Source: Telluria beijingensis (lineage in GTDB: Bacteria > Pseudomonadota > Gammaproteobacteria > Burkholderiales > Burkholderiaceae_D). From it: a stretch of 64,000 nt of DNA. Under the pieces are notes generated by a model. It worked only from the letters and a program-made list of their open reading frames with translations. It searched no databases and was not told where the DNA came from. Positions within the stretch are counted from its first letter, which is position 1, and each line of letters starts with the position of its first letter. Both the position numbers and the translations under genes were made by a program. Below are positions 1 through 64,000 of the stretch, piece after piece. The stretch is from the NCBI RefSeq assembly GCF_030770395.1, contig NZ_CP132480.1, forward strand, positions 2,542,854-2,606,853. Reading direction: 5' to 3'.

Positions 1-1898
1 GCGGGATCGCCGCACCACCCGGACGCCTGCAGCGCGAGACTGCGCAGCTGGCGCGCCGCTTTGCGCTGTTGGGTGGGGCAGTCAGTGCCATGCTGGTCGG
101 GCTGCTGCTGCTCCGTGGCAGTGAGCTGGTGCAGGCGCTGCTCGCCGGTATCGCCTTGTCGATGTCGATGCTGCCGGAGGAGTTCCCTGTCATTCTCACG
201 GTGTTTCCCGCCATCGGGGCGTGGCGGCTGGCGCGCAGCCAGGTCCTGACACGTCGTCTGTCGGCCATTGAGATCCTTGGCTCGACATCGGTTTTGTGCG
301 TCGACAAGACTGGCACCTTGACGGAGAATCGCATGGCCGTGGCCCGGCTGTGGGAGAGCGGCGTCGCCTACGATCCCGCCTCGGGTGCGCCGATGCCGGC
401 GCCGCACCGCGAGCTGCTGCAGACGGCCTTGCGGGCCAGCCGCGGGCCAGGCAGCGATCCGATGGAAGCCGCGTTCTGGCGCCTGGCTGCCAATGTCCTG
501 CCTGAGGGCGGAGCCCTGCCGGCGAGCTGGTCGTTAGTGCATGAGTACGGGCTGACCTCGCAACGGCCGGCCCTGGTGCATGTGTGGGACCGCGGCGACG
601 GCACGGTCCTGGTGGCGGCAAAAGGGGCTCCCGAGATGGTAGTGGCGTTATGCAGCGCGGCCGCGCCCTTGCGCGAGAAGGTCCTGGCTGCCGCTGCGGA
701 GATGGCCGCCGCAGGGCTGCGGGTGCTGGCGGTGGCGCAGGCGTCCACTGCGAATGGACCATGGCCGGAGGATCCCGCCGGCTTCGGACTCGAACTGGTC
801 GGCCTGATAGCGCTGGCCGATCCGCTGCGCGCCGACATCCCGGATGCCGTGGCCGCATGCCGGGCAGCAGGTCTGCGCATCGTGATGATTACAGGCGATC
901 ATCCCGAGACCGCGCGCGCGATCGCGCGCCAGGCCGGTATGGGTGCCGGCGAGGCGCTCACGGGGGCACAGATCGCGGCGCTGGAGACCGAGGCGCTGGC
1001 GCGCCGCCTCCACGGCATCGACGTCTGTGCGCGCATCGCGCCACAACAGAAGCTCGACATCGTACAGGCTCTGCAGCGTGGCGGCGCCGTCGTCGCCATG
1101 ACCGGGGACGGTGTCAACGACGCACCGGCCCTCCGTGCCGCCAATGTCGGCGTCGCGATGGGACGGCGCGGCACCGACGTCGCGCGCGAGGCAGCCGAGC
1201 TGACCCTCCTTGACGACCGCTTCGCTTCACTCGTCGAGGCAATCGCGTCTGGTCGCCGAATCTTCGGCAACATGCGCAAGTCGATGTGCTATGTGTTGGC
1301 GATGCATGTGCCGATCGCGGGGATGGCCCTGCTTCCGGTACTGCTGGGCTGGCCGGTCATGCTGTATCCGCTCCATATCGTCTTCCTCGAGCTGGTCATC
1401 GATCCCGCCTGTTCGCTGGCCTTCGAAAAAGAGCCTCCCGAGAAAGACCTGATGCGCAGGCCACCGCGCGCGGCGGGAGAATCGCTGTTCGGCCAGGAAG
1501 CCGTCGTCAGCGCACTGGTACAGGGTGTCTGGGTGCTGGCGCTCCTGATCGCGTTGTATGGCTGGGCACTGTCTCAGCTGCCCGAATCCGAAGCGCGCAC
1601 GGTCGCCTTCGCAGGACTGGTCCTGTGCAACCTGGCCCTGCTGATGTCGAACCGCCAGCGCGATGGTGTCGGCGGGATCCTTCGGGTCGCCAATCCGGTG
1701 TTCTGGGGGATTGTCGTGGTGGCGCTGTTGCTGCTCGCGCTGGCAATCTACCTGCCGGCCGCCGCCGCGATGCTGCGGCTGGCGCCGCCGGCATCCTCAA
1801 CCCTCTTGGCAGCCGGCCTGGCGGCGGCGGTGGCGCTGGCCGGTCTCGAGCTGCGCAAATGGGGAGTGGGGCGCCTGCGTCGACGAGTGGACGTCTAG
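1..1898 (+). CDS. Cation-transporting P-type ATPase (5' end outside the window)
   Basis: The reading frame is open from base 3, so the start lies upstream of the window. Visible, in order: a transmembrane segment, the ion-pathway motif PEEFP in membrane helix 4, the phosphorylation motif DKTGTLT, the nucleotide-binding domain, TGDHPETARAIA, and the hinge motif MTGDGVNDAP. A C-terminal block of several hydrophobic helices follows, so this is a P2-type (Ca/Mg-like) pump, not a heavy-metal P1B pump. It would couple ATP hydrolysis to cation movement across the inner membrane. PEEFP differs from the PEGLP of classical Ca pumps, so the ion cannot be named. The neighbouring FNR-type box and stress-protein remnants recall low-oxygen regulons in which such ATPases occur; that link is inference. 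Confidence 0.9.
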   Translation, partial: GIAAPPGRLQRETAQLARRFALLGGAVSAMLVGLLLLRGSELVQALLAGIALSMSMLPEEFPVILTVFPAIGAWRLARSQVLTRRLSAIEILGSTSVLCVDKTGTLTENRMAVARLWESGVAYDPASGAPMPAPHRELLQTALRASRGPGSDPMEAAFWRLAANVLPEGGALPASWSLVHEYGLTSQRPALVHVWDRGDGTVLVAAKGAPEMVVALCSAAAPLREKVLAAAAEMAAAGLRVLAVAQASTANGPWPEDPAGFGLELVGLIALADPLRADIPDAVAACRAAGLRIVMITGDHPETARAIARQAGMGAGEALTGAQIAALETEALARRLHGIDVCARIAPQQKLDIVQALQRGGAVVAMTGDGVNDAPALRAANVGVAMGRRGTDVAREAAELTLLDDRFASLVEAIASGRRIFGNMRKSMCYVLAMHVPIAGMALLPVLLGWPVMLYPLHIVFLELVIDPACSLAFEKEPPEKDLMRRPPRAAGESLFGQEAVVSALVQGVWVLALLIALYGWALSQLPESEARTVAFAGLVLCNLALLMSNRQRDGVGGILRVANPVFWGIVVVALLLLALAIYLPAAAAMLRLAPPASSTLLAAGLAAAVALAGLELRKWGVGRLRRRVDV

Positions 1899-1911
1899 GC
1901 ATTTATCATTT

Positions 1912-1925
1912 TTGATTTGCATCAA
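1912..1925 (+). promoter_or_regulatory. FNR/ANR-type binding site
   Basis: TTGAT-TTGC-ATCAA is a perfect match to the FNR/ANR consensus TTGAT-N4-ATCAA. It starts 14 bases after the ATPase stop codon and lies 65 bases ahead of a possible start codon (1990) of universal stress protein remnants, the spacing expected for an activated promoter. Oxygen-responsive control of Usp genes by this regulator family is well known. Here the target gene appears broken. Confidence 0.6.
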
Positions 1926-1989
1926 ACACATTCCAGCATGACGCGCACAGGCAGCTTAGGGTGGAACACGATCACAACAGGGCCGGACC

Positions 1990-2650
1990 ATGTTCTCAAA
2001 CTTGCTGCTGACAACACATTCGCATGGGAGTGTGCATGCGATGCCGCTTGCCCGCAACCGACTGCCAAAAATGCGGAAGGCCGCGCTGGAGCCGGACGAG
2101 CGGTTCTCGGAAGCAGCGGTTCTCGGAAGCTTTTGCGAAGCCGATGCACGGCGTCGAGTGCACCTTCCGCCACGAAAAGACGCTGATGGAGGCCGCAGGG
2201 CATCCTGGCCTCCGGGACCGGCGCCGGGACAACGCGGCGCTCCTTGGCGCCCTGCGCCACGCAGCTTCCCGGGTCGAAGCTGGAACCATGCGCTCGGTCG
2301 CGAGGTGATCGCGGCATTGCCTGGGCTGATGTCCCCCTATCTGCTTCGGACCTCTCCACTACAGCGCAACACGGGTGATCGCGCATGTCGACCGGATCGC
2401 GGAGGAAGAGGGCGTGACGCATGAATCCCGCATGGTCTGGGACCTGGCCAGCGATGCCCTCGCCAGGCAGGCACGGTTCAGCGACCTGGTCGTCGTCAAC
2501 CAGGACGACCTGACGGGAGCGCTGGCCGACATGATCGGGCGCATACACGAGTACGTTGCCTTCACCAGTGCCGGCCCGGTGCTTGTCGTGCCATGTGCGC
2601 CGGTCGCACTGGATTCGGGCCAGCATGTACTGCTTGGATTGCAGTCCTGA
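1990..2650 (+). pseudogene. Universal stress protein (UspA family) remnants
   Basis: No frame stays open through this stretch, yet pieces look like Usp. A methionine at 1990 starts MFSNLLLTT, like a Usp beta-1 strand. Another frame (about 2090-2200) reads HGVECTFRHEKTLMEAA, like the middle of a Usp. The clearest part is 2375-2650: ARFSDLVVVNQ followed by GPVLVVPCA, the standard C-terminal half of a Usp subunit. I infer one or two Usp genes downstream of the FNR box that decayed by frameshifts and deletions. The 2375-2650 part could still be translated from GTG as a 91-residue fragment, but it lacks the N-terminal nucleotide-binding half. Confidence 0.5.
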
Positions 2651-2694
2651 AGTGTTCGCCATGAATACAACGTGCATCTTGTGCGGAGGTACTT

Positions 2695-2996
2695 GTGGAG
2701 TCGCTCAAACAATTTGGAACAGGACTGCGGAAGGCGAGGAAGAGTTGGGTCTGACACAAGAGGATTCTTCGGTAGTCTCGAGTCGAACCTATCTCAGCAG
2801 TCTGGAGCGCGGGATTAAAGCCCCTGGAATTACAAAGATCGACGAAATCACAGCGGTTCCGGGTGTACATCTGCTGTCTTTACTTGCGTTCGCATGTCTG
2901 CCGGCAGACGCTGCAGGGCGGAAGAAACTTATTTCTCAGGTGGTAGCTGACCTGGAATCGTTCAACGATCAGGGCGACAGTCGCGATTCCCGGTAA
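2695..2996 (+). pseudogene. XRE-family HTH regulator, frameshifted
   Basis: A GTG start at 2695 sits four bases after a perfect GGAGGT (2685-2690) and reads ESLKQFGTGLRKARK before reaching a stop. The frame one base back continues ELGLTQEDSSVVSSRTYLSSLERGIKAP and so on to 2996. Joined, the two pieces give a complete helix-turn-helix of the Xre/Cro type (LRKARKELGLTQE, then LSSLERG) of about 100 residues. One base is missing near 2740-2746. It would have been a small DNA-binding repressor. The strong ribosome site and the intact remainder suggest a recent lesion or a sequencing error. Confidence 0.7.
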
Positions 2997-3561
2997 GCAA
3001 ACGTCCGGGAGACTGGATGGCTCGAAAGGTAGCAGTCCTGGCGTACTGTGATGCGATTGAACGCACATGAGGATCTCCAAGGGGTAACATGGTAGTCGGC
3101 TTGTATTCCGGCCAAACTTCCGACGCATGCGTGTTGAGCTGTCCAAGCTGATCGGCGCGCTCATTCGCCTGACAGTTGCCGCAGAAATGCATGACTGCAC
3201 GAGGAGCCGCGCAAACCTCGTGGACACGAGCAAACCGCGCTTGGAGCGTGATGGGCAAGGCAAGGCTGGAGCACAAGCGGCAGAGATGCGAAATGAAACC
3301 TGGCCATCGGTGCGACAGGGCTGACTTCGAGCAGTTGCTTTCGAAAGGCTACCGCAAGCTTTTTAGATTGGATCGCTGCAGCGTTGGCGCAGGTCGCCGA
3401 GGGGACGACAACGAGCGGCGCACTATTCGCATAATCTATATTATGTTAAATACGATCTATTGATTCCACTTCACGGGTCTTATCAAAGCCGGGCAACCAC
3501 CTCACCGTCCTTACAGCACCAGCCTGGACCGGACAGTCCGATCGCCACCATCCGGCCACCA
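2997..3561. other. Intergenic stretch without a recognised gene
   Basis: This region lies between the broken XRE gene and the 3' end of the phosphatase. It contains several short overlapping open frames on both strands (the longest is 127 residues on the minus strand), none with a recognisable domain or good ribosome site. The part at 3420-3462 is markedly AT-rich compared with the surroundings. Together with the neighbouring broken genes it looks like a decayed accessory segment. No promoter or terminator is convincing. Confidence 0.4.
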
Positions 3562-4440
3562 TCACGCCATCCAGATCACCGCCGACGCATCGTCCGCAGC
3601 CTTCACTGCACGCACGCCGGTGCCGCCAACGACCGCTTCGTGCGTGCGCAGTTCGTCGAGCATCGCCGGCAACCCACGCTCCACGCAAGCGCCCATCAAC
3701 CCTGCGTCCGTATAGCGCCCATAAAAATCGACCAGCCGATAAAAGCCATCCGTCATGACGAGCAGGCTCGAACCCGGCGCCAGCTCGACATCGCGGACGC
3801 GTGCCTGGAACGCACCATTCGGCTGCACGCACAGCACCGCCGGCGCCGGCTGCGTGTTCTGGAATTCGCGCCGCGCACGCAGCATCGGCAGCATCCGTTC
3901 GCGCCGCTGCTCGGGGTCGGCAAGGCCTTCGCCGCGCAGTCTGGCGATCTCGGCCTGCAGCACGGCATCCTGCGGATTCACGAAAGGATCGAGATCGATA
4001 CAGGCACCGTCTGAAGTTCGCAGCAGGCTCTTGCAATCGCCCAGCGCGTACAGCCTGGCGCCGAGGACGCCGTCGCGCTCCACGATCCGCACCCAGGTCA
4101 TGGCTGCGATCGGCCACGCATGCAGCGGCACCGTTGCTGGCCCGGCCAGGCGTTCGAAGTCGGCGGACACCGCATCGATCGCGGCATGCACGCAATCCTG
4201 CTGGCTGCGCCCAGGCGCCAGTTCCCGTTCCATCGCCGCCGTGAACGCCTGGACGAACCAGGCCACGTCACCCTCGATGGCATCGAGGTAGTCCCGCTCG
4301 GCCACGGAAGTGCCGCCATCGATCACCAGGATGTCCGTGGCGCCTGCATGACCAAAGACAGCGACGTGGTCGTCATTACGTTGCGAAACGGCGCCGGCCG
4401 AAATATGCGCTATGTTCATTGGATGTGGCTGGTTTATCAT
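3562..4440 (-). CDS. PP2C-like serine/threonine phosphatase
   Basis: A 292-residue protein with the sparse motifs of the PPM/PP2C fold: RNDD near residue 21, DGG at 41-43, MTDGFYRL at about 229 and a C-terminal DDASAV at about 283. The paired aspartates normally hold two Mn/Mg ions and support removal of phosphate from Ser/Thr. There is no signal peptide or membrane segment, so it is probably cytoplasmic. It stands alone, with no kinase, FHA or anti-sigma partner nearby, so the substrate is unknown. The start at 4440 is preceded by GGAG only two bases away; a start at residue 8 (4419) is possible. Divergence from typical PP2C leaves activity uncertain. Confidence 0.75.
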   Translation of the reverse strand: MINQPHPMNIAHISAGAVSQRNDDHVAVFGHAGATDILVIDGGTSVAERDYLDAIEGDVAWFVQAFTAAMERELAPGRSQQDCVHAAIDAVSADFERLAGPATVPLHAWPIAAMTWVRIVERDGVLGARLYALGDCKSLLRTSDGACIDLDPFVNPQDAVLQAEIARLRGEGLADPEQRRERMLPMLRARREFQNTQPAPAVLCVQPNGAFQARVRDVELAPGSSLLVMTDGFYRLVDFYGRYTDAGLMGACVERGLPAMLDELRTHEAVVGGTGVRAVKAADDASAVIWMA

Positions 4441-4501
4441 GTCTCCGGGACTCTACCCGCGCCGACAGCAGAGGACAAGCGTCAAAGCCCGTCTCCCGCA
4501 T

Positions 4502-4536
4502 CTAACTCGACAATATTATCCGTAATGTCGAGTTAG
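4502..4536. repeat. Perfect 11-bp inverted repeat
   Basis: CTAACTCGACA (4502-4512) and its exact complement TGTCGAGTTAG (4526-4536) flank a 13-base AT-rich centre. It lies about 60 bases upstream of the phosphatase start. It could be an operator or a transcript hairpin. It is not a dif site, because the spacer is 13 rather than 6 bases. The rest of the intergenic region 4441-4779 holds only an ankyrin-like scrap. Confidence 0.55.
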
Positions 4537-4630
4537 GTTTCGTGGTGATTCGGGTAGTTCGCAGCCGTGACAACCGACTATCAGCTAGCCGCGCTCACGT
4601 TCATCCGTTGGGCTATGCTCATCCAAATAA

Positions 4631-4712
4631 TCAAGCCGCGCTGTCATCGAGCCACTCTACAAATTTAGCGTCCGCCCCGTTCGCTACCAATGGCATGAAT
4701 AGGCGTCTGCAT
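4631..4712 (-). pseudogene. Possible ankyrin-repeat remnant
   Basis: On the minus strand, one frame ending at TGA (4631-4633) reads RLFMPLVANGADAKFVEWL. The spacing of L, G and V-x-x-L fits a single ankyrin repeat. An adjacent frame just upstream reads MQTPIHAIG, which resembles the TPLHxA turn of such a repeat. I infer a frameshifted scrap of a larger ankyrin protein. The match is short and unproven. Confidence 0.2.
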
Positions 4713-4779
4713 GTAACGCGGTCACGATGCACTGACTTCGCTCACCCAGGTTGCGCCACGATCCAGGCCCGTCGACGCC

Positions 4780-7272
4780 TTATTGCGGCGCCCCCCCAAC
4801 CCCGCGTCCAACCGCGCCCTTCCCGGCCACGCTCGCCAGCCATGCATCGAACTCCGGCGCCGGAACCGGCCGCGCATGCAGGAAACCTTGCGCCATGTCG
4901 CAGCCGTGGGCGATTAGGAAGGCCTGCTCGGCCTCGGTCTCCACCCCCTCGGCCACCACCATCAGGCGCAGGCTGCGCGCCATGGCCAGCGCCGCCACGA
5001 CCACCCCTGCCCGTTCGGCATCGGTGTCGACGTCGGTCACCAGCGATTTGTCGACCTTGAGTTCGTCCGGCCGCAGCCGGCTGATATAGCCGAGCGACGA
5101 GTAGCCGGTGCCGAAATCGTCGATCGCCACCAGCACCCCGAGCGCCTTGAGAGCGGCCAGGGTGTCGCGCGTGTGTTCGGTGTCGGCCAATTGATTCTGC
5201 TCGGTGATCTCGATGCACAGGCAGCGCGGGTCCAGGCCGGTGGCGCGCAGCGCGGCGTCGACCGCCGGCACCAGGCGGCCAGACTTGAACTGGGCCGGCG
5301 TGACGTTGACCCCGACCCGCAGGCCGGGGGCGCCGTCGGCGTTCCAGCGGACGGCCTGGCGGCAGGCCTCGACGATGGTCCAGGCGCCGATCTCCTCGCC
5401 CATCGACGATTCCTCGAGCATCGGCAGGAACAGGTCGGGCATCAGGAGACCCAGCTCGGGATGGTGCCAGCGCAACAGCGCCTCGGCCGCCGCCGGGCGG
5501 CCGTCGGCCAGCGTCACGATCGGCTGGTAGAACATCTCGAGCTCGCCCCGCTCGAGCGCCAGCCGCAGGCCCGCGCCCAGGCGCACCCGCATCTCCATGC
5601 GCGCCGTGAGTTCGGGACGGTAGAACTGGACGTTGTTGCGGCCCTCCCCCTTCGCCTGGTACAGGGCGCTGTCGGCGAAACGCAGCAGGGTTCGGAAGTC
5701 TTGCGCGTCGTCCGGGAACAGGCTCACGCCCATGCTGACCGCCAGCCGCACCTCGTGGCCGTTGAAATGCAGCGGGCGCGCGCATTCATGGCGCAGCTTG
5801 TTGGTCAGCACGATCACGTCGCGCGTGTCGGCCACCTCGGACAGCACCACCACGAACTCGTCGCCGCCCAGGCGGCCCACGATGTCGATCGCACGCACGC
5901 TGCGGGTCAGGCGGGTCGCCAGTTCCTTGAGCACCTGGTCGCCGACCTCGTGTCCATAAGTGTCGTTGATGTGCTTGAAGTAGTCGAGATCGATGAACGC
6001 CACCGCCAGCCGGGCGCCGCGGCGGCGCGCCACGGCCAGCTCGCGCTCGACCTGTTCGCTCAGCATGGCGCGGTTGGCGACCCCGGTCAGGGCGTCGTGG
6101 TGGGCCAGGTGGGCCAGCTCTTCTTCGGCGCGCTTGCGTTCGGTGACGTCGTTCACCTGGATCAGGTAGTGCTCGGGCTCGTGGTTGGCCGCCAGCAGGG
6201 TCGCCGATACCAGCGCCCACACCGTGCGGCCGTCCCGGGGGCGGTAGCGCCGCTCGTACTGCACGGCCTCGCTGCGGCCGGACAGCAGGTCTTGCTGGTA
6301 TTCGCGCTCGATCGCATTGTCGCCGCTGTCGCCGAAGCTGTCCTGCGAGGCGCCCACCAGTTCGTCGGCCGGCGCGCCCAGCAGGCGGCACATGGCGCGG
6401 TTGACCCGCACGTAGCGGTTGTCGCGGTCGACCAGCGCCAGCCCCAGCGGCGCATTGTCGAAGGCGCTGCGAAAGCGCTGTTCGCTGCGCGCCAGGCGCA
6501 GCTCGGCCGCCACCCGCTCGCGCTCGTCGTGCAGCACGATGGCGGTGCCCATCGGGTGGGCGCGCTCGTCGCAGATCGGGCCGGCCGAGTAGTCGACCGG
6601 GATGCGCTGCCCTTCGCGGGTTACCAGCACCGCCGCGCCGCTGCGCGCCATGCAGTCGTCGCCGCCCAGCCCGACCGCGTCGCCGGTGTCGTCCTCGAGG
6701 CGCACCAGCTCGGCTGCGCTGTGCCCGCGCAGGAGCCCGGCGCCGAGCAGGTGCTCGGCGGCCGGATTGGCCAGGCCGACCAGGCCGTCGGCATCGGTCG
6801 CGATCACGGCGTCGCCCACCCCATGCAACACTGACGTCAGCCAGCGTTCCTTGTCGCGCAGCGCGCGCTCGACGTCGGCCTTGCGCAGCGCGACTTCGAT
6901 CACGGCGCGCAGTTCGCGTCCCTGGAACGGCTTGGTGAGATAGCCATAGGGCATGGCCTCGGCGGCCCGCTCGACCGTCTGGTCGTCGCTGTAGGCGGTC
7001 AGGAACAGGATCGGGATCTGCAGCTCGGCGCCGATCGTGGCCGCGGCCGCGATGCCGTCCATTTCTCCCTTGAGGACCACGTCCATCAGCACCAGGTCGG
7101 GCCGGTCGGCGCGCGCCCGTTCGATGGCGTCGAGGCCGTTGTCGACGCAGGCGCAGATCCGGTAGCCCATGTCGCGCAACTGGCCGGCGATATCCATGGC
7201 GACCACGGATTCGTCCTCGACCACCAGCAAGGTCGGTCGGTCCTGGAGTACGCCGGGTATGGTTTGCAGCAT
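4780..7272 (-). CDS. Response regulator with PAS, GGDEF and EAL domains (c-di-GMP turnover)
   Basis: An 830-residue soluble protein. Domain order: receiver (1-130, phospho-acceptor Asp at about 64 in LVLMD, conserved Lys in LTKPF), two PAS domains (about 140-385), GGDEF (RLGGDEF intact, with an inhibitory-site RxxD five residues before it) and EAL (AEALLRW, DDFGTGYSS and DELKVDKSL present). Both output domains keep their key residues, so it may make and break c-di-GMP under control of phosphorylation. It begins 8 bases after the sensor kinase gene on the same strand and is almost certainly its cognate regulator. It has no DNA-binding domain. Confidence 0.93.
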   Translation of the reverse strand: MLQTIPGVLQDRPTLLVVEDESVVAMDIAGQLRDMGYRICACVDNGLDAIERARADRPDLVLMDVVLKGEMDGIAAAATIGAELQIPILFLTAYSDDQTVERAAEAMPYGYLTKPFQGRELRAVIEVALRKADVERALRDKERWLTSVLHGVGDAVIATDADGLVGLANPAAEHLLGAGLLRGHSAAELVRLEDDTGDAVGLGGDDCMARSGAAVLVTREGQRIPVDYSAGPICDERAHPMGTAIVLHDERERVAAELRLARSEQRFRSAFDNAPLGLALVDRDNRYVRVNRAMCRLLGAPADELVGASQDSFGDSGDNAIEREYQQDLLSGRSEAVQYERRYRPRDGRTVWALVSATLLAANHEPEHYLIQVNDVTERKRAEEELAHLAHHDALTGVANRAMLSEQVERELAVARRRGARLAVAFIDLDYFKHINDTYGHEVGDQVLKELATRLTRSVRAIDIVGRLGGDEFVVVLSEVADTRDVIVLTNKLRHECARPLHFNGHEVRLAVSMGVSLFPDDAQDFRTLLRFADSALYQAKGEGRNNVQFYRPELTARMEMRVRLGAGLRLALERGELEMFYQPIVTLADGRPAAAEALLRWHHPELGLLMPDLFLPMLEESSMGEEIGAWTIVEACRQAVRWNADGAPGLRVGVNVTPAQFKSGRLVPAVDAALRATGLDPRCLCIEITEQNQLADTEHTRDTLAALKALGVLVAIDDFGTGYSSLGYISRLRPDELKVDKSLVTDVDTDAERAGVVVAALAMARSLRLMVVAEGVETEAEQAFLIAHGCDMAQGFLHARPVPAPEFDAWLASVAGKGAVGRGVGGAPQ

Positions 7273-7280
7273 GATCGGTC

Positions 7281-9464
7281 CTATTCTGGCGCCGCCATGT
7301 GGCTGGCACCGCGCTGGCCATTGCGTCCCGCATGGAAGACCAGCGTAATGCAGGCCCCTCCCCGGTTCTCGAGAACAAGTGTGGCGTGCATTTGCTCGCG
7401 CAAGGCATCAACGAGTCTTAGACCAAGAGTTTGCGAAGAGGTTCGGTCGGCGATTGGCGGCAGGCCGATGCCATCGTCCCTGACCGTCAGCCGCAACAGC
7501 GGATCTTCCCTGTCTTCACCGGGGTCTTTCGCCAGCGAGATCCATATGGTGCCGCGCTTCCCGTCCGGAAACGCATGCTTGAGGCTGTTCGAGACCAGCT
7601 CGTTGAGCAGCAGCCCGAGCGGTACCGCCAGGTCAAGGCCAACGTCGACCGGCGCTACGTCGAGCGCGAGCGCGATGCCCCGCTGGCGGGCAGAGCCGGC
7701 GCTGGCCAGCTGGGCGCACAGCTCGCCGACGTAGTCGTCGAGACGGATGGTGCCCAGGGTGCGCGACTGGTACAGCCGCTCGTGGACCAGGGACATGGCG
7801 CGTACACGGTCGGCGGCCTCCAGCAATGCCCGCTGGGCGCGGCCATCTTTCAGGGTCCGCGCTTGCAGGTTGAACAGGCTGATGACGAGTTGCAGATTGT
7901 TCTTGACCCGGTGGTACAGCTCCTTGAGCAGCGTATTCTTGTCGTCCAGTGCCTGGCGCAGTGCTTCTTCCTGCTCCCAGCCGGCGCTGACGTCGCGCAC
8001 CGTCACGATCAGCAGTGCGCGCTCGGGTAGCGGATTGGCGATGGCGTCCGCCGGAAACGTGCTGCCGTCGTGGCGTACGCCGCGCAGACGGGTCGTGCCG
8101 GCCATCCCTGTGTGCGCCGGCGCCGTGAGCAGGCGCGCGCAGACCGGCTCCGGCACGGCGCTGGAATCGACCAGCAATGCATCCAGCGCCAGCCCCTCGA
8201 GCCCGCTGGGGGCATGGCCGAACATCCGCTCGGCCTGGGCATTGGCGCGGCTGACGAGGCAATCTGGTGCAACCAGGAAAATCCCGTCCGGCGTCGCTTC
8301 GAAGATCCCGCGGAGGAAGGCTTCGCTGCGCTCGACGGCGCGCTTGGCGTTGCGCACGGCGCGCTCGGCGCATTCGGCCTCGTCGCGCTGCACGGTGCGC
8401 TCGCGCAGCAGCGCGGCCGCCTGCACCAGCGCGTGGCCGACGTCCAGCGCTTCGTCGAGCGGGAGCGGCGGCAGCACCACCTGCTCGCCGTGCCCGAGGG
8501 CGATGGCGGGCCGCACCAGGCCACGCAGCGCCGCCTCGATACGGGCGCCGATCAGCGTCACCAGCGCCGCGCCGAGCACCAGCAGTGCGCAACCGCCCAC
8601 CACGATCCATTCGAGCGCGTGCCACAGGTTGGCGTTGAGGGCCCCGCGCTGGAGCGCGATCGCCACTGTCCAGTCCGACACAGACGAGCGGCTGAACACG
8701 GTGACCACGCCCGCGCCGTCCATACCCGGCTCGTAGACCGCGCCTTCCGGGCCGAGCGCAAATCCGGCCGCCAGCGCGGAACCGGCATGCCGGCCCACCT
8801 CGGCCCGCAAGGCCCTGCTGCTCCACACGATGCGGTCCTTGCCGTCGTAGATCGTGACGGCGGCGCCAGGCGGCGCCTGCTGGCGTTCGATGATGTTGCC
8901 CAGGCGCTCGCCAAAATACTGCATCGACAGCACGTAGCGCACCTGGCCGTCGCGCACCACCGGCACGTCGACGCTGCTCAGCAGGCGGTTGACGGTCGGT
9001 CCCAGGTACAGGTCGGACACCATCGGGCGCGCACTGTCGAACACCTTGCGGACCTCGCCGGCATTGCCGTGGGGGGGGAGCGGCGTGCCGAAGCGCAGGC
9101 CGGTATTGATCACCTGGCGCAGGCTGGCGTCCGAGGCCACCAGCACGTTGCCGGGCCGGGCGTGCAGCACCTCGATCGCCTGGGCCTGGAAGGCGCGCAG
9201 GTCGTGGGCGTCCAGGCTGGGCGAGGTCGCCAGCGCCTCCAGGGCCGCGCGCGCGCTGCTCAGTTCACGATCGATGGCCTGCATCAGTGCCCGCGACACG
9301 TCCTGCGAGGCGCGTTCGATGCCGGCCCGCTCTCTTGCATACGAGTGCAGGAACAGCGCGACCACCGCGATCGTGGTCGGGACGATGAAGGCCGCGAGCA
9401 GCAAGGCCAGCCATTGGCGGATGGTGGGCGCGCGGCGCAGGGGGAACGACAGGCCCATGCGCAT
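7281..9464 (-). CDS. Membrane sensor histidine kinase (HisKA_2/HWE-like) with extracytoplasmic sensor and PAS
   Basis: 727 residues. Membrane helix 1 is at about 16-40, a periplasmic Cache-like sensor at 45-275, helix 2 at about 281-305, then a HAMP-like linker with a long coiled coil and a PAS domain (379-500). A HisKA_2 dimerisation motif follows, with ELYHRVKNNLQLV placing the phospho-acceptor at His518, then a HATPase at about 600-725. The HRVKNNL signature distinguishes this group from classical HisKA. It would sense a periplasmic ligand and phosphorylate the GGDEF-EAL regulator encoded 8 bases downstream. A second ATG six bases inside (9458) is an alternative start. Confidence 0.92.
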   Translation of the reverse strand: MRMGLSFPLRRAPTIRQWLALLLAAFIVPTTIAVVALFLHSYARERAGIERASQDVSRALMQAIDRELSSARAALEALATSPSLDAHDLRAFQAQAIEVLHARPGNVLVASDASLRQVINTGLRFGTPLPPHGNAGEVRKVFDSARPMVSDLYLGPTVNRLLSSVDVPVVRDGQVRYVLSMQYFGERLGNIIERQQAPPGAAVTIYDGKDRIVWSSRALRAEVGRHAGSALAAGFALGPEGAVYEPGMDGAGVVTVFSRSSVSDWTVAIALQRGALNANLWHALEWIVVGGCALLVLGAALVTLIGARIEAALRGLVRPAIALGHGEQVVLPPLPLDEALDVGHALVQAAALLRERTVQRDEAECAERAVRNAKRAVERSEAFLRGIFEATPDGIFLVAPDCLVSRANAQAERMFGHAPSGLEGLALDALLVDSSAVPEPVCARLLTAPAHTGMAGTTRLRGVRHDGSTFPADAIANPLPERALLIVTVRDVSAGWEQEEALRQALDDKNTLLKELYHRVKNNLQLVISLFNLQARTLKDGRAQRALLEAADRVRAMSLVHERLYQSRTLGTIRLDDYVGELCAQLASAGSARQRGIALALDVAPVDVGLDLAVPLGLLLNELVSNSLKHAFPDGKRGTIWISLAKDPGEDREDPLLRLTVRDDGIGLPPIADRTSSQTLGLRLVDALREQMHATLVLENRGGACITLVFHAGRNGQRGASHMAAPE

Positions 9465-9558
9465 GACCGAGATCGGCGCCGGCCCGGGTGCGGGCCGGAT
9501 CGTCCCTTACTTTAGGCGCGCGTGGGTGCGACGGCAAGCAGGCGCGGCGCGGTGCGGG

Positions 9559-11325
9559 CTACCGGTTCTGGTAACCGCCGAAATGAGGCACCGGACTCCA
9601 CGATGGAGAAACCGCCGGCAGCGCCGGAGCCAGCTTCTCGAATTCCCCTGCCCCATACACGACCTGCCCATTCACGACCGTGAGCACGCTCTCCAGGTCC
9701 TTGATCTTCTCGACGTCCATCGTGAAGTAATCCTGCGGCAGCACCGCGAAGTCGGCGTACTGGCCGACGGCGAGCCGGCCCTTGACGTCTTCCTCGCCGC
9801 TCATCCAGGCGCTGCCCCGTGTCATCAGCTGCAGCGCTTCGTGGCGCGACAACACGTCCCTGGCCTGCCAGGTGGACAGCCCCCCGGCGGTCTTGCCGGT
9901 CACTGCCCAGTAGATCGACGGCCACGGACCGTAGCTGCTGACGCGGGTGCCGTCGGTGCCCAGGCCCACCGGCAGCCCGAGGTCGAGCATCTTGCGGATC
10001 GGCGGCAGTTGCCGGGTCTGGGCGCCGTAGCGCTTCCAGTAGGCTTCGCCCTGGAAGTACAGGCGGTTCTGCACCGCCACGCCGCCGCCGAGCGCCTTGA
10101 TGCGTTTCAGCTGGTCGTCGGTGACGGTTTCGGCATGGTCGACGATCCAGCGCAGGCCATTCAGGGGCGTGCTGCGATTGACTTTCTCGAGCACGGCCAG
10201 GTCGCGCTCGATGCTTTCGCCATAGGTGGCATGGATGCGGAACGGCCAGCGGTTCTTCACGAGCAGCGTCACCACGCGTTCCAGTTCGCCTTCCATATGG
10301 TGCGGCAGCTCGGGACGCGGTTCCAGGAAGTTTTCGAAATCGGCCGCGCTCGACACCAGGTTCTCGCCCGCACCTTCGGTGGTGAAACCGTTCGCATAGA
10401 ACATGTGGTCGTTCCGGTTCGGCTTGGTCATTTTGATCCAGCGCTCATAGTCCTCGAGTTCCTTGCCCGCCTTTTGCGCGAACAGGTAGTACGAGGTGCG
10501 CACGCTAAGCTTGCCTTCCTTCGCCAGTTCGATCGTCACGCCGTAGTCGTCCGGATAGGCTTGCCCGCCGCCGCCGGCATCGACGGCGCTGGTCATGCCC
10601 AGGCGGTTCAGGTCGCGGTAGAAATGCAAGGTCGAATTGCGCTGGTCGGCACGCTCGAGCTTGTTGGTCTTGGCCAGGGTCGAGTACAAAATCATCGCAT
10701 TCGGCTTGGCCAGCAGCAGGCCGGTCGGCTTGCCGGCGGCGTCCAGTTCCAGTTCGCCGTCCAGGTACTTGGTATCCTTGCTGTAGCCGAGCGTCTCGAT
10801 GCCTTTGCGGTTGAGGAAGGCCTTGCCGTACAAATACAGGATGAAGACCGGCTTGTCCGGCACCGCGGCATTGATCTCGGCCAGGGTCGGCAAGCGCTTC
10901 TCTTCAAACTGGTGCTCGCTCCAGCCGCCCACGACCTTGACCCACTGGCCCTCGGGCGTGCGCGCCGCCTGCTCCTTGAGCATCTCCATCGCGCGCTTCA
11001 GGCTGCGCACGCCGTCCCAGCGCACTTCCATATTGTAGTTGAGCCCCGCGCGGATCACGTGGGTATGGGAGTCGTTCAGCCCCGGGATCACGGTGCGCCC
11101 GCCCAGGTCGAGCACCCGGGTGTCTTTTTGCCGCAGGCGCAGCACCGCGTCGTTGCTGCCGGCGGCGGCGATCTTGCCGTCCTTGACCGCGAGCGCCTGG
11201 ACGAACTCGCCCTCGCGGGCCATGGTAGCGATCTTGCCGTTGGTAACGATCAGGTCGGCCTGGGCCTGGGCGGCCGAGGCGGCGAGCAGGCCGGCGGCGA
11301 GCAGCGCGAGGGACAGTTTGTTCAT
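9559..11325 (-). CDS. Exported amidohydrolase (YtcJ-like, Amidohydro_3)
   Basis: 588 residues with a clear signal peptide (MNKLSLALLAAGLLAASAAQAQ). Metal-dependent hydrolase motifs in order: DSHTHV, HATYGESI, DHAET and LGTDGTRVS, supplying the His and Asp ligands of the YtcJ branch of the amidohydrolase superfamily. These enzymes cleave C-N bonds in amides or N-formyl compounds; the substrate here is unknown. The start was chosen at 11325 because GGAG lies six bases upstream and the signal peptide starts there; the open frame continues 70 codons further without such signals. It is a single-gene unit between the kinase operon and a divergent small gene. Confidence 0.88.
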   Translation of the reverse strand: MNKLSLALLAAGLLAASAAQAQADLIVTNGKIATMAREGEFVQALAVKDGKIAAAGSNDAVLRLRQKDTRVLDLGGRTVIPGLNDSHTHVIRAGLNYNMEVRWDGVRSLKRAMEMLKEQAARTPEGQWVKVVGGWSEHQFEEKRLPTLAEINAAVPDKPVFILYLYGKAFLNRKGIETLGYSKDTKYLDGELELDAAGKPTGLLLAKPNAMILYSTLAKTNKLERADQRNSTLHFYRDLNRLGMTSAVDAGGGGQAYPDDYGVTIELAKEGKLSVRTSYYLFAQKAGKELEDYERWIKMTKPNRNDHMFYANGFTTEGAGENLVSSAADFENFLEPRPELPHHMEGELERVVTLLVKNRWPFRIHATYGESIERDLAVLEKVNRSTPLNGLRWIVDHAETVTDDQLKRIKALGGGVAVQNRLYFQGEAYWKRYGAQTRQLPPIRKMLDLGLPVGLGTDGTRVSSYGPWPSIYWAVTGKTAGGLSTWQARDVLSRHEALQLMTRGSAWMSGEEDVKGRLAVGQYADFAVLPQDYFTMDVEKIKDLESVLTVVNGQVVYGAGEFEKLAPALPAVSPSWSPVPHFGGYQNR

Positions 11326-11548
11326 GGATGGACTCCGGTGGTTGGATGGCGTCCAGTATCGGCGGCGGAGGCCGATGTTGAAAAGCGGATAATTTTGACG
11401 ATGGCGTTCGAATCCATCGACTCTCGAGCGCCGACCCGTCCTGTGCGGATGGCTCGAGGGGCGCGCACGGCAGGCGGACAGCGGTTTGCGCGCGATCCCT
11501 GGCTGCGTGACAATGGGTTCACACGAACTGATCATTCAAAGGAAGAGC

Positions 11549-11827
11549 ATGAATATCACGGTCCAGAATACCGTCCCCGATACCGCGCGCATCACCCTGG
11601 TCGGCGAGCTGCAGGATGGCAGCTTCAAGGCGAAAGTGATGACCGAGACCGCCGTGCCCTACACGCCCTACTGGGACAATCTGCTCGAGCAGCGCATCGT
11701 CTACATCCAGCCCGACGACGAACAGCTGAAAGCGATCCTGGCGGCGCTCAACAAGCGTCGTCTGTCACTCGACGAGTTGCAGAATTTCGGCAGCTCGGAC
11801 GGAGGGTCGTCGTCGATTCCTGTCTGA
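11549..11827 (+). CDS. Hypothetical protein, 92 residues
   Basis: The ATG at 11549 is preceded by GGAAGAG. The protein starts MNITVQNTVPDTARITLVGE and has a folded-looking N-terminal part rich in beta-type residues, then a hydrophilic C-terminus ending in a Ser/Gly run. There is no signal peptide, membrane helix or known motif. It is divergent from the amidohydrolase gene and followed by a paired palindrome. I do not recognise the family. Confidence 0.7.
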   Translation: MNITVQNTVPDTARITLVGELQDGSFKAKVMTETAVPYTPYWDNLLEQRIVYIQPDDEQLKAILAALNKRRLSLDELQNFGSSDGGSSSIPV

Positions 11828-11879
11828 TCCTAATAGCGTTAAGTTACGAATAGCCACCACGTCGTTATCGCCACTGGAG

Positions 11880-11975
11880 GTAACGACTTCCCGCGAAGGC
11901 GGGAACCCGAGTTCTGCTAACGTCGTCGAAACGCTCGCAAAAATTAGGTTCCCGCCTTCGCGGGAACGACGGTTT
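11880..11975. repeat. REP-like paired palindrome, copy 1
   Basis: Two GC hairpins, CCCGCGAAGGCGGG and CCCGCCTTCGCGGG, face each other across about 35 bases, and the flanks (AACGAC and GAACGACG) also pair. Related elements occur at 35184-35293 and 42852-42963. This copy lies between the convergent 92-residue gene and the recombinase. It is the most diverged of the three. The layout resembles REP/BIME elements, which can act as terminators or mRNA stabilisers. Confidence 0.75.
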
Positions 11976-12023
11976 TTACGCTAACTTGACGCCACTACGG
12001 TCTGATTCAGATTTCGCGGGTAG

Positions 12024-13181
12024 CTACAGGATACTCTTGCCGCCGGAACCCAGGATCTCGTCGTGCCGGTCCTTGTCGGTCTTGTGCAGGTAGCCGGCAG
12101 TGGTGGCGATATTGGCGTGGCCGGCGGTATCCTGCAGGGTCTTGAGCTGCACCCCGCTATTGGCATGGTTGGTGAGCATGCTGTGGCGTAGCCAGTGGGG
12201 CGAAGCCTGGCGCAGCATGGCGGCGCTGTCGCCGTCGCCCTGCGCGGCAGCCTCGCCGGCGGCCAGTTGGAAGATTGCCTTCAGGGCTTCGGCGGCGGCC
12301 TCGTCGGTCACACGCACGTGGTCGCGGGTGCGGCTCGACAGCACCAGCGGCATGCGGTCGCCGCGGCTGGTCTGTTCGAGCAGGCCGTAGGCGCGCCGGT
12401 AGTCGCGGTAGGCCGCCAGCGTGGCCGGCGGCACCGGCAGCCGGCGCGGCTTGTTGCCCTTGCCCAGCACGTCGAGCCACCAGCGGCCATCGCCCTCGCT
12501 GTAGACCGAACCCATGCGGGCCCCGACGATCTCGTTCAGGCGCGCGCCGGTCTGGGCGAAGGCGATCAGCAGGAAGCGGTCGCGCGCGCGCTGGCGGGCC
12601 GCCGCCTCGGAATCGGACTGGCGCGCCTCGGCCGCCGCCAGCGCATGGGCGATCGCGGCCGGCGTGAGGTAACGCGTGATGCGCCCGGTGTGCGGTGCGC
12701 GGACGTTGCGCACCAGGCGCGCCGGATTGCGGCGGAGGTAGCCGGTGTGCTCGGCATAGGCCAGCAAGCCCTTGATGGCGATCATCGACTGGCGCCGGCT
12801 GGTGTCGGACAGCGGGCCGGAGAACGGCCGGTAGCGCGGATCGTTGCGCGGCCACTTGGTGGTGCATACCCAGTCGGGCGGCGGATTGCGGATGAACTCT
12901 TTATATGCGTTCAGGTCGGCCACGGTCAGCTGCTCGAAGGTCTTCTGCGCTTCTTCGCGGCACCAGGTCAGGAAGCGGTACAGCTCTTTCTGCAGGTTGG
13001 CGATCGACTTGGGGCCCAGCTCGCCGTGCGAGATATATTCGCGCGCCAGTTCGGCATCGTTGCCGGCCGACGTGACCGGTTCGTCATCCACGCCCCGGTA
13101 GATGCCAGGCCGGCTCGCGGCAGCCTGGTCGGGTGCGGCTTCGGGATAGGGCTCGAGGTCGATCGGCAGGAAGGCTGGCAT
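12024..13181 (-). CDS. Lone tyrosine recombinase (phage integrase family)
   Basis: 385 residues from the chosen start: an N-terminal SAM-like DNA-binding domain (about 40-165) and a C-terminal catalytic domain. Catalytic residues are visible: Arg213 (TGARLNEI), Lys243 (GKGNKPR), His328 and Arg331 (HWLRH), His354 (AGHANI) and Tyr363 (GYLH). It would cut and rejoin specific DNA sites. No phage, transposon or integron genes flank it, and no integron-integrase insertion is visible, so it is a XerC/D-like solitary enzyme. Neither candidate start (13181 or 13208) has a good ribosome site. A LexA box lies at its promoter. Confidence 0.88.
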   Translation of the reverse strand: MPAFLPIDLEPYPEAAPDQAAASRPGIYRGVDDEPVTSAGNDAELAREYISHGELGPKSIANLQKELYRFLTWCREEAQKTFEQLTVADLNAYKEFIRNPPPDWVCTTKWPRNDPRYRPFSGPLSDTSRRQSMIAIKGLLAYAEHTGYLRRNPARLVRNVRAPHTGRITRYLTPAAIAHALAAAEARQSDSEAAARQRARDRFLLIAFAQTGARLNEIVGARMGSVYSEGDGRWWLDVLGKGNKPRRLPVPPATLAAYRDYRRAYGLLEQTSRGDRMPLVLSSRTRDHVRVTDEAAAEALKAIFQLAAGEAAAQGDGDSAAMLRQASPHWLRHSMLTNHANSGVQLKTLQDTAGHANIATTAGYLHKTDKDRHDEILGSGGKSIL

Positions 13182-13220
13182 GGCATGGACACGCAGGCGC
13201 GTGCGCATGCGCGGGGCGTT

Positions 13221-13240
13221 AACTGTATGGATATACAGTA
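13221..13240 (-). promoter_or_regulatory. LexA (SOS) box at the recombinase promoter
   Basis: CTGTATGGATATACAG (13223-13238) fits the LexA consensus CTGT-N8-ACAG exactly, and the palindrome extends to ACTGTAT-GGAT-ATACAGT. On the minus strand it overlaps a good -10 element, TATACT (13238-13243). It lies 12-42 bases ahead of the two candidate start codons. LexA bound here would block transcription until DNA damage. This is read from sequence only. Confidence 0.72.
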
Positions 13241-13286
13241 TAGCACCCTGTTCCCGGATACTGGAAGAGCCAGTCTTCGTCCCGGA

Positions 13287-13625
13287 TCAAACCTGGTGCG
13301 TTGCCATCTGGCGGCATTCCTCGGCGCAGCGCCTGCAGGCGGCGGCACAATCCTGGCAATGCTGGGCCTCGTGCTTTCCGCATTCGTCGGCACACATCGC
13401 ACAGACTTCGGCGCAGGCCGCGCACACCGCGGCGGCGGCCGGCCCGCCGCGCGTCATCATGGCCGCCGCCAGGCGGCAGAGCTGGGCGCAGTCGATATCC
13501 AGCGCAATGCAGCGCGCCATCATCTTGACGTCTTCTTCGCGCAGGCAGGCGCCGGCGCAGGTGTCGCAGGCGTCGGCACAGTCGTTACAAGCGGCAATAC
13601 AGGAATCGTAGGCCAGGCGATGCAT
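13287..13625 (-). CDS. Four-helix bundle copper-binding protein (Cys-rich, DUF326-like)
   Basis: 112 residues with a dense array of CxxxC and CxxC motifs (CIAACNDCADACDTC and similar) along predicted helices. This is the pattern of the four-helix-bundle copper storage/binding family (Csp/DUF326), in which Cys side chains line the bundle and hold Cu(I). There is no signal peptide, so it is probably a cytosolic Csp3-like protein. The start at 13625 (MHRLAYDSC) was chosen because GGAGG lies seven bases upstream; ATGs at 13631 and 13643 are too close to it. It is encoded just upstream of the recombinase on the same strand, but the LexA promoter in between argues for separate control. Confidence 0.85.
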   Translation of the reverse strand: MHRLAYDSCIAACNDCADACDTCAGACLREEDVKMMARCIALDIDCAQLCRLAAAMMTRGGPAAAAVCAACAEVCAMCADECGKHEAQHCQDCAAACRRCAEECRQMATHQV

Positions 13626-13801
13626 CGTCATTCCTCCATCCAATGTATGGATTCACCTTAGCATCCGCCGCGTTCCACTCGCGCACGATACTGTCAGGCA
13701 CGCTCTAGGGAGATCGTCCTACATGGAAAGGCCGCGCTGGCCGATAGCCGTCCTCGCCGGCGTTGACGAGAATGGAGCGACAGACACCCAGGAGACCAAC
13801 C

Positions 13802-14212
13802 ATGAACCAGCCAGCAAGCAACCCATCCAGCAATCCATCGAACCAGGATGACGGCACCGTAACGGTCGGCGTCGGCGGCCTGACCAGCGGACAGCAAGGC
13901 GCCACCCCTACCCACGAGACCCAGGAGGAAACCGGCGGCAACGGCGGCCCCGGCCTGACGCGCAACCAGTCCGGCCCTTATGTGAACGCCCCTGACGGCA
14001 GCGAAGAGTTGGCGCCCGGCGCAGTCGAGGCCAATGCCGACGATGGCCAGGCTGCGGCCCGTACCGAATCGGTAGACGCTGCAATGACCCATGCCAATCC
14101 AGGCGCCCAGGATACCCGCGCCAGCCAGGCAGGCACACGGGAGACCGGTCTGGGAACGCCGGAAACCGGCGGCAACCAGAGTGAAGCCGACCTGCCCACG
14201 GCCCGCCCCTGA
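13802..14212 (+). CDS. Hypothetical disordered protein, 136 residues
   Basis: Starts MNQPASNPSS after CAGGAG. It is rich in Gly, Asn, Gln, Thr, Glu and Ala, with no hydrophobic core, Cys residues or signal peptide, so it is predicted to be intrinsically disordered. Similar hydrophilic small proteins often accompany stress genes in this family of bacteria, but no function can be assigned. Its stop codon is directly adjacent to that of convergent pnuC, and the palindrome CCCCTGATCAGGGG (14207-14220) spans both stops and may terminate both transcripts. Confidence 0.65.
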   Translation: MNQPASNPSSNPSNQDDGTVTVGVGGLTSGQQGATPTHETQEETGGNGGPGLTRNQSGPYVNAPDGSEELAPGAVEANADDGQAAARTESVDAAMTHANPGAQDTRASQAGTRETGLGTPETGGNQSEADLPTARP

Positions 14213-14785
14213 TCAGGGGTCGATCCGCTGCCGCCTTGCGAGCCGTGTCCACCACACCCAGGACACGATCGCATTCACCCAGAAGCACAGGTAGAGGAAG
14301 GCCGTGAGGTGCAAGCCGCGGCTGTAGTACAGCGGCGCCGCGATGGTATTGACGAGCAGCCAAACCGGCCAGTTCTCGATGCGCCGCTGCATCATCAACA
14401 GCTGGGCAATGACGCTGAATACCAGCACCGCCGAATCGATGAAGGGTGCGTAGGCGTCGGTGTAGAAATGCAGCAGCGCGCCATAGGCGGCGCTGGCGGC
14501 GATGCCCGCCGGGACCATCCAGGCCAGCGTGCGCCAACCGGCGTGGGTGATCGGCAGCGGCGCGCCGTGATTGCCGTGCAGCCAGCGCCACCAGCCGAGC
14601 ACGCCCGTGCCGACGAAGAAGGCTTGCAGCAAGACGTCGGCGTACAGACGGTTCCGGGCGAACAGGATGCCGAACAGCGTGCAGCCGACGATACCGGTCC
14701 ACCAGGTATGGACGTTGTTGCGGCCGGCCAGGAAAATGGCGGCCGCCGTGAAGGCGTTGGCCGCCAGTTCGAGCAGGCTGGGCAT
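14213..14785 (-). CDS. pnuC: Nicotinamide riboside transporter PnuC
   Basis: 190 residues with about seven hydrophobic helices and the PnuC features: an N-terminal helix followed by NVHTWWTGIVG, and a C-terminal WPVWLLVNTIAAPLYYSRG block containing the substrate-contact WxxWxxxN pattern. It takes up nicotinamide riboside (or a related vitamer) by facilitated diffusion at the inner membrane. The de novo genes nadB, nadC and nadA lie within the next 8 kb, which supports a role in NAD supply. No NadR-type kinase lies beside it, so the downstream salvage enzyme must be elsewhere. Confidence 0.88.
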   Translation of the reverse strand: MPSLLELAANAFTAAAIFLAGRNNVHTWWTGIVGCTLFGILFARNRLYADVLLQAFFVGTGVLGWWRWLHGNHGAPLPITHAGWRTLAWMVPAGIAASAAYGALLHFYTDAYAPFIDSAVLVFSVIAQLLMMQRRIENWPVWLLVNTIAAPLYYSRGLHLTAFLYLCFWVNAIVSWVWWTRLARRQRIDP

Positions 14786-14861
14786 GGTATGCGCTTGCAG
14801 TATGCGGGACCGCTACTGTAGGCGAGATTCGTGCCCCTCGGCAAGGCGCTACCGCCCGATG

Positions 14862-15356
14862 CTACAGCTTGATGGTGCCGTGCTCGCCGTCCACGTCGGG
14901 CTGGGTGCCGGTCACGGCCGCCTTGGCCATGGCGAACAGGCGCACCATCTTGCTATCGTTCGAATCCCAGTATTCGGCGGCGTGCGGATCGACCCGCACC
15001 AGCACGGCGTGCTGGTCTTCCGGTCCGGCCGGGAACCAGGCTTGCACCATCGGGTTCCAGAACTTCTGCACCTGGACGCGGTCCACCACCCGTTCGGCGC
15101 GGCCGCTGACCGAAACGTAGGTGCTGTTCTCGTTATCGGCGAAGCTGACGTTGACTTCTGGCTGGTGCGCGATGCTGTCCCACAGCTCGGTCGTCGAATT
15201 GACGAAGAACCACAGGCCGCCCTCGGCATCGACGTCCTGCTTCGTCATCGGCTGGCTGACCAGGTGGTCGTACTGGTCGCGGAAGGTGAACATGGCGAAG
15301 CGCATCGAGCCGATCCGGTCGGCGAGCGCGGCTGCGTGGTGGCGGTCTGCGGTCAT
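14862..15356 (-). CDS. PNPOx-fold general stress protein (pyridoxamine 5'-phosphate oxidase family)
   Basis: 164 residues with the split-barrel flavin-binding signature of the general stress protein 26 group: MRFAMFTFRD, GGLWFFVNSTTELWDSI, and VNVSFADNENSTYVSVSGRAE followed by KFWNP. These proteins bind FMN or F420-type flavins and are induced by stress; their exact reaction is unknown. It is cytoplasmic, with no signal peptide. The start at 15356 is followed by two in-frame codons of low conservation and is accepted as the longest. It is divergent from nadB. Confidence 0.82.
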   Translation of the reverse strand: MTADRHHAAALADRIGSMRFAMFTFRDQYDHLVSQPMTKQDVDAEGGLWFFVNSTTELWDSIAHQPEVNVSFADNENSTYVSVSGRAERVVDRVQVQKFWNPMVQAWFPAGPEDQHAVLVRVDPHAAEYWDSNDSKMVRLFAMAKAAVTGTQPDVDGEHGTIKL

Positions 15357-15528
15357 GGCGTGTCCTTGATGGATGAGTAAAACCTTATCCTAGCCACCAT
15401 CAGGCCGCTTTTCGGTGCGCGGCCGTACGGTGGCGGCGCGGTGGTGCATCTGCCGTAAGCGCTGCCGCCCCTGACGTCAAGACGGTAAATCGCTTATAGT
15501 GATGCCTCTTTACAAATATGACATTGCC

Positions 15529-17139
15529 ATGAAATTCGACGTCGCGATCGTCGGCAGCGGCCTGGCCGGCCTCTCCGTTGCCCTGCACCTGGCGCAGACC
15601 CGCAAGGTCGCCATCATCTCCAAGCGCGCCCTGCTCGATGGCGCCAGCAGCTGGGCCCAGGGCGGCATCGCCGCGGTGCTCGATTCCGGCGATAGCCATG
15701 GCCAGCACATCGACGACACCCTGGTCGCCGGCGCCGGCCTGTGCGACGAAGGCGCGACCCGCACCATCGTCGAGGGCGGCCGCGCCGCCATCGAGTGGCT
15801 GATCGACCAGGGCGTGCCGTTCACCCGCGACGCCACGGCCGAACTGGGCTTCCACCTGACCCGCGAGGGCGGCCACAGCCAGCGCCGCATCATCCACGCC
15901 GCCGACGCCACCGGCCAGGCGGTGCAGGCGACGCTGGAACAGAAGGTGCGCGCGCACCCGAACATCGCGCTGTTCGAACACCACGTGGCGATCGACGTCA
16001 TCACCGCCGACAAGCTGGCCGTGCCGGCGCCTGGCGGCCAGCCACGCTGTCATGGCCTGTACGTGCAGGACATCCAGAGCGGCGCGGTGCTGACCTTCGA
16101 GGCCGGGCACACCGTGCTGGCCACCGGCGGCGCCGGCAAGGTCTACCTGTACACCACCAATCCCGACACCGCCACCGGCGACGGCATTGCGATGGCCTGG
16201 CGCGCCGGCTGCCGGGTGTCGAACATGGAATTCATCCAGTTCCATCCGACCTGCCTGTACCACCCATACGCCAAGTCCTTCCTGATCACCGAGGCGATCC
16301 GTGGCGAAGGCGGCCTGCTGAAACTGCCGCGCGAGGCCGGCGCACTGGCCGGCACCCGCTTCATGCCGGCCCACGACGAGCGCGGCGAACTGGCTCCGCG
16401 CGACGTGGTCGCGCGCGCCATCGACTTCGAGATGAAGAAGCGCGGGCTCGACCACGTCGACCTGGACATCAGCCACCAGGACCCTGAATTCCTCAAGGAG
16501 CACTTCCCGACCATCCACGCGCGCTGCCTCGAGCTCGGGATCGACATCACGCGCGAGCCGATTCCCGTGGTGCCGGCCGTGCACTTCACCTGCGGCGGCA
16601 TCGTGACCGACCTGGCGGGCCGCACCGACATTCCCGGCCTGTACGCGGTCGGCGAGACCGCCTGCACCGGGCTACACGGCGCCAACCGCCTGGCCAGCAA
16701 TTCGCTGCTCGAGTGCGTGGTGGTGGGCCGCGCCTGCGCCGAACACATCGCCGCCAGCAGCCCGGTCGAGAACCCGGCGCTGCCGGCCTGGGACGAGAGC
16801 CGGGTCACGAATGCCGACGAAGAAGTCGTCATCGCCCACAACTGGGACGAGTTGCGCCGCTTCATGTGGAATTACGTCGGCATCGTGCGCACCACCAAGC
16901 GCCTCGAGCGCGCCCAGCACCGGATCGAGCTGCTCAAGGAAGAGATCGACGAGTATTACCGCAACTTCCGCATCACGCCCGACCTGCTGGAACTGCGCAA
17001 CCTGGTCGAGGTGGCGCACCTGATCGTGCGCAGCGCGCTGTCGCGCCACGAAAGCCGCGGCCTGCATTATTCGCGCGATTTCCCGGACACGCTACCCAAG
17101 GCCCTGCCGAGCGTGCTGGCGCCGCGCCGCGCACGATGA
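15529..17139 (+). CDS. nadB: L-aspartate oxidase
   Basis: 536 residues. An FAD-binding Rossmann motif GSGLAGLS is at residue 10. SSWAQGGIAAV, TGGAGKVYLYTTNP, FHPTCLY and a C-terminal helical domain ending in RESRGLHYSRDFP-like sequence match NadB rather than succinate dehydrogenase. It oxidises L-aspartate to iminoaspartate, the first step of de novo NAD synthesis, handing the product to NadA. The start at 15529 (MKFDVAIVG) is chosen for homology; the frame extends 10 codons upstream. Its stop overlaps the start of the transporter gene by four bases (ATGA), so the two are coupled. Confidence 0.95.
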   Translation: MKFDVAIVGSGLAGLSVALHLAQTRKVAIISKRALLDGASSWAQGGIAAVLDSGDSHGQHIDDTLVAGAGLCDEGATRTIVEGGRAAIEWLIDQGVPFTRDATAELGFHLTREGGHSQRRIIHAADATGQAVQATLEQKVRAHPNIALFEHHVAIDVITADKLAVPAPGGQPRCHGLYVQDIQSGAVLTFEAGHTVLATGGAGKVYLYTTNPDTATGDGIAMAWRAGCRVSNMEFIQFHPTCLYHPYAKSFLITEAIRGEGGLLKLPREAGALAGTRFMPAHDERGELAPRDVVARAIDFEMKKRGLDHVDLDISHQDPEFLKEHFPTIHARCLELGIDITREPIPVVPAVHFTCGGIVTDLAGRTDIPGLYAVGETACTGLHGANRLASNSLLECVVVGRACAEHIAASSPVENPALPAWDESRVTNADEEVVIAHNWDELRRFMWNYVGIVRTTKRLERAQHRIELLKEEIDEYYRNFRITPDLLELRNLVEVAHLIVRSALSRHESRGLHYSRDFPDTLPKALPSVLAPRRAR

Positions 17140-18035
17140 ACCGGCACCAGCTCACTCCCGGCACCGCCCTTCTGCTGACCATTCCGCCGGTGCTGTGGGC
17201 CGGCAATGCCATCGTCGGGCGCCTGGTGCGCGACGCGGTGCCGCCGATGACGCTCAACCTGATCCGCTGGTCGATCGCGCTGGCGGTACTGCTGCCGCTG
17301 GGCCGCGCCGCCCTGCGTCTAGGTAGCGGCGTGCTGGTCAACTGGAAGCGCTACAGCCTGCTCGGCCTGCTGGGCATCGGCCTGTACAACTCGCTGCAAT
17401 ACCTGGCCCTGCAGAGTTCTTCGCCGATCAACGTGACCCTGGTCGCCTCCGGCGTGCCGGTGTGGATGCTGCTGGTCGGACGCCTGTTCTTCAATGTGCC
17501 GGTCAAGCGCAAGCAGATTGCCGGCGCGGTGCTGTCGATCGCCGGCGTGCTGGTCGTGATGTGCCGCGGCGACCTGGACCAGCTGGCCGCCCTGCGCCTG
17601 GTGCCGGGCGACCTGTACATGATCCTGGCCACGATTGCCTGGTCGTTCTACAGCTGGCTCCTGATGCAGCAAAAGGACGTGCCGGGGCTGCGCGCCGACT
17701 GGGCCGCCTTCCTGCTGGCGCAGGTCGGCTATGGCGTGCTGTGGTGCGGCGCGCTGGCCGGCGGCGAATGGGCCTTGACGGACGTGCACATCGCCTGGAG
17801 CTGGCCGCTGGCCGCGGCCCTGCTGTACGTGGCGATCGGCCCGGCCATCGTCGCCATGCGCTGCTGGGGCGCCGGCGTGCAGCGCGCCGGCCCGAGCCTG
17901 GGCGCCTTCTTCATCAACCTGACGCCGCTGTTCACGGCGCTGCTGTCGTCGGCGTTTTTGGGCGAGGCGCCGCACCTGTATCACGTGGTGGCGTTCGGCA
18001 TGATCGTGGGCGGGATCGCAGTGTCGGCGCGCTGA
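17136..18035 (+). CDS. EamA/DMT-family transporter
   Basis: 299 residues with ten hydrophobic helices arranged as two EamA repeats (about 15-145 and 160-298), each with the conserved helix-4 to helix-5 pattern of the drug/metabolite transporter superfamily (for example PINVTLVASGVPVWMLL and PSLGAFFINLTPLFTALL). It is an inner-membrane exporter or importer of a small metabolite; the substrate is unknown. ATGA overlap with nadB shows translational coupling, so a link to NAD precursors or aspartate is possible but unproven. Confidence 0.88.
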   Translation: MNRHQLTPGTALLLTIPPVLWAGNAIVGRLVRDAVPPMTLNLIRWSIALAVLLPLGRAALRLGSGVLVNWKRYSLLGLLGIGLYNSLQYLALQSSSPINVTLVASGVPVWMLLVGRLFFNVPVKRKQIAGAVLSIAGVLVVMCRGDLDQLAALRLVPGDLYMILATIAWSFYSWLLMQQKDVPGLRADWAAFLLAQVGYGVLWCGALAGGEWALTDVHIAWSWPLAAALLYVAIGPAIVAMRCWGAGVQRAGPSLGAFFINLTPLFTALLSSAFLGEAPHLYHVVAFGMIVGGIAVSAR

Positions 18036-18082
18036 CCGGTATCGTGTGTGCGGGCGTCCGGCCCTGATGTAGGATTCCGTGT

Positions 18083-18964
18083 ATGGAAGGAATTCACGGC
18101 ATGGCAGAAGGTATCACCACATCGGCGGATGTCGAGGCGCTGGCAACGTTCCTGGAGCGTCACCCGCGCACCCTGGTCCTGACTGGGGCCGGCCTGTCGA
18201 CGGCCTCCGGCATCCCCGACTACCGCGACCGCGACGGCGTGCGGCGCGGGCGGCTGCCGATCCAGGGGCCCGAATTCAGGCGCGACGTCGCCATCCAGCG
18301 CCGCTACTGGGCGCGCAGCATGGTCGGCTGGCCGTTGCTGGCGCGCGCCCGGCCCAACGCCGGCCATCGGGCGCTGGCCGCACTCGAAGCGCGCGGGCGC
18401 CTGGGCTCTGTCCTCACCCAGAACGTCGACGGCCTGCACCAGCAGGCCGGCAGCGCGTCGGTGCTGGAACTGCACGGGAATATCCATCATGTGGTGTGCC
18501 TTGCCTGCGCCGCGCGCTACCCGCGCGCCCAGGTGCAGACCCAGCTCGAATTCGCCAACCCGGCCCTGCTGCAGGCAATGGCGACTCCGCTGCCGGACGG
18601 CGATGCGGCCCTGGATCCGGACGCCGTCACCGGCGTCCAGGTGCCGGCCTGCCTGCGCTGCGGCGGGGTCCTGATGCCTGACGTCGTATTCTTCGGCGAC
18701 AACGTGCCCGCAGACCGCACCGCCAGCGCGCTGGCGCGGATGGCGGCGGCCGACGCGCTGCTGGTGGTAGGATCGTCGCTGATGGTGTATTCGGGCTTTC
18801 GCTTCTGCCGGCTGGCGCAGGCGTCAGGCAAGCCGATCGCCGTCCTGAACCAGGGCCGCACCCGCGCCGACGACCTGCTGGCGCTGAAACTAGACGCGTC
18901 GGCCGAGCAGATACTGCCGCTGGTGGCGCAACTGCTGGATACGAACCATGGGGGGACCATATGA
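18083..18964 (+). CDS. SIR2-family NAD-dependent protein deacylase (sirtuin)
   Basis: 293 residues with all sirtuin landmarks: [14 protein letters not shown] (residues 35-48), QNVDGLH (113-119), catalytic His131 in ELHGN, and a zinc ribbon with Cys139/Cys142 and Cys190/Cys193. It removes acyl groups from lysine using NAD and releases nicotinamide. The start at 18083 has AGGA eight bases upstream; an ATG at 18101 is an alternative. It follows the NadB-EamA pair on the same strand and overlaps the next gene by four bases (ATGA). An NAD-consuming enzyme inside an NAD-making neighbourhood is notable. Confidence 0.92.
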
Positions 18965-19995
18965 CCAGTACCTACCGCAGCACCAGTACCGGCCGGCGCC
19001 TGTCGGCGGGCGCCGCCGTCGCCGGCCTGGGTTTGCTGGCGTCATGGCTGTACGTGCGCGCCAGGGCCCGTCGCGTGGAGCGCGAGCATCCGCCGGCGGG
19101 CCGTTTCATCACCGTCGACGGTCTCAAGCTGCACTACCTCGAGCGCGGCGAAGGCCCGGTGCTGGTGCTCCTGCATGGCAATGGGGTGGATGCGAGCGAC
19201 TGGGAGCATAGCGGCCTGCTCGACGCGGCGGCCGAGCACTATCGCGTGATTGCCTTCGACCGGCCGGGCTTCGGCTACAGCGAGCGGCCGCGCAGCACGG
19301 TCTGGACGCCGGACCGGCAGGCGCGCCTGCTGCACCACGCGCTGCTGGAGCTGAATGTGGACAGCGCCATCGTCGCCGGCCATTCCTGGGGCACGCTGGT
19401 GGCCCTGAGCCTGGGCTTGCAGGCGCCGGATTTCGTGCGCGGGCTGGTGCTGGTCTCGGGCTACTACTATCCGAGCGCACGCCTGGACGTGATGGTCGGC
19501 GCGCCGCCGGCCGTGCCGCTGGTGGGCGACGCGCTGCGCTACACGGTGGCGCCGCTCGCCGGGCGCCTGATCTGGCCGGCGGCCGTCGGCCGGGCGTTTG
19601 CGCCGATGCCGGTGGCGGAGAGCTTCCGCGCCACCTCGCCCTGGATGTCGCTGCGGCCTTCGCAGCTACGCGCGAATGCCGCCGACAGCAGCCTCATGAT
19701 CCCGGGCGCCGCATCGCTGGCGCGGCGTTACGGACGCCTCAAGGTGCCGGTGCAGATCCTGGCAGGCACGCAGGATGGGGTGTGCAGCTGCGCGCGCAAT
19801 GCCGAGCGATTGCATGCGGCGCTGCGGCATAGCGAATTGTCGCTGACGCCGGGCGTCGGCCATATGCTGCATTACGCCGAGCCGGGCAAGGTGCTGGGGG
19901 CGATCGATGCGGTCGCGGCCCAGGTGGGTGGGCCGGGCCACGTGCCGACGGCGCGCGAGAATGCGGTGGCCGCAGCCGGCGAGAGCGGCGTTTAA
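18961..19995 (+). CDS. Alpha/beta hydrolase, membrane-anchored
   Basis: 344 residues. An N-terminal hydrophobic helix (about 15-32) with flanking arginines suggests an inner-membrane anchor. The hydrolase fold follows: oxyanion loop LHGNGVD, nucleophile Ser142 in GHSWG, an acid in GTQDGV and His in GVGHMLHY, a complete catalytic triad. It probably cleaves an ester or amide of unknown identity. ATGA overlap with the sirtuin gene implies co-translation. The C-terminal 20 residues are Ala/Gly-rich and look disordered. Confidence 0.85.
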
Positions 19996-20000
19996 CTCGC

Positions 20001-20321
20001 TTAGCTATTACCGAGCTTGATCGCCAGGCCGGCGATCAGGCTCGCCGCCATGCCGATCGACAGCAGGCCATGCAGGCCGGTCGAGCCGATCGACGAGGCA
20101 TCGGCCGCATCGTCGCGCTTGAGCGCCATGGCGCGACCTAGTACGACCGGGCGCAGGAAGCCGCGGATACCGACCAGCAGCATGCCGATGCCGAAGAACA
20201 GTTCGCCTTTCAGGCCGTACATGATGCCATCGAGGAGCTGGGGCACGCCCAGCAGCAGGCCGAAACCCAGCCAGAACAGGCGAAAGCCCAGCGAACGTTT
20301 CAACTTGTCAGTCGTCGTCAT
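20001..20321 (-). CDS. Small membrane protein, 106 residues
   Basis: Three or four hydrophobic helices (about 13-30, 40-60 and 82-104) separated by short charged loops; starts MTTTDKLKRS. No known motif. It is the last gene of the nadA-nadC unit, 18 bases after nadC on the same strand. Its role in NAD metabolism, if any, is unknown. The 3' end lies only five bases from that of the convergent alpha/beta hydrolase. Confidence 0.7.
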   Translation of the reverse strand: MTTTDKLKRSLGFRLFWLGFGLLLGVPQLLDGIMYGLKGELFFGIGMLLVGIRGFLRPVVLGRAMALKRDDAADASSIGSTGLHGLLSIGMAASLIAGLAIKLGNS

Positions 20322-20339
20322 GAAAATCCAGGTAGTGAT

Positions 20340-21203
20340 TTAAAGGATGCGCAGCGAATAATCGGTCGCGCGCACGTCCTTGGTCAGGCTGCCGATCGAG
20401 ATGCGGTCGACGCCGGTCTCGGCGATCGCGCGCACGGTGTCCATATTGATGCCGCCCGATGCTTCCAGGAGCGCGCGGCCGGCATTCACCTCGACCGCCT
20501 CGCGCATCATGGCCAGGTCGAAGTTGTCGAGCAAGACCGACTTGACGCCGGCGTCCAGGGCTTCCTTCAGCTGGGCGATGGTCTCGACCTCGATCTGCAC
20601 TGGGGCGCCGGAATCCAGCTGCGCCGCCGCTTCCAAGGCGGCAGTGACACCGCCAGCCGCCGCGATATGGTTTTCCTTGATCAGGATGCCGTCGTACAGC
20701 GCCATGCGCTGGTTCTTGCCGCCGCCGACGCGCACCGCGTATTTTTGCGCCAGGCGCAGGCCAGGCAAGGTCTTGCGGGTGTCGAGGATCGCGGCCTTGG
20801 TGCCCGCAATGACGTCGACATAGCGGCGCGTGGCCGTGGCCACGCCCGACAGCAACTGCATGAAGTTCAGCGCGCCGCGTTCGGCCGTCAGCAGCGAGCG
20901 CGGGTTGGCCTGGATCGTGCACACGACCGAATCGGCCGCCATCAGCTCGCCCTCGGCATAGTGCCAGTCGATCTCGGTCTCCTGGTCGACGGCCAACATC
21001 AGCCCTTCGAACCACGGCGCGCCGCACAGCACGGCGGCTTCGCGCACGATCACACGCGCCGTGACGCGGGTATCGTTCGGCACCAGCATGCCGGTCAGGT
21101 CGCCGGTGCCGACGTCTTCCAGCAGCGCGGCCAGGATGTTCTGTTCAAAGGACGCCTGCAGCCTGTCATCGAACTGGGCGTGGGGATTTCGTAAAGTCGT
21201 CAT
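20340..21203 (-). CDS. nadC: Nicotinate-nucleotide pyrophosphorylase (carboxylating)
   Basis: 287 residues, typical for Nad[11 protein letters not shown], the [27 protein letters not shown] block (its parts are visible in order) and the C-terminal [22 protein letters not shown] phosphate-binding loop identify it. It converts quinolinate and PRPP to nicotinate mononucleotide, CO2 and PPi. The ATG at 21203 overlaps the nadA stop (ATGA), so the quinolinate producer and consumer are co-translated. The longer open frame upstream is antisense-type coding shadow within nadA. Confidence 0.95.
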
Positions 21204-22339
21204 GCCGGTCCTACCCCCGCGAACATCGGGGCATTGTTTTCCAGTGTGCCGGTCGGCAGCGCCTTGGCGCGCCTGGCGGCGGCGAAATCGAGCATGCGGT
21301 CGATCGAGCGCTTGGCCTGCAGGCCGACAGCCGGGTCGACGTGCACCTCGTTGGCGCCCGACTCCAGCACCTCCGCCAGGTTGCGCAGGCCGTTCATCGC
21401 CATCCACGGGCAATGCGCGCAGCTCTTGCAGGTCGCGCTATTGCCCGCGGTCGGCGCCTCGATGAAGGTCTTGCCGGGGGCCGCCGCCCGCATCTTGTGC
21501 AGGATGCCGTTGTCGGTGGCGACGATGAAGTGGGTCGCGTCCATGGTGCGGGCGGCGTCGATCAGCTGGGTGGTCGAACCCACCGCGTCGGCCTGGGCCA
21601 CCACATTGGCCGGCGACTCCGGGTGCACCAGCACCTTCGCATGCGGGTACTCGAGCTTGAGCAGGTCGAGTTCGATGCCCTTGAATTCGTCGTGCACCAG
21701 GCAGGAACCCTGCCACAGCAGCATGTCGGCGCCGGTCTTGGCCTGGATGTAGGAACCCAGGTGACGGTCGGGCGCCCACAGGATCTTCTTGCCCTGGGCG
21801 TGCAGCTCGGCCACGATGTCCAGGCCGATCGACGAGGTCACCATCCAGTCGGCGCGCGCCTTCACGGCGGCGCTGGTATTGGCGTACACCACCACGGTGC
21901 GGTCCGGATGCTGGTCGCAGAAGGCGGCGAATTCGTCGGCCGGGCAGCCCAGGTCGAGCGAGCAGGTCGCGTCGAGGTCGGGCATCAGGATGGTTTTCTC
22001 GGGGCTGAGGATCTTGGCGGTTTCGCCCATGAAGCGCACGCCGGCCACCACCAGGGTCCGGGCCGGGTGGTCGCGGCCGAAGCGCGCCATCTCGAGCGAA
22101 TCCGAGACGCAGCCGCCGGTTTCCTCGGCCAGGTCTTGCAGGTCGGCGTCCACGTAGTAGTGGGCCACCAGCACGGCGCCTTTCTCTTTCAGAAGCCGGC
22201 GGATGCGGTCCTTCAGTTCGGCGCGCTCGGCCATCTCCGGCGCGCTCGGGACTTTCGCCCAGGCCTCGGCGGTGCAGGCCAGGCCGGCCTGGGGCCGGTC
22301 GTATTCATAGGTTTTAATCGGTACTGTTACGGCATTCAT
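21200..22339 (-). CDS. nadA: Quinolinate synthase (4Fe-4S)
   Basis: 379 residues. [19 protein letters not shown], the FMGETAKIL loop, and the three cluster cysteines (in [17 protein letters not shown] and [13 protein letters not shown] regions) match NadA. It condenses iminoaspartate from NadB with dihydroxyacetone phosphate to quinolinate; the 4Fe-4S cluster acts as a Lewis acid and is oxygen-sensitive. The start at 22339 ([16 protein letters not shown]) is preferred over a frame extension of 17 codons. It is the first gene of nadA-nadC-small membrane protein, while nadB lies 4 kb away on the opposite strand. Confidence 0.95.
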
Positions 22340-22393
22340 GCTCGCGCGTCTCCTCGCGTCGGCGGGGGCAGGCCCCGCCCTCTCCTTCAACGA

Positions 22394-23992
22394 TCAGTCG
22401 ATGCCCTGGCTGCGCAGGTATTCCTCGTAGTTGCCCTGGAAGTCGACCACGTCGTTCTCGCGGATCTCGATGACGCGGGTGGCCAGCGAAGACACGAACT
22501 CGCGGTCGTGCGAAACGAAGATCAGGGTGCCGGCATACTTGTCGAGCGCGATGTTCAGCGACTCGATCGATTCCATGTCCATGTGGTTGGTCGGCTCGTC
22601 CAGCAGCAGCACATTATGACGGCCCAGCATCAGTTTGCCGTACATCATGCGGCCCTTCTCGCCACCCGACAGCACCTTGACCGACTTCTTGACTTCGTCG
22701 CCGCCGAACAGCAGGCGGCCCAGGATCGAGCGCACGGCCTGGTCGTCGTCGCCTTCCTGCGTCCACTTGCCCATCCAGTCGGTGAGCGTCTCGCCGCTGG
22801 CGAATTCCTCGGTCGGATCCTGCGGCATATAGCCGGGGTTGGCGTTCTCGGCCCACTTCACGCGGCCGGTGTCCGGCTGCAAGCCGCACAGGTCGCCGCC
22901 GATCGAACGCAGCAGCGTGGTTTTACCGGCGCCGTTGGCGCCGATGATCGCGATGCGCTCGCCCGCCTCGACCATGATCGAGAAGTTCTTGAACAATTGG
23001 CGCTCATAGGCTTTCGAGATGTTCTCGGCTTCCACCGCCAGGCGGTGCAGCTTCTTCTCGCCTTCGAAGCGCACGAACGGATAGGCGCGCGACGATGGCT
23101 TGAACTCTTCGATCTTGATCTTGTCGATCTGCTTGGCGCGCGAAGTCGCCTGGCGCGCCTTCGACTTGTTGGCCGAGAAGCGGCGCACGAAGTCCTGCAG
23201 TTCGGCGACTTTTTCCTTGGCCTTGGCATTGTTCGCCAACTGCTGGTTGCGGGCCTGGGTCGACGCCAGCATATAGTCGTCGTAGTTGCCCGGATAGACC
23301 TTCAGGGTGCCGTAGTCCATGTCGGCCACGTGGGTGCACACCTGGTTCAGGAAGTGGCGATCGTGGGAAATGATGATCATGGTGGAGTTACGCTCGTTGA
23401 GCATATTCTCGAGCCAGCGGATCGTGTTGATGTCCAGGTTATTGGTCGGTTCGTCGAGCAGCAGGATGTCCGGGTTCGAGAACAGGGCCTGGGCCAGCAG
23501 CACGCGCAGTTTCCAGCCCGGCGCCACGGCGCTCATCGGCCCCTGGTGCAGGTCGGTGCCGATTTCCAGGCCCAGCAGCAGTTCGCCGGCGCGCGCCTCG
23601 GCCGAGTAGCCGTCGTATTCGGCCACTTTGCCTTCGAGTTCGGCGGCCTTCATGTAGTCGTCGTCGGTGGCTTCCGGGTTGGCATAGATCGCATCGCGCT
23701 CGGCGATCGCGTTCCACAGCTCGGTGTGGCCCATCATGACCACGTCCAGCACGCGCACGTCTTCGTAGGCGAACTGGTCCTGGCGGAGTTTACCGAGGCG
23801 CTCGCCCGGATCGAGGCTGACGTTGCCGGCGCTCGGCTCGAGGTCGCCGCCCAGGATCTTCATGAAGGTCGACTTGCCGCAGCCGTTGGCGCCGATCAGG
23901 CCATAGCGGTTGCCTTCGCCAAATTTGACGGAAATGTTCTCGAACAGCGGCTTGGCGCCGAATTGCATCGTGATATTGGCTGTGGATAGCAC
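22394..23992 (-). CDS. ybiT: ABC-F ATPase, YbiT type
   Basis: 532 residues with two ABC cassettes and no membrane segments. Walker A GANGCGKS and GANGAGKTT, signature regions [13 protein letters not shown] and [13 protein letters not shown], and Walker B LLLDEPTN in both halves, joined by the charged P-site-tRNA-interaction linker. [12 protein letters not shown] in the first cassette is characteristic of YbiT rather than EttA or Uup. ABC-F proteins act on ribosomes, relieving stalls. The GTG start at 23992 reads [12 protein letters not shown], the canonical beginning. It follows ldcA with a 93-base gap. Confidence 0.92.
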
Positions 23993-24085
23993 TGTATTAC
24001 CCCAAAAAGCGTATTTGATTAACCGGCTATTTTACCATTCCATGCCCCCGGCGGCGAATGGGGCAGGATTCCCGACAGCCGCGGC

Positions 24086-25003
24086 TCAGGCGCGGCGCAA
24101 GGTCGGGTAGTCGGACAAGGTCAAGGTGAACCCGTCGGCATCGGACACGAGGTGGCCCTGGGCGCCGAACGGGATGGTGACGCGGCGGTCGATGTGGCCG
24201 AAAGACAGGCCAGTCAGGACCGGCAGCGGCAGGGTCTGGCGCAGGTAGGCCAGCATCGCGTCGGCGTCGTAGCCATTGTCGAGCGGACCCAGGCGGTAAC
24301 CCGAAAAATCGCCCAGCACCACGGCGCGCTGGCGCGCGAGGACACCGGCCTGCATCAGTTGCAGCAGCATGCGCTCGACCCGGTAGGGATGCTCGCCGAT
24401 GTCTTCCAGCCACAGGATGCCGTCGTCGATCCGCGGAAAGTACGGCGTCCCCAACAGCGCAGCGATCATCGCCAGGTTGCCGCCCCAGACGGTGCCGCGC
24501 AGGTCGAGCGCCGGATTGCCCTGTGCGCGCTCGACGATCGTATGGGTTGGGCCCGCCAGGCAGGACCAGAAATCGTCGATCGTGAAAGCCACCGGGTCGA
24601 CGGCGCCGAAGTCGCCCGCGATCATCGGTCCGGCATAGCTGAGTCCACCTGCCTTGGCCATCAGGCCCATGTGGAGCGCGGTCAGGTCCGAAAAACCGAC
24701 CACGATCTTGCCGCTGGCGGCAATCGCCTCGAAGTCGATGGCGGGCAGCAGGCGGCTGAGGCCATAGCCGCCGCGCAGCGCGATGATCAAATGCACGTCG
24801 GGATCGGCCACGGCGGCGTGCAGCTGCGCCAGGCGCGCGGCATCGGTGCCGCCGAAGCGCTGGTGGGTGCAGCTGTGGTCGTAGTAGTTGCGCACCAGGA
24901 AGCCTTGCGCCTCGAAGCGCGCAATGGCCCGATCGAGTGCGGACGGGTCGGCAATGCAACCGGCGGGCGCCACGATGGCGATGCCGAGACGGGGTGTGAT
25001 CAC
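24086..25003 (-). CDS. ldcA: LD-carboxypeptidase (muramoyltetrapeptide carboxypeptidase)
   Basis: 305 residues of the S66 peptidase family. Catalytic Ser105 in VVGFSDLTALH, the Glu in WLEDIGEHPYR and the His in SFGHIDRR give the Ser-Glu-His triad. It removes the terminal D-Ala from murein tetrapeptides during cytoplasmic recycling; there is no signal peptide. The GTG start at 25003 overlaps the stop of the upstream hydrolase (GTGA), so the two genes are translationally coupled. Confidence 0.92.
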   Translation of the reverse strand: MITPRLGIAIVAPAGCIADPSALDRAIARFEAQGFLVRNYYDHSCTHQRFGGTDAARLAQLHAAVADPDVHLIIALRGGYGLSRLLPAIDFEAIAASGKIVVGFSDLTALHMGLMAKAGGLSYAGPMIAGDFGAVDPVAFTIDDFWSCLAGPTHTIVERAQGNPALDLRGTVWGGNLAMIAALLGTPYFPRIDDGILWLEDIGEHPYRVERMLLQLMQAGVLARQRAVVLGDFSGYRLGPLDNGYDADAMLAYLRQTLPLPVLTGLSFGHIDRRVTIPFGAQGHLVSDADGFTLTLSDYPTLRRA

Positions 25004-25929
25004 TGTTTGACGAAAAGCCGGGGTGTTGAATTTGGCAACATCTTACCCCGCGCGTGGGAGTCGATCAAGGCAAGGATGCGCTCGACCAGTTGTGGAGGCA
25101 AGTCGTGCCCCATCCCTTCGATGATCTCGAGCCGCGCGCCGCCGACATGCGCCGCGATGTCTTGCCCGCAGGCCGGCGGCAGCAAAGGATCGGCGGCGCC
25201 GTGGATGACGAGGGTCGGCGCCGTGATCGTGGGCAACAGCGCGCTGCGGTCGCCGGCGGCCAGCAGCGCCAGCATCTGGCGCCGGCTGCCCCCTGGGCAA
25301 TAGCAGCGGCGCACCGAGCGCGTGACCCGCTTGCGCAGCTGGGCGTCGGGCGTCGGATAGGACGGGCTGCCCAGCAGGCGCAGCAGACCCACCGCATGCT
25401 CGATGACGCTGTCGAGGTTGGCCGGATCGGCGGGCCGGCTGGCCAGGGCCTTGCGCACCTGCGGCGTCGGCCCCGGCAGCGCGCGCCGGCCGCTGGTGGA
25501 CATGATGGCAGTCAGGCTCCGCGCCCGTTGCGGATGGCGCACGGCGAGCTGCTGGGCGATGAGCCCGCCCAGCGCCGAGACACCCACCAGGTGGGCCCGG
25601 GCCACGCCCAGCGCCGACAGCACGCCCAGGGCGTCGGCTGCCAAATCGTCGATGCCGTAGGGCGGACGCCACGGCCAGCCGAGCGCGCGCTTGACCTGCG
25701 CCAGCGCCAGGCTTGGCGTTCCGGCCTGCTCGAACTTGCTCGACAGGCCGCTGTCGCGGTGGTCGAAGCGGATCACGTAGAAACCGAGCTCGACCAGACC
25801 CTCGACGAAGTCGCCGGGCCAGTCGGTCAGCTGCATGCCGAGGCCGTGGATGAGCAGGAGCGGCGCGGCTTTCGGGTCGCCCGCGGTGTCGAAGGCGATG
25901 CGCAGTCCGTTGGCGTGGAGGGTAGGCAT
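25000..25929 (-). CDS. Alpha/beta hydrolase with altered nucleophile elbow
   Basis: 309 residues. Oxyanion-loop LLLIHGLGMQLTDWP, the FDHRDSGLS loop, an acid in GAADPLLP and His in EGMGHDLPP fit the epoxide-hydrolase/esterase-like group. The elbow reads GVSALGG (residues 116-122) where the family has GVSxGG, so one extra residue follows the nucleophile Ser118. That may bend the elbow or lower activity; it is clear in the DNA. The start at 25929 gives the standard MPTLHANGLRI beginning. It is coupled to ldcA by a GTGA overlap; its substrate is unknown. Confidence 0.82.
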   Translation of the reverse strand: MPTLHANGLRIAFDTAGDPKAAPLLLIHGLGMQLTDWPGDFVEGLVELGFYVIRFDHRDSGLSSKFEQAGTPSLALAQVKRALGWPWRPPYGIDDLAADALGVLSALGVARAHLVGVSALGGLIAQQLAVRHPQRARSLTAIMSTSGRRALPGPTPQVRKALASRPADPANLDSVIEHAVGLLRLLGSPSYPTPDAQLRKRVTRSVRRCYCPGGSRRQMLALLAAGDRSALLPTITAPTLVIHGAADPLLPPACGQDIAAHVGGARLEIIEGMGHDLPPQLVERILALIDSHARGKMLPNSTPRLFVKQ

Positions 25930-26158
25930 GACGGCTAGTTCAGCTTGCGCACTGCATGGCAGAAATCGTTTCGGAGCGTCCCATGCGCTGTCCGGGCGCC
26001 CGCCCGCTGCAGCACGGTTCCAGCATATCACCTTCCCCGGGCCGTGTCGCAGCCCTGCGCGCGGCGGTGCGCATGTGGTGACATTCTGTGTATATTGACA
26101 GCCGTATGGACAGCTAGAATCCCGGGCTGGCTTTTTTAACCTACTCGCCCCGCTCTCC

Positions 26159-28336
26159 ATGCCCGATCTCGTCAAACCTGTCCTCAAGGGACTGACCCTG
26201 CCCGCCCTGATCGACGTCAGCAGTGGCCTTGGCCGCGGAACAGTCACTGTCCACGCCACCGACGAAGGCGGGTCGGGCATCCGCGACGTGTTCATCATCC
26301 TGGATCGCCGGATCAGCATGGATTACGGACTAAGCGAGGCTTTCCTGGTGCCCTCGGACGGGCGCGACACGTTCGACGATGCGACTCCCCATAGCGCGAG
26401 CACGGTACTGACGGTCACCAATGCCACCGCGCCGGGCAACTATTCCGTGATCGGCGTATGGGTGTACGACAATGCGGGCAATGCCACCGGCTACACCGCC
26501 GACGACCTGCGCGCCGCCGGTATCGACACCCGCATCCGGATCGTCGGCGGGATCGACGACCGGATCGCGCCGACGCTCGCGGCGCTCATTTTGCCCGAGA
26601 CGCTGGACGTGGGCGCCGGACTGGCGCCGTTCGTGGCCTCGGTGCGGGCGACCGACGAAGGAGGGAGCGGGATTGCCGACGTGACGGTCTTCTTCGACCG
26701 CCCCCTGGGCTTCGATACCGGCGCCAGCGATCGCCTTCTGTTGCCTGGGAGCAGCCGCTCCGATACCTTCGGCGATACCACGCCGCACACGGCCAACGGC
26801 AGCTATACGCTCACTGACAAGACCGCGCCAGGCACATACCATATCGCGCGGATAGAAGTGCAGGACAGAAGCGGCAATGTCAGCACGTACACCACGTCCG
26901 AACTGGAGGCGCTGGGCATCCGCACCGCCATCACTGTCAGCGGCGGCATCGTCGACGATACGGCGCCGGCACTGACCTCGCTGGAGCTGCCTGCGACGAT
27001 CGACCTGAGCACCGGCTCGGCCAATGTCGAGATCCGCGCCGGCGCGCGCGACAACGAAGGCGGCACCGGCGTGCGCGACGTCGTCGTCTACCTCGACGGC
27101 GCGCTCGGCTACCAGGGCTGGAGCTTCGCCAACTTCGCCGTGCCGCAGCCAGGCAGCACGGACACCTTCGACGACGCCACGCCGCGTAGCGCGACTTCCT
27201 GGCTGCCCTTGCGCGCCAATACGCCAGTGGGCGTCTATGGCGTCACCCGGGTCGTCGTCACCGATGCCGCCGGCAACAGCCGTGACTACGACGCCACACA
27301 GCTCGAGGCGATGGGCATCCGCACCACGATGACCGTCGCCGACGGAAAACCGGAGGCGGCCCCGGCACGGGTGACGACCACCATCGCCCCGGACAGCGTG
27401 GTGCATCGGGTCACCACCAGCACCTGGGGCGATGGCGACTGGACGGCGTTCAAGCTGATTTTCGAGTACGACGCCACCCAGGCCGCCTACGGGCAAGTGG
27501 TGGTCAAGGATATGGGCAGCGAACTGCTCGAAGTCTCCACGAGCGTCAGCGGCGGCATCGGTCGCGTCGTGCTGGGTGGGTTCACCTCGGCCGAGGTGTC
27601 GAGGGCGCCGGCGATCGACGTGGTGCTGCAACCGCTGCCGGGCGCCCAGGCTTTCGGCTACACGGTCAAGTCCTTCGTCACGGGAGAATTCGTGCAGGGA
27701 TTCGACCATAGCGGCGCCGGCGTCGTCCACCAAGGCACGGCGGCGGCGGATCGGATCGACAGTGCCGGCCGCCTCACGCAGATCGATGGCGGCGACGGGC
27801 TGGATTGGGTTGTGTTCGGCGACCGGGCCGCCCGCTATACGGTGCGCAGTGCGGGCGATGGCTTCACCGTCGATGACGGCGCCGGCTATGTCGCCCACCT
27901 GCGCAATGTCGAGCGGCTGGCGTTCGCCGACGCGGCGTACGCGCTCGATGTCGATGTCGATGAGGTGCCGGGCCAGGTTTATCGACTGTACCAGGCCGCC
28001 TTCGACCGCAAGCCCGACATGGGCGGCATCGGTTTCTGGATCGGCCAGGTCGAGGCAGGCATGTCGCTGGGCGAGGCCGCCGGCCAGTTCCTTGCAAGCC
28101 CGGAGTTCAGGACCAGGTTCGGCGCGGACACGGCGGATGGCGTCTTCCTGGACACCCTGTACCGCAACGTGCTGCATCGGACACCGGACCAGGCAGGCAA
28201 GGACTTCTGGCTCGGTGCGCTGGCGGCCGGCATCGAGCGCCCTGACGTGCTGCTCGCGTTCAGCGCCAGCGCCGAAAATGTCGGGCAGGTCGCGACGCTG
28301 GTCGCCGACGGCTTCGCCTACACCCCCTGGGGTTGA
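26159..28336 (+). CDS. DUF4214-containing repeat protein, probably secreted
   Basis: 725 residues in three parts. First, three tandem beta-rich repeats of about 125 residues (roughly 8-130, 135-260 and 265-390), each with a DEGGSGIRDV-like turn, DTFxDxTPHSA and a GNxxxYxxxxLxAxGI end. Second, a cohesin- or Ig-like middle and an RTX-like patch (AADRIDSAGRLTQIDGGDG). Third, a C-terminal DUF4214 domain (RLYQAAFDRKPD...VLHRTPDQAG). There is no N-terminal signal peptide, as in type I-secreted surface proteins, but no type I transporter is encoded here. Likely a cell-surface or S-layer-associated protein; this is inference. Confidence 0.8.
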   Translation: MPDLVKPVLKGLTLPALIDVSSGLGRGTVTVHATDEGGSGIRDVFIILDRRISMDYGLSEAFLVPSDGRDTFDDATPHSASTVLTVTNATAPGNYSVIGVWVYDNAGNATGYTADDLRAAGIDTRIRIVGGIDDRIAPTLAALILPETLDVGAGLAPFVASVRATDEGGSGIADVTVFFDRPLGFDTGASDRLLLPGSSRSDTFGDTTPHTANGSYTLTDKTAPGTYHIARIEVQDRSGNVSTYTTSELEALGIRTAITVSGGIVDDTAPALTSLELPATIDLSTGSANVEIRAGARDNEGGTGVRDVVVYLDGALGYQGWSFANFAVPQPGSTDTFDDATPRSATSWLPLRANTPVGVYGVTRVVVTDAAGNSRDYDATQLEAMGIRTTMTVADGKPEAAPARVTTTIAPDSVVHRVTTSTWGDGDWTAFKLIFEYDATQAAYGQVVVKDMGSELLEVSTSVSGGIGRVVLGGFTSAEVSRAPAIDVVLQPLPGAQAFGYTVKSFVTGEFVQGFDHSGAGVVHQGTAAADRIDSAGRLTQIDGGDGLDWVVFGDRAARYTVRSAGDGFTVDDGAGYVAHLRNVERLAFADAAYALDVDVDEVPGQVYRLYQAAFDRKPDMGGIGFWIGQVEAGMSLGEAAGQFLASPEFRTRFGADTADGVFLDTLYRNVLHRTPDQAGKDFWLGALAAGIERPDVLLAFSASAENVGQVATLVADGFAYTPWG

Positions 28337-28357
28337 GCGGCGCGCCAGCGCTCCCGC

Positions 28358-29340
<983 letters not shown>

Positions 29341-29358
29341 TGGTGCTAAATATAAATC

Positions 29359-29994
29359 TCAAGGAATCTGCAACAGTTTGTGGGTCTGGAGGCTGAGCTT
29401 CCACTTGGGGTTGGCGCGGCAGGTCTCGATCGCCAGGCGCAGGTTGTGGGCGGCCAGCGGACCGTCCATTGCCTGCACGTAGAAATGCTCGAAGTCGAGC
29501 CCTTCGTAGGCGGCCAGGTCTTGCCCCGTCTGCGGGATGACGACCTTGATCTCGCTGCCTTTGTGCACCGCCAGTGTCGACCCCATCTTGGGGCTGACGC
29601 AGATCCAGTCCACGCCTTCCGGTACCGGCAGGGTGCCATTGGTCTCGATGGCGATGGTGAAGCCGCGCGCATGCATGGCGTCGATCAGCGGACGGTCGAG
29701 CTGGAGCAGCGGTTCGCCGCCGGTGAACACGACGTATTTGCTTGCCGGGTAGCTTGCCGGCCACAGGCCGTCGATCTCGGCCGCCAGCAGCTCGGCCGTC
29801 TTGAACTTGCCGCCGCGCTCGCCATCGGTGCCGACGAAATCGGTGTCGCAAAACTGGCACACCGCGCTTGGGCGATCGGCTTCGCGCCCGGTCCACAGGT
29901 TGCAGCCGGAAAAGCGGCAGAACACGGCCGGCCGCCCCGCATGGGCGCCCTCGCCCTGCAAGGTATAGAAGATCTCTTTGATGCTGTAAGTCAC
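29359..29994 (-). CDS. queE: 7-carboxy-7-deazaguanine synthase (radical SAM)
   Basis: 211 residues. The substrate motif TLQGEGAHAGRPAVF is followed by cluster cysteines Cys31, Cys46 and Cys49 with CX14CX2C spacing, the variant known from Burkholderia-type QueE, instead of the usual CX3CX2C. TGGEPLLQ and IETNGT follow. The 4Fe-4S/SAM enzyme contracts 6-carboxytetrahydropterin to CDG. The GTG start at 29994 has GAGG six bases upstream. It heads the queE-queD-tadA operon, with a TATAAT element just upstream. Confidence 0.94.
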   Translation of the reverse strand: MTYSIKEIFYTLQGEGAHAGRPAVFCRFSGCNLWTGREADRPSAVCQFCDTDFVGTDGERGGKFKTAELLAAEIDGLWPASYPASKYVVFTGGEPLLQLDRPLIDAMHARGFTIAIETNGTLPVPEGVDWICVSPKMGSTLAVHKGSEIKVVIPQTGQDLAAYEGLDFEHFYVQAMDGPLAAHNLRLAIETCRANPKWKLSLQTHKLLQIP

Positions 29995-30017
29995 GGTAAG
30001 CCTCTCGTCAACCTTCC

Positions 30018-30023
30018 ATTATA
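30018..30023 (-). promoter_or_regulatory. -10 element of the queE-queD-tadA operon
   Basis: On the minus strand a perfect TATAAT lies 23 bases ahead of the queE GTG. No clear -35 is seen in the GC-rich sequence at the expected distance (about 30041-30046). The leader would be under 20 bases, so there is no room for a preQ1 riboswitch. Confidence 0.4.
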
Positions 30024-30177
30024 GCGCGCCGGCCGGCGTCGCGCAGCCGCCCGCGACCGGTTGCACCCGCCCAACAGACTGTGTCGCAACGCCCTCGCTT
30101 GAGAAGCAACAATATTCCTATAGACGCCCAGCGGTAATGTCCTACGGAACATTCCGAATCCCGTAAGAGGGCCACTC

Positions 30178-31107
30178 ATGACAAAGACTGTGTTATTCCT
30201 AGTTTCCCTGTCCCTTCTTGCCGACGGCGCCGCGGCGAGCGAAGCCCATGCATTGGTGCCGATGCCGTGGCGTAGCGCGCCGCCCGAGGTGCTGGCCTGC
30301 GCGCTGGTGACCCTGGCGGCCCTGGTGCTGGCCTATATCGGCCTGCGCCGCAGCGTCACGACCGACGAACGCGCGCGCGCCCTGCAGCACCAGCTGGCGG
30401 CCGAGCGCGAGGCGCGCTGCCAGTCCGACCAGGCGCTGGCCGACAACCACGACGTGCTGTGCCGGCTGGTGCGCCAGCACGAGGGCGTGCGCGAGGGCGA
30501 ACGAACCCGGATCGGCTGCGAGCTGCAGGTCGAGCTGGGCCGCCGCCTGTTGAGCTTGCGCAATGAGATGGCAAGCCTGCACGAGTGCGCCGGGGCGGCG
30601 CCCGCCCTGGGCGCCAGGCTCGACCACGCCCTGGCGAATATCGATGGCACGATCCACGCGGTGCGCGCCGTCGTCGGAGGTTTGCGCGGCGTCAATCCAG
30701 GCGATGGCTTGCGCCAGGCCCTGGAGCGCTGCCTGGCCGACCATGCCCACAGCCACGGCCTGCGTTACCGCTTCGAGGCCGGCATCGACCCTGGGTCGCG
30801 CGCCAGCCAGGACCGGACCGCGCGCCTGGCCGTGTTCCGCGTGCTGCAGGACGTGCTGGCCGGCACGGCAAGCCGCGCGAGCACGACCGGCGAGGAGCGC
30901 GAACTGCATGTGCGCCTGCTCGAAGGCGCCGGCACGCTTGGCCTCGAGATCGACGGCTGCGCCGGTCCCGCGGACGACCTGTCGGCCCTACCCGCCGAAC
31001 TGCACGAGCAGATCCGCGCCCTGGGCGGCGTGCTGCGCAAGGTCGCCACCGCCGAACGGCGCGCGCGCTGGTCGCTGTCGCTGCCCGTCATGGCGGAGGT
31101 CGCCTAG
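30178..31107 (+). CDS. Degenerate NarX/DesK-type histidine kinase (phospho-acceptor His lost)
   Basis: 309 residues: signal-anchor helix (1-20), a second membrane helix (about 38-56), a coiled coil, then a HisKA_3-like box. At residues 108-121 it reads ERTRIGCELQVELG, where active kinases have ERxRIAxELHDxLG, so the acceptor His is Gln117. The C-terminal ATPase region lacks the N-box Asn (VFRVLQDVLAGTASRA) and the Asp of the G1 box. It therefore cannot be a normal kinase and may be a decoy, sensor or regulator of another kinase. AAGAGG precedes the ATG. A diguanylate cyclase gene follows 148 bases later. Confidence 0.8.
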   Translation: MTKTVLFLVSLSLLADGAAASEAHALVPMPWRSAPPEVLACALVTLAALVLAYIGLRRSVTTDERARALQHQLAAEREARCQSDQALADNHDVLCRLVRQHEGVREGERTRIGCELQVELGRRLLSLRNEMASLHECAGAAPALGARLDHALANIDGTIHAVRAVVGGLRGVNPGDGLRQALERCLADHAHSHGLRYRFEAGIDPGSRASQDRTARLAVFRVLQDVLAGTASRASTTGEERELHVRLLEGAGTLGLEIDGCAGPADDLSALPAELHEQIRALGGVLRKVATAERRARWSLSLPVMAEVA

Positions 31108-31255
31108 CTCCGCATGGCCGTTGCGAAAATTCCATCCCGCCATTGTTTTTGCTGAAAATCAATGGCGTAAACCTGCGCATGGCGCAGTATCGGACCCTGG
31201 CGGCAAGGGATGACTTGTCGCAACCGATACCGCAACCAACCGCAGAGGACGGCTC

Positions 31256-32242
31256 ATGAGCTCACCCAGCACCGCCACAGGCCCGACAGCCCTGGTCCAG
31301 GACGTGGCCTTCGTGGGGCAGTTGATGGAAAGCCTGTCGGTGCCCGTGTTCGTGCTGGACACCGATGCCCGCGTGATGATCTGGAACCGCGCCTGCGAGC
31401 AGCTCACCGGCGTGCCTGCGCCCGAAGTGCTCGGCACCGGCGACCACTGGCGCAGCTTCTACGAGCAGCAGCGTCCCACCCTGGCCGACCTGGTGCTCAA
31501 GGGCCGGCGCGACGAATCGCGTCCGGCCCGCCCCCAGGCGCCGGCCGCCGGCGGCCGCTGCCCGCCCGCGCTGTCGATCGAGAGCTGGTGCGACATGCCG
31601 CGCGCCGGCCGCCGGCGCTACCTGGCGGCCGACGCCAGCCCGATCTTCGACGCCGGCGGCAAGCTGTCGGCGGTGGTCGAGACCCTGCGCGACCTGACCG
31701 ACGAAAAGATGGCGCAGATCGCGCTCGAGCAGCTGGCCACGCGCGACGGGCTCACCGGCCTGGCCAACCGGCGCTGCTTCGACGACACCCTGCATGCGGA
31801 ATGGAACCGCGCGCTGCGCCAGATGCAGCCGCTGTCGCTCCTGATGGTCGACGTCGACAACTTCAAGGCCTATAACGATGCCCATGGCCACCTGGGCGGC
31901 GACGAATGCCTCAAGCGGGTGGCGCGCGCCGTGGCCAGCGAGATGCGCGCCAACGACCTGGTGGCGCGCTACGGCGGCGAGGAATTCGCCGTCATCCTGC
32001 CCAACCAGTCGCTCAAGGGCGCGGCCATCGTGGCCGAACGCATCCGCTGCCGGGTCGAGCAGCTGCAACTGCCGTGCCGCTTCGCCGCCGGCCACGTGAC
32101 CGTGTCGATCGGCGCCGCCACCGCCATCGCCGGTCAGGACAACCACGCCAGCCAGCTGGTCGCGATCGCCGACGCCGCCCTGTACCGCGCCAAGCACCTG
32201 GGCCGCAACCGCATCAGCCTGCCGATGACCGAGGCCGCGTAA
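31256..32242 (+). CDS. PAS-GGDEF diguanylate cyclase
   Basis: 328 residues, soluble. A PAS domain (about 18-155, with FVLDTDARVMIWNRACEQLTG) contains a Pro/Arg-rich insert near 85-105. The GGDEF domain (165-322) has an intact RYGGEEF active site and the inhibitory RxxD (RAND) five residues upstream. It condenses two GTP to c-di-GMP with product inhibition. There are no membrane helices, so the signal is cytosolic or relayed by a partner; the adjacent degenerate kinase is a candidate. AGAGGA precedes the ATG. Confidence 0.92.
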   Translation: MSSPSTATGPTALVQDVAFVGQLMESLSVPVFVLDTDARVMIWNRACEQLTGVPAPEVLGTGDHWRSFYEQQRPTLADLVLKGRRDESRPARPQAPAAGGRCPPALSIESWCDMPRAGRRRYLAADASPIFDAGGKLSAVVETLRDLTDEKMAQIALEQLATRDGLTGLANRRCFDDTLHAEWNRALRQMQPLSLLMVDVDNFKAYNDAHGHLGGDECLKRVARAVASEMRANDLVARYGGEEFAVILPNQSLKGAAIVAERIRCRVEQLQLPCRFAAGHVTVSIGAATAIAGQDNHASQLVAIADAALYRAKHLGRNRISLPMTEAA

Positions 32243-32320
32243 ACACGCGGCATCCTGCCGCTGTTCATTCCTTGGCGGATAGACTATCCTTCGCGATTGT
32301 CTATTTTCCAAGGAGACATC

Positions 32321-35182
32321 GTGTTCCATTCGACCCTGTCGCGCACCACGCTCGCGACGCTCATTTCCGGCGTGCTGCTGGCCGCGCCGGCCAGCGCGGC
32401 GCCGGCCGCCCCGGCGAAGGCGGCATCCGCCGACGTCCTGCCGTTCAAGGCGACCGAGAAGCTGCTCCCCAATGGCCTGAAGGTGATCGTGGTGCCGACC
32501 GGCTTCCCGAACCTGGTCTCGGTCCACATCCCGGTGCAGACCGGTTCGCGCAATGAAGTCGAGCCGGGCAAGTCGGGCTTCGCCCACTTCTTCGAGCACA
32601 TGATGTTCCGCGGGACGCCGACCTACCCGCCCGAGAAGTACCAGGAAGTGATCACCAAGGCCGGCGCGCGCCAGAACGCGTATACCAGCGACGACCTGAC
32701 CAATTACTACACCACCTTCGCCAAGCAGGACCTGGAGACGGTGCTGAAGGTCGAGGCGGACCGCTTCCAGCACCTGTCGTATCCGGTCGAGGCCTTCAAG
32801 ACCGAATCGCGCGCCGTGCTGGGCGAATACAACAAGAACAGCGCCAACCCGATGTCGAAGCTGTTCGAGGTGCAGCGCGACGCCGCCTACACCACCCACA
32901 CCTACAAGCACACCACGATGGGCTTCCTGAAGGACATCGAGGACATGCCCAACCAGTACGATTACTCGAAGGTCTTCTTCGACCGCTGGTACCGCCCCGA
33001 AAAGACCGCCATCATCATCGCTGGCGACGTCGAGCCGGCCAAGGCGATCGCGATGGTCGAGAAATACTGGGCCGGTTGGAAGCGCGGCACCTTCAAGTCG
33101 AACGTGCCGGTGGAACCGGCCCCGCGCGGCGCCCAGTACCGCCACGTGGCCTGGCAGACGCCGACCCTGCCGCTGGTGACGGTGGCCTACCGCGCGCCGA
33201 GCTTCGTCGCCCAGCAGAAGGAGCAGGCGGCGCTGTCGATGGCGCTGTCGCTGTCGTTTGGCCGCACCTCGCCGCTGTACAAGCGCCTGGTGCAGGACGA
33301 GCAAAAGGTCGACCAGCTGTTCGACTTCACGCCGAACCGGGTCGATCCGACCCTGGCCACGATCGGCGCGCGGGTGAAGAACCCGGCGGACGCGCTCATG
33401 GTGCGCGACGCCATCCTGCAGACGGTGGCAAAGCTGCGCGACGAACCCGTGAGCGCCCAGGAACTGGAAGCGGCCAAGTCGGCCCAGAAGTATGGCCTGA
33501 TCCGCTCGCTCGACAACACCGAGGCGATCGCCTCGACCCTGGCCTCGTACGTGCACTTCGAGCGTTCGTATGGCACGCTGAACCAGTACTACCGCGTGAT
33601 CGACAGCCTCACGCCGGCCGACCTGCAGGCCGCCGCGCGCAAATACCTGGTCGACGACAGCATGGTCGTCACCACCCTGTCGCACGCCGCGCTGCCGAAG
33701 GGAATCGAAGAGTTGCCGAAGCTGGCCTCGTTCGCCCCGCAGGCGGGCGATGCCAAATTCGACGTGCTGGTGCAGAAGTCGACGTTGCCGCAGATTCGCT
33801 TCAAGCTGCTGTTCCCGGCTGGCTCCGCCCACGATCCGAAGAGCAAGGAAGGCCTGGCCGCCCTGACGGCAGCCATGGTGGCCTCGAGCGGCTCGCGCGA
33901 GCGCAAGATCGACGAGGTGACCAAGGCACTGTTCCCGATGGCCGGCAGCTTCACCGAGCAGACCGACAAGGAGATGACGACCTTCACCGGCACGATCCAC
34001 AAGGATAACTGGGACCAATTCCTCGGCATTGCCATGCCGCTGTTGAATGATCCAGGCTTCCGCGAGGAAGACTTCCGCCGCCTGAAGGACGCCCAGCGTA
34101 ACGCCCTGGTGCTGGACCTGAAGGACAATAACGAAGAGGAGTTCGGCAAGGAAAGGCTACAGGCTCGCGTGTTCGCCGGCACCGGCTACGGTCATCCGGT
34201 GCTGGGCACCGTCGCCGGCATCGACGCCATCACGCTGGACGACGTGAAGGCCTTCTACGCCCAGGCTTATACCCGCGGCGCGGTGAAGGTCGGCATCTCG
34301 GGCGACGTGACGGACGCAATGACGGCGTCGCTCAAGGCCCAGCTGGCGCGCCTGCCGCAAGGCGCCGGCCTGCCGGCGACGAACGTGCCGAAGGGCCGCA
34401 TGCCGAACGGCCTGGAAGTCGAAATCGTCGAAAAGAACACCCGCGCCACCGCGATCTCGTTCGGCCTGCCGCTTGAGGTCACGCGCAAGCATCCGGATTT
34501 TGCTGCCCTGTGGCTGGCCAAGACCTGGCTCGGCGAGCACCGTTCCTCGAGCGCCCACCTGTACCAGCGCATCCGCGAAGAGCGCGGCATGAACTATGGC
34601 GACTATGCCTATATCGAAGCCTTCCCGCGCGGGATGTTCCAGTTCTTCCCGAACCCGAACCTGGGTCGCAAGGCGCAGCTGTTCGAAGTGTGGATCCGTC
34701 CGGTGGCGCCGCAGAACGGCCACTTCGCGCTGCGCGTGGCGCTGCACGAACTGGGCAAGATGGTCGATGGCGGCATTAGCCAGGCTGATTTCGAGACCAC
34801 CCGCGACTACCTGCTCAAGAACGTGTTCGTGATGACCGCGACCCAGGACCAGCAACTGGGCTATGCGCTCGATTCGCAGTGGTATGGCACGCCGGAGTTC
34901 ACGACCATGATGCGTGACGCGCTGTCGAAGCTGACTGCCGCCGACGTCAATGCGGCGATCAGGAAGCACCTGTCGGCGAAAAACCTGTCGGTGGTGATCA
35001 TCACCAAGGATGCTGCCGGTTTGAAGGAGGCGCTGGTGAGCGACGCCTTCTCGCCGATCAAGTATGACGCCAATAAGCCGCAAAGCCTGCTGGACGAGGA
35101 CAAGCAGATCGGTTCGATGAAGTTGAATATCAAGCCGGAGGCGGTGACGATCACGCCGGCGGCCGAGGTGTTCGCGCGATAA
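32321..35182 (+). CDS. Exported M16 zinc metallopeptidase (two-domain)
   Basis: 953 residues. A signal peptide (to about residue 27, ending PASAAPA) is followed by an active M16 half with the inverted zinc motif HFFEH (89-93) and the third ligand Glu169 (LGEYNKN). A second, inactive-type M16 half lacks HxxEH. The fused arrangement resembles periplasmic pitrilysin/PqqL-like peptidases that degrade peptides in a closed chamber. The GTG start at 32321 was chosen because AAGGAG lies five bases upstream; the TTG 8 codons earlier has none. A REP-like element follows the stop directly. Confidence 0.93.
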   Translation: MFHSTLSRTTLATLISGVLLAAPASAAPAAPAKAASADVLPFKATEKLLPNGLKVIVVPTGFPNLVSVHIPVQTGSRNEVEPGKSGFAHFFEHMMFRGTPTYPPEKYQEVITKAGARQNAYTSDDLTNYYTTFAKQDLETVLKVEADRFQHLSYPVEAFKTESRAVLGEYNKNSANPMSKLFEVQRDAAYTTHTYKHTTMGFLKDIEDMPNQYDYSKVFFDRWYRPEKTAIIIAGDVEPAKAIAMVEKYWAGWKRGTFKSNVPVEPAPRGAQYRHVAWQTPTLPLVTVAYRAPSFVAQQKEQAALSMALSLSFGRTSPLYKRLVQDEQKVDQLFDFTPNRVDPTLATIGARVKNPADALMVRDAILQTVAKLRDEPVSAQELEAAKSAQKYGLIRSLDNTEAIASTLASYVHFERSYGTLNQYYRVIDSLTPADLQAAARKYLVDDSMVVTTLSHAALPKGIEELPKLASFAPQAGDAKFDVLVQKSTLPQIRFKLLFPAGSAHDPKSKEGLAALTAAMVASSGSRERKIDEVTKALFPMAGSFTEQTDKEMTTFTGTIHKDNWDQFLGIAMPLLNDPGFREEDFRRLKDAQRNALVLDLKDNNEEEFGKERLQARVFAGTGYGHPVLGTVAGIDAITLDDVKAFYAQAYTRGAVKVGISGDVTDAMTASLKAQLARLPQGAGLPATNVPKGRMPNGLEVEIVEKNTRATAISFGLPLEVTRKHPDFAALWLAKTWLGEHRSSSAHLYQRIREERGMNYGDYAYIEAFPRGMFQFFPNPNLGRKAQLFEVWIRPVAPQNGHFALRVALHELGKMVDGGISQADFETTRDYLLKNVFVMTATQDQQLGYALDSQWYGTPEFTTMMRDALSKLTAADVNAAIRKHLSAKNLSVVIITKDAAGLKEALVSDAFSPIKYDANKPQSLLDEDKQIGSMKLNIKPEAVTITPAAEVFAR

Positions 35183-35183
35183 A

Positions 35184-35293
35184 CGACGTCGTCCCCGCGA
35201 AGGCGGGGACCCAAGTCTCGTAGCGCACCATATGTTCGAATCGTAGTGGCCGCAGTGAAGACTTGGGTCCCCGCCTGCGCGGGGACGACGTGG
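35184..35293. repeat. REP-like paired palindrome, copy 2
   Basis: Starts two bases after the M16 stop. GTCGTCCCCGCGAAGGCGGGGACC faces GGTCCCCGCCTGCGCGGGGACGAC in two pieces (each itself a hairpin), and ACCCAAGTCT pairs with AGACTTGGGT. The whole is a roughly 31-bp imperfect inverted repeat with about 40 bases between the arms. It lies between convergent genes. Very similar to copy 3. Confidence 0.85.
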
Positions 35294-35355
35294 TTATTGC
35301 AACTCCAAAAGTTCTCGTCAGCCTATCGCAATTACTGGAGTTCGCATCTTGATGC

Positions 35356-37461
35356 TCAACGCATCATCCGATCCCAGCCGTGACGCACGGCCGATTTCAT
35401 CTTTTCCCACGTCGACTGCTCACCCGGATACCGGGTATCCCAATCGCTACGCAGGTCGCCCTCGACGTCATTCCACGAACGCCCGCGGTATTGGTCGTTG
35501 AGCGCCATCTCCGACCCATAGCTGTACGCCGGACGGTATTCGTCATACGCCCCGCCACCCGCGCCATACACCGAATTCCAGTGGTTGCGGTAATAGACGT
35601 CGTCATCGTCGTCCGTCATGCGATCCCAGCCGCGGCGCACCGCCGCCTTCATCTTGTCCCAGGTCGACGGACCGCCATCCTTGGCCGGATAGCGCGTATC
35701 CCAGTCGCTGCGCAGGTCGGTCTCGACCGCATCCCAGCTGCGGCCGCGGTACTGGTCGTTGCGCGCCATTTCCGAACCGTAGGTATAGGCAGGACGGTAT
35801 TCGTCGTACGCGCCGCCGGCCGCGCCATAGGTCGAGTTCCAGTGGTTGCGGTAGTAGATATCGTCGTCGTTGTCGTCGGTCATGCGGTCCCAGCCATGAC
35901 GCACGGCGTTCTTGACGCGGTCCCAGGTCGACGGCTCGCTGGTGTCGCTGCCGGTGGTGCTGAAGTCGCGGGTGCCGTCGATGCGGTTGTCCCAGCCGGT
36001 GCGCAGGGAGCCCTCGACATCGTCCCAAGGCTGGTTACGATACAGGTCGCTGCGACGCATCTCGCTGCCGTAGGAATAGGCCGGCTTCAGGTCTTCGTAG
36101 CGATCGCCGCTGGACGCGTAGGTGCTGTCGTAGTGGCTGCGGTACATGTCGTCGTCATCGTCGCGGGTCATGCGTTCCCAGCCGTGACGCACGGCGGCCT
36201 TCACTTTTTCCCAGGTCGACGGTTCGCCGCTGGTGGCATAGCGGCTGTCCCAGTCGCTGTGCAAGTCGGTTTCGATATCGTCCCAGGCGCGGTTGGTGTA
36301 GCGGCCGCTGCGCGCGGCTTCGCTGCCGTAGCTGTAGGCCGGCTGGTAGTCGTCGTAGGTAGCGCCGGTCGCGCCATAGGTCGTATTGAAGTGGTTGCGG
36401 TAATAGCTGTCGTCATCGTCGTAGAGGCTGCTGGAGGCGCCGAGACCGGTGGCCATCGGCGACGCGTCCTGGCGCTCGCGCGAGAAGATGCGCATGCCGC
36501 TGCGCTGCTTGTCCAGGCTGGAGCTGCCGGACAGCGAACCGCTGCCCGAGAGCGAACCGCCGACCTGCGTATCGCGCTGCAGCGAATCGCTGCGCACCGA
36601 GCCTTCCAGGGCCGAACCCTGGATCGACGAGCCGGCCGCGGCGGCGCCGAGCGAGCTACCGGCCAGCGGGCGGGCGCCGGGCGCCGACGGGGTCGCGCCC
36701 TGTTTGACGATGCCGTCGTTGTCCAGCTGCGCGCTGCCGGCCGACAGGCCGCCCTGCTGGCTGCCTTCGAGCGGCGAATTCTGGATCGGGTCGTCGCGCA
36801 GGGTCGAGCTCTGCAGCGAGGTGCCGCCAGTCGCGGTCAGGCCGCTATTGCCCAGCGATTCCTGGTAGGTGCCGCCCACGGGACGGTCCTGGTTGACCGA
36901 GCGTTGCTGGAACAGCTCGCGATCGCCCGGATTGTCGAGCTTTGGCGTCGACGCCGCCTGGGCATTGCCGAGCGAGCCGGATTGGGCCGACATCGAGGAC
37001 GATTGCTGCATGCCGGCCTGGCTGCCCATGCGCATGGCGCCGGCGCTCATGCCGCCCATGGCGACGTCCGGCGTGCCGGTAGCGTTCTCGTCAATATCGG
37101 TCGGGCCGTAGCGCTCGACGATGTCGGCGGCGCGCTCGACTTCCGGCAGCGATTCGGCGACCAGGGTCAGCACGTGGTGGCCGCGGGTGACGGCGCCTTC
37201 GTAGCGGCTCACGTGTTCCGCGTTATCGGAACCGAACAGGTCGCTGAAGAAGTTCTTGATGCTGGCGGTGATGCCGGTATCGCCGTCGGCGCTGCGCGCG
37301 GTATCGATGTCGGAGCGGCCGGTGATGCTGTCGGTCTGGCCGGTCGGATCGGCGTTGGACAGGCGGACGTCGGTGCGGGTGAAGCCCGACGACAGCAGTT
37401 CATTCATGGCGTTCTGCGCATCGGTGCGGTTATCGAACACCGCGACAAGGGTATGTTGCAT
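35356..37461 (-). CDS. Large stress-type protein with four C-terminal tandem repeats
   Basis: 701 residues in three regions. Residues 1-115 look like the general stress protein 17M/YflT fold (HTLVAVFDNRTDAQNAM, then a flexible acidic loop). Residues 116-347 are low-complexity, rich in Ser, Gly, Gln and Leu. Residues 348-701 are four tandem repeats of 84-96 residues, each with an acidic run (DDDD), YRNHxNxxYG, YSYGSEM, YRxRxWDDVE, DLRSDWDxRY and STWEKMKxAVRHGWDRM. The last two repeats are the most alike. No signal peptide or membrane helix. The ATG follows GGAGGAACG. Function unknown; the charged helical repeats suggest desiccation, salt or DNA-protection roles, as inference only. Confidence 0.85.
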   Translation of the reverse strand: MQHTLVAVFDNRTDAQNAMNELLSSGFTRTDVRLSNADPTGQTDSITGRSDIDTARSADGDTGITASIKNFFSDLFGSDNAEHVSRYEGAVTRGHHVLTLVAESLPEVERAADIVERYGPTDIDENATGTPDVAMGGMSAGAMRMGSQAGMQQSSSMSAQSGSLGNAQAASTPKLDNPGDRELFQQRSVNQDRPVGGTYQESLGNSGLTATGGTSLQSSTLRDDPIQNSPLEGSQQGGLSAGSAQLDNDGIVKQGATPSAPGARPLAGSSLGAAAAGSSIQGSALEGSVRSDSLQRDTQVGGSLSGSGSLSGSSSLDKQRSGMRIFSRERQDASPMATGLGASSSLYDDDDSYYRNHFNTTYGATGATYDDYQPAYSYGSEAARSGRYTNRAWDDIETDLHSDWDSRYATSGEPSTWEKVKAAVRHGWERMTRDDDDDMYRSHYDSTYASSGDRYEDLKPAYSYGSEMRRSDLYRNQPWDDVEGSLRTGWDNRIDGTRDFSTTGSDTSEPSTWDRVKNAVRHGWDRMTDDNDDDIYYRNHWNSTYGAAGGAYDEYRPAYTYGSEMARNDQYRGRSWDAVETDLRSDWDTRYPAKDGGPSTWDKMKAAVRRGWDRMTDDDDDVYYRNHWNSVYGAGGGAYDEYRPAYSYGSEMALNDQYRGRSWNDVEGDLRSDWDTRYPGEQSTWEKMKSAVRHGWDRMMR

Positions 37462-37714
37462 GGTCGTTCCTCCGAAAATGGGGTCCTTGCGCCGGGCGAC
37501 GACGTCGCCGCTTGTCTTGCGCTATGTTGTCAAGATTACTCCAATACTGATGGGACTCGCGCACCATTGACCCCTGGAAATTCAGGGCGGACGAGGGTGT
37601 CGGACGCGCTCGGATGAGCACGTAGGATGGGGACGACAGGAGGAGAAAAGAGAGGGTGGCAGACCCGGCTGGACGCCGGGCCTTGATGGCGCGGATGGGC
37701 CGGCGCCGCGTGCG

Positions 37715-37975
37715 TCAGGCGAAAGGATTGTCGATGGTCTTGATGTCGGGCGGCGGCAGTTCGTCGGGCAACTCGCGCGCCTCGAGGGCTGCCACGATCT
37801 CGCCCAGCAACGCATGCAGGCGGCGCGCGCGCGCAAGGCCCGGGACGTCGGCCGTCAGGTCGACGTCGCCCGAGATCGTGATGCGGTCGACGCGGTTTTC
37901 CAGCATGAGGTCGCCGATGCCGGCCACTTCGGATTCATTGGCGAACGGGGTGAAGGTGGATTTCTTCTTGCTCAT
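37715..37975 (-). CDS. Conserved hypothetical protein, 86 residues
   Basis: Starts MSKKKSTFTPFANESEV and ends in IKTIDNPFA, with a beta-strand pair (ENRVDRITISGDVDLT) followed by a long helix. I have the impression of a recurring betaproteobacterial family without a named function. It starts 9 bases after the nuclease gene stop on the same strand, after AGGAA, so the two form an operon. Cytoplasmic by sequence. Confidence 0.75.
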   Translation of the reverse strand: MSKKKSTFTPFANESEVAGIGDLMLENRVDRITISGDVDLTADVPGLARARRLHALLGEIVAALEARELPDELPPPDIKTIDNPFA

Positions 37976-37984
37976 GAGGTTCCT

Positions 37985-38773
37985 TTACGATCGGTTCTTG
38001 CGCTGCTTGATCTTCGGCAGGCGCAGCATGCGTTCCTTCTGCTTGGTGGACAGTGACGGCAGCAGTTCGATGCCGACGATGCGCTCCAGTTCGGCCACCG
38101 GCACCACATTGATCGGCGCATCGGCGCGGTTCTCGGTGAACCACGCCGCCGCCAGCTTCTGGCGCGGACTGTACACCACCTTGTACAAGTGGCTCGGCAC
38201 GATCACATTGCCCACCTTTTTCAGGCTGGCGCCCAGGAAGGCCGGGCCGGTGATCACGTACAACTCCCCTTCCTTCTTCGCCATGGTGCGCACCGCGCCC
38301 TCGATCGGGGCCCAGATGTGGCGGTTGTGATCGCGGTCCTGCGGGACCATATTGGCCAGCGAAAAACTTTCGCGCTGGGTGCGGCGGTCGGGCATGTTCG
38401 CGTTGGGCGCCAGGTGGCCGCGGTCGAAGCCGCTGCGTGCGTAGTCCTTCAGTTCGGCGCGCTGGCCGCGCGGCAGGCGCTGCTCGGCATGGAAATTGTC
38501 GTCGCGATCGAGCCCCTGAGCGCGCTTGAGATTGTCGGCGCGCACATACTCGGCCGACCACAGCGGGGTGCGGGTCACGCCCGAATGCATGACGCCGAAT
38601 ACGCCGTAGCACAGCTCGCGGGTCGCGGCCGCCAGTTTCTGGTTATGAATCTCGGGCGCGCGCCCGTCGAGGTAGTGGACCGGGCAACTGGCGGCCTGGA
38701 CCGCGCCGGCGGCGAACAACGCGCCGGCGATGGCGATGCGGGCAAGAACTCTGCCCAAGGTGGAGCGAAGCAT
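37985..38773 (-). CDS. Secreted DNA/RNA non-specific endonuclease
   Basis: 262 residues with a signal peptide (to about 28, AGAVQAAS). The beta-beta-alpha-metal nuclease motif DRGHLAP (117-123, general base His120) is followed by the Mg-binding Asn region (NMVPQDRDHNRHIW). It belongs to the NUC1/Serratia-nuclease family, which cuts DNA and RNA in the periplasm or outside the cell for nutrition or defence. The two Cys residues (30 and 55) may form a disulfide. A small hypothetical gene follows in the same operon. Confidence 0.92.
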   Translation of the reverse strand: MLRSTLGRVLARIAIAGALFAAGAVQAASCPVHYLDGRAPEIHNQKLAAATRELCYGVFGVMHSGVTRTPLWSAEYVRADNLKRAQGLDRDDNFHAEQRLPRGQRAELKDYARSGFDRGHLAPNANMPDRRTQRESFSLANMVPQDRDHNRHIWAPIEGAVRTMAKKEGELYVITGPAFLGASLKKVGNVIVPSHLYKVVYSPRQKLAAAWFTENRADAPINVVPVAELERIVGIELLPSLSTKQKERMLRLPKIKQRKNRS

Positions 38774-38954
38774 GATTGAACGACAATGGTGACGAAAGCC
38801 GGCATTTTAGCTGAGCAATGGCCCCACGCATACAAATGCACGGGGAATGGCAGTGCGCAGGCGCGCACGATTGGCCGAGCAATTCCCCGCGGAATGTTTT
38901 AAAATTGTCGCTTTCTCAATAAGATTTTCCATTTGGGAAACAAATGCGCCACGA

Positions 38955-39347
38955 ATGACCCATTCGCCCATTCCGGAGGATCTACGCCGTTTTATCCTGA
39001 CGAGCATCCCCTCCGTGCCCTTCCTGGAAGCCATGCTGCTGCTGCGTGCCGATCCTACGCAGCAGTGGGAGAGCGCCATGCTGGCCAGCCGCCTGTATAT
39101 CCGCGAGCGCGTCGCGAGCCAGTTGCTGGCCGACCTGTGCACCGCGGGAATCAGTCGGCCCTGCGATCCGCCGGCCGCGCACTGCTACCGCTATGATCCC
39201 GCCAGCGAAGTCTTGCGCGAACGGATCGATCGCCTGGCCGACCTGTATGCCAGGCAGTTGGTCGACGTCACGCACCTGATCCATTCCAGTCTCGAGCGCC
39301 AGGCCCAGCAGTTCGCCGATGCCTTCCGCCTGCGCAAGGACGAGTAA
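38955..39347 (+). CDS. Hypothetical helical protein, 130 residues
   Basis: Starts MTHSPIPEDLRRFILTSI. Mostly helical; ESAMLASRLYIRERVASQLLADLCTAGI resembles a winged-helix DNA-binding domain, and the C-terminus is a long amphipathic helix (LADLYARQLVDVTHLIHSS). It could be a small regulator. It precedes two DUF5985-type membrane protein genes on the same strand (gap 98 bases), an arrangement suggesting a three-gene unit. A possible operator, TTTCC-ATTTG-GGAAA, lies 15-30 bases upstream. I do not recognise a named family. Confidence 0.65.
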   Translation: MTHSPIPEDLRRFILTSIPSVPFLEAMLLLRADPTQQWESAMLASRLYIRERVASQLLADLCTAGISRPCDPPAAHCYRYDPASEVLRERIDRLADLYARQLVDVTHLIHSSLERQAQQFADAFRLRKDE

Positions 39348-39445
39348 ACGCGTCAGCTTGCAGCAATCGATATGCAATACACTCAACATCAGGCGCCCGG
39401 GCGCCGAGACAATAATAACGAGCAATTCCTTCGGAATGAAGCGAT

Positions 39446-39706
39446 ATGGGCGAAGTGATCTATACCCTCTGCATGCTGACCTCGCTGACCTGCGCCGTCC
39501 TGCTGTTCGCCAGCTACCGGCGCACCCGCCACCGGCTCCTGTTCTGGAGTGGCGCCTGTTTCACGGGCATGACCGTGAACAATCTCTTGCTGCTGCTGGA
39601 CAAGGTGGTGTTTCCGACCCAGGTCGACCTGCTGCCCTGGCGGCTCGCGAGCGCGCTGCTCGCCTGCCTGCTCCTGCTGTATGGCCTGATCCACGAGAAG
39701 GAGTGA
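39446..39706 (+). CDS. DUF5985-like membrane protein (first of pair)
   Basis: 86 residues, three hydrophobic helices (about 5-22, 32-52 and 63-82) with a basic loop (YRRTRHRL) after the first. Starts MGEVIYTLCMLTSL. The pairing with a similar three-helix protein encoded 4 bases downstream fits the DUF5985 family, whose role is unknown. The two would be co-translated and may form a heteromeric membrane complex. Confidence 0.75.
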   Translation: MGEVIYTLCMLTSLTCAVLLFASYRRTRHRLLFWSGACFTGMTVNNLLLLLDKVVFPTQVDLLPWRLASALLACLLLLYGLIHEKE

Positions 39707-39710
39707 GGCG

Positions 39711-39980
39711 ATGAACCATCTGCTCGCCGGCGCGATCGCCATGGCCTCCCTGACCATCGCCCTGTTCTTCGTGCGCTTCTGGCGCGCCAGCGGCGACCGC
39801 TTTTTCTTGTACTTTGCGCTGTCGTTCGCGATCGAAGGGTTGCACCGCGTGTATGCGGCGCTGCGCGACGGCGGCGGCGAGGATTCGCCGCTGCATTACC
39901 TGATCAGGCTGCTGGCCTATGGGCTGATCTTGTGGGCGATACTGGAAAAGAACCTGCCGCGTAAGAAGCCGGACGCATGA
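39711..39980 (+). CDS. DUF5985-like membrane protein (second of pair)
   Basis: 89 residues, three hydrophobic helices with a basic loop (RFWRASGDRFF) in the same place as in its partner, suggesting both arose by duplication. GGAG lies in the 3' end of the upstream gene (AAGGAGTGAGGCG before the ATG). Ends in a basic tail (NLPRKKPDA). Function unknown. Confidence 0.75.
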   Translation: MNHLLAGAIAMASLTIALFFVRFWRASGDRFFLYFALSFAIEGLHRVYAALRDGGGEDSPLHYLIRLLAYGLILWAILEKNLPRKKPDA

Positions 39981-40022
39981 TCGCGATCCATGCGTCGCGA
40001 TCCATCCATCGCGGTCCATGTA
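39981..40022. repeat. Three tandem 14-bp repeats
   Basis: TCGCGATCCATGCG, TCGCGATCCATCCA and TCGCGGTCCATGTA follow each other without a gap right after the DUF5985 gene stop. The last unit has diverged slightly. It may be a small slippage-prone minisatellite or an array of binding sites for the next gene. Confidence 0.6.
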
Positions 40023-40099
40023 CCATGCCGCTGGCGTGCGCCTGGCGCACGGACGCTGCGCGATAATCGGCGCATGTCAAACCGTCCATGGAGGCCAGC

Positions 40100-40360
40100 A
40101 TGAGCGCTCCCGATCAATCAGACCGCAAACAGGATGCCGCGGTTCCCGCCGGCGGCCAGGATAACCGCTCCGACAACCTGTTGCCGGGCACGGAAGGCGC
40201 CGACGACGGCCGCTTCGACGTGGCCGAAGAAGTCAACCTCGACCAGCAATCCGACGAGGCCCGCCGCATCGGCCAGGCGCCGTCGCAGGGGATTGCCGAT
40301 GCCATCCCCGAGGCGCTCAGGACGCCGGTGCCGTCGCAGCGGGTGCCCGACAAATCCTGA
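40100..40360 (+). CDS. Hypothetical hydrophilic protein, 86 residues
   Basis: Starts MSAPDQSDRKQDA; GGAGG lies five bases upstream of the ATG at 40100, which makes it preferable to the ATG at 40088. Rich in Asp, Ala, Gln and Pro with few hydrophobic residues, so probably disordered. Resembles in character, not in sequence, the 136-residue protein at 13802. No function can be assigned. Confidence 0.65.
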   Translation: MSAPDQSDRKQDAAVPAGGQDNRSDNLLPGTEGADDGRFDVAEEVNLDQQSDEARRIGQAPSQGIADAIPEALRTPVPSQRVPDKS

Positions 40361-40458
40361 AGCGGATACCGCTGCACCAAAACAGCGCAAAGTGTTGACA
40401 TGGCCCTGTCAGGCACTTAGATTGCCGAAATAGCCAGATTGCCTGAATAACCACCTTG

Positions 40459-42819
40459 ATGGGCCACGAACACTTGACCGACAACACAGACAACGGCAAC
40501 CGCAGGAGCGTCCTGTTCATCTGCAAGCGCGCCATCGACGATCCGATCGTCAACCAGGTTTCGCGCGAGCTGGACCAGACCATCGTCCGGGCCACCACGC
40601 CGCTCGACGGCCTGGCCCAGTCGCGCGCAGGCGATTTCGCCCTGATCCTGGTTGGCTACTCGGGCGACGCCCAGGGCATGCTCGACACGATCCGCGCGGT
40701 GCGCGCCAATCCACGCTCCAGCCGCACCCCGATCGTCGCGGTCGGCCTGCCGCAGCCGATGCCGTTTCCCCAGGAACTCCTGTACGACGTCGGCGCCATC
40801 GCCGTGCTGACCGAGCCGCTCTCGCCCACCATCCTGCGCGCCAAGGCGCGCTTCTATATCGACGCCTTCGACAGCCAGCGCGAGCGGCGCCGCGCCGAGG
40901 CCGAGCTGGAGCAGACCCGCTCGCGCCTGGAACGCATCGTCGAAGCGGCCGAGCTGGGCATCTGGTCATGGGACATCGCGGCCGACCGGGTCGAGGCCGA
41001 TACCCGCATGGCGGCCCTGTTCGGCGTGGCGCCCGAGCGCCGTCTCGATGCGCCGATTGCGGACTACCTGGCCGCGATCCATTCCGACGACGTCGCGCCG
41101 ACCGTGGCCCAGATCGACGCGGCGATCGCTGGCGCTGGCGGCTACGCCGCCACCTACCGGATCCGGGCCGGCAACGGATGGCGCTGGATGATCGCGCGCG
41201 GCCACGTCGAGTACGGCGCCGACGGCGCCCCGCGCGAGGTGCACGGCGTGGTGATGGACGCCACCCGCCAACGCGAGGCCGAACAGCAGCTGCGCGCCAC
41301 CGAGGAGCGCTACCGCACCGTGTTCGATTCGATCGACGAGGGCCTGTGCGTGATCGACATGCTCTACGACACCGAAGGTAGGCCCTGCGACTACCGCTTC
41401 GTGGAGGCCAATCCGGCCTTCATCAAGCACACCGGCCTGGCCGACGCGGTGGGCCGCACCATCCGCGAGATGGTGCCCGGGCACGAGCAGCACTGGTTCG
41501 ACATCTACGGCCAGGTGGCGGCTACCGGCGAGGCGGTGCGCTACGAGAACGAGGCCAAGGGCCTGGACCGCTGGTACGACGTGTACGCCGTGCGCCTGGG
41601 CGGGCCCGAGAATCGCCGGGTCGCGGTGCTGTTCACCGACATCACCGAACGGCGCCGCTCCGAAGCCGCGCTGAGGCGCATGGCGGCCGACCTGTCCGAA
41701 GCCAACCGGCTCAAGACCGAATTTCTGGCCACCCTTGCGCACGAGCTGCGCAACCCGCTGGCGCCGATCCGCAGCGGCCTGCAGTTCATCCGGCGCGCAC
41801 CCGGCGACCTGGATGCCGTCGCGCGCGTGCAGGACATCATGGAACGCCAGCTGGACCACCTGGTGAACCTGGTGGACGACCTGCTCGACGTGGCGCGCAT
41901 CACGCGCGGCCAGGTCGAGCTGCGGCGCGAGCGGATCGAACTGGCGACCGTCCTGGCGGCGGCGGCCGAGACCAGCATGCCCCTGATCGAGGCGGCGCGC
42001 CACGGCTTCGACCTGCGCCTCCCGGGCGAGGCGCTGGCGCTCGACGCCGACCCTACCCGCCTGACCCAGGTGGTGAGCAACCTGCTGAACAATGCGGCGC
42101 GTTATACGCCCAAGGGAGGCAGCATCGTGCTGGCCGCCGCGCGCGAGGGCGACGAGGCGGTGGTGACGGTGTCCGACAACGGGATCGGGATCGCGCCCGA
42201 CAAGCTGGACGACGTGTTCCGCATGTTCACCCAGGTCGGCCAGGCGCAGCAGCCGGGATCGGGTGGGCTGGGGATCGGCCTGTCGCTGGTGCGCAGCCTG
42301 GTCGAACTCCACGGCGGCAGCGTGGGCGCCGCCAGCACCGGCACCAATGCCGGCAGCGTGTTCACGGTGCGCCTGCCGCTCGCCGCCGACGCGGCGCCTT
42401 CCCTTCCCGCCGGCGAAGCGGGCGATACGGGAAGCCAGGTGGCGGAGGACGCGCCGGCGACAGGATGCAGCGTGCTGGTGGTCGACGACAACCGCGACGC
42501 GGCCGAGACCCTGGCCGCCCTGCTGAACATGATGGGCCACCGCGCGCCGGTCGCTAACGACGGCCGCCAGGCGCTGCGCATGCTGCCCAGCCTGATGCCG
42601 GACGTGGTGTTCCTGGACCTGGGCATGCCGGGGATGTCGGGCTATGAGGTGGCGGCCGCGATCCGGCAGGATCCGCGCCTGGCGGGGATCCGCCTGGTGG
42701 CGCTGACCGGGTGGGGAGGAGAAGCCGACCGCGCCAAGACCAGCGCGGCGGGGTTCGATGAACACCTGACCAAGCCGGCAACGGTGGAAGCGATCGAGGA
42801 AGTGCTCAGGAGGGTGTGA
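40459..42819 (+). CDS. Hybrid sensor histidine kinase with degenerate N-terminal receiver
   Basis: 786 residues, soluble. Order: an N-terminal receiver-like domain (16-140) in which the phospho-acceptor position reads LILVGYSG without an Asp; two PAS domains (155-275 and 283-400); HisKA with His428 in TLAHELRNPLAP; HATPase (535-650; NLLNNAARYTP, DNGIGIAPD, GLGIGLSLV); and a C-terminal receiver (about 668-786) with a proper LVVDDN and FLDLGMPG. The kinase would pass phosphate to its own C-terminal receiver. No cognate output gene is adjacent. The ribosome site is weak at the chosen ATG. Confidence 0.9.
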   Translation: MGHEHLTDNTDNGNRRSVLFICKRAIDDPIVNQVSRELDQTIVRATTPLDGLAQSRAGDFALILVGYSGDAQGMLDTIRAVRANPRSSRTPIVAVGLPQPMPFPQELLYDVGAIAVLTEPLSPTILRAKARFYIDAFDSQRERRRAEAELEQTRSRLERIVEAAELGIWSWDIAADRVEADTRMAALFGVAPERRLDAPIADYLAAIHSDDVAPTVAQIDAAIAGAGGYAATYRIRAGNGWRWMIARGHVEYGADGAPREVHGVVMDATRQREAEQQLRATEERYRTVFDSIDEGLCVIDMLYDTEGRPCDYRFVEANPAFIKHTGLADAVGRTIREMVPGHEQHWFDIYGQVAATGEAVRYENEAKGLDRWYDVYAVRLGGPENRRVAVLFTDITERRRSEAALRRMAADLSEANRLKTEFLATLAHELRNPLAPIRSGLQFIRRAPGDLDAVARVQDIMERQLDHLVNLVDDLLDVARITRGQVELRRERIELATVLAAAAETSMPLIEAARHGFDLRLPGEALALDADPTRLTQVVSNLLNNAARYTPKGGSIVLAAAREGDEAVVTVSDNGIGIAPDKLDDVFRMFTQVGQAQQPGSGGLGIGLSLVRSLVELHGGSVGAASTGTNAGSVFTVRLPLAADAAPSLPAGEAGDTGSQVAEDAPATGCSVLVVDDNRDAAETLAALLNMMGHRAPVANDGRQALRMLPSLMPDVVFLDLGMPGMSGYEVAAAIRQDPRLAGIRLVALTGWGGEADRAKTSAAGFDEHLTKPATVEAIEEVLRRV

Positions 42820-42851
42820 GCGTCTTTGTATATTCTTTTGTTAGCCCCAAA

Positions 42852-42963
42852 GCGTCGTCCCCGCGAAGGCGGGGACCCAAGTTTTCATGCGCAGCCACTC
42901 GTGGTATCTGAAGTGGCAGTGCAGGCAACCTTGGGTCCCCGCCTGCGCGGGGACGACGTGGTG
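42852..42963. repeat. REP-like paired palindrome, copy 3
   Basis: Left arm GCGTCGTCCCCGCGAAGG followed by CGGGGACCCAAGT; right arm ACCTTGGGTCCCCGCC followed by TGCGCGGGGACGACGTGGT. Arms nearly identical to copy 2, while the 40-base centre differs, so selection or copying acts on the arms. It lies between the convergent hybrid kinase and glycosyltransferase genes. Confidence 0.85.
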
Positions 42964-43000
42964 GCTTGGCTGATCCTATCGGTTCAGCCCAGTCTCTCGT

Positions 43001-44179
43001 TTATCCGACCTGCGCTACCGGCAGCGTTTCGGCCTGCACGTGGGCGGCTTCCTGGCCGGCGGCAAAGAAGCGCTCGACCTTGTTGCCCGGCACCGCGCTG
43101 CCGATCAGGTCATGCATGCGGCTGGCGGTCAGGTCCCACGAGGTGCCGGCCACGATTTCGCGCATGCGGCGCGCCTGGCCCTGGCGTTCGTCGGCGTCCA
43201 GCGCCAGCTGGCGCTCGCAGGCGGCGATGAAGTCCTGGTGCGACTCGGCGATTTCGACGATGTCGCCATACGGCACCTTGACGTCGGTGATCGGCGTCGA
43301 CACGCAAGGCAGCTCGGCGGCCATGTATTCGAGCACCTTGGTCGGGCTGATGAACTTGGTCGAGTCGTTCATCGCGAACGGCAGCAGGCAGACGTCCCAG
43401 CCGGCCAGGAACTGCGGCAGCTGGTCGTAGGTGCGCTGGCCCATGTAGTGGACGTTCGGCTGCTTGGGCAGGGTCGCCGGGTCGATCTTGACCACCGGGC
43501 CGACCAGCACGATCTGCCATTCGGGATGGGCGTCGGCCATGCTGGAGACCAGGTCGACGTCGAAACGCTCGTCGATCACGCCGTAGAAGCCCAGGCGCGG
43601 ATGCGGGATGTGGGCCTGGTCCGGGTGCGAGATCGCGCGCTCCTGGGCCTGGCGGAAGTGTTTGGCGTCGACGCTGCTGGAGAAGCAGTGGGCGTTGGCG
43701 TGGCGGTCGCGCTTGGACTGGTACAGGCTCGGGCCGCCGGTGAAGACGACGTCGGCGATGTTCAGCAGTGCGCTTTCGCGTTGCAGCAGCTGCTTCGGCG
43801 CATTCTTGAACATGGCCAGTTCGTCCATGCAGTCGTAGATCACCTTCAATGGCTTGAACACCTGCAGCAGCGGCAGCGCCATCGGGGTGTAGAACCAGAC
43901 GATCGGCGCCGCGTCCTGCGGCACCACGTCGGCCAGCAGCGCTTGCAGGGTCGGCAACTGGTCGTCATGGAAACCGAACTGCTGGATCGGCGTATGCGGG
44001 CGGCAGACGGTGATGTTCGGGGCGACTTCGGTTTTTTCCAGACGTGCCTCGCCCTCGGTATGCATCGGTTCTTCCACGAAGAGGATGTCGTAGTGTTCGG
44101 CCAGGCGGGTCATCAGGTGCTGGGGGCGCTGGAACACGAAGTCCCAGCGGAGGTGGCAAAACACGATCAGGGTCGGCAT
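43001..44179 (-). CDS. Glycosyltransferase family 1-like protein
   Basis: 392 residues, GT-B fold. The N-terminal half carries CHLRWDFVFQRPQHLMTRLA, a hallmark of this group; the C-terminal half has GFYGVIDERFDVDL, VHYMGQRTYDQLPQFLAGWDVCLLPFAMNDSTKFISPTKVLEYMA-type sequence (visible in parts), the nucleotide-sugar binding site with the acidic KVLEYMAAELP. It probably transfers a sugar in envelope polysaccharide synthesis. No other polysaccharide genes are near. The start at 44179 has AAGGAA eight bases upstream. Confidence 0.88.
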   Translation of the reverse strand: MPTLIVFCHLRWDFVFQRPQHLMTRLAEHYDILFVEEPMHTEGEARLEKTEVAPNITVCRPHTPIQQFGFHDDQLPTLQALLADVVPQDAAPIVWFYTPMALPLLQVFKPLKVIYDCMDELAMFKNAPKQLLQRESALLNIADVVFTGGPSLYQSKRDRHANAHCFSSSVDAKHFRQAQERAISHPDQAHIPHPRLGFYGVIDERFDVDLVSSMADAHPEWQIVLVGPVVKIDPATLPKQPNVHYMGQRTYDQLPQFLAGWDVCLLPFAMNDSTKFISPTKVLEYMAAELPCVSTPITDVKVPYGDIVEIAESHQDFIAACERQLALDADERQGQARRMREIVAGTSWDLTASRMHDLIGSAVPGNKVERFFAAGQEAAHVQAETLPVAQVG

Positions 44180-44558
44180 GTCGATTTCCTTTCGCCTTGG
44201 GGGCGCTCTAGTTGTTGGCAAGGTACACCGGACCGGTTCTTCTCTCTCTCACAAGGCCGTGGCGGCGCACGGGAACCCGGTCGGACCATGGCATCCTAGC
44301 ATGCAATTTTCCCAATATTTTCAGTTATGCAAAGCAAGATTGCGGCTGGTGTCACAAATATTGTGGTCTAACTGCTGTGCCTCATAGGGAGAGTCCGTCT
44401 TCCAGGCAAGTCCCTGTAAGGCGCCTCCTACAGCAACACAAGAAAATCAACTACGTAAAAACGGCAAAAACTTTACTGTTTGCATCGGAATCGCGGGCCG
44501 AATACGCCTGTTTACCGCCCTCTCGGCCAGGCCGGGCGAAGGCCCGGCCCCTGCCGCA
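44180..44558. other. Intergenic region with a GC hairpin
   Basis: It separates two minus-strand genes. At 44530-44549 a perfect 8-bp stem GGCCGGGC-GAAG-GCCCGGCC lies 10 bases after the DUF2863-type gene; it lacks a U-run, so it is a weak terminator candidate. The middle (44300-44500) is AT-rich and would hold the promoter and a long leader of the glycosyltransferase gene. No coding frame is convincing. Confidence 0.45.
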
Positions 44559-45761
44559 TCAAGCCGGGTGATAAGGTTCGGCGCCCTCGGCATGGCCGTC
44601 GGCGCTGAAGCCGGTCGCTACCGACACGCCTTCAAGGCCCAGCGACAATAGTGCGTCGCACAATTCGTCGACCTCGGCGGCCAGGTCGGCGGCCAGGTCG
44701 ACCGGCTTCTCGACGCTCCCCCACGGCAGGCCGCCGTCAAGCGCATACAGGTTGGCGCGCAGCACGACGTGCTCGCCCATGTCGAGCGGCGCCACCGCGG
44801 CGTGCACCGCGTCGGGGTCGAGGTCTTTCGCCTCCAGCAGGCGCCTGGCCTCGGCCAGCACGCCGAGCGTCGCCAGCTCGGCCACGCCCTGCTCCTTGGC
44901 ACCGTAGAACAGGTCCTGGTACAGGAAGTTGAGTTCCAGGCGGTCCGGGTCGCGCGCCAGCAGGCGCGCCACCAGCGGCGCCACGGCCTCGGTCCAGCCG
45001 CGGTAACGCTCCAGGCGTGCGGCGAACCACGCATCGCTGCCCGCTTCGTCCTTCGGGATGCGGTAGAACGGATCGTCGGCGCGCTTGAGCGAGAAGCCGA
45101 GCAGGAAGCGCAGTTCGAGCGCGGTCTCGTCGGGCGCCACGGGTTCGCCGGTCCAGCCGCGCATGCTGGCCTCGATGGTCGGCGCCGGCTGCAATTTCTT
45201 TTCCAGCAGCGAGGCGGCGGCTTCGCGCAGCATCTGGTGCAGCGTGCCGAAGGGCACGTGGTCGATCTCGGCCAGGTCGTAGGCATGCTGCAGCAGCACC
45301 ACCCGTGCGCCCTTGCCGTCCAGGCCATGGGCCTGGAAACTGGCGACCAGCTGTTCGAACGCGGCTTCGTCCTGGAAGGTCTCGAGGGCATCCAGGCCGC
45401 CGCGGCTGCGCACGAACAGCGGCACCAGGAAGGCGTCGATCTCGTACTCCGGGCCTTCCTCGCGGCGCAGCAGCAGGGTCGCCGCTTCTTCCTCGATCCG
45501 CGCGCGCAGCAGGCGGCAGGCCAGTGGATCGGTGTAGCGCGCCAGTTCGATGGCCTCGTACAGCACCTCGTCGTGCTTCTTGCGGATCGCCTTGCGCACC
45601 AGGCTGGCCAGGGCTTCTTCCTGTTCACCGCCGGGGCCTGCGTCGTCCTCGCGTTCGGCGATTTCGAGGGCCATATCGGCCATCAACCGGGCCTGGCGCT
45701 CGGTATCGGGTTCGCGCGTATTGTTCGAGGTGCGGGGGGCGGGACGCTTGTTCTTCGGCAT
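44559..45761 (-). CDS. DUF2863-family-like protein, 400 residues
   Basis: Starts MPKNKRPAPRTSNNTREPD, a basic disordered N-terminus, followed by an all-helical and mixed domain (55-395) with YEIDAFLVPLFVRSRGGL and DDPFYRIPKDE. Length and these blocks fit the betaproteobacterial DUF2863 family, from memory; no function is known. Cytoplasmic. Divergent from the purine permease gene, with 131 bases between. A start at 45803 is open but has no ribosome site. Confidence 0.6.
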   Translation of the reverse strand: MPKNKRPAPRTSNNTREPDTERQARLMADMALEIAEREDDAGPGGEQEEALASLVRKAIRKKHDEVLYEAIELARYTDPLACRLLRARIEEEAATLLLRREEGPEYEIDAFLVPLFVRSRGGLDALETFQDEAAFEQLVASFQAHGLDGKGARVVLLQHAYDLAEIDHVPFGTLHQMLREAAASLLEKKLQPAPTIEASMRGWTGEPVAPDETALELRFLLGFSLKRADDPFYRIPKDEAGSDAWFAARLERYRGWTEAVAPLVARLLARDPDRLELNFLYQDLFYGAKEQGVAELATLGVLAEARRLLEAKDLDPDAVHAAVAPLDMGEHVVLRANLYALDGGLPWGSVEKPVDLAADLAAEVDELCDALLSLGLEGVSVATGFSADGHAEGAEPYHPA

Positions 45762-45892
45762 GGTGTCGATAGATGATGGAGGTTCGAGCCGGCATGGTAA
45801 CACCGCGGCGTGCGCCGGCGTAGTGCGACGGCCTGCAGGCGGCGTGGCGCGATGTTATGCTTCGGGCAAAAAACACCCTGCGAAAGCCCCCG

Positions 45893-47194
45893 ATGCTCGA
45901 CAAACTCTTCAAACTCAGCGAGAACAACACCACCATCCGCACCGAGATGATGGCCGGGCTGACCACCTTCCTGACGATGGTGTACATTATCTTCGTCAAT
46001 CCCTCGATCCTGGGCGATGCCGGCATGCCGAAGGAATCGGTATTCGCCGCCACCTGCCTGGTGGCCGCCGGCGGCACCGCCATCATGGGCCTGTACGCCA
46101 ACTACCCGATCGCGATGGCGCCCGGCATGGGCCTGAACGCCTATTTCGCCTACGCCGTCGTGCTCGGCATGGGCATCCCGTGGCAGGCGGCGCTGGGCGC
46201 CGTGTTCATCTCGGGCTGCCTGTTCATCCTGGTCACCCTGGTCGGCCTGCGCGCCATGATCGTGGACGGCATCCCGCGTTCGATGCGGGTCGCCATCACG
46301 GTGGGCCTGGGCATGTTCCTGGCCCTGATCGCCCTCAAGAATGCCGGCATCGTGGTCGCCAGCGAAGCCACCCTGGTCAAGGCCGGCGACCTGCACGCGC
46401 CCGCCGCGATCATGGCCGTCGTCGGCTTCTTCGCCATCGTGGCGCTGGACCGGCTGCGGGTGCGCGGCGCAATCCTGATCGGCATCGTGCTGGTGACAGT
46501 GCTCAGCTTCTTCTTCGGCGGGAATACCTACCAGGGGCTGTTCTCGCTGCCGCCGTCGATCGAACCGACCCTGTTCCAGCTCGACATCCCGGGCGCGCTG
46601 GCGGCCGGCATCCTGAACGTGGTGCTGGTGTTCTTTTTGGTCGAACTGTTCGACGCCACCGGCACCCTGATGGGCGTGGCGCGCCGCGCCGGCCTGCTGG
46701 TCGAGGGCAGGCCCGACCCCGGCGACCGGATGGGCAAGGCCCTGCTGGCCGACAGCGGCGCGATCGTGGCCGGCAGCGTGCTGGGCACTTCCAGCACCAC
46801 TGCCTACTTGGAGAGCGCATCCGGCGTCCAGGCCGGCGGGCGTACCGGTCTGACCGCGCTGACGGTGGCGGCGCTGTTCCTGGCCTGCCTGTTCATCGCG
46901 CCGCTGGCGGCCGTGGTGCCGCCCTACGCCACCGCGCCGGCGCTGCTGTTCGTGGCCTGCCTGATGCTGTCCGACCTGGGCGACGTCGAGTGGGGCGACA
47001 GCACCGAAAGCATTCCGGCCGCCGTTACCGCGCTGGGCATGCCGTTCACCTATTCGATTGCCGAGGGCATTGCCTTCGGCTTCATCAGCTACGCGGTGCT
47101 CAAGCTGCTGACCGGGCGCGCGCGCGAGGTCAGGCCGGTGGTATGGGTGATCGCCGCCCTGTTCGCTTTCAAGATCGTTTACGTGGGCGCTTGA
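45893..47194 (+). CDS. NCS2 (AzgA-type) purine permease
   Basis: 433 residues, 12-14 membrane helices. MVYIIFVNPSILGDAGM, APGMGLNAYFAY, FFLVELFDATGTL and STTAYLESASGVQAGGRTGLTA are the conserved blocks of the AzgA/GhxP/AdeQ branch of the nucleobase-cation symporters, which import hypoxanthine, guanine or adenine with protons. The exact base cannot be read from the sequence. The frame opens 12 codons earlier (45857), but the family starts at MLDKLFKL. Confidence 0.93.
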   Translation: MLDKLFKLSENNTTIRTEMMAGLTTFLTMVYIIFVNPSILGDAGMPKESVFAATCLVAAGGTAIMGLYANYPIAMAPGMGLNAYFAYAVVLGMGIPWQAALGAVFISGCLFILVTLVGLRAMIVDGIPRSMRVAITVGLGMFLALIALKNAGIVVASEATLVKAGDLHAPAAIMAVVGFFAIVALDRLRVRGAILIGIVLVTVLSFFFGGNTYQGLFSLPPSIEPTLFQLDIPGALAAGILNVVLVFFLVELFDATGTLMGVARRAGLLVEGRPDPGDRMGKALLADSGAIVAGSVLGTSSTTAYLESASGVQAGGRTGLTALTVAALFLACLFIAPLAAVVPPYATAPALLFVACLMLSDLGDVEWGDSTESIPAAVTALGMPFTYSIAEGIAFGFISYAVLKLLTGRAREVRPVVWVIAALFAFKIVYVGA

Positions 47195-47270
47195 GGCATC
47201 GTCGTGCCCGAATGCATGGCATCGCGCTGTCTTTGCGTTACAATGTCGGGCAAACCCAGCCTTACCACAG

Positions 47271-48074
47271 ATGCTGATGAAACCTTATTCGATCCTGGTG
47301 CTGGCCCTGGCCGGCATTCCGGGTGTGGCGCTTGCCGCTCCCGACCTTCCTCAAATCGGCAACGTCCATGCGCCACTGGCGGTCGCGATGCCGGAGATCC
47401 CCGATGGCGGCTGGTTCACGTCCGCCGAACTGGGCGCGATCACGACCTCGGGCAATACCAACGGCACCTCGGTCACCGGCAAGATCGACGCCCGCCACGA
47501 GACGGCGCGCTGGAGCCATGAGTTCATCGCCAGCGGCTACTTCAAGGAAGACGAGTACGAGGACGAATACGGCGAGCGCCAGAAGAGCCGTTCGGCCCAG
47601 CGCTGGGCCACCTCGGCCAAGGCCTCGCTCAAGCTGCTGGGCGACGGCCGCCGCGCCTTCGTGCTGGCCACCCATACCAACGACCGCTTCGGCGCCTACC
47701 GCCAGTATTCGACGATCGGCATCGGTTACGGCTCGCGCTGGTACACGGCGCCCGACAAGACGCTGGACATCGAGATCGGTCCGGGCTACTCCGTCGGCGA
47801 GCGCGACAACGAGGAAGAAGAAAAAGGCATGACGGTGCGTAGCGCGGCCCAGTTCCGCTGGCAGGTCAGCCCGTCCGCCTTCTTCGCCCAGACCGTCAGC
47901 GTCGAGAAAGGCACCGGCAACACCCACTCGGTGGCCGAGACCTCGCTCAGCACCAAGATCAACGGCAGCATGCAGATGAAGGCCGGCTTCAGCGTGCGCA
48001 ACGACAGCAACGTCCCCGAAGACAAGAAGAACACCGATACCCAGACCTCGCTGACGATGGTCTATTCGTTCTGA
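47271..48074 (+). CDS. DUF481 outer-membrane protein
   Basis: 267 residues. A signal peptide (MLMKPYSILVLALAGIPGVALA) is followed by alternating beta strands rich in aromatic residues and ending in SLTMVYSF, the terminal Phe of an outer-membrane barrel. TSGNTNGTSVTGKID near residue 60 is the DUF481 signature (salt-stress-inducible YdiY-like). Function unknown. An ATG at 47277 is an alternative start. Its last 13 bases overlap the convergent GNAT gene. Confidence 0.88.
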   Translation: MLMKPYSILVLALAGIPGVALAAPDLPQIGNVHAPLAVAMPEIPDGGWFTSAELGAITTSGNTNGTSVTGKIDARHETARWSHEFIASGYFKEDEYEDEYGERQKSRSAQRWATSAKASLKLLGDGRRAFVLATHTNDRFGAYRQYSTIGIGYGSRWYTAPDKTLDIEIGPGYSVGERDNEEEEKGMTVRSAAQFRWQVSPSAFFAQTVSVEKGTGNTHSVAETSLSTKINGSMQMKAGFSVRNDSNVPEDKKNTDTQTSLTMVYSF

Positions 48075-48550
48075 GCGGCCGCGCGCCGCCAGCATAGTTC
48101 GAGCGTGGGGCCGTCGTCGCGCAACAGCGTGAACGCCAGCCCCTCGTACAGCCTGCGCGCCGCGACGTTGTCGCTGCGCACCCGCAGCGCGATCCATTCA
48201 TGCTCTACCTGCAGCGCCGCCAGCACGGCGCGCGCGATGCCCCGGCGCCTTGCCGCCGTCGCCACCGACAGGTCGACCACGCGCAATCCGCCGCCGGCGC
48301 GGTCCAGCGCCACGCGTCCCACCGGGCGCCTCGCCTCCAGTAGCAACCAGTCTTCCAGCGCCGGATAACGGCGCGCGTAATCGTCGACCTGCATCTGGCG
48401 CTGGTGACACGCGATCCCTTCGATGACCCCGCGCGGCACCGGCAGCGCGGCCAGATCCGGCCGCGTCTCCAGGTACAGCGTCGCGAGGAAGGCCTCGTCG
48501 GCAGGCCCGGGCGCGCGTGCCTCCAGGCCGCCGAGGCAGCGCGCGCTCAC
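48062..48550 (-). CDS. GNAT-family N-acetyltransferase
   Basis: 162 residues. The acetyl-CoA pyrophosphate loop is ATAARRRGIARAVL (R-x-x-G-x-A), followed by LRVRSDNVAARRLYEGLAF, the standard GNAT C-terminal helix-strand. The GTG start at 48550 overlaps the stop of the MFS gene (GTGA), so the open frame upstream of it is a shadow. The substrate is unknown. It is the third gene of trx-MFS-GNAT and overlaps convergent DUF481 by 13 bases. Confidence 0.85.
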   Translation of the reverse strand: MSARCLGGLEARAPGPADEAFLATLYLETRPDLAALPVPRGVIEGIACHQRQMQVDDYARRYPALEDWLLLEARRPVGRVALDRAGGGLRVVDLSVATAARRRGIARAVLAALQVEHEWIALRVRSDNVAARRLYEGLAFTLLRDDGPTLELCWRRAAAQNE

Positions 48551-49854
48551 CTGGCCACGGGCGCCGGCACGAGGTCCTTGACCAGCACCAGGGCCGCCAG
48601 GCTGATCAACGCCGCCGCGCTCAGGTAGTAGCCAACGAACTCGAGCCCGTAGTTGGTGCCCAGCCAGAGCGCGATATACGGCGCCACCGAGGCGCCCAGG
48701 ATGCTGGCGAAATTGAAGGTCAGCGACGACCCCGTATAGCGCACCTCGGCCGGGAACAGCTCGGCCAGCAGGGTGCCGAGCGGTCCGTAGGTGAAGCCGA
48801 CCAGGCACATGCCGAGCACCATGAACAGCGTCACCGCCATCCAGCCGCCCGAGCCGAACAGCGGCCCGTACAGCAGCCCGAACACGGCGATGGCAGCGCT
48901 GACCAGCATCATGGCGCTGCGCCGCCCGCGGCTGTCGGCCAGCAGCGCCGACGGCGGGATCGTGAGCGCGAAGAACACCACCGCGACCAGTTGCAGCACC
49001 AGGAATTGCTGGCGCGTATAGCCCAGCCGGGCGGTGCCCCAGCTCAGGGCGAACACCGTCATCAGGTAGAAGATGACGAAGGTCGACAGCGCGACCAGGG
49101 TGCCCAGCACCAGCGCCCGGCGGTGATCGCGCAGCACCGTCACCACCGGCACTTTCACGCGCGCCTTGTTGTCGAGCACCTTCTGGAAATCGGGCGTCTC
49201 GGTGATCTTCAGGCGGATGTAGAGGCCCACCGCCACCAGCACGGCGCTGGCCAGGAAGGGAATGCGCCAGCCCCAGGCGAAGAAGGCATCATCGCCCATC
49301 AACTCACCCAGCAGCAGGAATACGCCGCCCGACAGGAAGAAGCCGATCGGCGCCCCCAGTTGCGGGAACATACCGTACCAGGCGCGCTTGCCGGGCGGCG
49401 CGTTCTCGGTCGCCAGCAGCACCGCCCCGCCCCATTCGCCGCCCAGGCCCAGGCCCTGGCCGAAGCGGCACAGCGCCAGCAGCAGCGGCGCCGCGACGCC
49501 GATCTGGGCATAGGTCGGCAGCATGCCGATCAGGATCGTCGAGATCCCCATCGTGAGCAGGGCTGCGACCAGGGTCGCCTTGCGCCCGATGCGGTCGCCG
49601 AAGTGGCCGAACAGCGCCGAGCCGACCGGGCGCGCGAAAAAGGCGATGGCGAAGGTCGCCAGCGACTGCAGCATGGCCGCGCCGGGATCGGCGGCCGGGA
49701 AGAACAGGCGCGGGAACACCAGCACCGCGGCGGTGGCGTAAATGTAGAAATCGTAGAACTCGATCGTGGTGCCGATCAGGCTTGCGAACAGGACGGTGCG
49801 GGGCTTGTTGGCGGATGCCGGCGCGGCCGGGTCGACGAATACCGCGTCGCTCAT
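48547..49854 (-). CDS. MFS transporter, metabolite:H+ symporter (MHS) type
   Basis: 435 residues, 12 helices. GTTIEFYDFYIYATAAVLVFP at the N-terminus, GHFGDRIGRKATL between helices 2 and 3, and GQGLGLGGEWGGAVLL in helix 4 are typical of the MHS group (ShiA/ProP-like), which imports organic acids or osmolytes with protons. The start at 49854 overlaps the thioredoxin stop (ATGA); the stop overlaps the GNAT start (GTGA). Confidence 0.92.
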   Translation of the reverse strand: MSDAVFVDPAAPASANKPRTVLFASLIGTTIEFYDFYIYATAAVLVFPRLFFPAADPGAAMLQSLATFAIAFFARPVGSALFGHFGDRIGRKATLVAALLTMGISTILIGMLPTYAQIGVAAPLLLALCRFGQGLGLGGEWGGAVLLATENAPPGKRAWYGMFPQLGAPIGFFLSGGVFLLLGELMGDDAFFAWGWRIPFLASAVLVAVGLYIRLKITETPDFQKVLDNKARVKVPVVTVLRDHRRALVLGTLVALSTFVIFYLMTVFALSWGTARLGYTRQQFLVLQLVAVVFFALTIPPSALLADSRGRRSAMMLVSAAIAVFGLLYGPLFGSGGWMAVTLFMVLGMCLVGFTYGPLGTLLAELFPAEVRYTGSSLTFNFASILGASVAPYIALWLGTNYGLEFVGYYLSAAALISLAALVLVKDLVPAPVAR

Positions 49855-50171
49855 GCACCCGCCTGGGCCAGCGCCTGGCGCACCGCATCGGCGTCGACCG
49901 GCCGCACCACGCGCGCCACCTCTTGCCCGTCCTTCAGCACCACCACGGTCGGCCACAGCTTGATGCGAAACGAGCGCCCCAGCGGCCGGCCGGGGCCGTC
50001 CTCGACCTTGATGTGCCGGGCGGCGGGATGGTCGGCCAGGGCCTGCTCGATCAGCGGCTCGGCGGCGCGGCAGTAGCCGCACCAATTGGCGCCGAAGTCG
50101 AGGGCGACCAGGCCAGGCGTGGCGTCGATGACGCTGCGTTCGGGTTGTGCGCTTGCATAAGGTGCGGGCAT
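49851..50171 (-). CDS. Thioredoxin-fold protein
   Basis: 106 residues, the size of a single thioredoxin domain. The active site is WCGYC (Cys31, Cys34), and the cis-proline is in LWPTVVV. WCGYC instead of WCGPC suggests a shifted redox potential. No signal peptide, so cytosolic. It is the first gene of trx-MFS-GNAT, and a palindrome lies 10-30 bases upstream. Confidence 0.9.
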   Translation of the reverse strand: MPAPYASAQPERSVIDATPGLVALDFGANWCGYCRAAEPLIEQALADHPAARHIKVEDGPGRPLGRSFRIKLWPTVVVLKDGQEVARVVRPVDADAVRQALAQAGA

Positions 50172-50180
50172 GGGGTCTCC

Positions 50181-50201
50181 GTATTCTTGCTATTCGAATA
50201 C
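50181..50201. promoter_or_regulatory. Palindromic operator candidate upstream of the thioredoxin gene
   Basis: GTATTC and GAATAC flank 9 bases, and TATTCGAATA (50191-50200) is a perfect 10-bp palindrome inside. The arrangement recalls ArsR- or MarR-type operators and lies just ahead of the trx-MFS-GNAT operon and 140 bases ahead of the divergent DUF3606 gene. Confidence 0.4.
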
Positions 50202-50342
50202 TGCAAGCGTACCTCAAATCCGGCCGCCTGGCATGTCCCATCGCGGTCCTTGGCCGCCGATCGCGCGCCAGCGTGTGGCAGCTAACGGAAACCGCCGCCC
50301 GAGGCTGTCACCCTGTGCGCATCGCCTAACAAGGAGCCCATC

Positions 50343-50519
50343 ATGTCGGATGACCTGAACAAGCGCGGTGAGCAGGACCGTTCCCGCATCAATATCCATG
50401 AAGAGCACGAGGTGCGCTACTGGACCGAGGCCCTCGGTGTGACCCGCGAAGAGCTGCAGCGCGCCGTCGAGCAGGTTGGCGTCAGCGCCAGCGCGGTGCG
50501 CGAGCACCTCGGTCGCTGA
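50343..50519 (+). CDS. DUF3606-like small protein, 58 residues
   Basis: ATG at 50343, with AAGGAG seven bases upstream. Reads MSDDLNKRGEQDRSRINIHE, then EVRYWTEALGVTREELQRAV and a C-terminal VSASAVREHLGR. The RINIxExxEVxYWTxxLGV core is the DUF3606 pattern: a short, highly charged, helical protein often found among stress genes. Followed by a terminator-like hairpin and the SDR gene. Confidence 0.8.
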   Translation: MSDDLNKRGEQDRSRINIHEEHEVRYWTEALGVTREELQRAVEQVGVSASAVREHLGR

Positions 50520-50564
50520 GGCTCGCGCTTCGCGACGCCGACTCATCACGAGTCGCGTCCAGCA

Positions 50565-50587
50565 CGCGGACCGCCCGGTCCGCGTTT
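50565..50587 (+). terminator. Intrinsic terminator after the DUF3606 gene
   Basis: A perfect 8-bp stem CGCGGACC-GCCC-GGTCCGCG is followed by TTTCATTT, so a modest U-tract is present. It ends 30 bases before the SDR start codon, which suggests that the SDR gene has read-through or its own promoter. Confidence 0.5.
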
Positions 50588-50617
50588 CATTTGTACGTCC
50601 CAGACAAGGAGTTATCG

Positions 50618-51457
50618 ATGGAAATTCCGAAGCAACAGCAGCAACCGCCCGGCCATGAAGCGCTGCTCACGCCGCAAGCCGACCATGGCGAAACCAGCTA
50701 CAAGGGCTCCGGCCGCCTGCAGGACAAAGCCACCGTGATCACCGGCGGCGACAGCGGCATCGGCCGCGCGGTCGCCCTTGCCTTCGCGCGCGAAGGCGCC
50801 GACGTCCTGATCTCCTACCTTAACGAACACGAGGACGCGAAGGAAACCGCGCGCCTGGTTGAGGGAGCCGGCCGTCGCGCAGTCCTGGTGCCGGGCGATA
50901 TCGCCGACGCCGCCCACTGCCGCGCCATCGTCGACAAGGCGGTCGCGGAATTCGGCCGCATCGACGTGCTCGTGAACAATGCCGCCTTCCAGATGTCGCA
51001 CGACTCGCTCGACGAGATCCCGGACGACGAGTGGGACTACACCTTCAAGGTCAATATCACCGCCATGTTCCACATCTGCAAGGCGGCGGTGAAGCATATG
51101 GCCCCGGGCTCGTCGATCATCAACACGACGTCAATCAACTCGGACAATCCGAAGCCGACCCTGCTGGCCTACGCCACCACCAAGGGGGCGATCGCCAACT
51201 TCAGCGCCGGCCTGGCCCAGCTGCTGGCCGAAAAAGGCATCCGCGTGAACTCGGTGGCGCCAGGGCCGATCTGGACGCCCCTGATTCCGTCGACCATGCC
51301 GCCGGAAGAAGTCGAGAACTTCGGCAGCCAGGTGCCAATGAAGCGCGCCGGCCAGCCGAAAGAGGTGGCACCGGCATTCGTGATGCTGGCGTCTGACGAG
51401 GCCAGCTATATCTCGGGCGCGCGCATCGCGGTGACGGGCGGCACGCCGATCCTGTAG
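50618..51457 (+). CDS. SDR-family oxidoreductase (general-stress type)
   Basis: 279 residues. NAD(P)-binding TGGDSGIG, NNAA motif (LVNNAAFQ), catalytic Ser in NTTSINS and Tyr-x-x-x-Lys in YATTK. The extended N-terminus with PGHEALLTPQADHGETSYKGSGRL is typical of the YhdF/YghA-like stress-induced SDRs. AAGGAG lies six bases upstream of the ATG. Substrate unknown. The next gene starts on the base after its stop codon. Confidence 0.92.
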   Translation: MEIPKQQQQPPGHEALLTPQADHGETSYKGSGRLQDKATVITGGDSGIGRAVALAFAREGADVLISYLNEHEDAKETARLVEGAGRRAVLVPGDIADAAHCRAIVDKAVAEFGRIDVLVNNAAFQMSHDSLDEIPDDEWDYTFKVNITAMFHICKAAVKHMAPGSSIINTTSINSDNPKPTLLAYATTKGAIANFSAGLAQLLAEKGIRVNSVAPGPIWTPLIPSTMPPEEVENFGSQVPMKRAGQPKEVAPAFVMLASDEASYISGARIAVTGGTPIL

Positions 51458-52069
51458 ATGGGCGTCCTGCTCAGAACCCTGTTCGTGGCCGTCATCCTGG
51501 TGCTGGGATACGGCCTGCTCGAGCCCTATATCGAGCGGGCCCTGTACAGCATGCGCCTGGCGGCCATGCCCAAGCCGCAGGCGCTGCCGGTGCCGGTCGA
51601 GGGCGTGCGCCAACGCGCGCTGCGCGACACCTGGGGCGGCGCGCGCAGCGAAGGCCGCAAGCACGAGGGCATTGACATCTTCGCCAAGCGGGGCACGGCG
51701 GTGCGCTCGAGCACCGAAGGCATCGTGTCGCGGGTTGGCACCAACCGCCTGGGCGGCCTGGTGGTCTGGGTGCTCGGACCCGGCGGCCAGCGTCACTATT
51801 ATGCCCACCTGGACAGCTATTCCGACGTCGAAGCTGGCATGCGCATCGAGGCCGGGCGGGTGCTGGGCTATGTCGGCAATACCGGCAATGCCAAGGGGAC
51901 GCCGCCGCACCTGCATTACGGGATCTACGACACCGAGGGCGCCATCAATCCCTATCCGCTGCTGAAGGCCGATCCGGACCTGCGGGCGCCGGCTACAGCT
52001 CCGACGGCAGTGGCAGCGGAACCGGATCGCCCGACGGGGTCGGGACGCCCGTCGGCGGCGGCGCGATAG
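51458..52069 (+). CDS. M23-family metallopeptidase (LytM-like), membrane-anchored
   Basis: 203 residues. An N-terminal membrane helix (3-22), then the zinc motif HEGIDI (His69, Asp73), His117 (YYAHLD) and HLH (151-153), all active-site residues of M23. It cleaves peptidoglycan cross-bridges in the periplasm. The ATG directly follows the SDR stop, so it is translationally coupled. Its last 77 bases, a Pro/Ala/Arg-rich tail, overlap the 3' end of the convergent PBP1A gene. Confidence 0.9.
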   Translation: MGVLLRTLFVAVILVLGYGLLEPYIERALYSMRLAAMPKPQALPVPVEGVRQRALRDTWGGARSEGRKHEGIDIFAKRGTAVRSSTEGIVSRVGTNRLGGLVVWVLGPGGQRHYYAHLDSYSDVEAGMRIEAGRVLGYVGNTGNAKGTPPHLHYGIYDTEGAINPYPLLKADPDLRAPATAPTAVAAEPDRPTGSGRPSAAAR

Positions 52070-54503
52070 GGGCGGCCTCGGTCGGCTCGATCGCCTGCAC
52101 CGGCTCGATCTGTTCCGGCGCCGGCAGGACCGGCATTTCGTCCGGGCCCTCGACCGGCGTCACTTCCTGCGCCTCGTCCTCCAGGAAAACTTCTTCAGGC
52201 TCTTCTTCCACGACGTAGCGGCGCGGCTCCGGTGCGCGCCAGCCGGGCAGTACCGCCTTGGCATCCAGGCTGCCGGCGTCGAAGGCGCCGCGGAAGAAGT
52301 CGCCCACCACCAGCGCCGCATTGTGGCCGCCCTGCCCCCAGTAGCTGCTGCGGATCGTGACCCGGTTGTCGTTGAAGCCGACCCAGGCCCCGGCCACCAG
52401 GTTCGGATGCATCATGATGAACCAGCCGTCCTGGTTGTTCTGGCTGGTGCCGGTCTTGGCGGCCAGGTCGCCGCGGATGCCGAAGCGGCTGCGCACGCCG
52501 TTGCCGGTGCCGCGGGTGACGACGCCGCGCAGCATGTCGATCAGGGCCACGGCCGATTCGCGCGACATCGCGCGCTCGGGCTGCCCGGTTCCGAAATCGG
52601 CCACCACATTGCCTTCGCGGTCCTCGATGCGGCGCACGAAGATCGGCGGCCGGTATTCGCCCTGGGCCGCGATCGTGGCATAGCTGCTGACCATCTCCAG
52701 CAGGGTGACCGGGCTGGTGCCGAGGGCCAGCGAGGGCACGGCCTCGAGCTTGCTCTGCCGCACGCCCAGCCCCTGGGCCAGGCGCACGATCGGGGCGATG
52801 CCCACTTCCTGGCTCACCTGGGCGGTGATCGTGTTCTTCGACAGGATCAGGCCGTCGCGCATCGGCATCGACCGGCCGCTATTGCCGTCCATATCGGTCG
52901 GGCGCCAGCTGCTGCCGTCGTCGCCGCGGAATTCCAGCACCACGTCGCGGTAGGCCTGGTCGGGCGGGATGCCCCGCTCCAGCGCCGCGCCGTAGACAAA
53001 CGGCTTGAAGGTCGATCCCGGCTGGCGCGCGGCCTGGGCCACGTGGTCGTACTGGTCGCGCTCGAAGTCGCGGCTGCCGACCCAGGCCTTCACTTCGCCG
53101 CTGGCCGGGTCGATGGCGACGAAGCCGGCTTCCAGGCGCGACTTGGCGGCCTTGAGCTCGTTCATGAAGCCGCGCTCGCCCTTCAGGCGCTTGAGCGCGG
53201 CCGCCGGCTCTTCGCCGCCCTCGACCGCACTGCGGTAGGTGGCGCTTTCGCGCACGAAGGCGTCCAGCTCGCGCGCATGGGTGATCCAGTAATACGAGAA
53301 CGGATCGATATTGGGACGGATCGACGTATAGGTGGCGGTGGCGGTCGAGCGCGGCACGTTGGGGTTGGCCCATTCGACGTCGGCGATCGCCTGCAGGATG
53401 TCGGCCTGGCGCCGCAGCGCGCGCTCGGCCGCCCGCTGCAGCTCGGGATCGAGCGTGGTGCGCACCACCAGGCCGTCCAGTTGCAGGTTGACGTCGTTCT
53501 GGTCGGCCCAGTCGAGCAGCCATTTGCGCACGTGGTGGGTGAAATGGTCGTCCTTGCCGCTGCGGTCGGGCAGGCGCGCGAAGCGCAGGCGCAGCGGACG
53601 TTTTACCAGCGCCGCGTAGCGCTTGTCGTCGAAGACGCCGTGCTTGCGCATCTGGCCCAGCACCACGTTGCGGCGCGCGAGCGAGCGCTCGGGATTGGCC
53701 ACCGGATTGTAGTAGTGGGTGCCCTTGAGCATGCCGACCAGGGTGGCAGATTCGAGGACGTCGAGCTTGAGCGCCGGCTTGCCGAAGTACGTCCGCGCCG
53801 CCATCTCGATGCCGTAGGCGTTGTACAGGAAGGGCACCGTGTTCAGGTAGGCTTCCAGGATCTGCGTCTTGCCGTAGGTGTTCTCGATCTTGATCGCGGT
53901 GATCAATTCCTTCATCTTGCGGTTGATGCTGCGCGCGCGGCCGATCTCCTGCGGGAACATATTGCGCGCCAGCTGCTGGGTGATGGTCGAGCCGCCCTGC
54001 GGGTCGCCCTTGACGCTGGCCCACAAGGCGCCCGCCACGCGCTTGAAGTCGACCCCGTGGTGCTGGTAGAAGCGATGGTCTTCGGTCGCGACCAGGGCCT
54101 GGACCACGTGCGGCGAGACCTGCGACAGCTTGACCCGCTCCTGCAGGCCTTTCTCGAAGGTGCCGAGCGGCCGACCGCCAGCGTCCACGATCACGGACGG
54201 TCGTGAACGGCTGACCTGTTCCAGGTCGTCGATGCCGGGCGTGAACGGGATCAGGACCAGCAGCCAGGCCAGGATCGCCATCAGGCCGGCGGCCAGGCTC
54301 CATAGTGCGAGCAGGGCCAGCTTGACCGGCAGCGGCCGGCCGTGCAGGCGCTTGCCGGCGCCGGATTTGAGCGCCGCGGCCCCGGTTGAGGCGCCGGCCG
54401 CCAGGCGCCGCAGGAGCTGCCTGGCGCCCTGCCTGATGCGTTGCTGCACGGTTGGCGCAGCGTCTGCGGTTTCCGTGTTCTCGTCGGTGTGCTTCTGGTC
54501 CAC
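51993..54503 (-). CDS. mrcA: Class A penicillin-binding protein 1A
   Basis: 836 residues. A cytoplasmic tail of about 60 residues, a membrane helix (62-86) and the GT51 glycosyltransferase domain with Glu141 in ATEDHRFYQHHG and GGSTITQQLARN. The transpeptidase domain has STFKPF (Ser nucleophile), SKN and KTGTSQNNQDGWF. It polymerises glycan strands and cross-links them in the periplasm. The C-terminal 90 residues are an acidic Pro/Glu-rich tail, which is the part overlapped by the M23 gene. Confidence 0.93.
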   Translation of the reverse strand: MDQKHTDENTETADAAPTVQQRIRQGARQLLRRLAAGASTGAAALKSGAGKRLHGRPLPVKLALLALWSLAAGLMAILAWLLVLIPFTPGIDDLEQVSRSRPSVIVDAGGRPLGTFEKGLQERVKLSQVSPHVVQALVATEDHRFYQHHGVDFKRVAGALWASVKGDPQGGSTITQQLARNMFPQEIGRARSINRKMKELITAIKIENTYGKTQILEAYLNTVPFLYNAYGIEMAARTYFGKPALKLDVLESATLVGMLKGTHYYNPVANPERSLARRNVVLGQMRKHGVFDDKRYAALVKRPLRLRFARLPDRSGKDDHFTHHVRKWLLDWADQNDVNLQLDGLVVRTTLDPELQRAAERALRRQADILQAIADVEWANPNVPRSTATATYTSIRPNIDPFSYYWITHARELDAFVRESATYRSAVEGGEEPAAALKRLKGERGFMNELKAAKSRLEAGFVAIDPASGEVKAWVGSRDFERDQYDHVAQAARQPGSTFKPFVYGAALERGIPPDQAYRDVVLEFRGDDGSSWRPTDMDGNSGRSMPMRDGLILSKNTITAQVSQEVGIAPIVRLAQGLGVRQSKLEAVPSLALGTSPVTLLEMVSSYATIAAQGEYRPPIFVRRIEDREGNVVADFGTGQPERAMSRESAVALIDMLRGVVTRGTGNGVRSRFGIRGDLAAKTGTSQNNQDGWFIMMHPNLVAGAWVGFNDNRVTIRSSYWGQGGHNAALVVGDFFRGAFDAGSLDAKAVLPGWRAPEPRRYVVEEEPEEVFLEDEAQEVTPVEGPDEMPVLPAPEQIEPVQAIEPTEAAPIAPPPTGVPTPSGDPVPLPLPSEL

Positions 54504-54584
54504 TCGCTATCCTTGCCCTGATCAGACTGTCAATGTGCGGCAAGTATAGCCGACCGGAACACCGGCCACGGCACGCGAGAAGCT

Positions 54585-57398
54585 TCAGGCGGTGCTGGCG
54601 GCCGGCTCGACGCGGCCGGCGCGCAGCAGCGCCTCGACCCGCGTGGCCGGCTGCGGACGGCTGAATACGTGGCCCTGCACCTCGTCGCAGCCGCAGCCGC
54701 GCAGGTAGTCGAGCTGCTCGATCGTTTCCACCCCCTCGGCGATCACCTGCATGCGCAGGCCGTGGGCCAGCGAGATGATGGCGTCGACCAGGGCCGCGCC
54801 GTCCGGATTGCCGACGATGTCATGGACGAACGAGCGGTCGATCTTGAGCACGTCGACCGGCAGGCGTTTGAGGTATTGCAGGCTCGAATAGCCGGTGCCG
54901 AAATCGTCGATCGACAGCTTGACGCCCATGCGCTTGAGACATTCCATGGTGTGGATGGCGGCGTCGGCGTCGGCCATCATCATGCTCTCGGTGAGTTCGA
55001 TCTCGAGCGAGGCTGGCGGCAGGCCGGTCTCGCCCAGCACCCGGGCCACGGTGTCGACCAGGTCGGGCTCGGCGAACTGGCGCGCCGACAGGTTGACCGC
55101 GATGCGCAGCGGTCCCAGGCCGGCGCGCTGCCAGCGCCGGTTCTGGCGGCAGGCCGCCTGCAGCACCCAGGCGCCGATCGGGACGATCAGGCCGGTTTCC
55201 TCGGCCAGCGCGATGAAACGGTCCGGGCGCACCACGCCCAGCAGCGGATGGCGCCAGCGGATCAGCGCCTCGTTGCCGACCACCATGCCGCTGGCCAGGT
55301 CGACCTGGGGCTGGAAGTGCAGCTCGAACTGCTCGTCCTGCAGCGCGTGGCGCAGCGCGCTCTCGAGGGCCAGGCGGTCGAAGGCCTGGGCGTTCATGTG
55401 CGGCGCATAGAACTGTACGCCGTTGCGCCCGCCCGACTTGGCGCGGTACATGGCGATCTCGGCATGCTTGACCAGGGTATCGGCGTCGAGCCCGTCGGCC
55501 GGATAAGCCGCCACCCCCGCACTGCAATTGAGCACCAGGCGCTGGCCGGCCAGCTGGATCGGTTCGGCCACCGCGTCGCGCACCTGCTGTATACGGGCCA
55601 CGGCCTGGCGTTCGTCGGCATAGCCGACCAGCACCAGCACGAAATCGTCGCCGCCGACCCGGGCCGCGGTGTCGGCCGGCCGGATCGCCCCCTTGATGCG
55701 GGTGGCCAGCAGGCGCAGCGCCTCGTCGCCGGCGCGCCGCCCCAGGGTGTCGTTGATCAGCTTGAAGTGGTCGAAGTCGAGCAGCACGGTCCACACCGGC
55801 AACTCGCCCGCATTCGCGATGGCGCGCTCGATGCGGTCGGCCAGCAGCGCGCGGTTGGCCAGACCGGTGAGCGTGTCGTAGTGGGCGTGGCGCGCCAGCT
55901 CGGCCTCGTAGCGCTTGGCGGTGGTGACGTCGTAGACGGTCACCACGAAATGGCCGGCCTGGCCGTCCGGCCGGCGCACCGGCGCCACGTAGACGTCGCC
56001 GATCAGCTCGGCGCCGTCGGGGGTGTGGAGGGTGAGCAGCGCGTGGTCCTCGCGCTGCTGGCGCAGGGCGCGGCGCAGCTCTTCCATCGCCGGCTGCTCG
56101 GCGTCGAGGCCGGCGAGCAGCTTGAGCGGCTGGCCGGCCAGCTCGCGCGCGGGCCGGCCGAAGGTGCGCTCGCAGGCCGGGTTCGCGTATTCGATCGGGT
56201 AGCCCGGCTGCTCGGCGTCGACCAGCAGGATCGGGTTGGCGCTCGCCTCCATCGCGCGCTCGTACAGGCGCAGCGCGCCGGTGGCGCGCTCGAGCGCCGC
56301 GGTGCGCTGCTCGACCAGGGCTTCGATGCGGCGCGTGCGCGCCACCCGCTGTTGCACCAGTCCGCCGGCCGCGAAACTCAGCACCAGGCCGAGCGCCATC
56401 GCGACCAACTCGGCCATGTGCGCGCCCAGCGCCGGCGGCTGTTCCTCGACCACTACCTGCCACGGGCTGCCGGCGATCTCGAACGCTTCCACGTGGCGCA
56501 GGTTCATGCCGTCCAGCAGGCGTTCCCACCAGCCGTCGGGCGCGGCCAGGCTGCCGTGCTGGTAGGCGGTGATGGGGTTGCCGAGGGCGTCCGGTCCGCG
56601 CAGCGACAGGGCGAAATTGTCGTCGTCGAGCAGGCGCACCGATTCGAGGGTGCCGCCGACCAGCAGGGCGACGTCGATCACCACCTCGGTGGTGCCGATC
56701 ACGGTCGCACGCCGCTCCCTGGCTTCCAGCGGCCGCACGCCGGGACGGTAGACCGGCAGGATGATCAGGACGCCGTGGCGCGCGCCGCCGCCCTGCAGCA
56801 GGTCGATGATCGGACTGGCGGCGGGTTCGCCGCTATCGATCGCGCGCTGGGTATAGACCCGCTGCGGCGCGTTGGACCAGGCGTCGTAGCCGAAGGTGAC
56901 TTCGTTGCCGACGATCGGAGCCACGTAGTCGTTGACCAGGTAGCGGTCGCGTTCGCCGGCCCGGACCAGGGCCGGCTCCCCGGTCCTGATCCGCTGGCGG
57001 ATCGCGAAGCCGGGCCAGAAGGCGGCGCGCGCGGCCTCGAAGGCGGCGCGTTCGGCGCGGCCCACGAAGCGCTGAAAGACCAGCGCCTGCAGGTAGCCGT
57101 GGCGCGCCACCAACGGCTGGGCAAAGGAGTCGAATTCGGCGCGCGTGATTTCCTCGGAAGCGCGGAAGAACAGGTTGACGGCGCGCGCGGCATCCGTGGC
57201 CTCGGCAAATGCCCGGGTGACGGCGGCGACCCGCACCACGGCGCGCTGGTCGAACTCGGCCTGGGCGCGGTCGTATTCGATCTTGCGCACCGCGCCGCAC
57301 AGCACGGACGTCAGCAGCAGGCCGAGCAAGCAGGTCCCCAGCGCGGGCCGGGACAGGCCGCGCCCGGGTACGGCAGGATGGGCGAATGCGCTACGCAT
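54585..57398 (-). CDS. Membrane CHASE-PAS-GGDEF-EAL protein
   Basis: 937 residues. Helix 1 (about 18-37), periplasmic CHASE domain (45-320, with FVGRAERAAFE and DLLQGGGARHGVLIILPVY), helix 2 (about 340-365), coiled coil, PAS (390-510), GGDEF and EAL. The cyclase signature is GGDDF instead of GG(D/E)EF, so cyclase activity is doubtful, although the RxxD site remains. EAL residues are intact (NEALIRW, ELTES, DDFGTGYSS, DVLKIDRSF), so net c-di-GMP hydrolysis is likely. The start at 57398 is the best-placed ATG. Divergent from the MarR gene. Confidence 0.92.
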   Translation of the reverse strand: MRSAFAHPAVPGRGLSRPALGTCLLGLLLTSVLCGAVRKIEYDRAQAEFDQRAVVRVAAVTRAFAEATDAARAVNLFFRASEEITRAEFDSFAQPLVARHGYLQALVFQRFVGRAERAAFEAARAAFWPGFAIRQRIRTGEPALVRAGERDRYLVNDYVAPIVGNEVTFGYDAWSNAPQRVYTQRAIDSGEPAASPIIDLLQGGGARHGVLIILPVYRPGVRPLEARERRATVIGTTEVVIDVALLVGGTLESVRLLDDDNFALSLRGPDALGNPITAYQHGSLAAPDGWWERLLDGMNLRHVEAFEIAGSPWQVVVEEQPPALGAHMAELVAMALGLVLSFAAGGLVQQRVARTRRIEALVEQRTAALERATGALRLYERAMEASANPILLVDAEQPGYPIEYANPACERTFGRPARELAGQPLKLLAGLDAEQPAMEELRRALRQQREDHALLTLHTPDGAELIGDVYVAPVRRPDGQAGHFVVTVYDVTTAKRYEAELARHAHYDTLTGLANRALLADRIERAIANAGELPVWTVLLDFDHFKLINDTLGRRAGDEALRLLATRIKGAIRPADTAARVGGDDFVLVLVGYADERQAVARIQQVRDAVAEPIQLAGQRLVLNCSAGVAAYPADGLDADTLVKHAEIAMYRAKSGGRNGVQFYAPHMNAQAFDRLALESALRHALQDEQFELHFQPQVDLASGMVVGNEALIRWRHPLLGVVRPDRFIALAEETGLIVPIGAWVLQAACRQNRRWQRAGLGPLRIAVNLSARQFAEPDLVDTVARVLGETGLPPASLEIELTESMMMADADAAIHTMECLKRMGVKLSIDDFGTGYSSLQYLKRLPVDVLKIDRSFVHDIVGNPDGAALVDAIISLAHGLRMQVIAEGVETIEQLDYLRGCGCDEVQGHVFSRPQPATRVEALLRAGRVEPAASTA

Positions 57399-57498
57399 GA
57401 TCCATGCTAGCGCAGAACCGGGGCTTCGGGGGACCCGCCATGCAAAAAGAGCGCACCGCCCGCCCCGCTGCGCGGGCCGTTCGATTATCATCTCGCCC

Positions 57499-57999
57499 AT
57501 GCCCCCGAAATCCTCGCCAGAGCCTCACTTGCTGCCCGCCGACGCTCCATCCCAGCGCGTCCTGCGCCAGTTCCGCATCGTGTTCAATGCCGTCAAGACC
57601 CACTTCCGTCAGCTCGAGCACGAATCGGGCCTGGGCGGGGCGCAGGTATGGGCGCTGTCGGTGATCGACAGCCAGCCGGGCATCGGCGCCACCAGCCTGG
57701 GGCGCGCCATGGACATCCACCAGTCCACCGCCAGCAACCTGGTGCGCGGGCTGGTCGAGCGGGGCTACGTGACGGCGGCGCGCGAAGGGGTCGACCGGCG
57801 CAATGTGGCGTTGCGCATCCTGCCCGCCGGACAGGAAGTATTAAGGCGCGCGCCCGGACCGGCTGCCGGCGTACTGCCGGACGCGCTGGCGACGCTCGAC
57901 GAGGCCACCCTGCTGCGTCTCGAGAAAGACCTGGCTACCCTGATTGCCCGCCTGGATGCGGACGAGGAAGCGGGCAAGATCCCCTTGAGCCACTCGTGA
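57499..57999 (+). CDS. MarR-family transcriptional regulator
   Basis: 166 residues. Winged helix with ATSLGRAMDIHQSTASNLVRGLVERGYV (recognition helix) and the wing DRRNVALRILPAGQEVLRRAPG. A dimeric repressor or activator that responds to small ligands. It is divergent from the CHASE-GGDEF-EAL gene with 100 bases between, and it may control that gene or itself. No efflux pump is adjacent. Confidence 0.88.
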   Translation: MPPKSSPEPHLLPADAPSQRVLRQFRIVFNAVKTHFRQLEHESGLGGAQVWALSVIDSQPGIGATSLGRAMDIHQSTASNLVRGLVERGYVTAAREGVDRRNVALRILPAGQEVLRRAPGPAAGVLPDALATLDEATLLRLEKDLATLIARLDADEEAGKIPLSHS

Positions 58000-58013
58000 G
58001 GCGCTCGTAAAGG

Positions 58014-59135
58014 TCAGACCTCGCCGCGGAATTTGCCCAGCGCGAGATTGACCATGGCCTCGACGCTGCCCTCGTGCTCGTGCACGATGCGCAGTTGCTC
58101 GGCGTCGCCGACTGCCTTCGTGATTTGCCCCAGATGGGCCAGCGCAGCGCCCGAGCCGAGCTTCTCGGCATGCGGCGCGATGCGCGCCAGGGTCGCCAGG
58201 ATGTCATCGCGCAACACCACGGGCCGGTGTTCCTGCGGCAAAACGATATTGCCCTCTAGCCCGAAACGGCAGGCCTGGAAGCGGTTGTAGTTGTAGACCA
58301 GGTAGTCGTCCTCGCGCGGTGGCGCTTCATTTCCCTCGAGCAGGTAGCTGCACAGGGCTTGCAGGTAGGCCGCCAGCGCCGCCGCATGCTCGACCGTGAG
58401 CGGGGTGTCGCAGACGCGCAGCTCGATGGTGCCGTACTCCGGCTTCGGGCGCAGGTCCCAATAGAAGTCCTTCATGCTGCGCACGATGCCGGTATCTTCC
58501 ATGCGCTTGAAGTAATCTCGCTCGAAGTCCTCCCAGCGCAGCAGGAACGGCGCCCGGCCCGACAGCGGGAAGGCGAACACCGAGTTCAGGCGCGAGGAAT
58601 GGAACTGGGTGTCGCTGCCCTGCAGGAAGGGCGACGAGGCCGACAGCGCAATGAAGTGCGGGATGTAGCGGTTCAGCGCATGCAGCAGGTACAGGGCATT
58701 GTCGCCGCTGCCGCAGCCGATGTGGACGTGCTGGCCGAACACGGTGAACTGCTTGGCCAGGTAGCCGTACAGGGCCGAGACTTCGCGAAAACGCGGCTTT
58801 TCATAGATGCGGCGCTCGGTCCATTGCTGGAACGGATGGGTGCCGCCGCCGCATACGCCCACGTTCAGGCGGTCGCCGGCCTTGAGCAGGGTGTCGCGGA
58901 TCAGCTGCAGTTCCTCGACCAGCGGGCCATGGCCGGTATGGATGCTGCTGTTAATCTCGATCATGCTCTCGGTGATCTCGGGCGTCACGGCGCCCGGGAA
59001 CGGCGCGCGCGCGAGCAGGTCGAGCATGTCAGGCGAGGCCGGGGCCAGGTCGAAGTCGGACAGGTTGACGAGCTGCAGTTCCAGCTCGACCCCCATCGTC
59101 AGTGCGTCCGAACGGCTGAATTCAGGCAGCGGCAT
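58014..59135 (-). CDS. ybdK: Glutamate-cysteine ligase-like carboxylate-amine ligase (YbdK)
   Basis: 373 residues of the GCS2 family. [11 protein letters not shown] (ATP/metal-binding), [17 protein letters not shown], and [16 protein letters not shown] followed by a C-terminal [13 protein letters not shown] match YbdK, which makes gamma-glutamylcysteine weakly or joins other carboxylates and amines. It is the second gene of the antiporter operon; its ATG lies inside the antiporter gene (14-nt overlap), so translation is coupled. Glutathione control of Kef-type antiporters makes the pairing suggestive. Confidence 0.9.
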
Positions 59136-60354
59136 CCTGGTCCTCCTTCTTCTCTACGGTCTTGTTCTTGGCAAAGCCCGATTCGCGGGCGCCGGTCAGC
59201 GCGATCTGGGTCAGGATCGGCGCCAGGACTTCCAGGATCATGGCCATCGCCGCCAGCGGCGCCAATGGGGTCAGGGTGTCGAACAGGTCGACGCCCGAGC
59301 GCCGGGTCTGTTCGATCAGGATGATGGCGAACACCGTCAGCGGCATGATCGCGACCCCGGTCAGGGCGCCCTTGCGCGCCGAGATGCCGGACACCCGGGC
59401 GGTCGCGGTGCACACGGCCACCTTGACCAGCGCGCGCACCAGCAGCAGGAGCAGGCCGAGCATCAGGCCCTCGGCGGTCGGCTGCCAGGCGATGGTGGTC
59501 GCGACAAAGAAGAACAGCAGCACGGTCAGCAAATCGCCCAGGGCGCCGAAATTGCGCTGGGCCGGGCTCAGGGTGACGCGGCGGTGGCGCGCCACCAGGC
59601 CGAAGGTCAGCGCCGCCAGCACCGGCGACAGTTTGAGCACGTGGGTGATCGCCACCAGCAGGAACACGAACACGGCGAACGTCAAGGTAGAGTTGCTGCG
59701 CGCATGGCCGGCGATGCGCTGCCACAGCGGCAGCAGATAGCCGAGCGCCGCGCCCAGGCCGCTGGAGGCGGCCAGCACCACCAGCCCGGTCCAGCTGGCG
59801 TGGACCACGTCGCCCGAGGTCTGGAACACGCCGAAGCCGACCGTGACGTTGAACACGAACACGGCCAGCACGCAGTTCAGGGCCGTCAGGTGCATGGCGC
59901 GCTCGGTCACCTGGCCCCCGCCGCCCTGCTCGTTGACGATGCGCAGCAGGCCGGCCGGCGAGCTGGCCATGGCCAGGGCCGCCAGCAGGCTGGCCGGCAG
60001 CGCGCCGATGCCGCAGGTGCGCGAGACGAAATAGACGGCGGCCCAGGTCAGGCCGGCTTCGAGCAGCGAGGTGACCAGGAGCCAGGGATTGGTGCGCAGC
60101 CAGCGCAGGTTGATGCGATAGCCGAGTTCGAACAGCATCAGGCCGAAGCCGAGATTGGCCAGCATCATGAAGTTGTCGGCCTGGGCCGGCGGCAGGTAGC
60201 CGCTGGAGAGGTTGCCGAACACGAAACCACACAAGCCATAGATGGCGATCCGCGGCACATTGGCCCAGCGGTACAGCAGTTCGCCAGCCATCCAGGCCAG
60301 CGTCAGCGCCAGCGGCCAGGCCAGCGCATGCGTGAGTGAAAGCAACTCGCTCAT
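59122..60354 (-). CDS. Cation:proton antiporter (CPA2/Kef-like), membrane domain only
   Basis: 410 residues, 11-13 membrane helices, with the CPA2 pattern ([65 protein letters not shown]). There is no C-terminal TrkA-N/RCK domain, unlike KefB/KefC, and the C-terminus is a short charged tail. It exchanges K+ or Na+ for protons at the inner membrane. It heads the operon with the YbdK-like gene. A candidate structured leader lies 117 bases upstream. Confidence 0.87.
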
Positions 60355-60471
60355 CCAAATTCTCCGATGGGACGCGCCGGACGGCGGCAGGGAGCCGCGC
60401 AGGCACGATAACCGATGCGGCGTGGGGAACGCCAGGCGCGGCAGGTGTGGAATTGCGATGCCGCGCAGTCG

Positions 60472-60498
60472 AAAAAAGCCCCCCGACGGATGCGGGGG
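60472..60498 (-). terminator. Intrinsic terminator upstream of the antiporter operon
   Basis: Minus-strand stem CCCCCG-CATCCGT-CGGGGG followed by GCTTTTTT, a textbook Rho-independent terminator. It points towards the antiporter gene and ends about 117 bases before its start codon. Confidence 0.75.
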
Positions 60499-60583
60499 AC
60501 GAAAAGAAACGGGGTGAGCCGCCTCATCGCTGATCGGGCAACCGGACGCAGCCGGTTGCCACTCGTCTATACTGCCCGAAAAG

Positions 60584-60589
60584 TATAAT
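60584..60589 (+). promoter_or_regulatory. Possible -10 element for the ZIP transporter gene
   Basis: A perfect TATAAT on the plus strand 143 bases ahead of the ZIP GTG start. No good -35 at 16-18 bases. It overlaps the antisense structured RNA, so it may be coincidental. Confidence 0.25.
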
Positions 60590-60731
60590 CGTGGCAACCC
60601 TATTTGTGCGAATGTACAGACAGGCGATAGCCATCCTTACCCGTCCGTCGAGGTGGGAATGAGGGGAATCGCCTGTCGTGCGCATGCTGCGCCTCAGAAA
60701 ATATTAGCATCGATGAAATAATGGAGGCACC

Positions 60732-61487
60732 GTGGACGCATTACCGGGATGGCTGCAGGCGGGAACATGGGGACTGGTGGCGGGCGCCGCCCTGCTGCTG
60801 GGCGCCTTCATCGGCATCCGTTTCGAGGTGCCGCAGCGCCTGGTAGCGGCCATCATGGCCTTCGGCAGCGGGGTCCTGATCTCGGCGCTGTCGTTCGAGC
60901 TGATGGACGAGGCGATCGAGACCGGCGGCTTCGCCTCGACCGCGGCCGGCTTCCTGGCCGGCGCCGTGGTGTACACCGCCGCGAACTGGATGCTGGCGCG
61001 GCGTGGCGCGCGCCACCGCAAGCGTTCGCGCCGGCCCGCCGGCGCCCAGGACGATGGCAATGCCAGCGCCATCGCCGTCGGTGCCCTCCTCGACGGCATT
61101 CCCGAATCGATCGTGATCGGCCTGTCGCTGCTCGGCGGCCAGGGGGTGAGCACGGCGGTGGTGGTCGCGGTGTTCCTGTCCAACCTGCCGGAAGGTTTGT
61201 CGAGCGCAGCCGGCATGAAGCAGGCGGGCCGCTCGCACGTCCACATCTACGGCGTGTGGGGCTGCATCGCCCTTGCGTCCGGGCTGGCGGCGCTGGCCGG
61301 CTACACGGTCTTCCACCACCTGCCGCCCGAGATGCTGGCGGCGACCACTGCCGTTGCGGCCGGCGGCGTGCTGGCGATGGTGGTCGACACCATGATTCCC
61401 GAAGCGTTCGAGGAAACCCATGATTTTGCCGGCCTGATCGTGGTGCTGGGTTTCCTGGCAGCCTTCGCGCTCAGCAAGCTGGGCTAA
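60732..61487 (+). CDS. ZIP-family metal transporter
   Basis: 251 residues, about eight membrane helices. Helix 4 has LLDGIPESIVIG and helix 5 has SNLPEGLSSAAG, the ZIP metal path; the usual His of helix 4 is replaced by Asp. A His/Arg-rich cytoplasmic loop (RRGARHRKRSRRP) joins helices 3 and 4. It imports Zn, Fe or a related divalent metal. GTG start at 60732 with GGAGG four bases upstream. Divergent from the antiporter operon. Confidence 0.88.
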   Translation: MDALPGWLQAGTWGLVAGAALLLGAFIGIRFEVPQRLVAAIMAFGSGVLISALSFELMDEAIETGGFASTAAGFLAGAVVYTAANWMLARRGARHRKRSRRPAGAQDDGNASAIAVGALLDGIPESIVIGLSLLGGQGVSTAVVVAVFLSNLPEGLSSAAGMKQAGRSHVHIYGVWGCIALASGLAALAGYTVFHHLPPEMLAATTAVAAGGVLAMVVDTMIPEAFEETHDFAGLIVVLGFLAAFALSKLG

Positions 61488-61651
61488 TGTTTTTGCGCCG
61501 TATCCGCATCCGGCCTTCCTTCCTGGTGGCTGCCTTGCAGTGCGGTGGACTGGTCGAAGTCGGTAGCGGTGATTTGGTCGCTGTTGAGCGTGCCGCTAAG
61601 TTGGTTAGTTACGTTTTATGTAGGCAAACAGATCCTCTTTATCGATTCGCC

Positions 61652-62071
61652 TTAATGGATCGCCAGGTAACTGACGATCTCGCGCACCTGCTTCTCGCTC
61701 ATGAAACTGAAGAAGCGCATCTTATTGCCCGGCACGACCTTGTCGCTGTCGCGGATGAAGTCCACCAGCTTCTGCTGGCTCCAGACCACCCTGGACGCCT
61801 TCATGGCCGGCGAATAGGCGTAGCCGACCACGCTCCCCGCCCGCCGCCCCACGATGCCGTTCAGGTGCGGGCCGAAGACGTTACCTGCATTGCTGCCGAC
61901 CTGGTGACAGCCCGCGCAACGCGCGAACAGGCGCCGCCCTGCCTCGACCTGGGCGGCAGTGGCTGCACCGGCCTGCGGCGCGCCCGCGCTGGCGGCCGGC
62001 GCCGCCCCTGCCCCAGCGGCCAGCAGAAGACCCGCGCTCAAGCATGCCGCACGCCAGCCGGACAACCTCAC
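61652..62071 (-). CDS. Class I c-type cytochrome, periplasmic
   Basis: 139 residues. Signal peptide (to about 25, GAGAAPA), then haem motif CAGCH (52-56) and axial Met118 in PGNKMRF. GPHLNGIVGRRAGSVVGYAYSPAM is the mitochondrial-type cytochrome c core. It carries electrons in the periplasm. The GTG start at 62071 overlaps the regA stop (GTGA), so it is co-translated with the redox regulator. The longer open frame upstream of it is a shadow of regA. Confidence 0.9.
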   Translation of the reverse strand: MRLSGWRAACLSAGLLLAAGAGAAPAASAGAPQAGAATAAQVEAGRRLFARCAGCHQVGSNAGNVFGPHLNGIVGRRAGSVVGYAYSPAMKASRVVWSQQKLVDFIRDSDKVVPGNKMRFFSFMSEKQVREIVSYLAIH

Positions 62072-62607
62072 TTGACCCTCTGCTTCTCGAGCTTGCGCGC
62101 CAGCGTGCGCCGGTGCATGCCCAGCCGCCGCGCCGCCTCCGAGATATTGAAATCGGTCTCGGCCAGCACCGCATGGATGCGCTCCCACTCCAGCGTCTTG
62201 ATCGAGGTCGAGCGATTGGTGACCTCGATGTCGGTGCTACCGGCCACGTGGCCGAAGGCGGCTTCGATATCGTCGGCATCCGACGGCTTGGCCAGGTATT
62301 GCACGGCGCCCAGCTTGATCGCCTCGACCGCTGTCGCGATGCTGGCGAAGCCGGTCAGCACCACGATCAGCATGTCCGGATCGTGCTCGTGCAGCAGCTG
62401 CACGCAGGCCAGGCCGGAACTATTGCCCTTGAGCTTGAGGTCGACCACGGCATAGCCCGGGCTGTGCTGGGCCAGCAGCGCGGCCGCTTCTTCCTGGCTG
62501 GCGGCGCCCAGCACGCGGTAGCCGCGCCGCTCGAAGGAGCGGCTCAGGGTGCGCGCGAACGCTTCGTCGTCTTCGATGATGAGCAGCAGCGGCTCAGGAT
62601 TGTCCAT
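62068..62607 (-). CDS. regA: RegA/PrrA-family response regulator
   Basis: 179 residues. Receiver with IEDD, phospho-acceptor Asp56 (AVVDLKL), conserved Lys (LAKPSD), and a Fis-type HTH at the C-terminus (ISEAARRLGMHRRTLARKL), the almost invariant RegA/PrrA/ActR DNA-binding motif. It controls respiratory, photosynthetic or fixation genes in response to redox. It overlaps regB by 14 bases and the cytochrome by four. Confidence 0.94.
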   Translation of the reverse strand: MDNPEPLLLIIEDDEAFARTLSRSFERRGYRVLGAASQEEAAALLAQHSPGYAVVDLKLKGNSSGLACVQLLHEHDPDMLIVVLTGFASIATAVEAIKLGAVQYLAKPSDADDIEAAFGHVAGSTDIEVTNRSTSIKTLEWERIHAVLAETDFNISEAARRLGMHRRTLARKLEKQRVK

Positions 62608-63952
62608 CGTTCATGTCCTCTTCGAGTTCGATCGCCGCCAGCGGCAGGCGCACGGCGACTTCCGCCCCGCCGCCCTCGTCCTGGCGCCGGTTGCGGGCCG
62701 TGACCGTGCCGCCGAGCTTGCGCACCACGTTCACCGCCAGGAACAGGCCCAGGCCGCCGCCCGGCTTGCCCTTGGTCGACTGGTAGGGCTTGCCGAACTG
62801 GGCCAGCATGCTGGGCGCGAAGCCGGGGCCACGGTCGAACACCGTCACCACCAGCGTGCGCTCGTCGACATGGGCGTCCATATAGACCCAGTCGGGCGAG
62901 GCTTCGAGTGCGTTGTCGAGCAGGTTGTCGAGCGTCTGGCGCAGCGCCGAGTCGCTCGCCACCGGCAGGTTGTCGGCAATCCGGTTATTGTAGATGAAGG
63001 TGCGCACCGGCCGGCTGGCCTCCCAGCCCTCGGCCAGGCGGTCGAGGAAGCTGCTGATCGTCGTGCGCTCGGCCGATTCGCCGCGCGCCTCGCCGGCCGA
63101 CAGCAGGATGCCGCTGACGATGGCCTTGCAGCGCTTGAGCTGGGTCTGCATCTCGGTCAGTTCTTCCAGCAGCTCGGGATCGTCGCGGAAGGCCGGCATG
63201 CGCTTCCAGTCGCCCAGGATCACCGACACCGTCGACAGCGGCGTGCCCAGCTCGTGGGCGGCGCCGCTGGCAAGTAAGCCCATGCGCACGATGTGCTCTT
63301 CCTCGGCCGCGCGCTGGCGCAATGCGGCCAGCTGGGTCGCCTTGTCGCGCACATTGTCCGAGATGCGCGAGATGAACATCACCAGCAGCGCCGCGTTCAG
63401 CGCAAAGCACACCAGCAGGCCCTGCACGTACAGGCTGCCGATGCCGCGCGCGTGGTCGAACGGCAGCGCGAGCGGCTGGGCGAAGGCGGCCAGGCCGGCC
63501 ATGCAGGCGATCGTGACCAGCACGATGCTCCAGGTCCACAGCACGTCGAGCAAGACGGCCGAGACGATCACCTGCAGCAGGTATAAGAAGGCGAAGGGAT
63601 TGGTGGTGCCGCCCGACAGGTACAGCAGCACGGTCAGGCTCGAGACGTCGACCAGGATCGCCAGGAACATCTCGCCGTTCGAGACCGGCCGCCGCTCGTG
63701 CCAGCGCAGGTGGCTGGCGACGTTGAAGGCGATCAGGCAGGCCAGCACCTGCAGCATGTGCACCAGCGGCAGCTCGATGCGGAAGATCAGGATCGCGGCC
63801 GCGATGGTGGTGATCTGGCCGATGACGGCGATCCAGCGCAGCTCGATCAGCTGCAGCATGTTCTTGTGGCCGGCCGCGAACTCCACGTTGGCGGCGGCGG
63901 CCGACGGCGACGAACGCGCCGCCTTGGCGAAGAAATCCAGCGGAGATTGCAT
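62594..63952 (-). CDS. regB: RegB/PrrB-family redox sensor histidine kinase
   Basis: 452 residues, six membrane helices. The quinone-binding heptapeptide GGTTNPF (114-120) is intact, and the H-box is GAAHELGTPLSTV (His233), both specific for RegB/PrrB. A Cys at 275 (KRCKAI) lies about 40 residues after the His, where RegB has its redox-active Cys. It senses the ubiquinone pool and phosphorylates RegA. The start at 63952 (MQSPLDF) has GGGAA upstream; an ATG at 63991 is open too. Confidence 0.94.
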   Translation of the reverse strand: MQSPLDFFAKAARSSPSAAAANVEFAAGHKNMLQLIELRWIAVIGQITTIAAAILIFRIELPLVHMLQVLACLIAFNVASHLRWHERRPVSNGEMFLAILVDVSSLTVLLYLSGGTTNPFAFLYLLQVIVSAVLLDVLWTWSIVLVTIACMAGLAAFAQPLALPFDHARGIGSLYVQGLLVCFALNAALLVMFISRISDNVRDKATQLAALRQRAAEEEHIVRMGLLASGAAHELGTPLSTVSVILGDWKRMPAFRDDPELLEELTEMQTQLKRCKAIVSGILLSAGEARGESAERTTISSFLDRLAEGWEASRPVRTFIYNNRIADNLPVASDSALRQTLDNLLDNALEASPDWVYMDAHVDERTLVVTVFDRGPGFAPSMLAQFGKPYQSTKGKPGGGLGLFLAVNVVRKLGGTVTARNRRQDEGGGAEVAVRLPLAAIELEEDMNDGQS

Positions 63953-64000
63953 CGGTTCCCGTGAGGTCGGTCCCGCGGGGGCGCGCCACATGGCGCGCCG

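Follow-up and report, generated by a model that had tools for sequence, protein, structure and literature searches.

The window referred to here is the whole stretch of DNA that was analysed, 64,000 nucleotides in length. Within it, an intergenic element on the minus strand is flanked by a gene for a Na+/H+ exchanger-type antiporter (PF00999; 59122..60354, minus strand; 82 bits in Pfam) and, on the other side, by a divergent gene for a ZIP-like transporter (60732..61487, plus strand; 21.1 bits against the Pfam Zip model, under its cut-off of 35.1). The antiporter gene is accompanied by one encoding a YbdK-type protein (GCS2, PF04107; 58014..59135, minus strand; 173.7 bits), and we regard these genes as neighbours of the element and not as parts of it. 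The first-pass annotation had described three segments at this position, A, B and C, in which B could pair with either of the others, and had offered two readings of them: an attenuator through which an ion or a metabolite would control the antiporter-ybdK operon, or a separate sRNA.

The pairings themselves are as described. Read along the minus strand, segment A (60599-60591, GGTTGCCAC) is perfectly complementary to B (60562-60554, GTGGCAACC) over 9 bp, and the same holds for B (60560-60552, GGCAACCGG) and C (60545-60537, CCGGTTGCC). A terminator scan confirmed the terminator, with its stem at 60500-60478 followed by TTTTTT, and the distance from the end of the T run (60472) to the antiporter ATG at 60354 is indeed 117 bases. 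The fold of this stretch beats chance, but only moderately, as judged from z-scores against shuffled sequences of -2.25 for 60604-60470 (135 nt; 6 of 200 shuffles equally good) and -2.45 for the predicted transcript, 60563-60472 (5 of 200 equally good).

A conserved promoter upstream of the RNA

Segment A falls within a conserved promoter and is unlikely to be transcribed. The putative -35 box, TTGCCA (60592..60597, minus strand), lies inside segment A and has five of the six letters of TTGACA; TTGC is found at this position in 60 of the 64 loci compared. The putative -10 box, CAGTAT (60569..60574, minus strand), follows 17 nt behind it, and a -10 hexamer with A in the second and T in the sixth position is present in 61 of 64 loci, L221 and L222 being among the misses. 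The spacer between the two boxes measures 17 nt in 44 loci, 18 nt in 19 and 19 nt in one. A second sequence group can be distinguished among the loci, in which the usual arrangement is a -10 box of GACAAT, CACAAT, AACAAT or TACAAT behind an 18-nt spacer. Alignment columns 1-59, which hold the upstream box described below and the -35 to -10 stretch, are free of gaps in 17 loci, while the length of hairpin 1 varies. A strict promoter scan, for which 8 of the 12 letters fit, reported no promoter at this place in the window; it did recognise the homologous site in L101 and L102, the two cases given to it.

Just upstream of the -35 box is a conserved box, TACATTCGCACAAAT (60602..60616, minus strand), which is a candidate site for a regulator on the grounds of its column information. 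Across the 64 loci this does not exceed 0.24 bits over the stretch 30 to 2 nt ahead of the TACATTnGnACAAAT box, and then reaches 0.52 one nucleotide before the box and 1.65 at its first base. Because the loci had been lined up on the box consensus, the values within the box are partly circular; those of the flank are not. Since segment A overlaps the -35 box (60597-60592), transcription most likely begins near 60562, where segment B lies. The position of the -10 box indicates the first base of B as the likely start, within 2 nt either way and about 7 nt behind the -10 box.

Two inverted repeats were seen in this region. One, TTGCC...GGCAA, runs through the promoter from -35 to -10 in some of the loci (for example L014 and L016; 60597-60569 in the window) and could be an operator; loci of the second sequence group do not conserve it. 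The other, ACAGGCGAT...ATCGCCTGT, lies upstream of the box in the window (60682-60618, minus strand) and, as judged by eye, is absent from L002 and L003. A sigma-54 promoter was also considered and was rejected by eye, its spacing being unfit and its motif not conserved.

Anatomy of the predicted RNA

The predicted sRNA is about 92 nt long (60472..60562, minus strand), with its 5' end placed from the -10 box and its 3' end from the terminator. Hairpin 1 (60537..60560, minus strand) is formed by B (60560-60552) and C (60545-60537). Changes on both sides occur among relatives in all 9 of its pairs, with only 77.6% of cells pairing in an alignment of 17 loci; by a stricter measure, at least six contiguous Watson-Crick pairs, the B-C helix is found in only 22 of 62 loci. 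The core, GATCAGCGATGAGG (60522..60535, minus strand), is a candidate seed, and its last four 3' bases double as the beginning of hairpin 2 in the window. In the fold of the predicted transcript it is unpaired up to GAGG. As RNA, GAUCAGCGAUGAGG, the core is exact in 39 of 58 loci of the genus, a count that rises to 49 when a single mismatch is allowed; among six loci outside the genus, GCGAUG is kept in all and GCGAUGAGG in four. Such conservation suits a seed.

Hairpin 2 (GAGGCGG/CCGTTTC; 60506..60525, minus strand) is paired in 100% of cells in the 17 loci, with changes on both sides in one of its seven pairs, and in the second sequence group a GATAC/GTATC pairing stands in its place. Hairpin 3 is the intrinsic terminator found by the terminator scan (60472..60500, minus strand; T run at 60477-60472). 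It is paired in 97.6% of cells in the 17-locus alignment, shows compensatory changes in three of eight pairs in the second group, and is followed by a T run of at least five in 60 of 62 loci scored. In L018 and L147 the loop of the terminator is enlarged by about 30 inserted nucleotides and the stem is kept.

Covariation separated the two alternative pairings. When B-C was scored together with hairpins 2 and 3, paired cells made up 90.2%, compared with 81.0% in shuffles, and covariation was 0.294 against 0.152, a value reached in none of 500 shuffles, although shuffle counts of this kind, here and below, do not equal probabilities for related sequences. For A-B the corresponding values were 66.0% and 65.3%, and 0.180 and 0.157, with 72 of 500 shuffles as high. 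A comparison of helix lengths gave the same picture; it was made on 62 of the 64 loci, two being dropped where the script did not recognise the core. Own B-C helices exceeded swapped ones (mean 5.02 against 4.12), whereas for A-B the own helices had no advantage in length over swapped ones (3.73 against 3.65), and a Watson-Crick A-B helix of at least 7 bp occurred in only five loci: the window, L120, L121 and L138 with 9 bp each, and L220 with 8 bp. A two-state attenuator would have both helices covarying; here B-C is supported and A-B is indistinguishable from shuffles and swaps. Of the covariation looked for in relatives, that of B-C, hairpin 2 and the terminator is present and that of A-B is not.

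In a separate alignment of 17 loci of the second group, 97.3% of cells were paired against 93.2% in shuffles, and covariation was 0.195 against 0.127 (0 of 500 shuffles). Changes on both sides were found in four of 20 pairs, three of these in the terminator; hairpin 2 of this group was supplied by us from the sequence, RNAalifold not having chosen it there. Further pair types showed no excess over shuffles in either alignment (58 of 500 in the 17-locus alignment, 431 of 500 in the second group), and RNAalifold run over both groups together retained the terminator only. Covariation in both sequence groups supports the conserved RNA structure expected of an intergenic sRNA.

Distribution among related genomes

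The genus of the window is taken in all counts as Massilia, represented by 62 genomes. A DNA search with 60720-60440 found matches in 18 of 61 genomes, all 18 in this genus, and the aligned part mostly ran from about 60617 to about 60470. A first covariance model, R1, was built on 17 of these 18 loci, L018 being left out for its terminator-loop insert, and matched 56 of the 62 genus genomes, one of which (G062) was judged doubtful by eye and dropped. The weak matches that we inspected mostly had the same promoter and core. Matches of R1 that were false or doubtful by eye, namely L114, L115, L116 and L118 from other genera and L108 from G062, were excluded from the counts over 64 loci.

A second model, R2, included the promoter and was trained on 24 sequences, of which only that of G096 came from genera outside Massilia. 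It found one copy per genome in 58 of the 62 Massilia genomes and no match in G006, G012, G030 and G062. Two of the 58 copies are degenerate (L217 and L151), and L224 (G070) is cut by a contig end. The promoter block is kept in both degenerate copies, the core being lost in L217 (G005) and the terminator in L151 (G008), as if these genes were decaying. Outside the genus, R2 matched five of the 17 genomes that represent genus g36 and a single g56 genome. The RNA appears to be restricted to one lineage, as far as the models reach, because R2 matches 59 of 392 genomes and three of 44 genera across the family, and a third model, R3, found its sole match among 150 genomes of the order in the window's own genome; the sequences used to train R3 came from the two other genera, so that its matches there are by construction. 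G108 gave a partial match in the distribution searches.

Variation of the neighbouring genes

Neighbours were mapped with eleven query proteins only, so other genes may lie between the RNA and the genes named here. The first mapped downstream gene is of the window's antiporter type in 23 of 64 loci. A three-gene operon comprising an uncharacterised predicted protein, another exchanger and a YbdK-like protein follows in 12, and a convergent MarR gene comes first in 24; the remainder have a CorC-like gene (two), YbdK alone (one) or no mapped gene (two). Gene matches starting within 20 nt were skipped, and L117 (CorC-like) and L151 (weak YbdK-like) were consequently counted under MarR. When the 58 genus loci are taken by themselves, an exchanger operon lies downstream in 35, a convergent MarR gene in 20 and something else in two (L148 and L151), and in one (L224) the contig ends, leaving 22 of 58 loci where no exchanger was mapped downstream. 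Both RNA sequence groups were found in both contexts, exchanger operon and MarR. On the upstream side the nearest mapped gene is a divergent ZIP-like gene, a same-strand metallophosphoesterase gene or a GNAT gene; neighbours on both sides vary while the RNA persists.

Pairs of an exchanger gene and a YbdK-type (GCS2) gene adjoin the RNA in two types of operon (that of the window, at 58014-60354, and the three-gene operon of 12 loci), and a possible tie of monovalent-ion exchange to a GCS2 enzyme could be worth following. In three loci of another genus (L117, L218 and L219) a similar exchanger operon is situated divergently upstream.

Relationship to known RNAs

No Rfam family reached its threshold in the window or in the loci of six relatives. 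The riboswitch classes that had been suggested for the element (nhaA-I, nhaA-II and DUF1646), and other riboswitches, gave no gathering match in the whole window and none up to E 10 in 60400-60760. Within this latter interval, five families appeared up to E 10, four of them bacterial sRNAs and all far under their cut-offs. The likeness to Betaproteobacteria_toxic_sRNA (RF02278) consists of a terminator hairpin with a T run, and the score of 17.4 bits, on the terminator part, compares with a cut-off of 50. The likeness to Burkholderia RNA 7, anti-hemB (RF02837), consists of hairpins followed by a terminator, and here 16.6 bits compare with a cut-off of 49.5. Neither score places the element in the family.

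According to a paper on Bordetella S17 (PMC11722255), this RNA is an Hfq-associated, trans-acting sRNA whose longer transcript is processed to a 67-nt form. The Massilia RNA resembles it in being intergenic, with its own promoter, an intrinsic terminator and a conserved region presumed to pair. S17, as described there, is longer and processed, and the two were compared only through the related Rfam family RF02278. The Li+ and Na+ riboswitches (nhaA-I, nhaA-II, DUF1646) control an adjoining gene, as stated in PMC9646797, and the RNA of the window is similar to them in lying ahead of a PF00999 exchanger gene. It differs in having no match to these classes among the Rfam hits up to E 10, an inconstant downstream gene and a presumed 5' half that appears to be promoter. 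Riboswitches are located in the 5' leader of the gene they control, and with 22 of 58 genus loci lacking a mapped exchanger downstream the Massilia RNA is not so located.

Among open-licence papers we found no study on Massilia sRNAs. The titles and opening lines of abstracts of open-licence papers on Oxalobacteraceae riboswitches, riboswitch classes, sRNAs and Hfq of related genera, and Burkholderiales sRNAs do not describe this RNA, and the word Massilia is absent from the retrieved text of a Herbaspirillum RNA paper (PMC6337395).

Discussion

We consider it likely that the element is an independent intergenic sRNA gene with its own promoter and terminator, most likely acting in trans. The comparison of relatives supports the hairpins, the conserved promoter and the independence from neighbouring genes; the start point, the binding of a factor, the involvement of Hfq and the pairing with targets are what we infer beyond this. 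RNA polymerase would start near 60562 from the conserved promoter, the output of which is probably set by a factor on the TACATTnGnACAAAT box, and transcription would end at the intrinsic terminator near 60472 to give an RNA of about 92 nt. This RNA would fold into three hairpins, leave the GAUCAGCGAUGAGG core exposed and be rich in U at its 3' end, and most likely the core, perhaps with Hfq, pairs with several mRNAs. An intrinsic terminator and a promoter of its own, both apparently independent of the neighbours, are what an intergenic sRNA gene should have. As a gene, a new sRNA family of ordinary kind is well supported by comparison. Massilia would gain by it an sRNA gene that is nearly universal in the genus and has defined ends, and whose candidate seed and operator box offer a basis for searches for targets and regulators.

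A search of 62 genomes for targets of the core gave 46 exact matches to the 13-nt complement, of which 40 fall within the RNA gene, and no conserved long complement. Of the six others, three were inspected: one, in G005, is located ahead of a dehydratase-like gene, and two are without a clear leader. A leader pattern had 37 matches in 10 genomes, most of them coding-looking by eye, with no conserved candidate. A leader match in the window's own genome was set aside as apparently antisense inside a sigma-factor-like frame, as read by eye. The core may instead work through a shorter seed or a protein partner. It is possible, although we think it rather improbable, that the RNA functions by binding a protein, with the core as the protein's site and not as a seed. 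A conserved core accompanied by three hairpins would fit this, as would the result of the search for long complements, but no known protein-binding family of Rfam was matched.

A mainly local function, with read-through or proximity coupling the sRNA gene to the exchanger operon where one is present and no ligand switch involved, seems to us equally improbable. Operons of two kinds with an exchanger and YbdK recur alongside the RNA, in 35 of 58 genus loci, and the divergent operons of L117, L218 and L219 also agree with such a coupling; against it, the RNA is retained in the 22 loci where no exchanger was mapped downstream. With the operon this frequent in the genus, some local functional link is possible.

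The attenuator favoured by the first-pass annotation, in which an RNA starting upstream of A would toggle between A-B and B-C and so control the terminator and the antiporter-ybdK operon, did not hold up, and we give it little credence. Both 9-bp pairings and the terminator are present in the window, A-B is likewise 9 bp in L120, L121 and L138, and one of the two kinds of exchanger operon is common downstream in the genus. But A overlaps the -35 box, A-B shows neither covariation above shuffles nor longer helices than swapped sequences, no riboswitch of Rfam matches, and 20 of the 22 loci without a mapped exchanger downstream have a convergent MarR gene next. As the RNA persists at loci without its supposed target, it is not primarily a leader of that target. 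The alternative of a separate sRNA, put second in that annotation, is the one supported by the covariation of the hairpins, the conserved promoter and the changing neighbours. The switch reading came about because the promoter box resembles one arm of hairpin 1, and the case illustrates how overlapping perfect pairings can arise from a chance resemblance of this sort.

The two readings might also be combined, and this too has a small chance of being correct. In this case the RNA would be a genus-wide sRNA whose terminator in some species is also a regulated valve for the antiporter-ybdK operon, a single stress- or ion-responsive promoter setting the level of the sRNA and, by read-through, that of the exchanger, and the A-B complementarity of the window's close relatives would reflect a switch acquired recently by an sRNA gene.

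Returning to the sRNA gene, a very short and perhaps leaderless coding gene in its place, reading from a GTG at 60562 to the TGA inside GCGATGAGG, is very improbable: by a rough script 16 of 39 scored loci are in frame, and in 13 of these the frame stays open as far as that TGA, but 23 of the 39 are out of frame, 25 of the 64 loci were unscored, and hairpin 1 covaries while its length changes.
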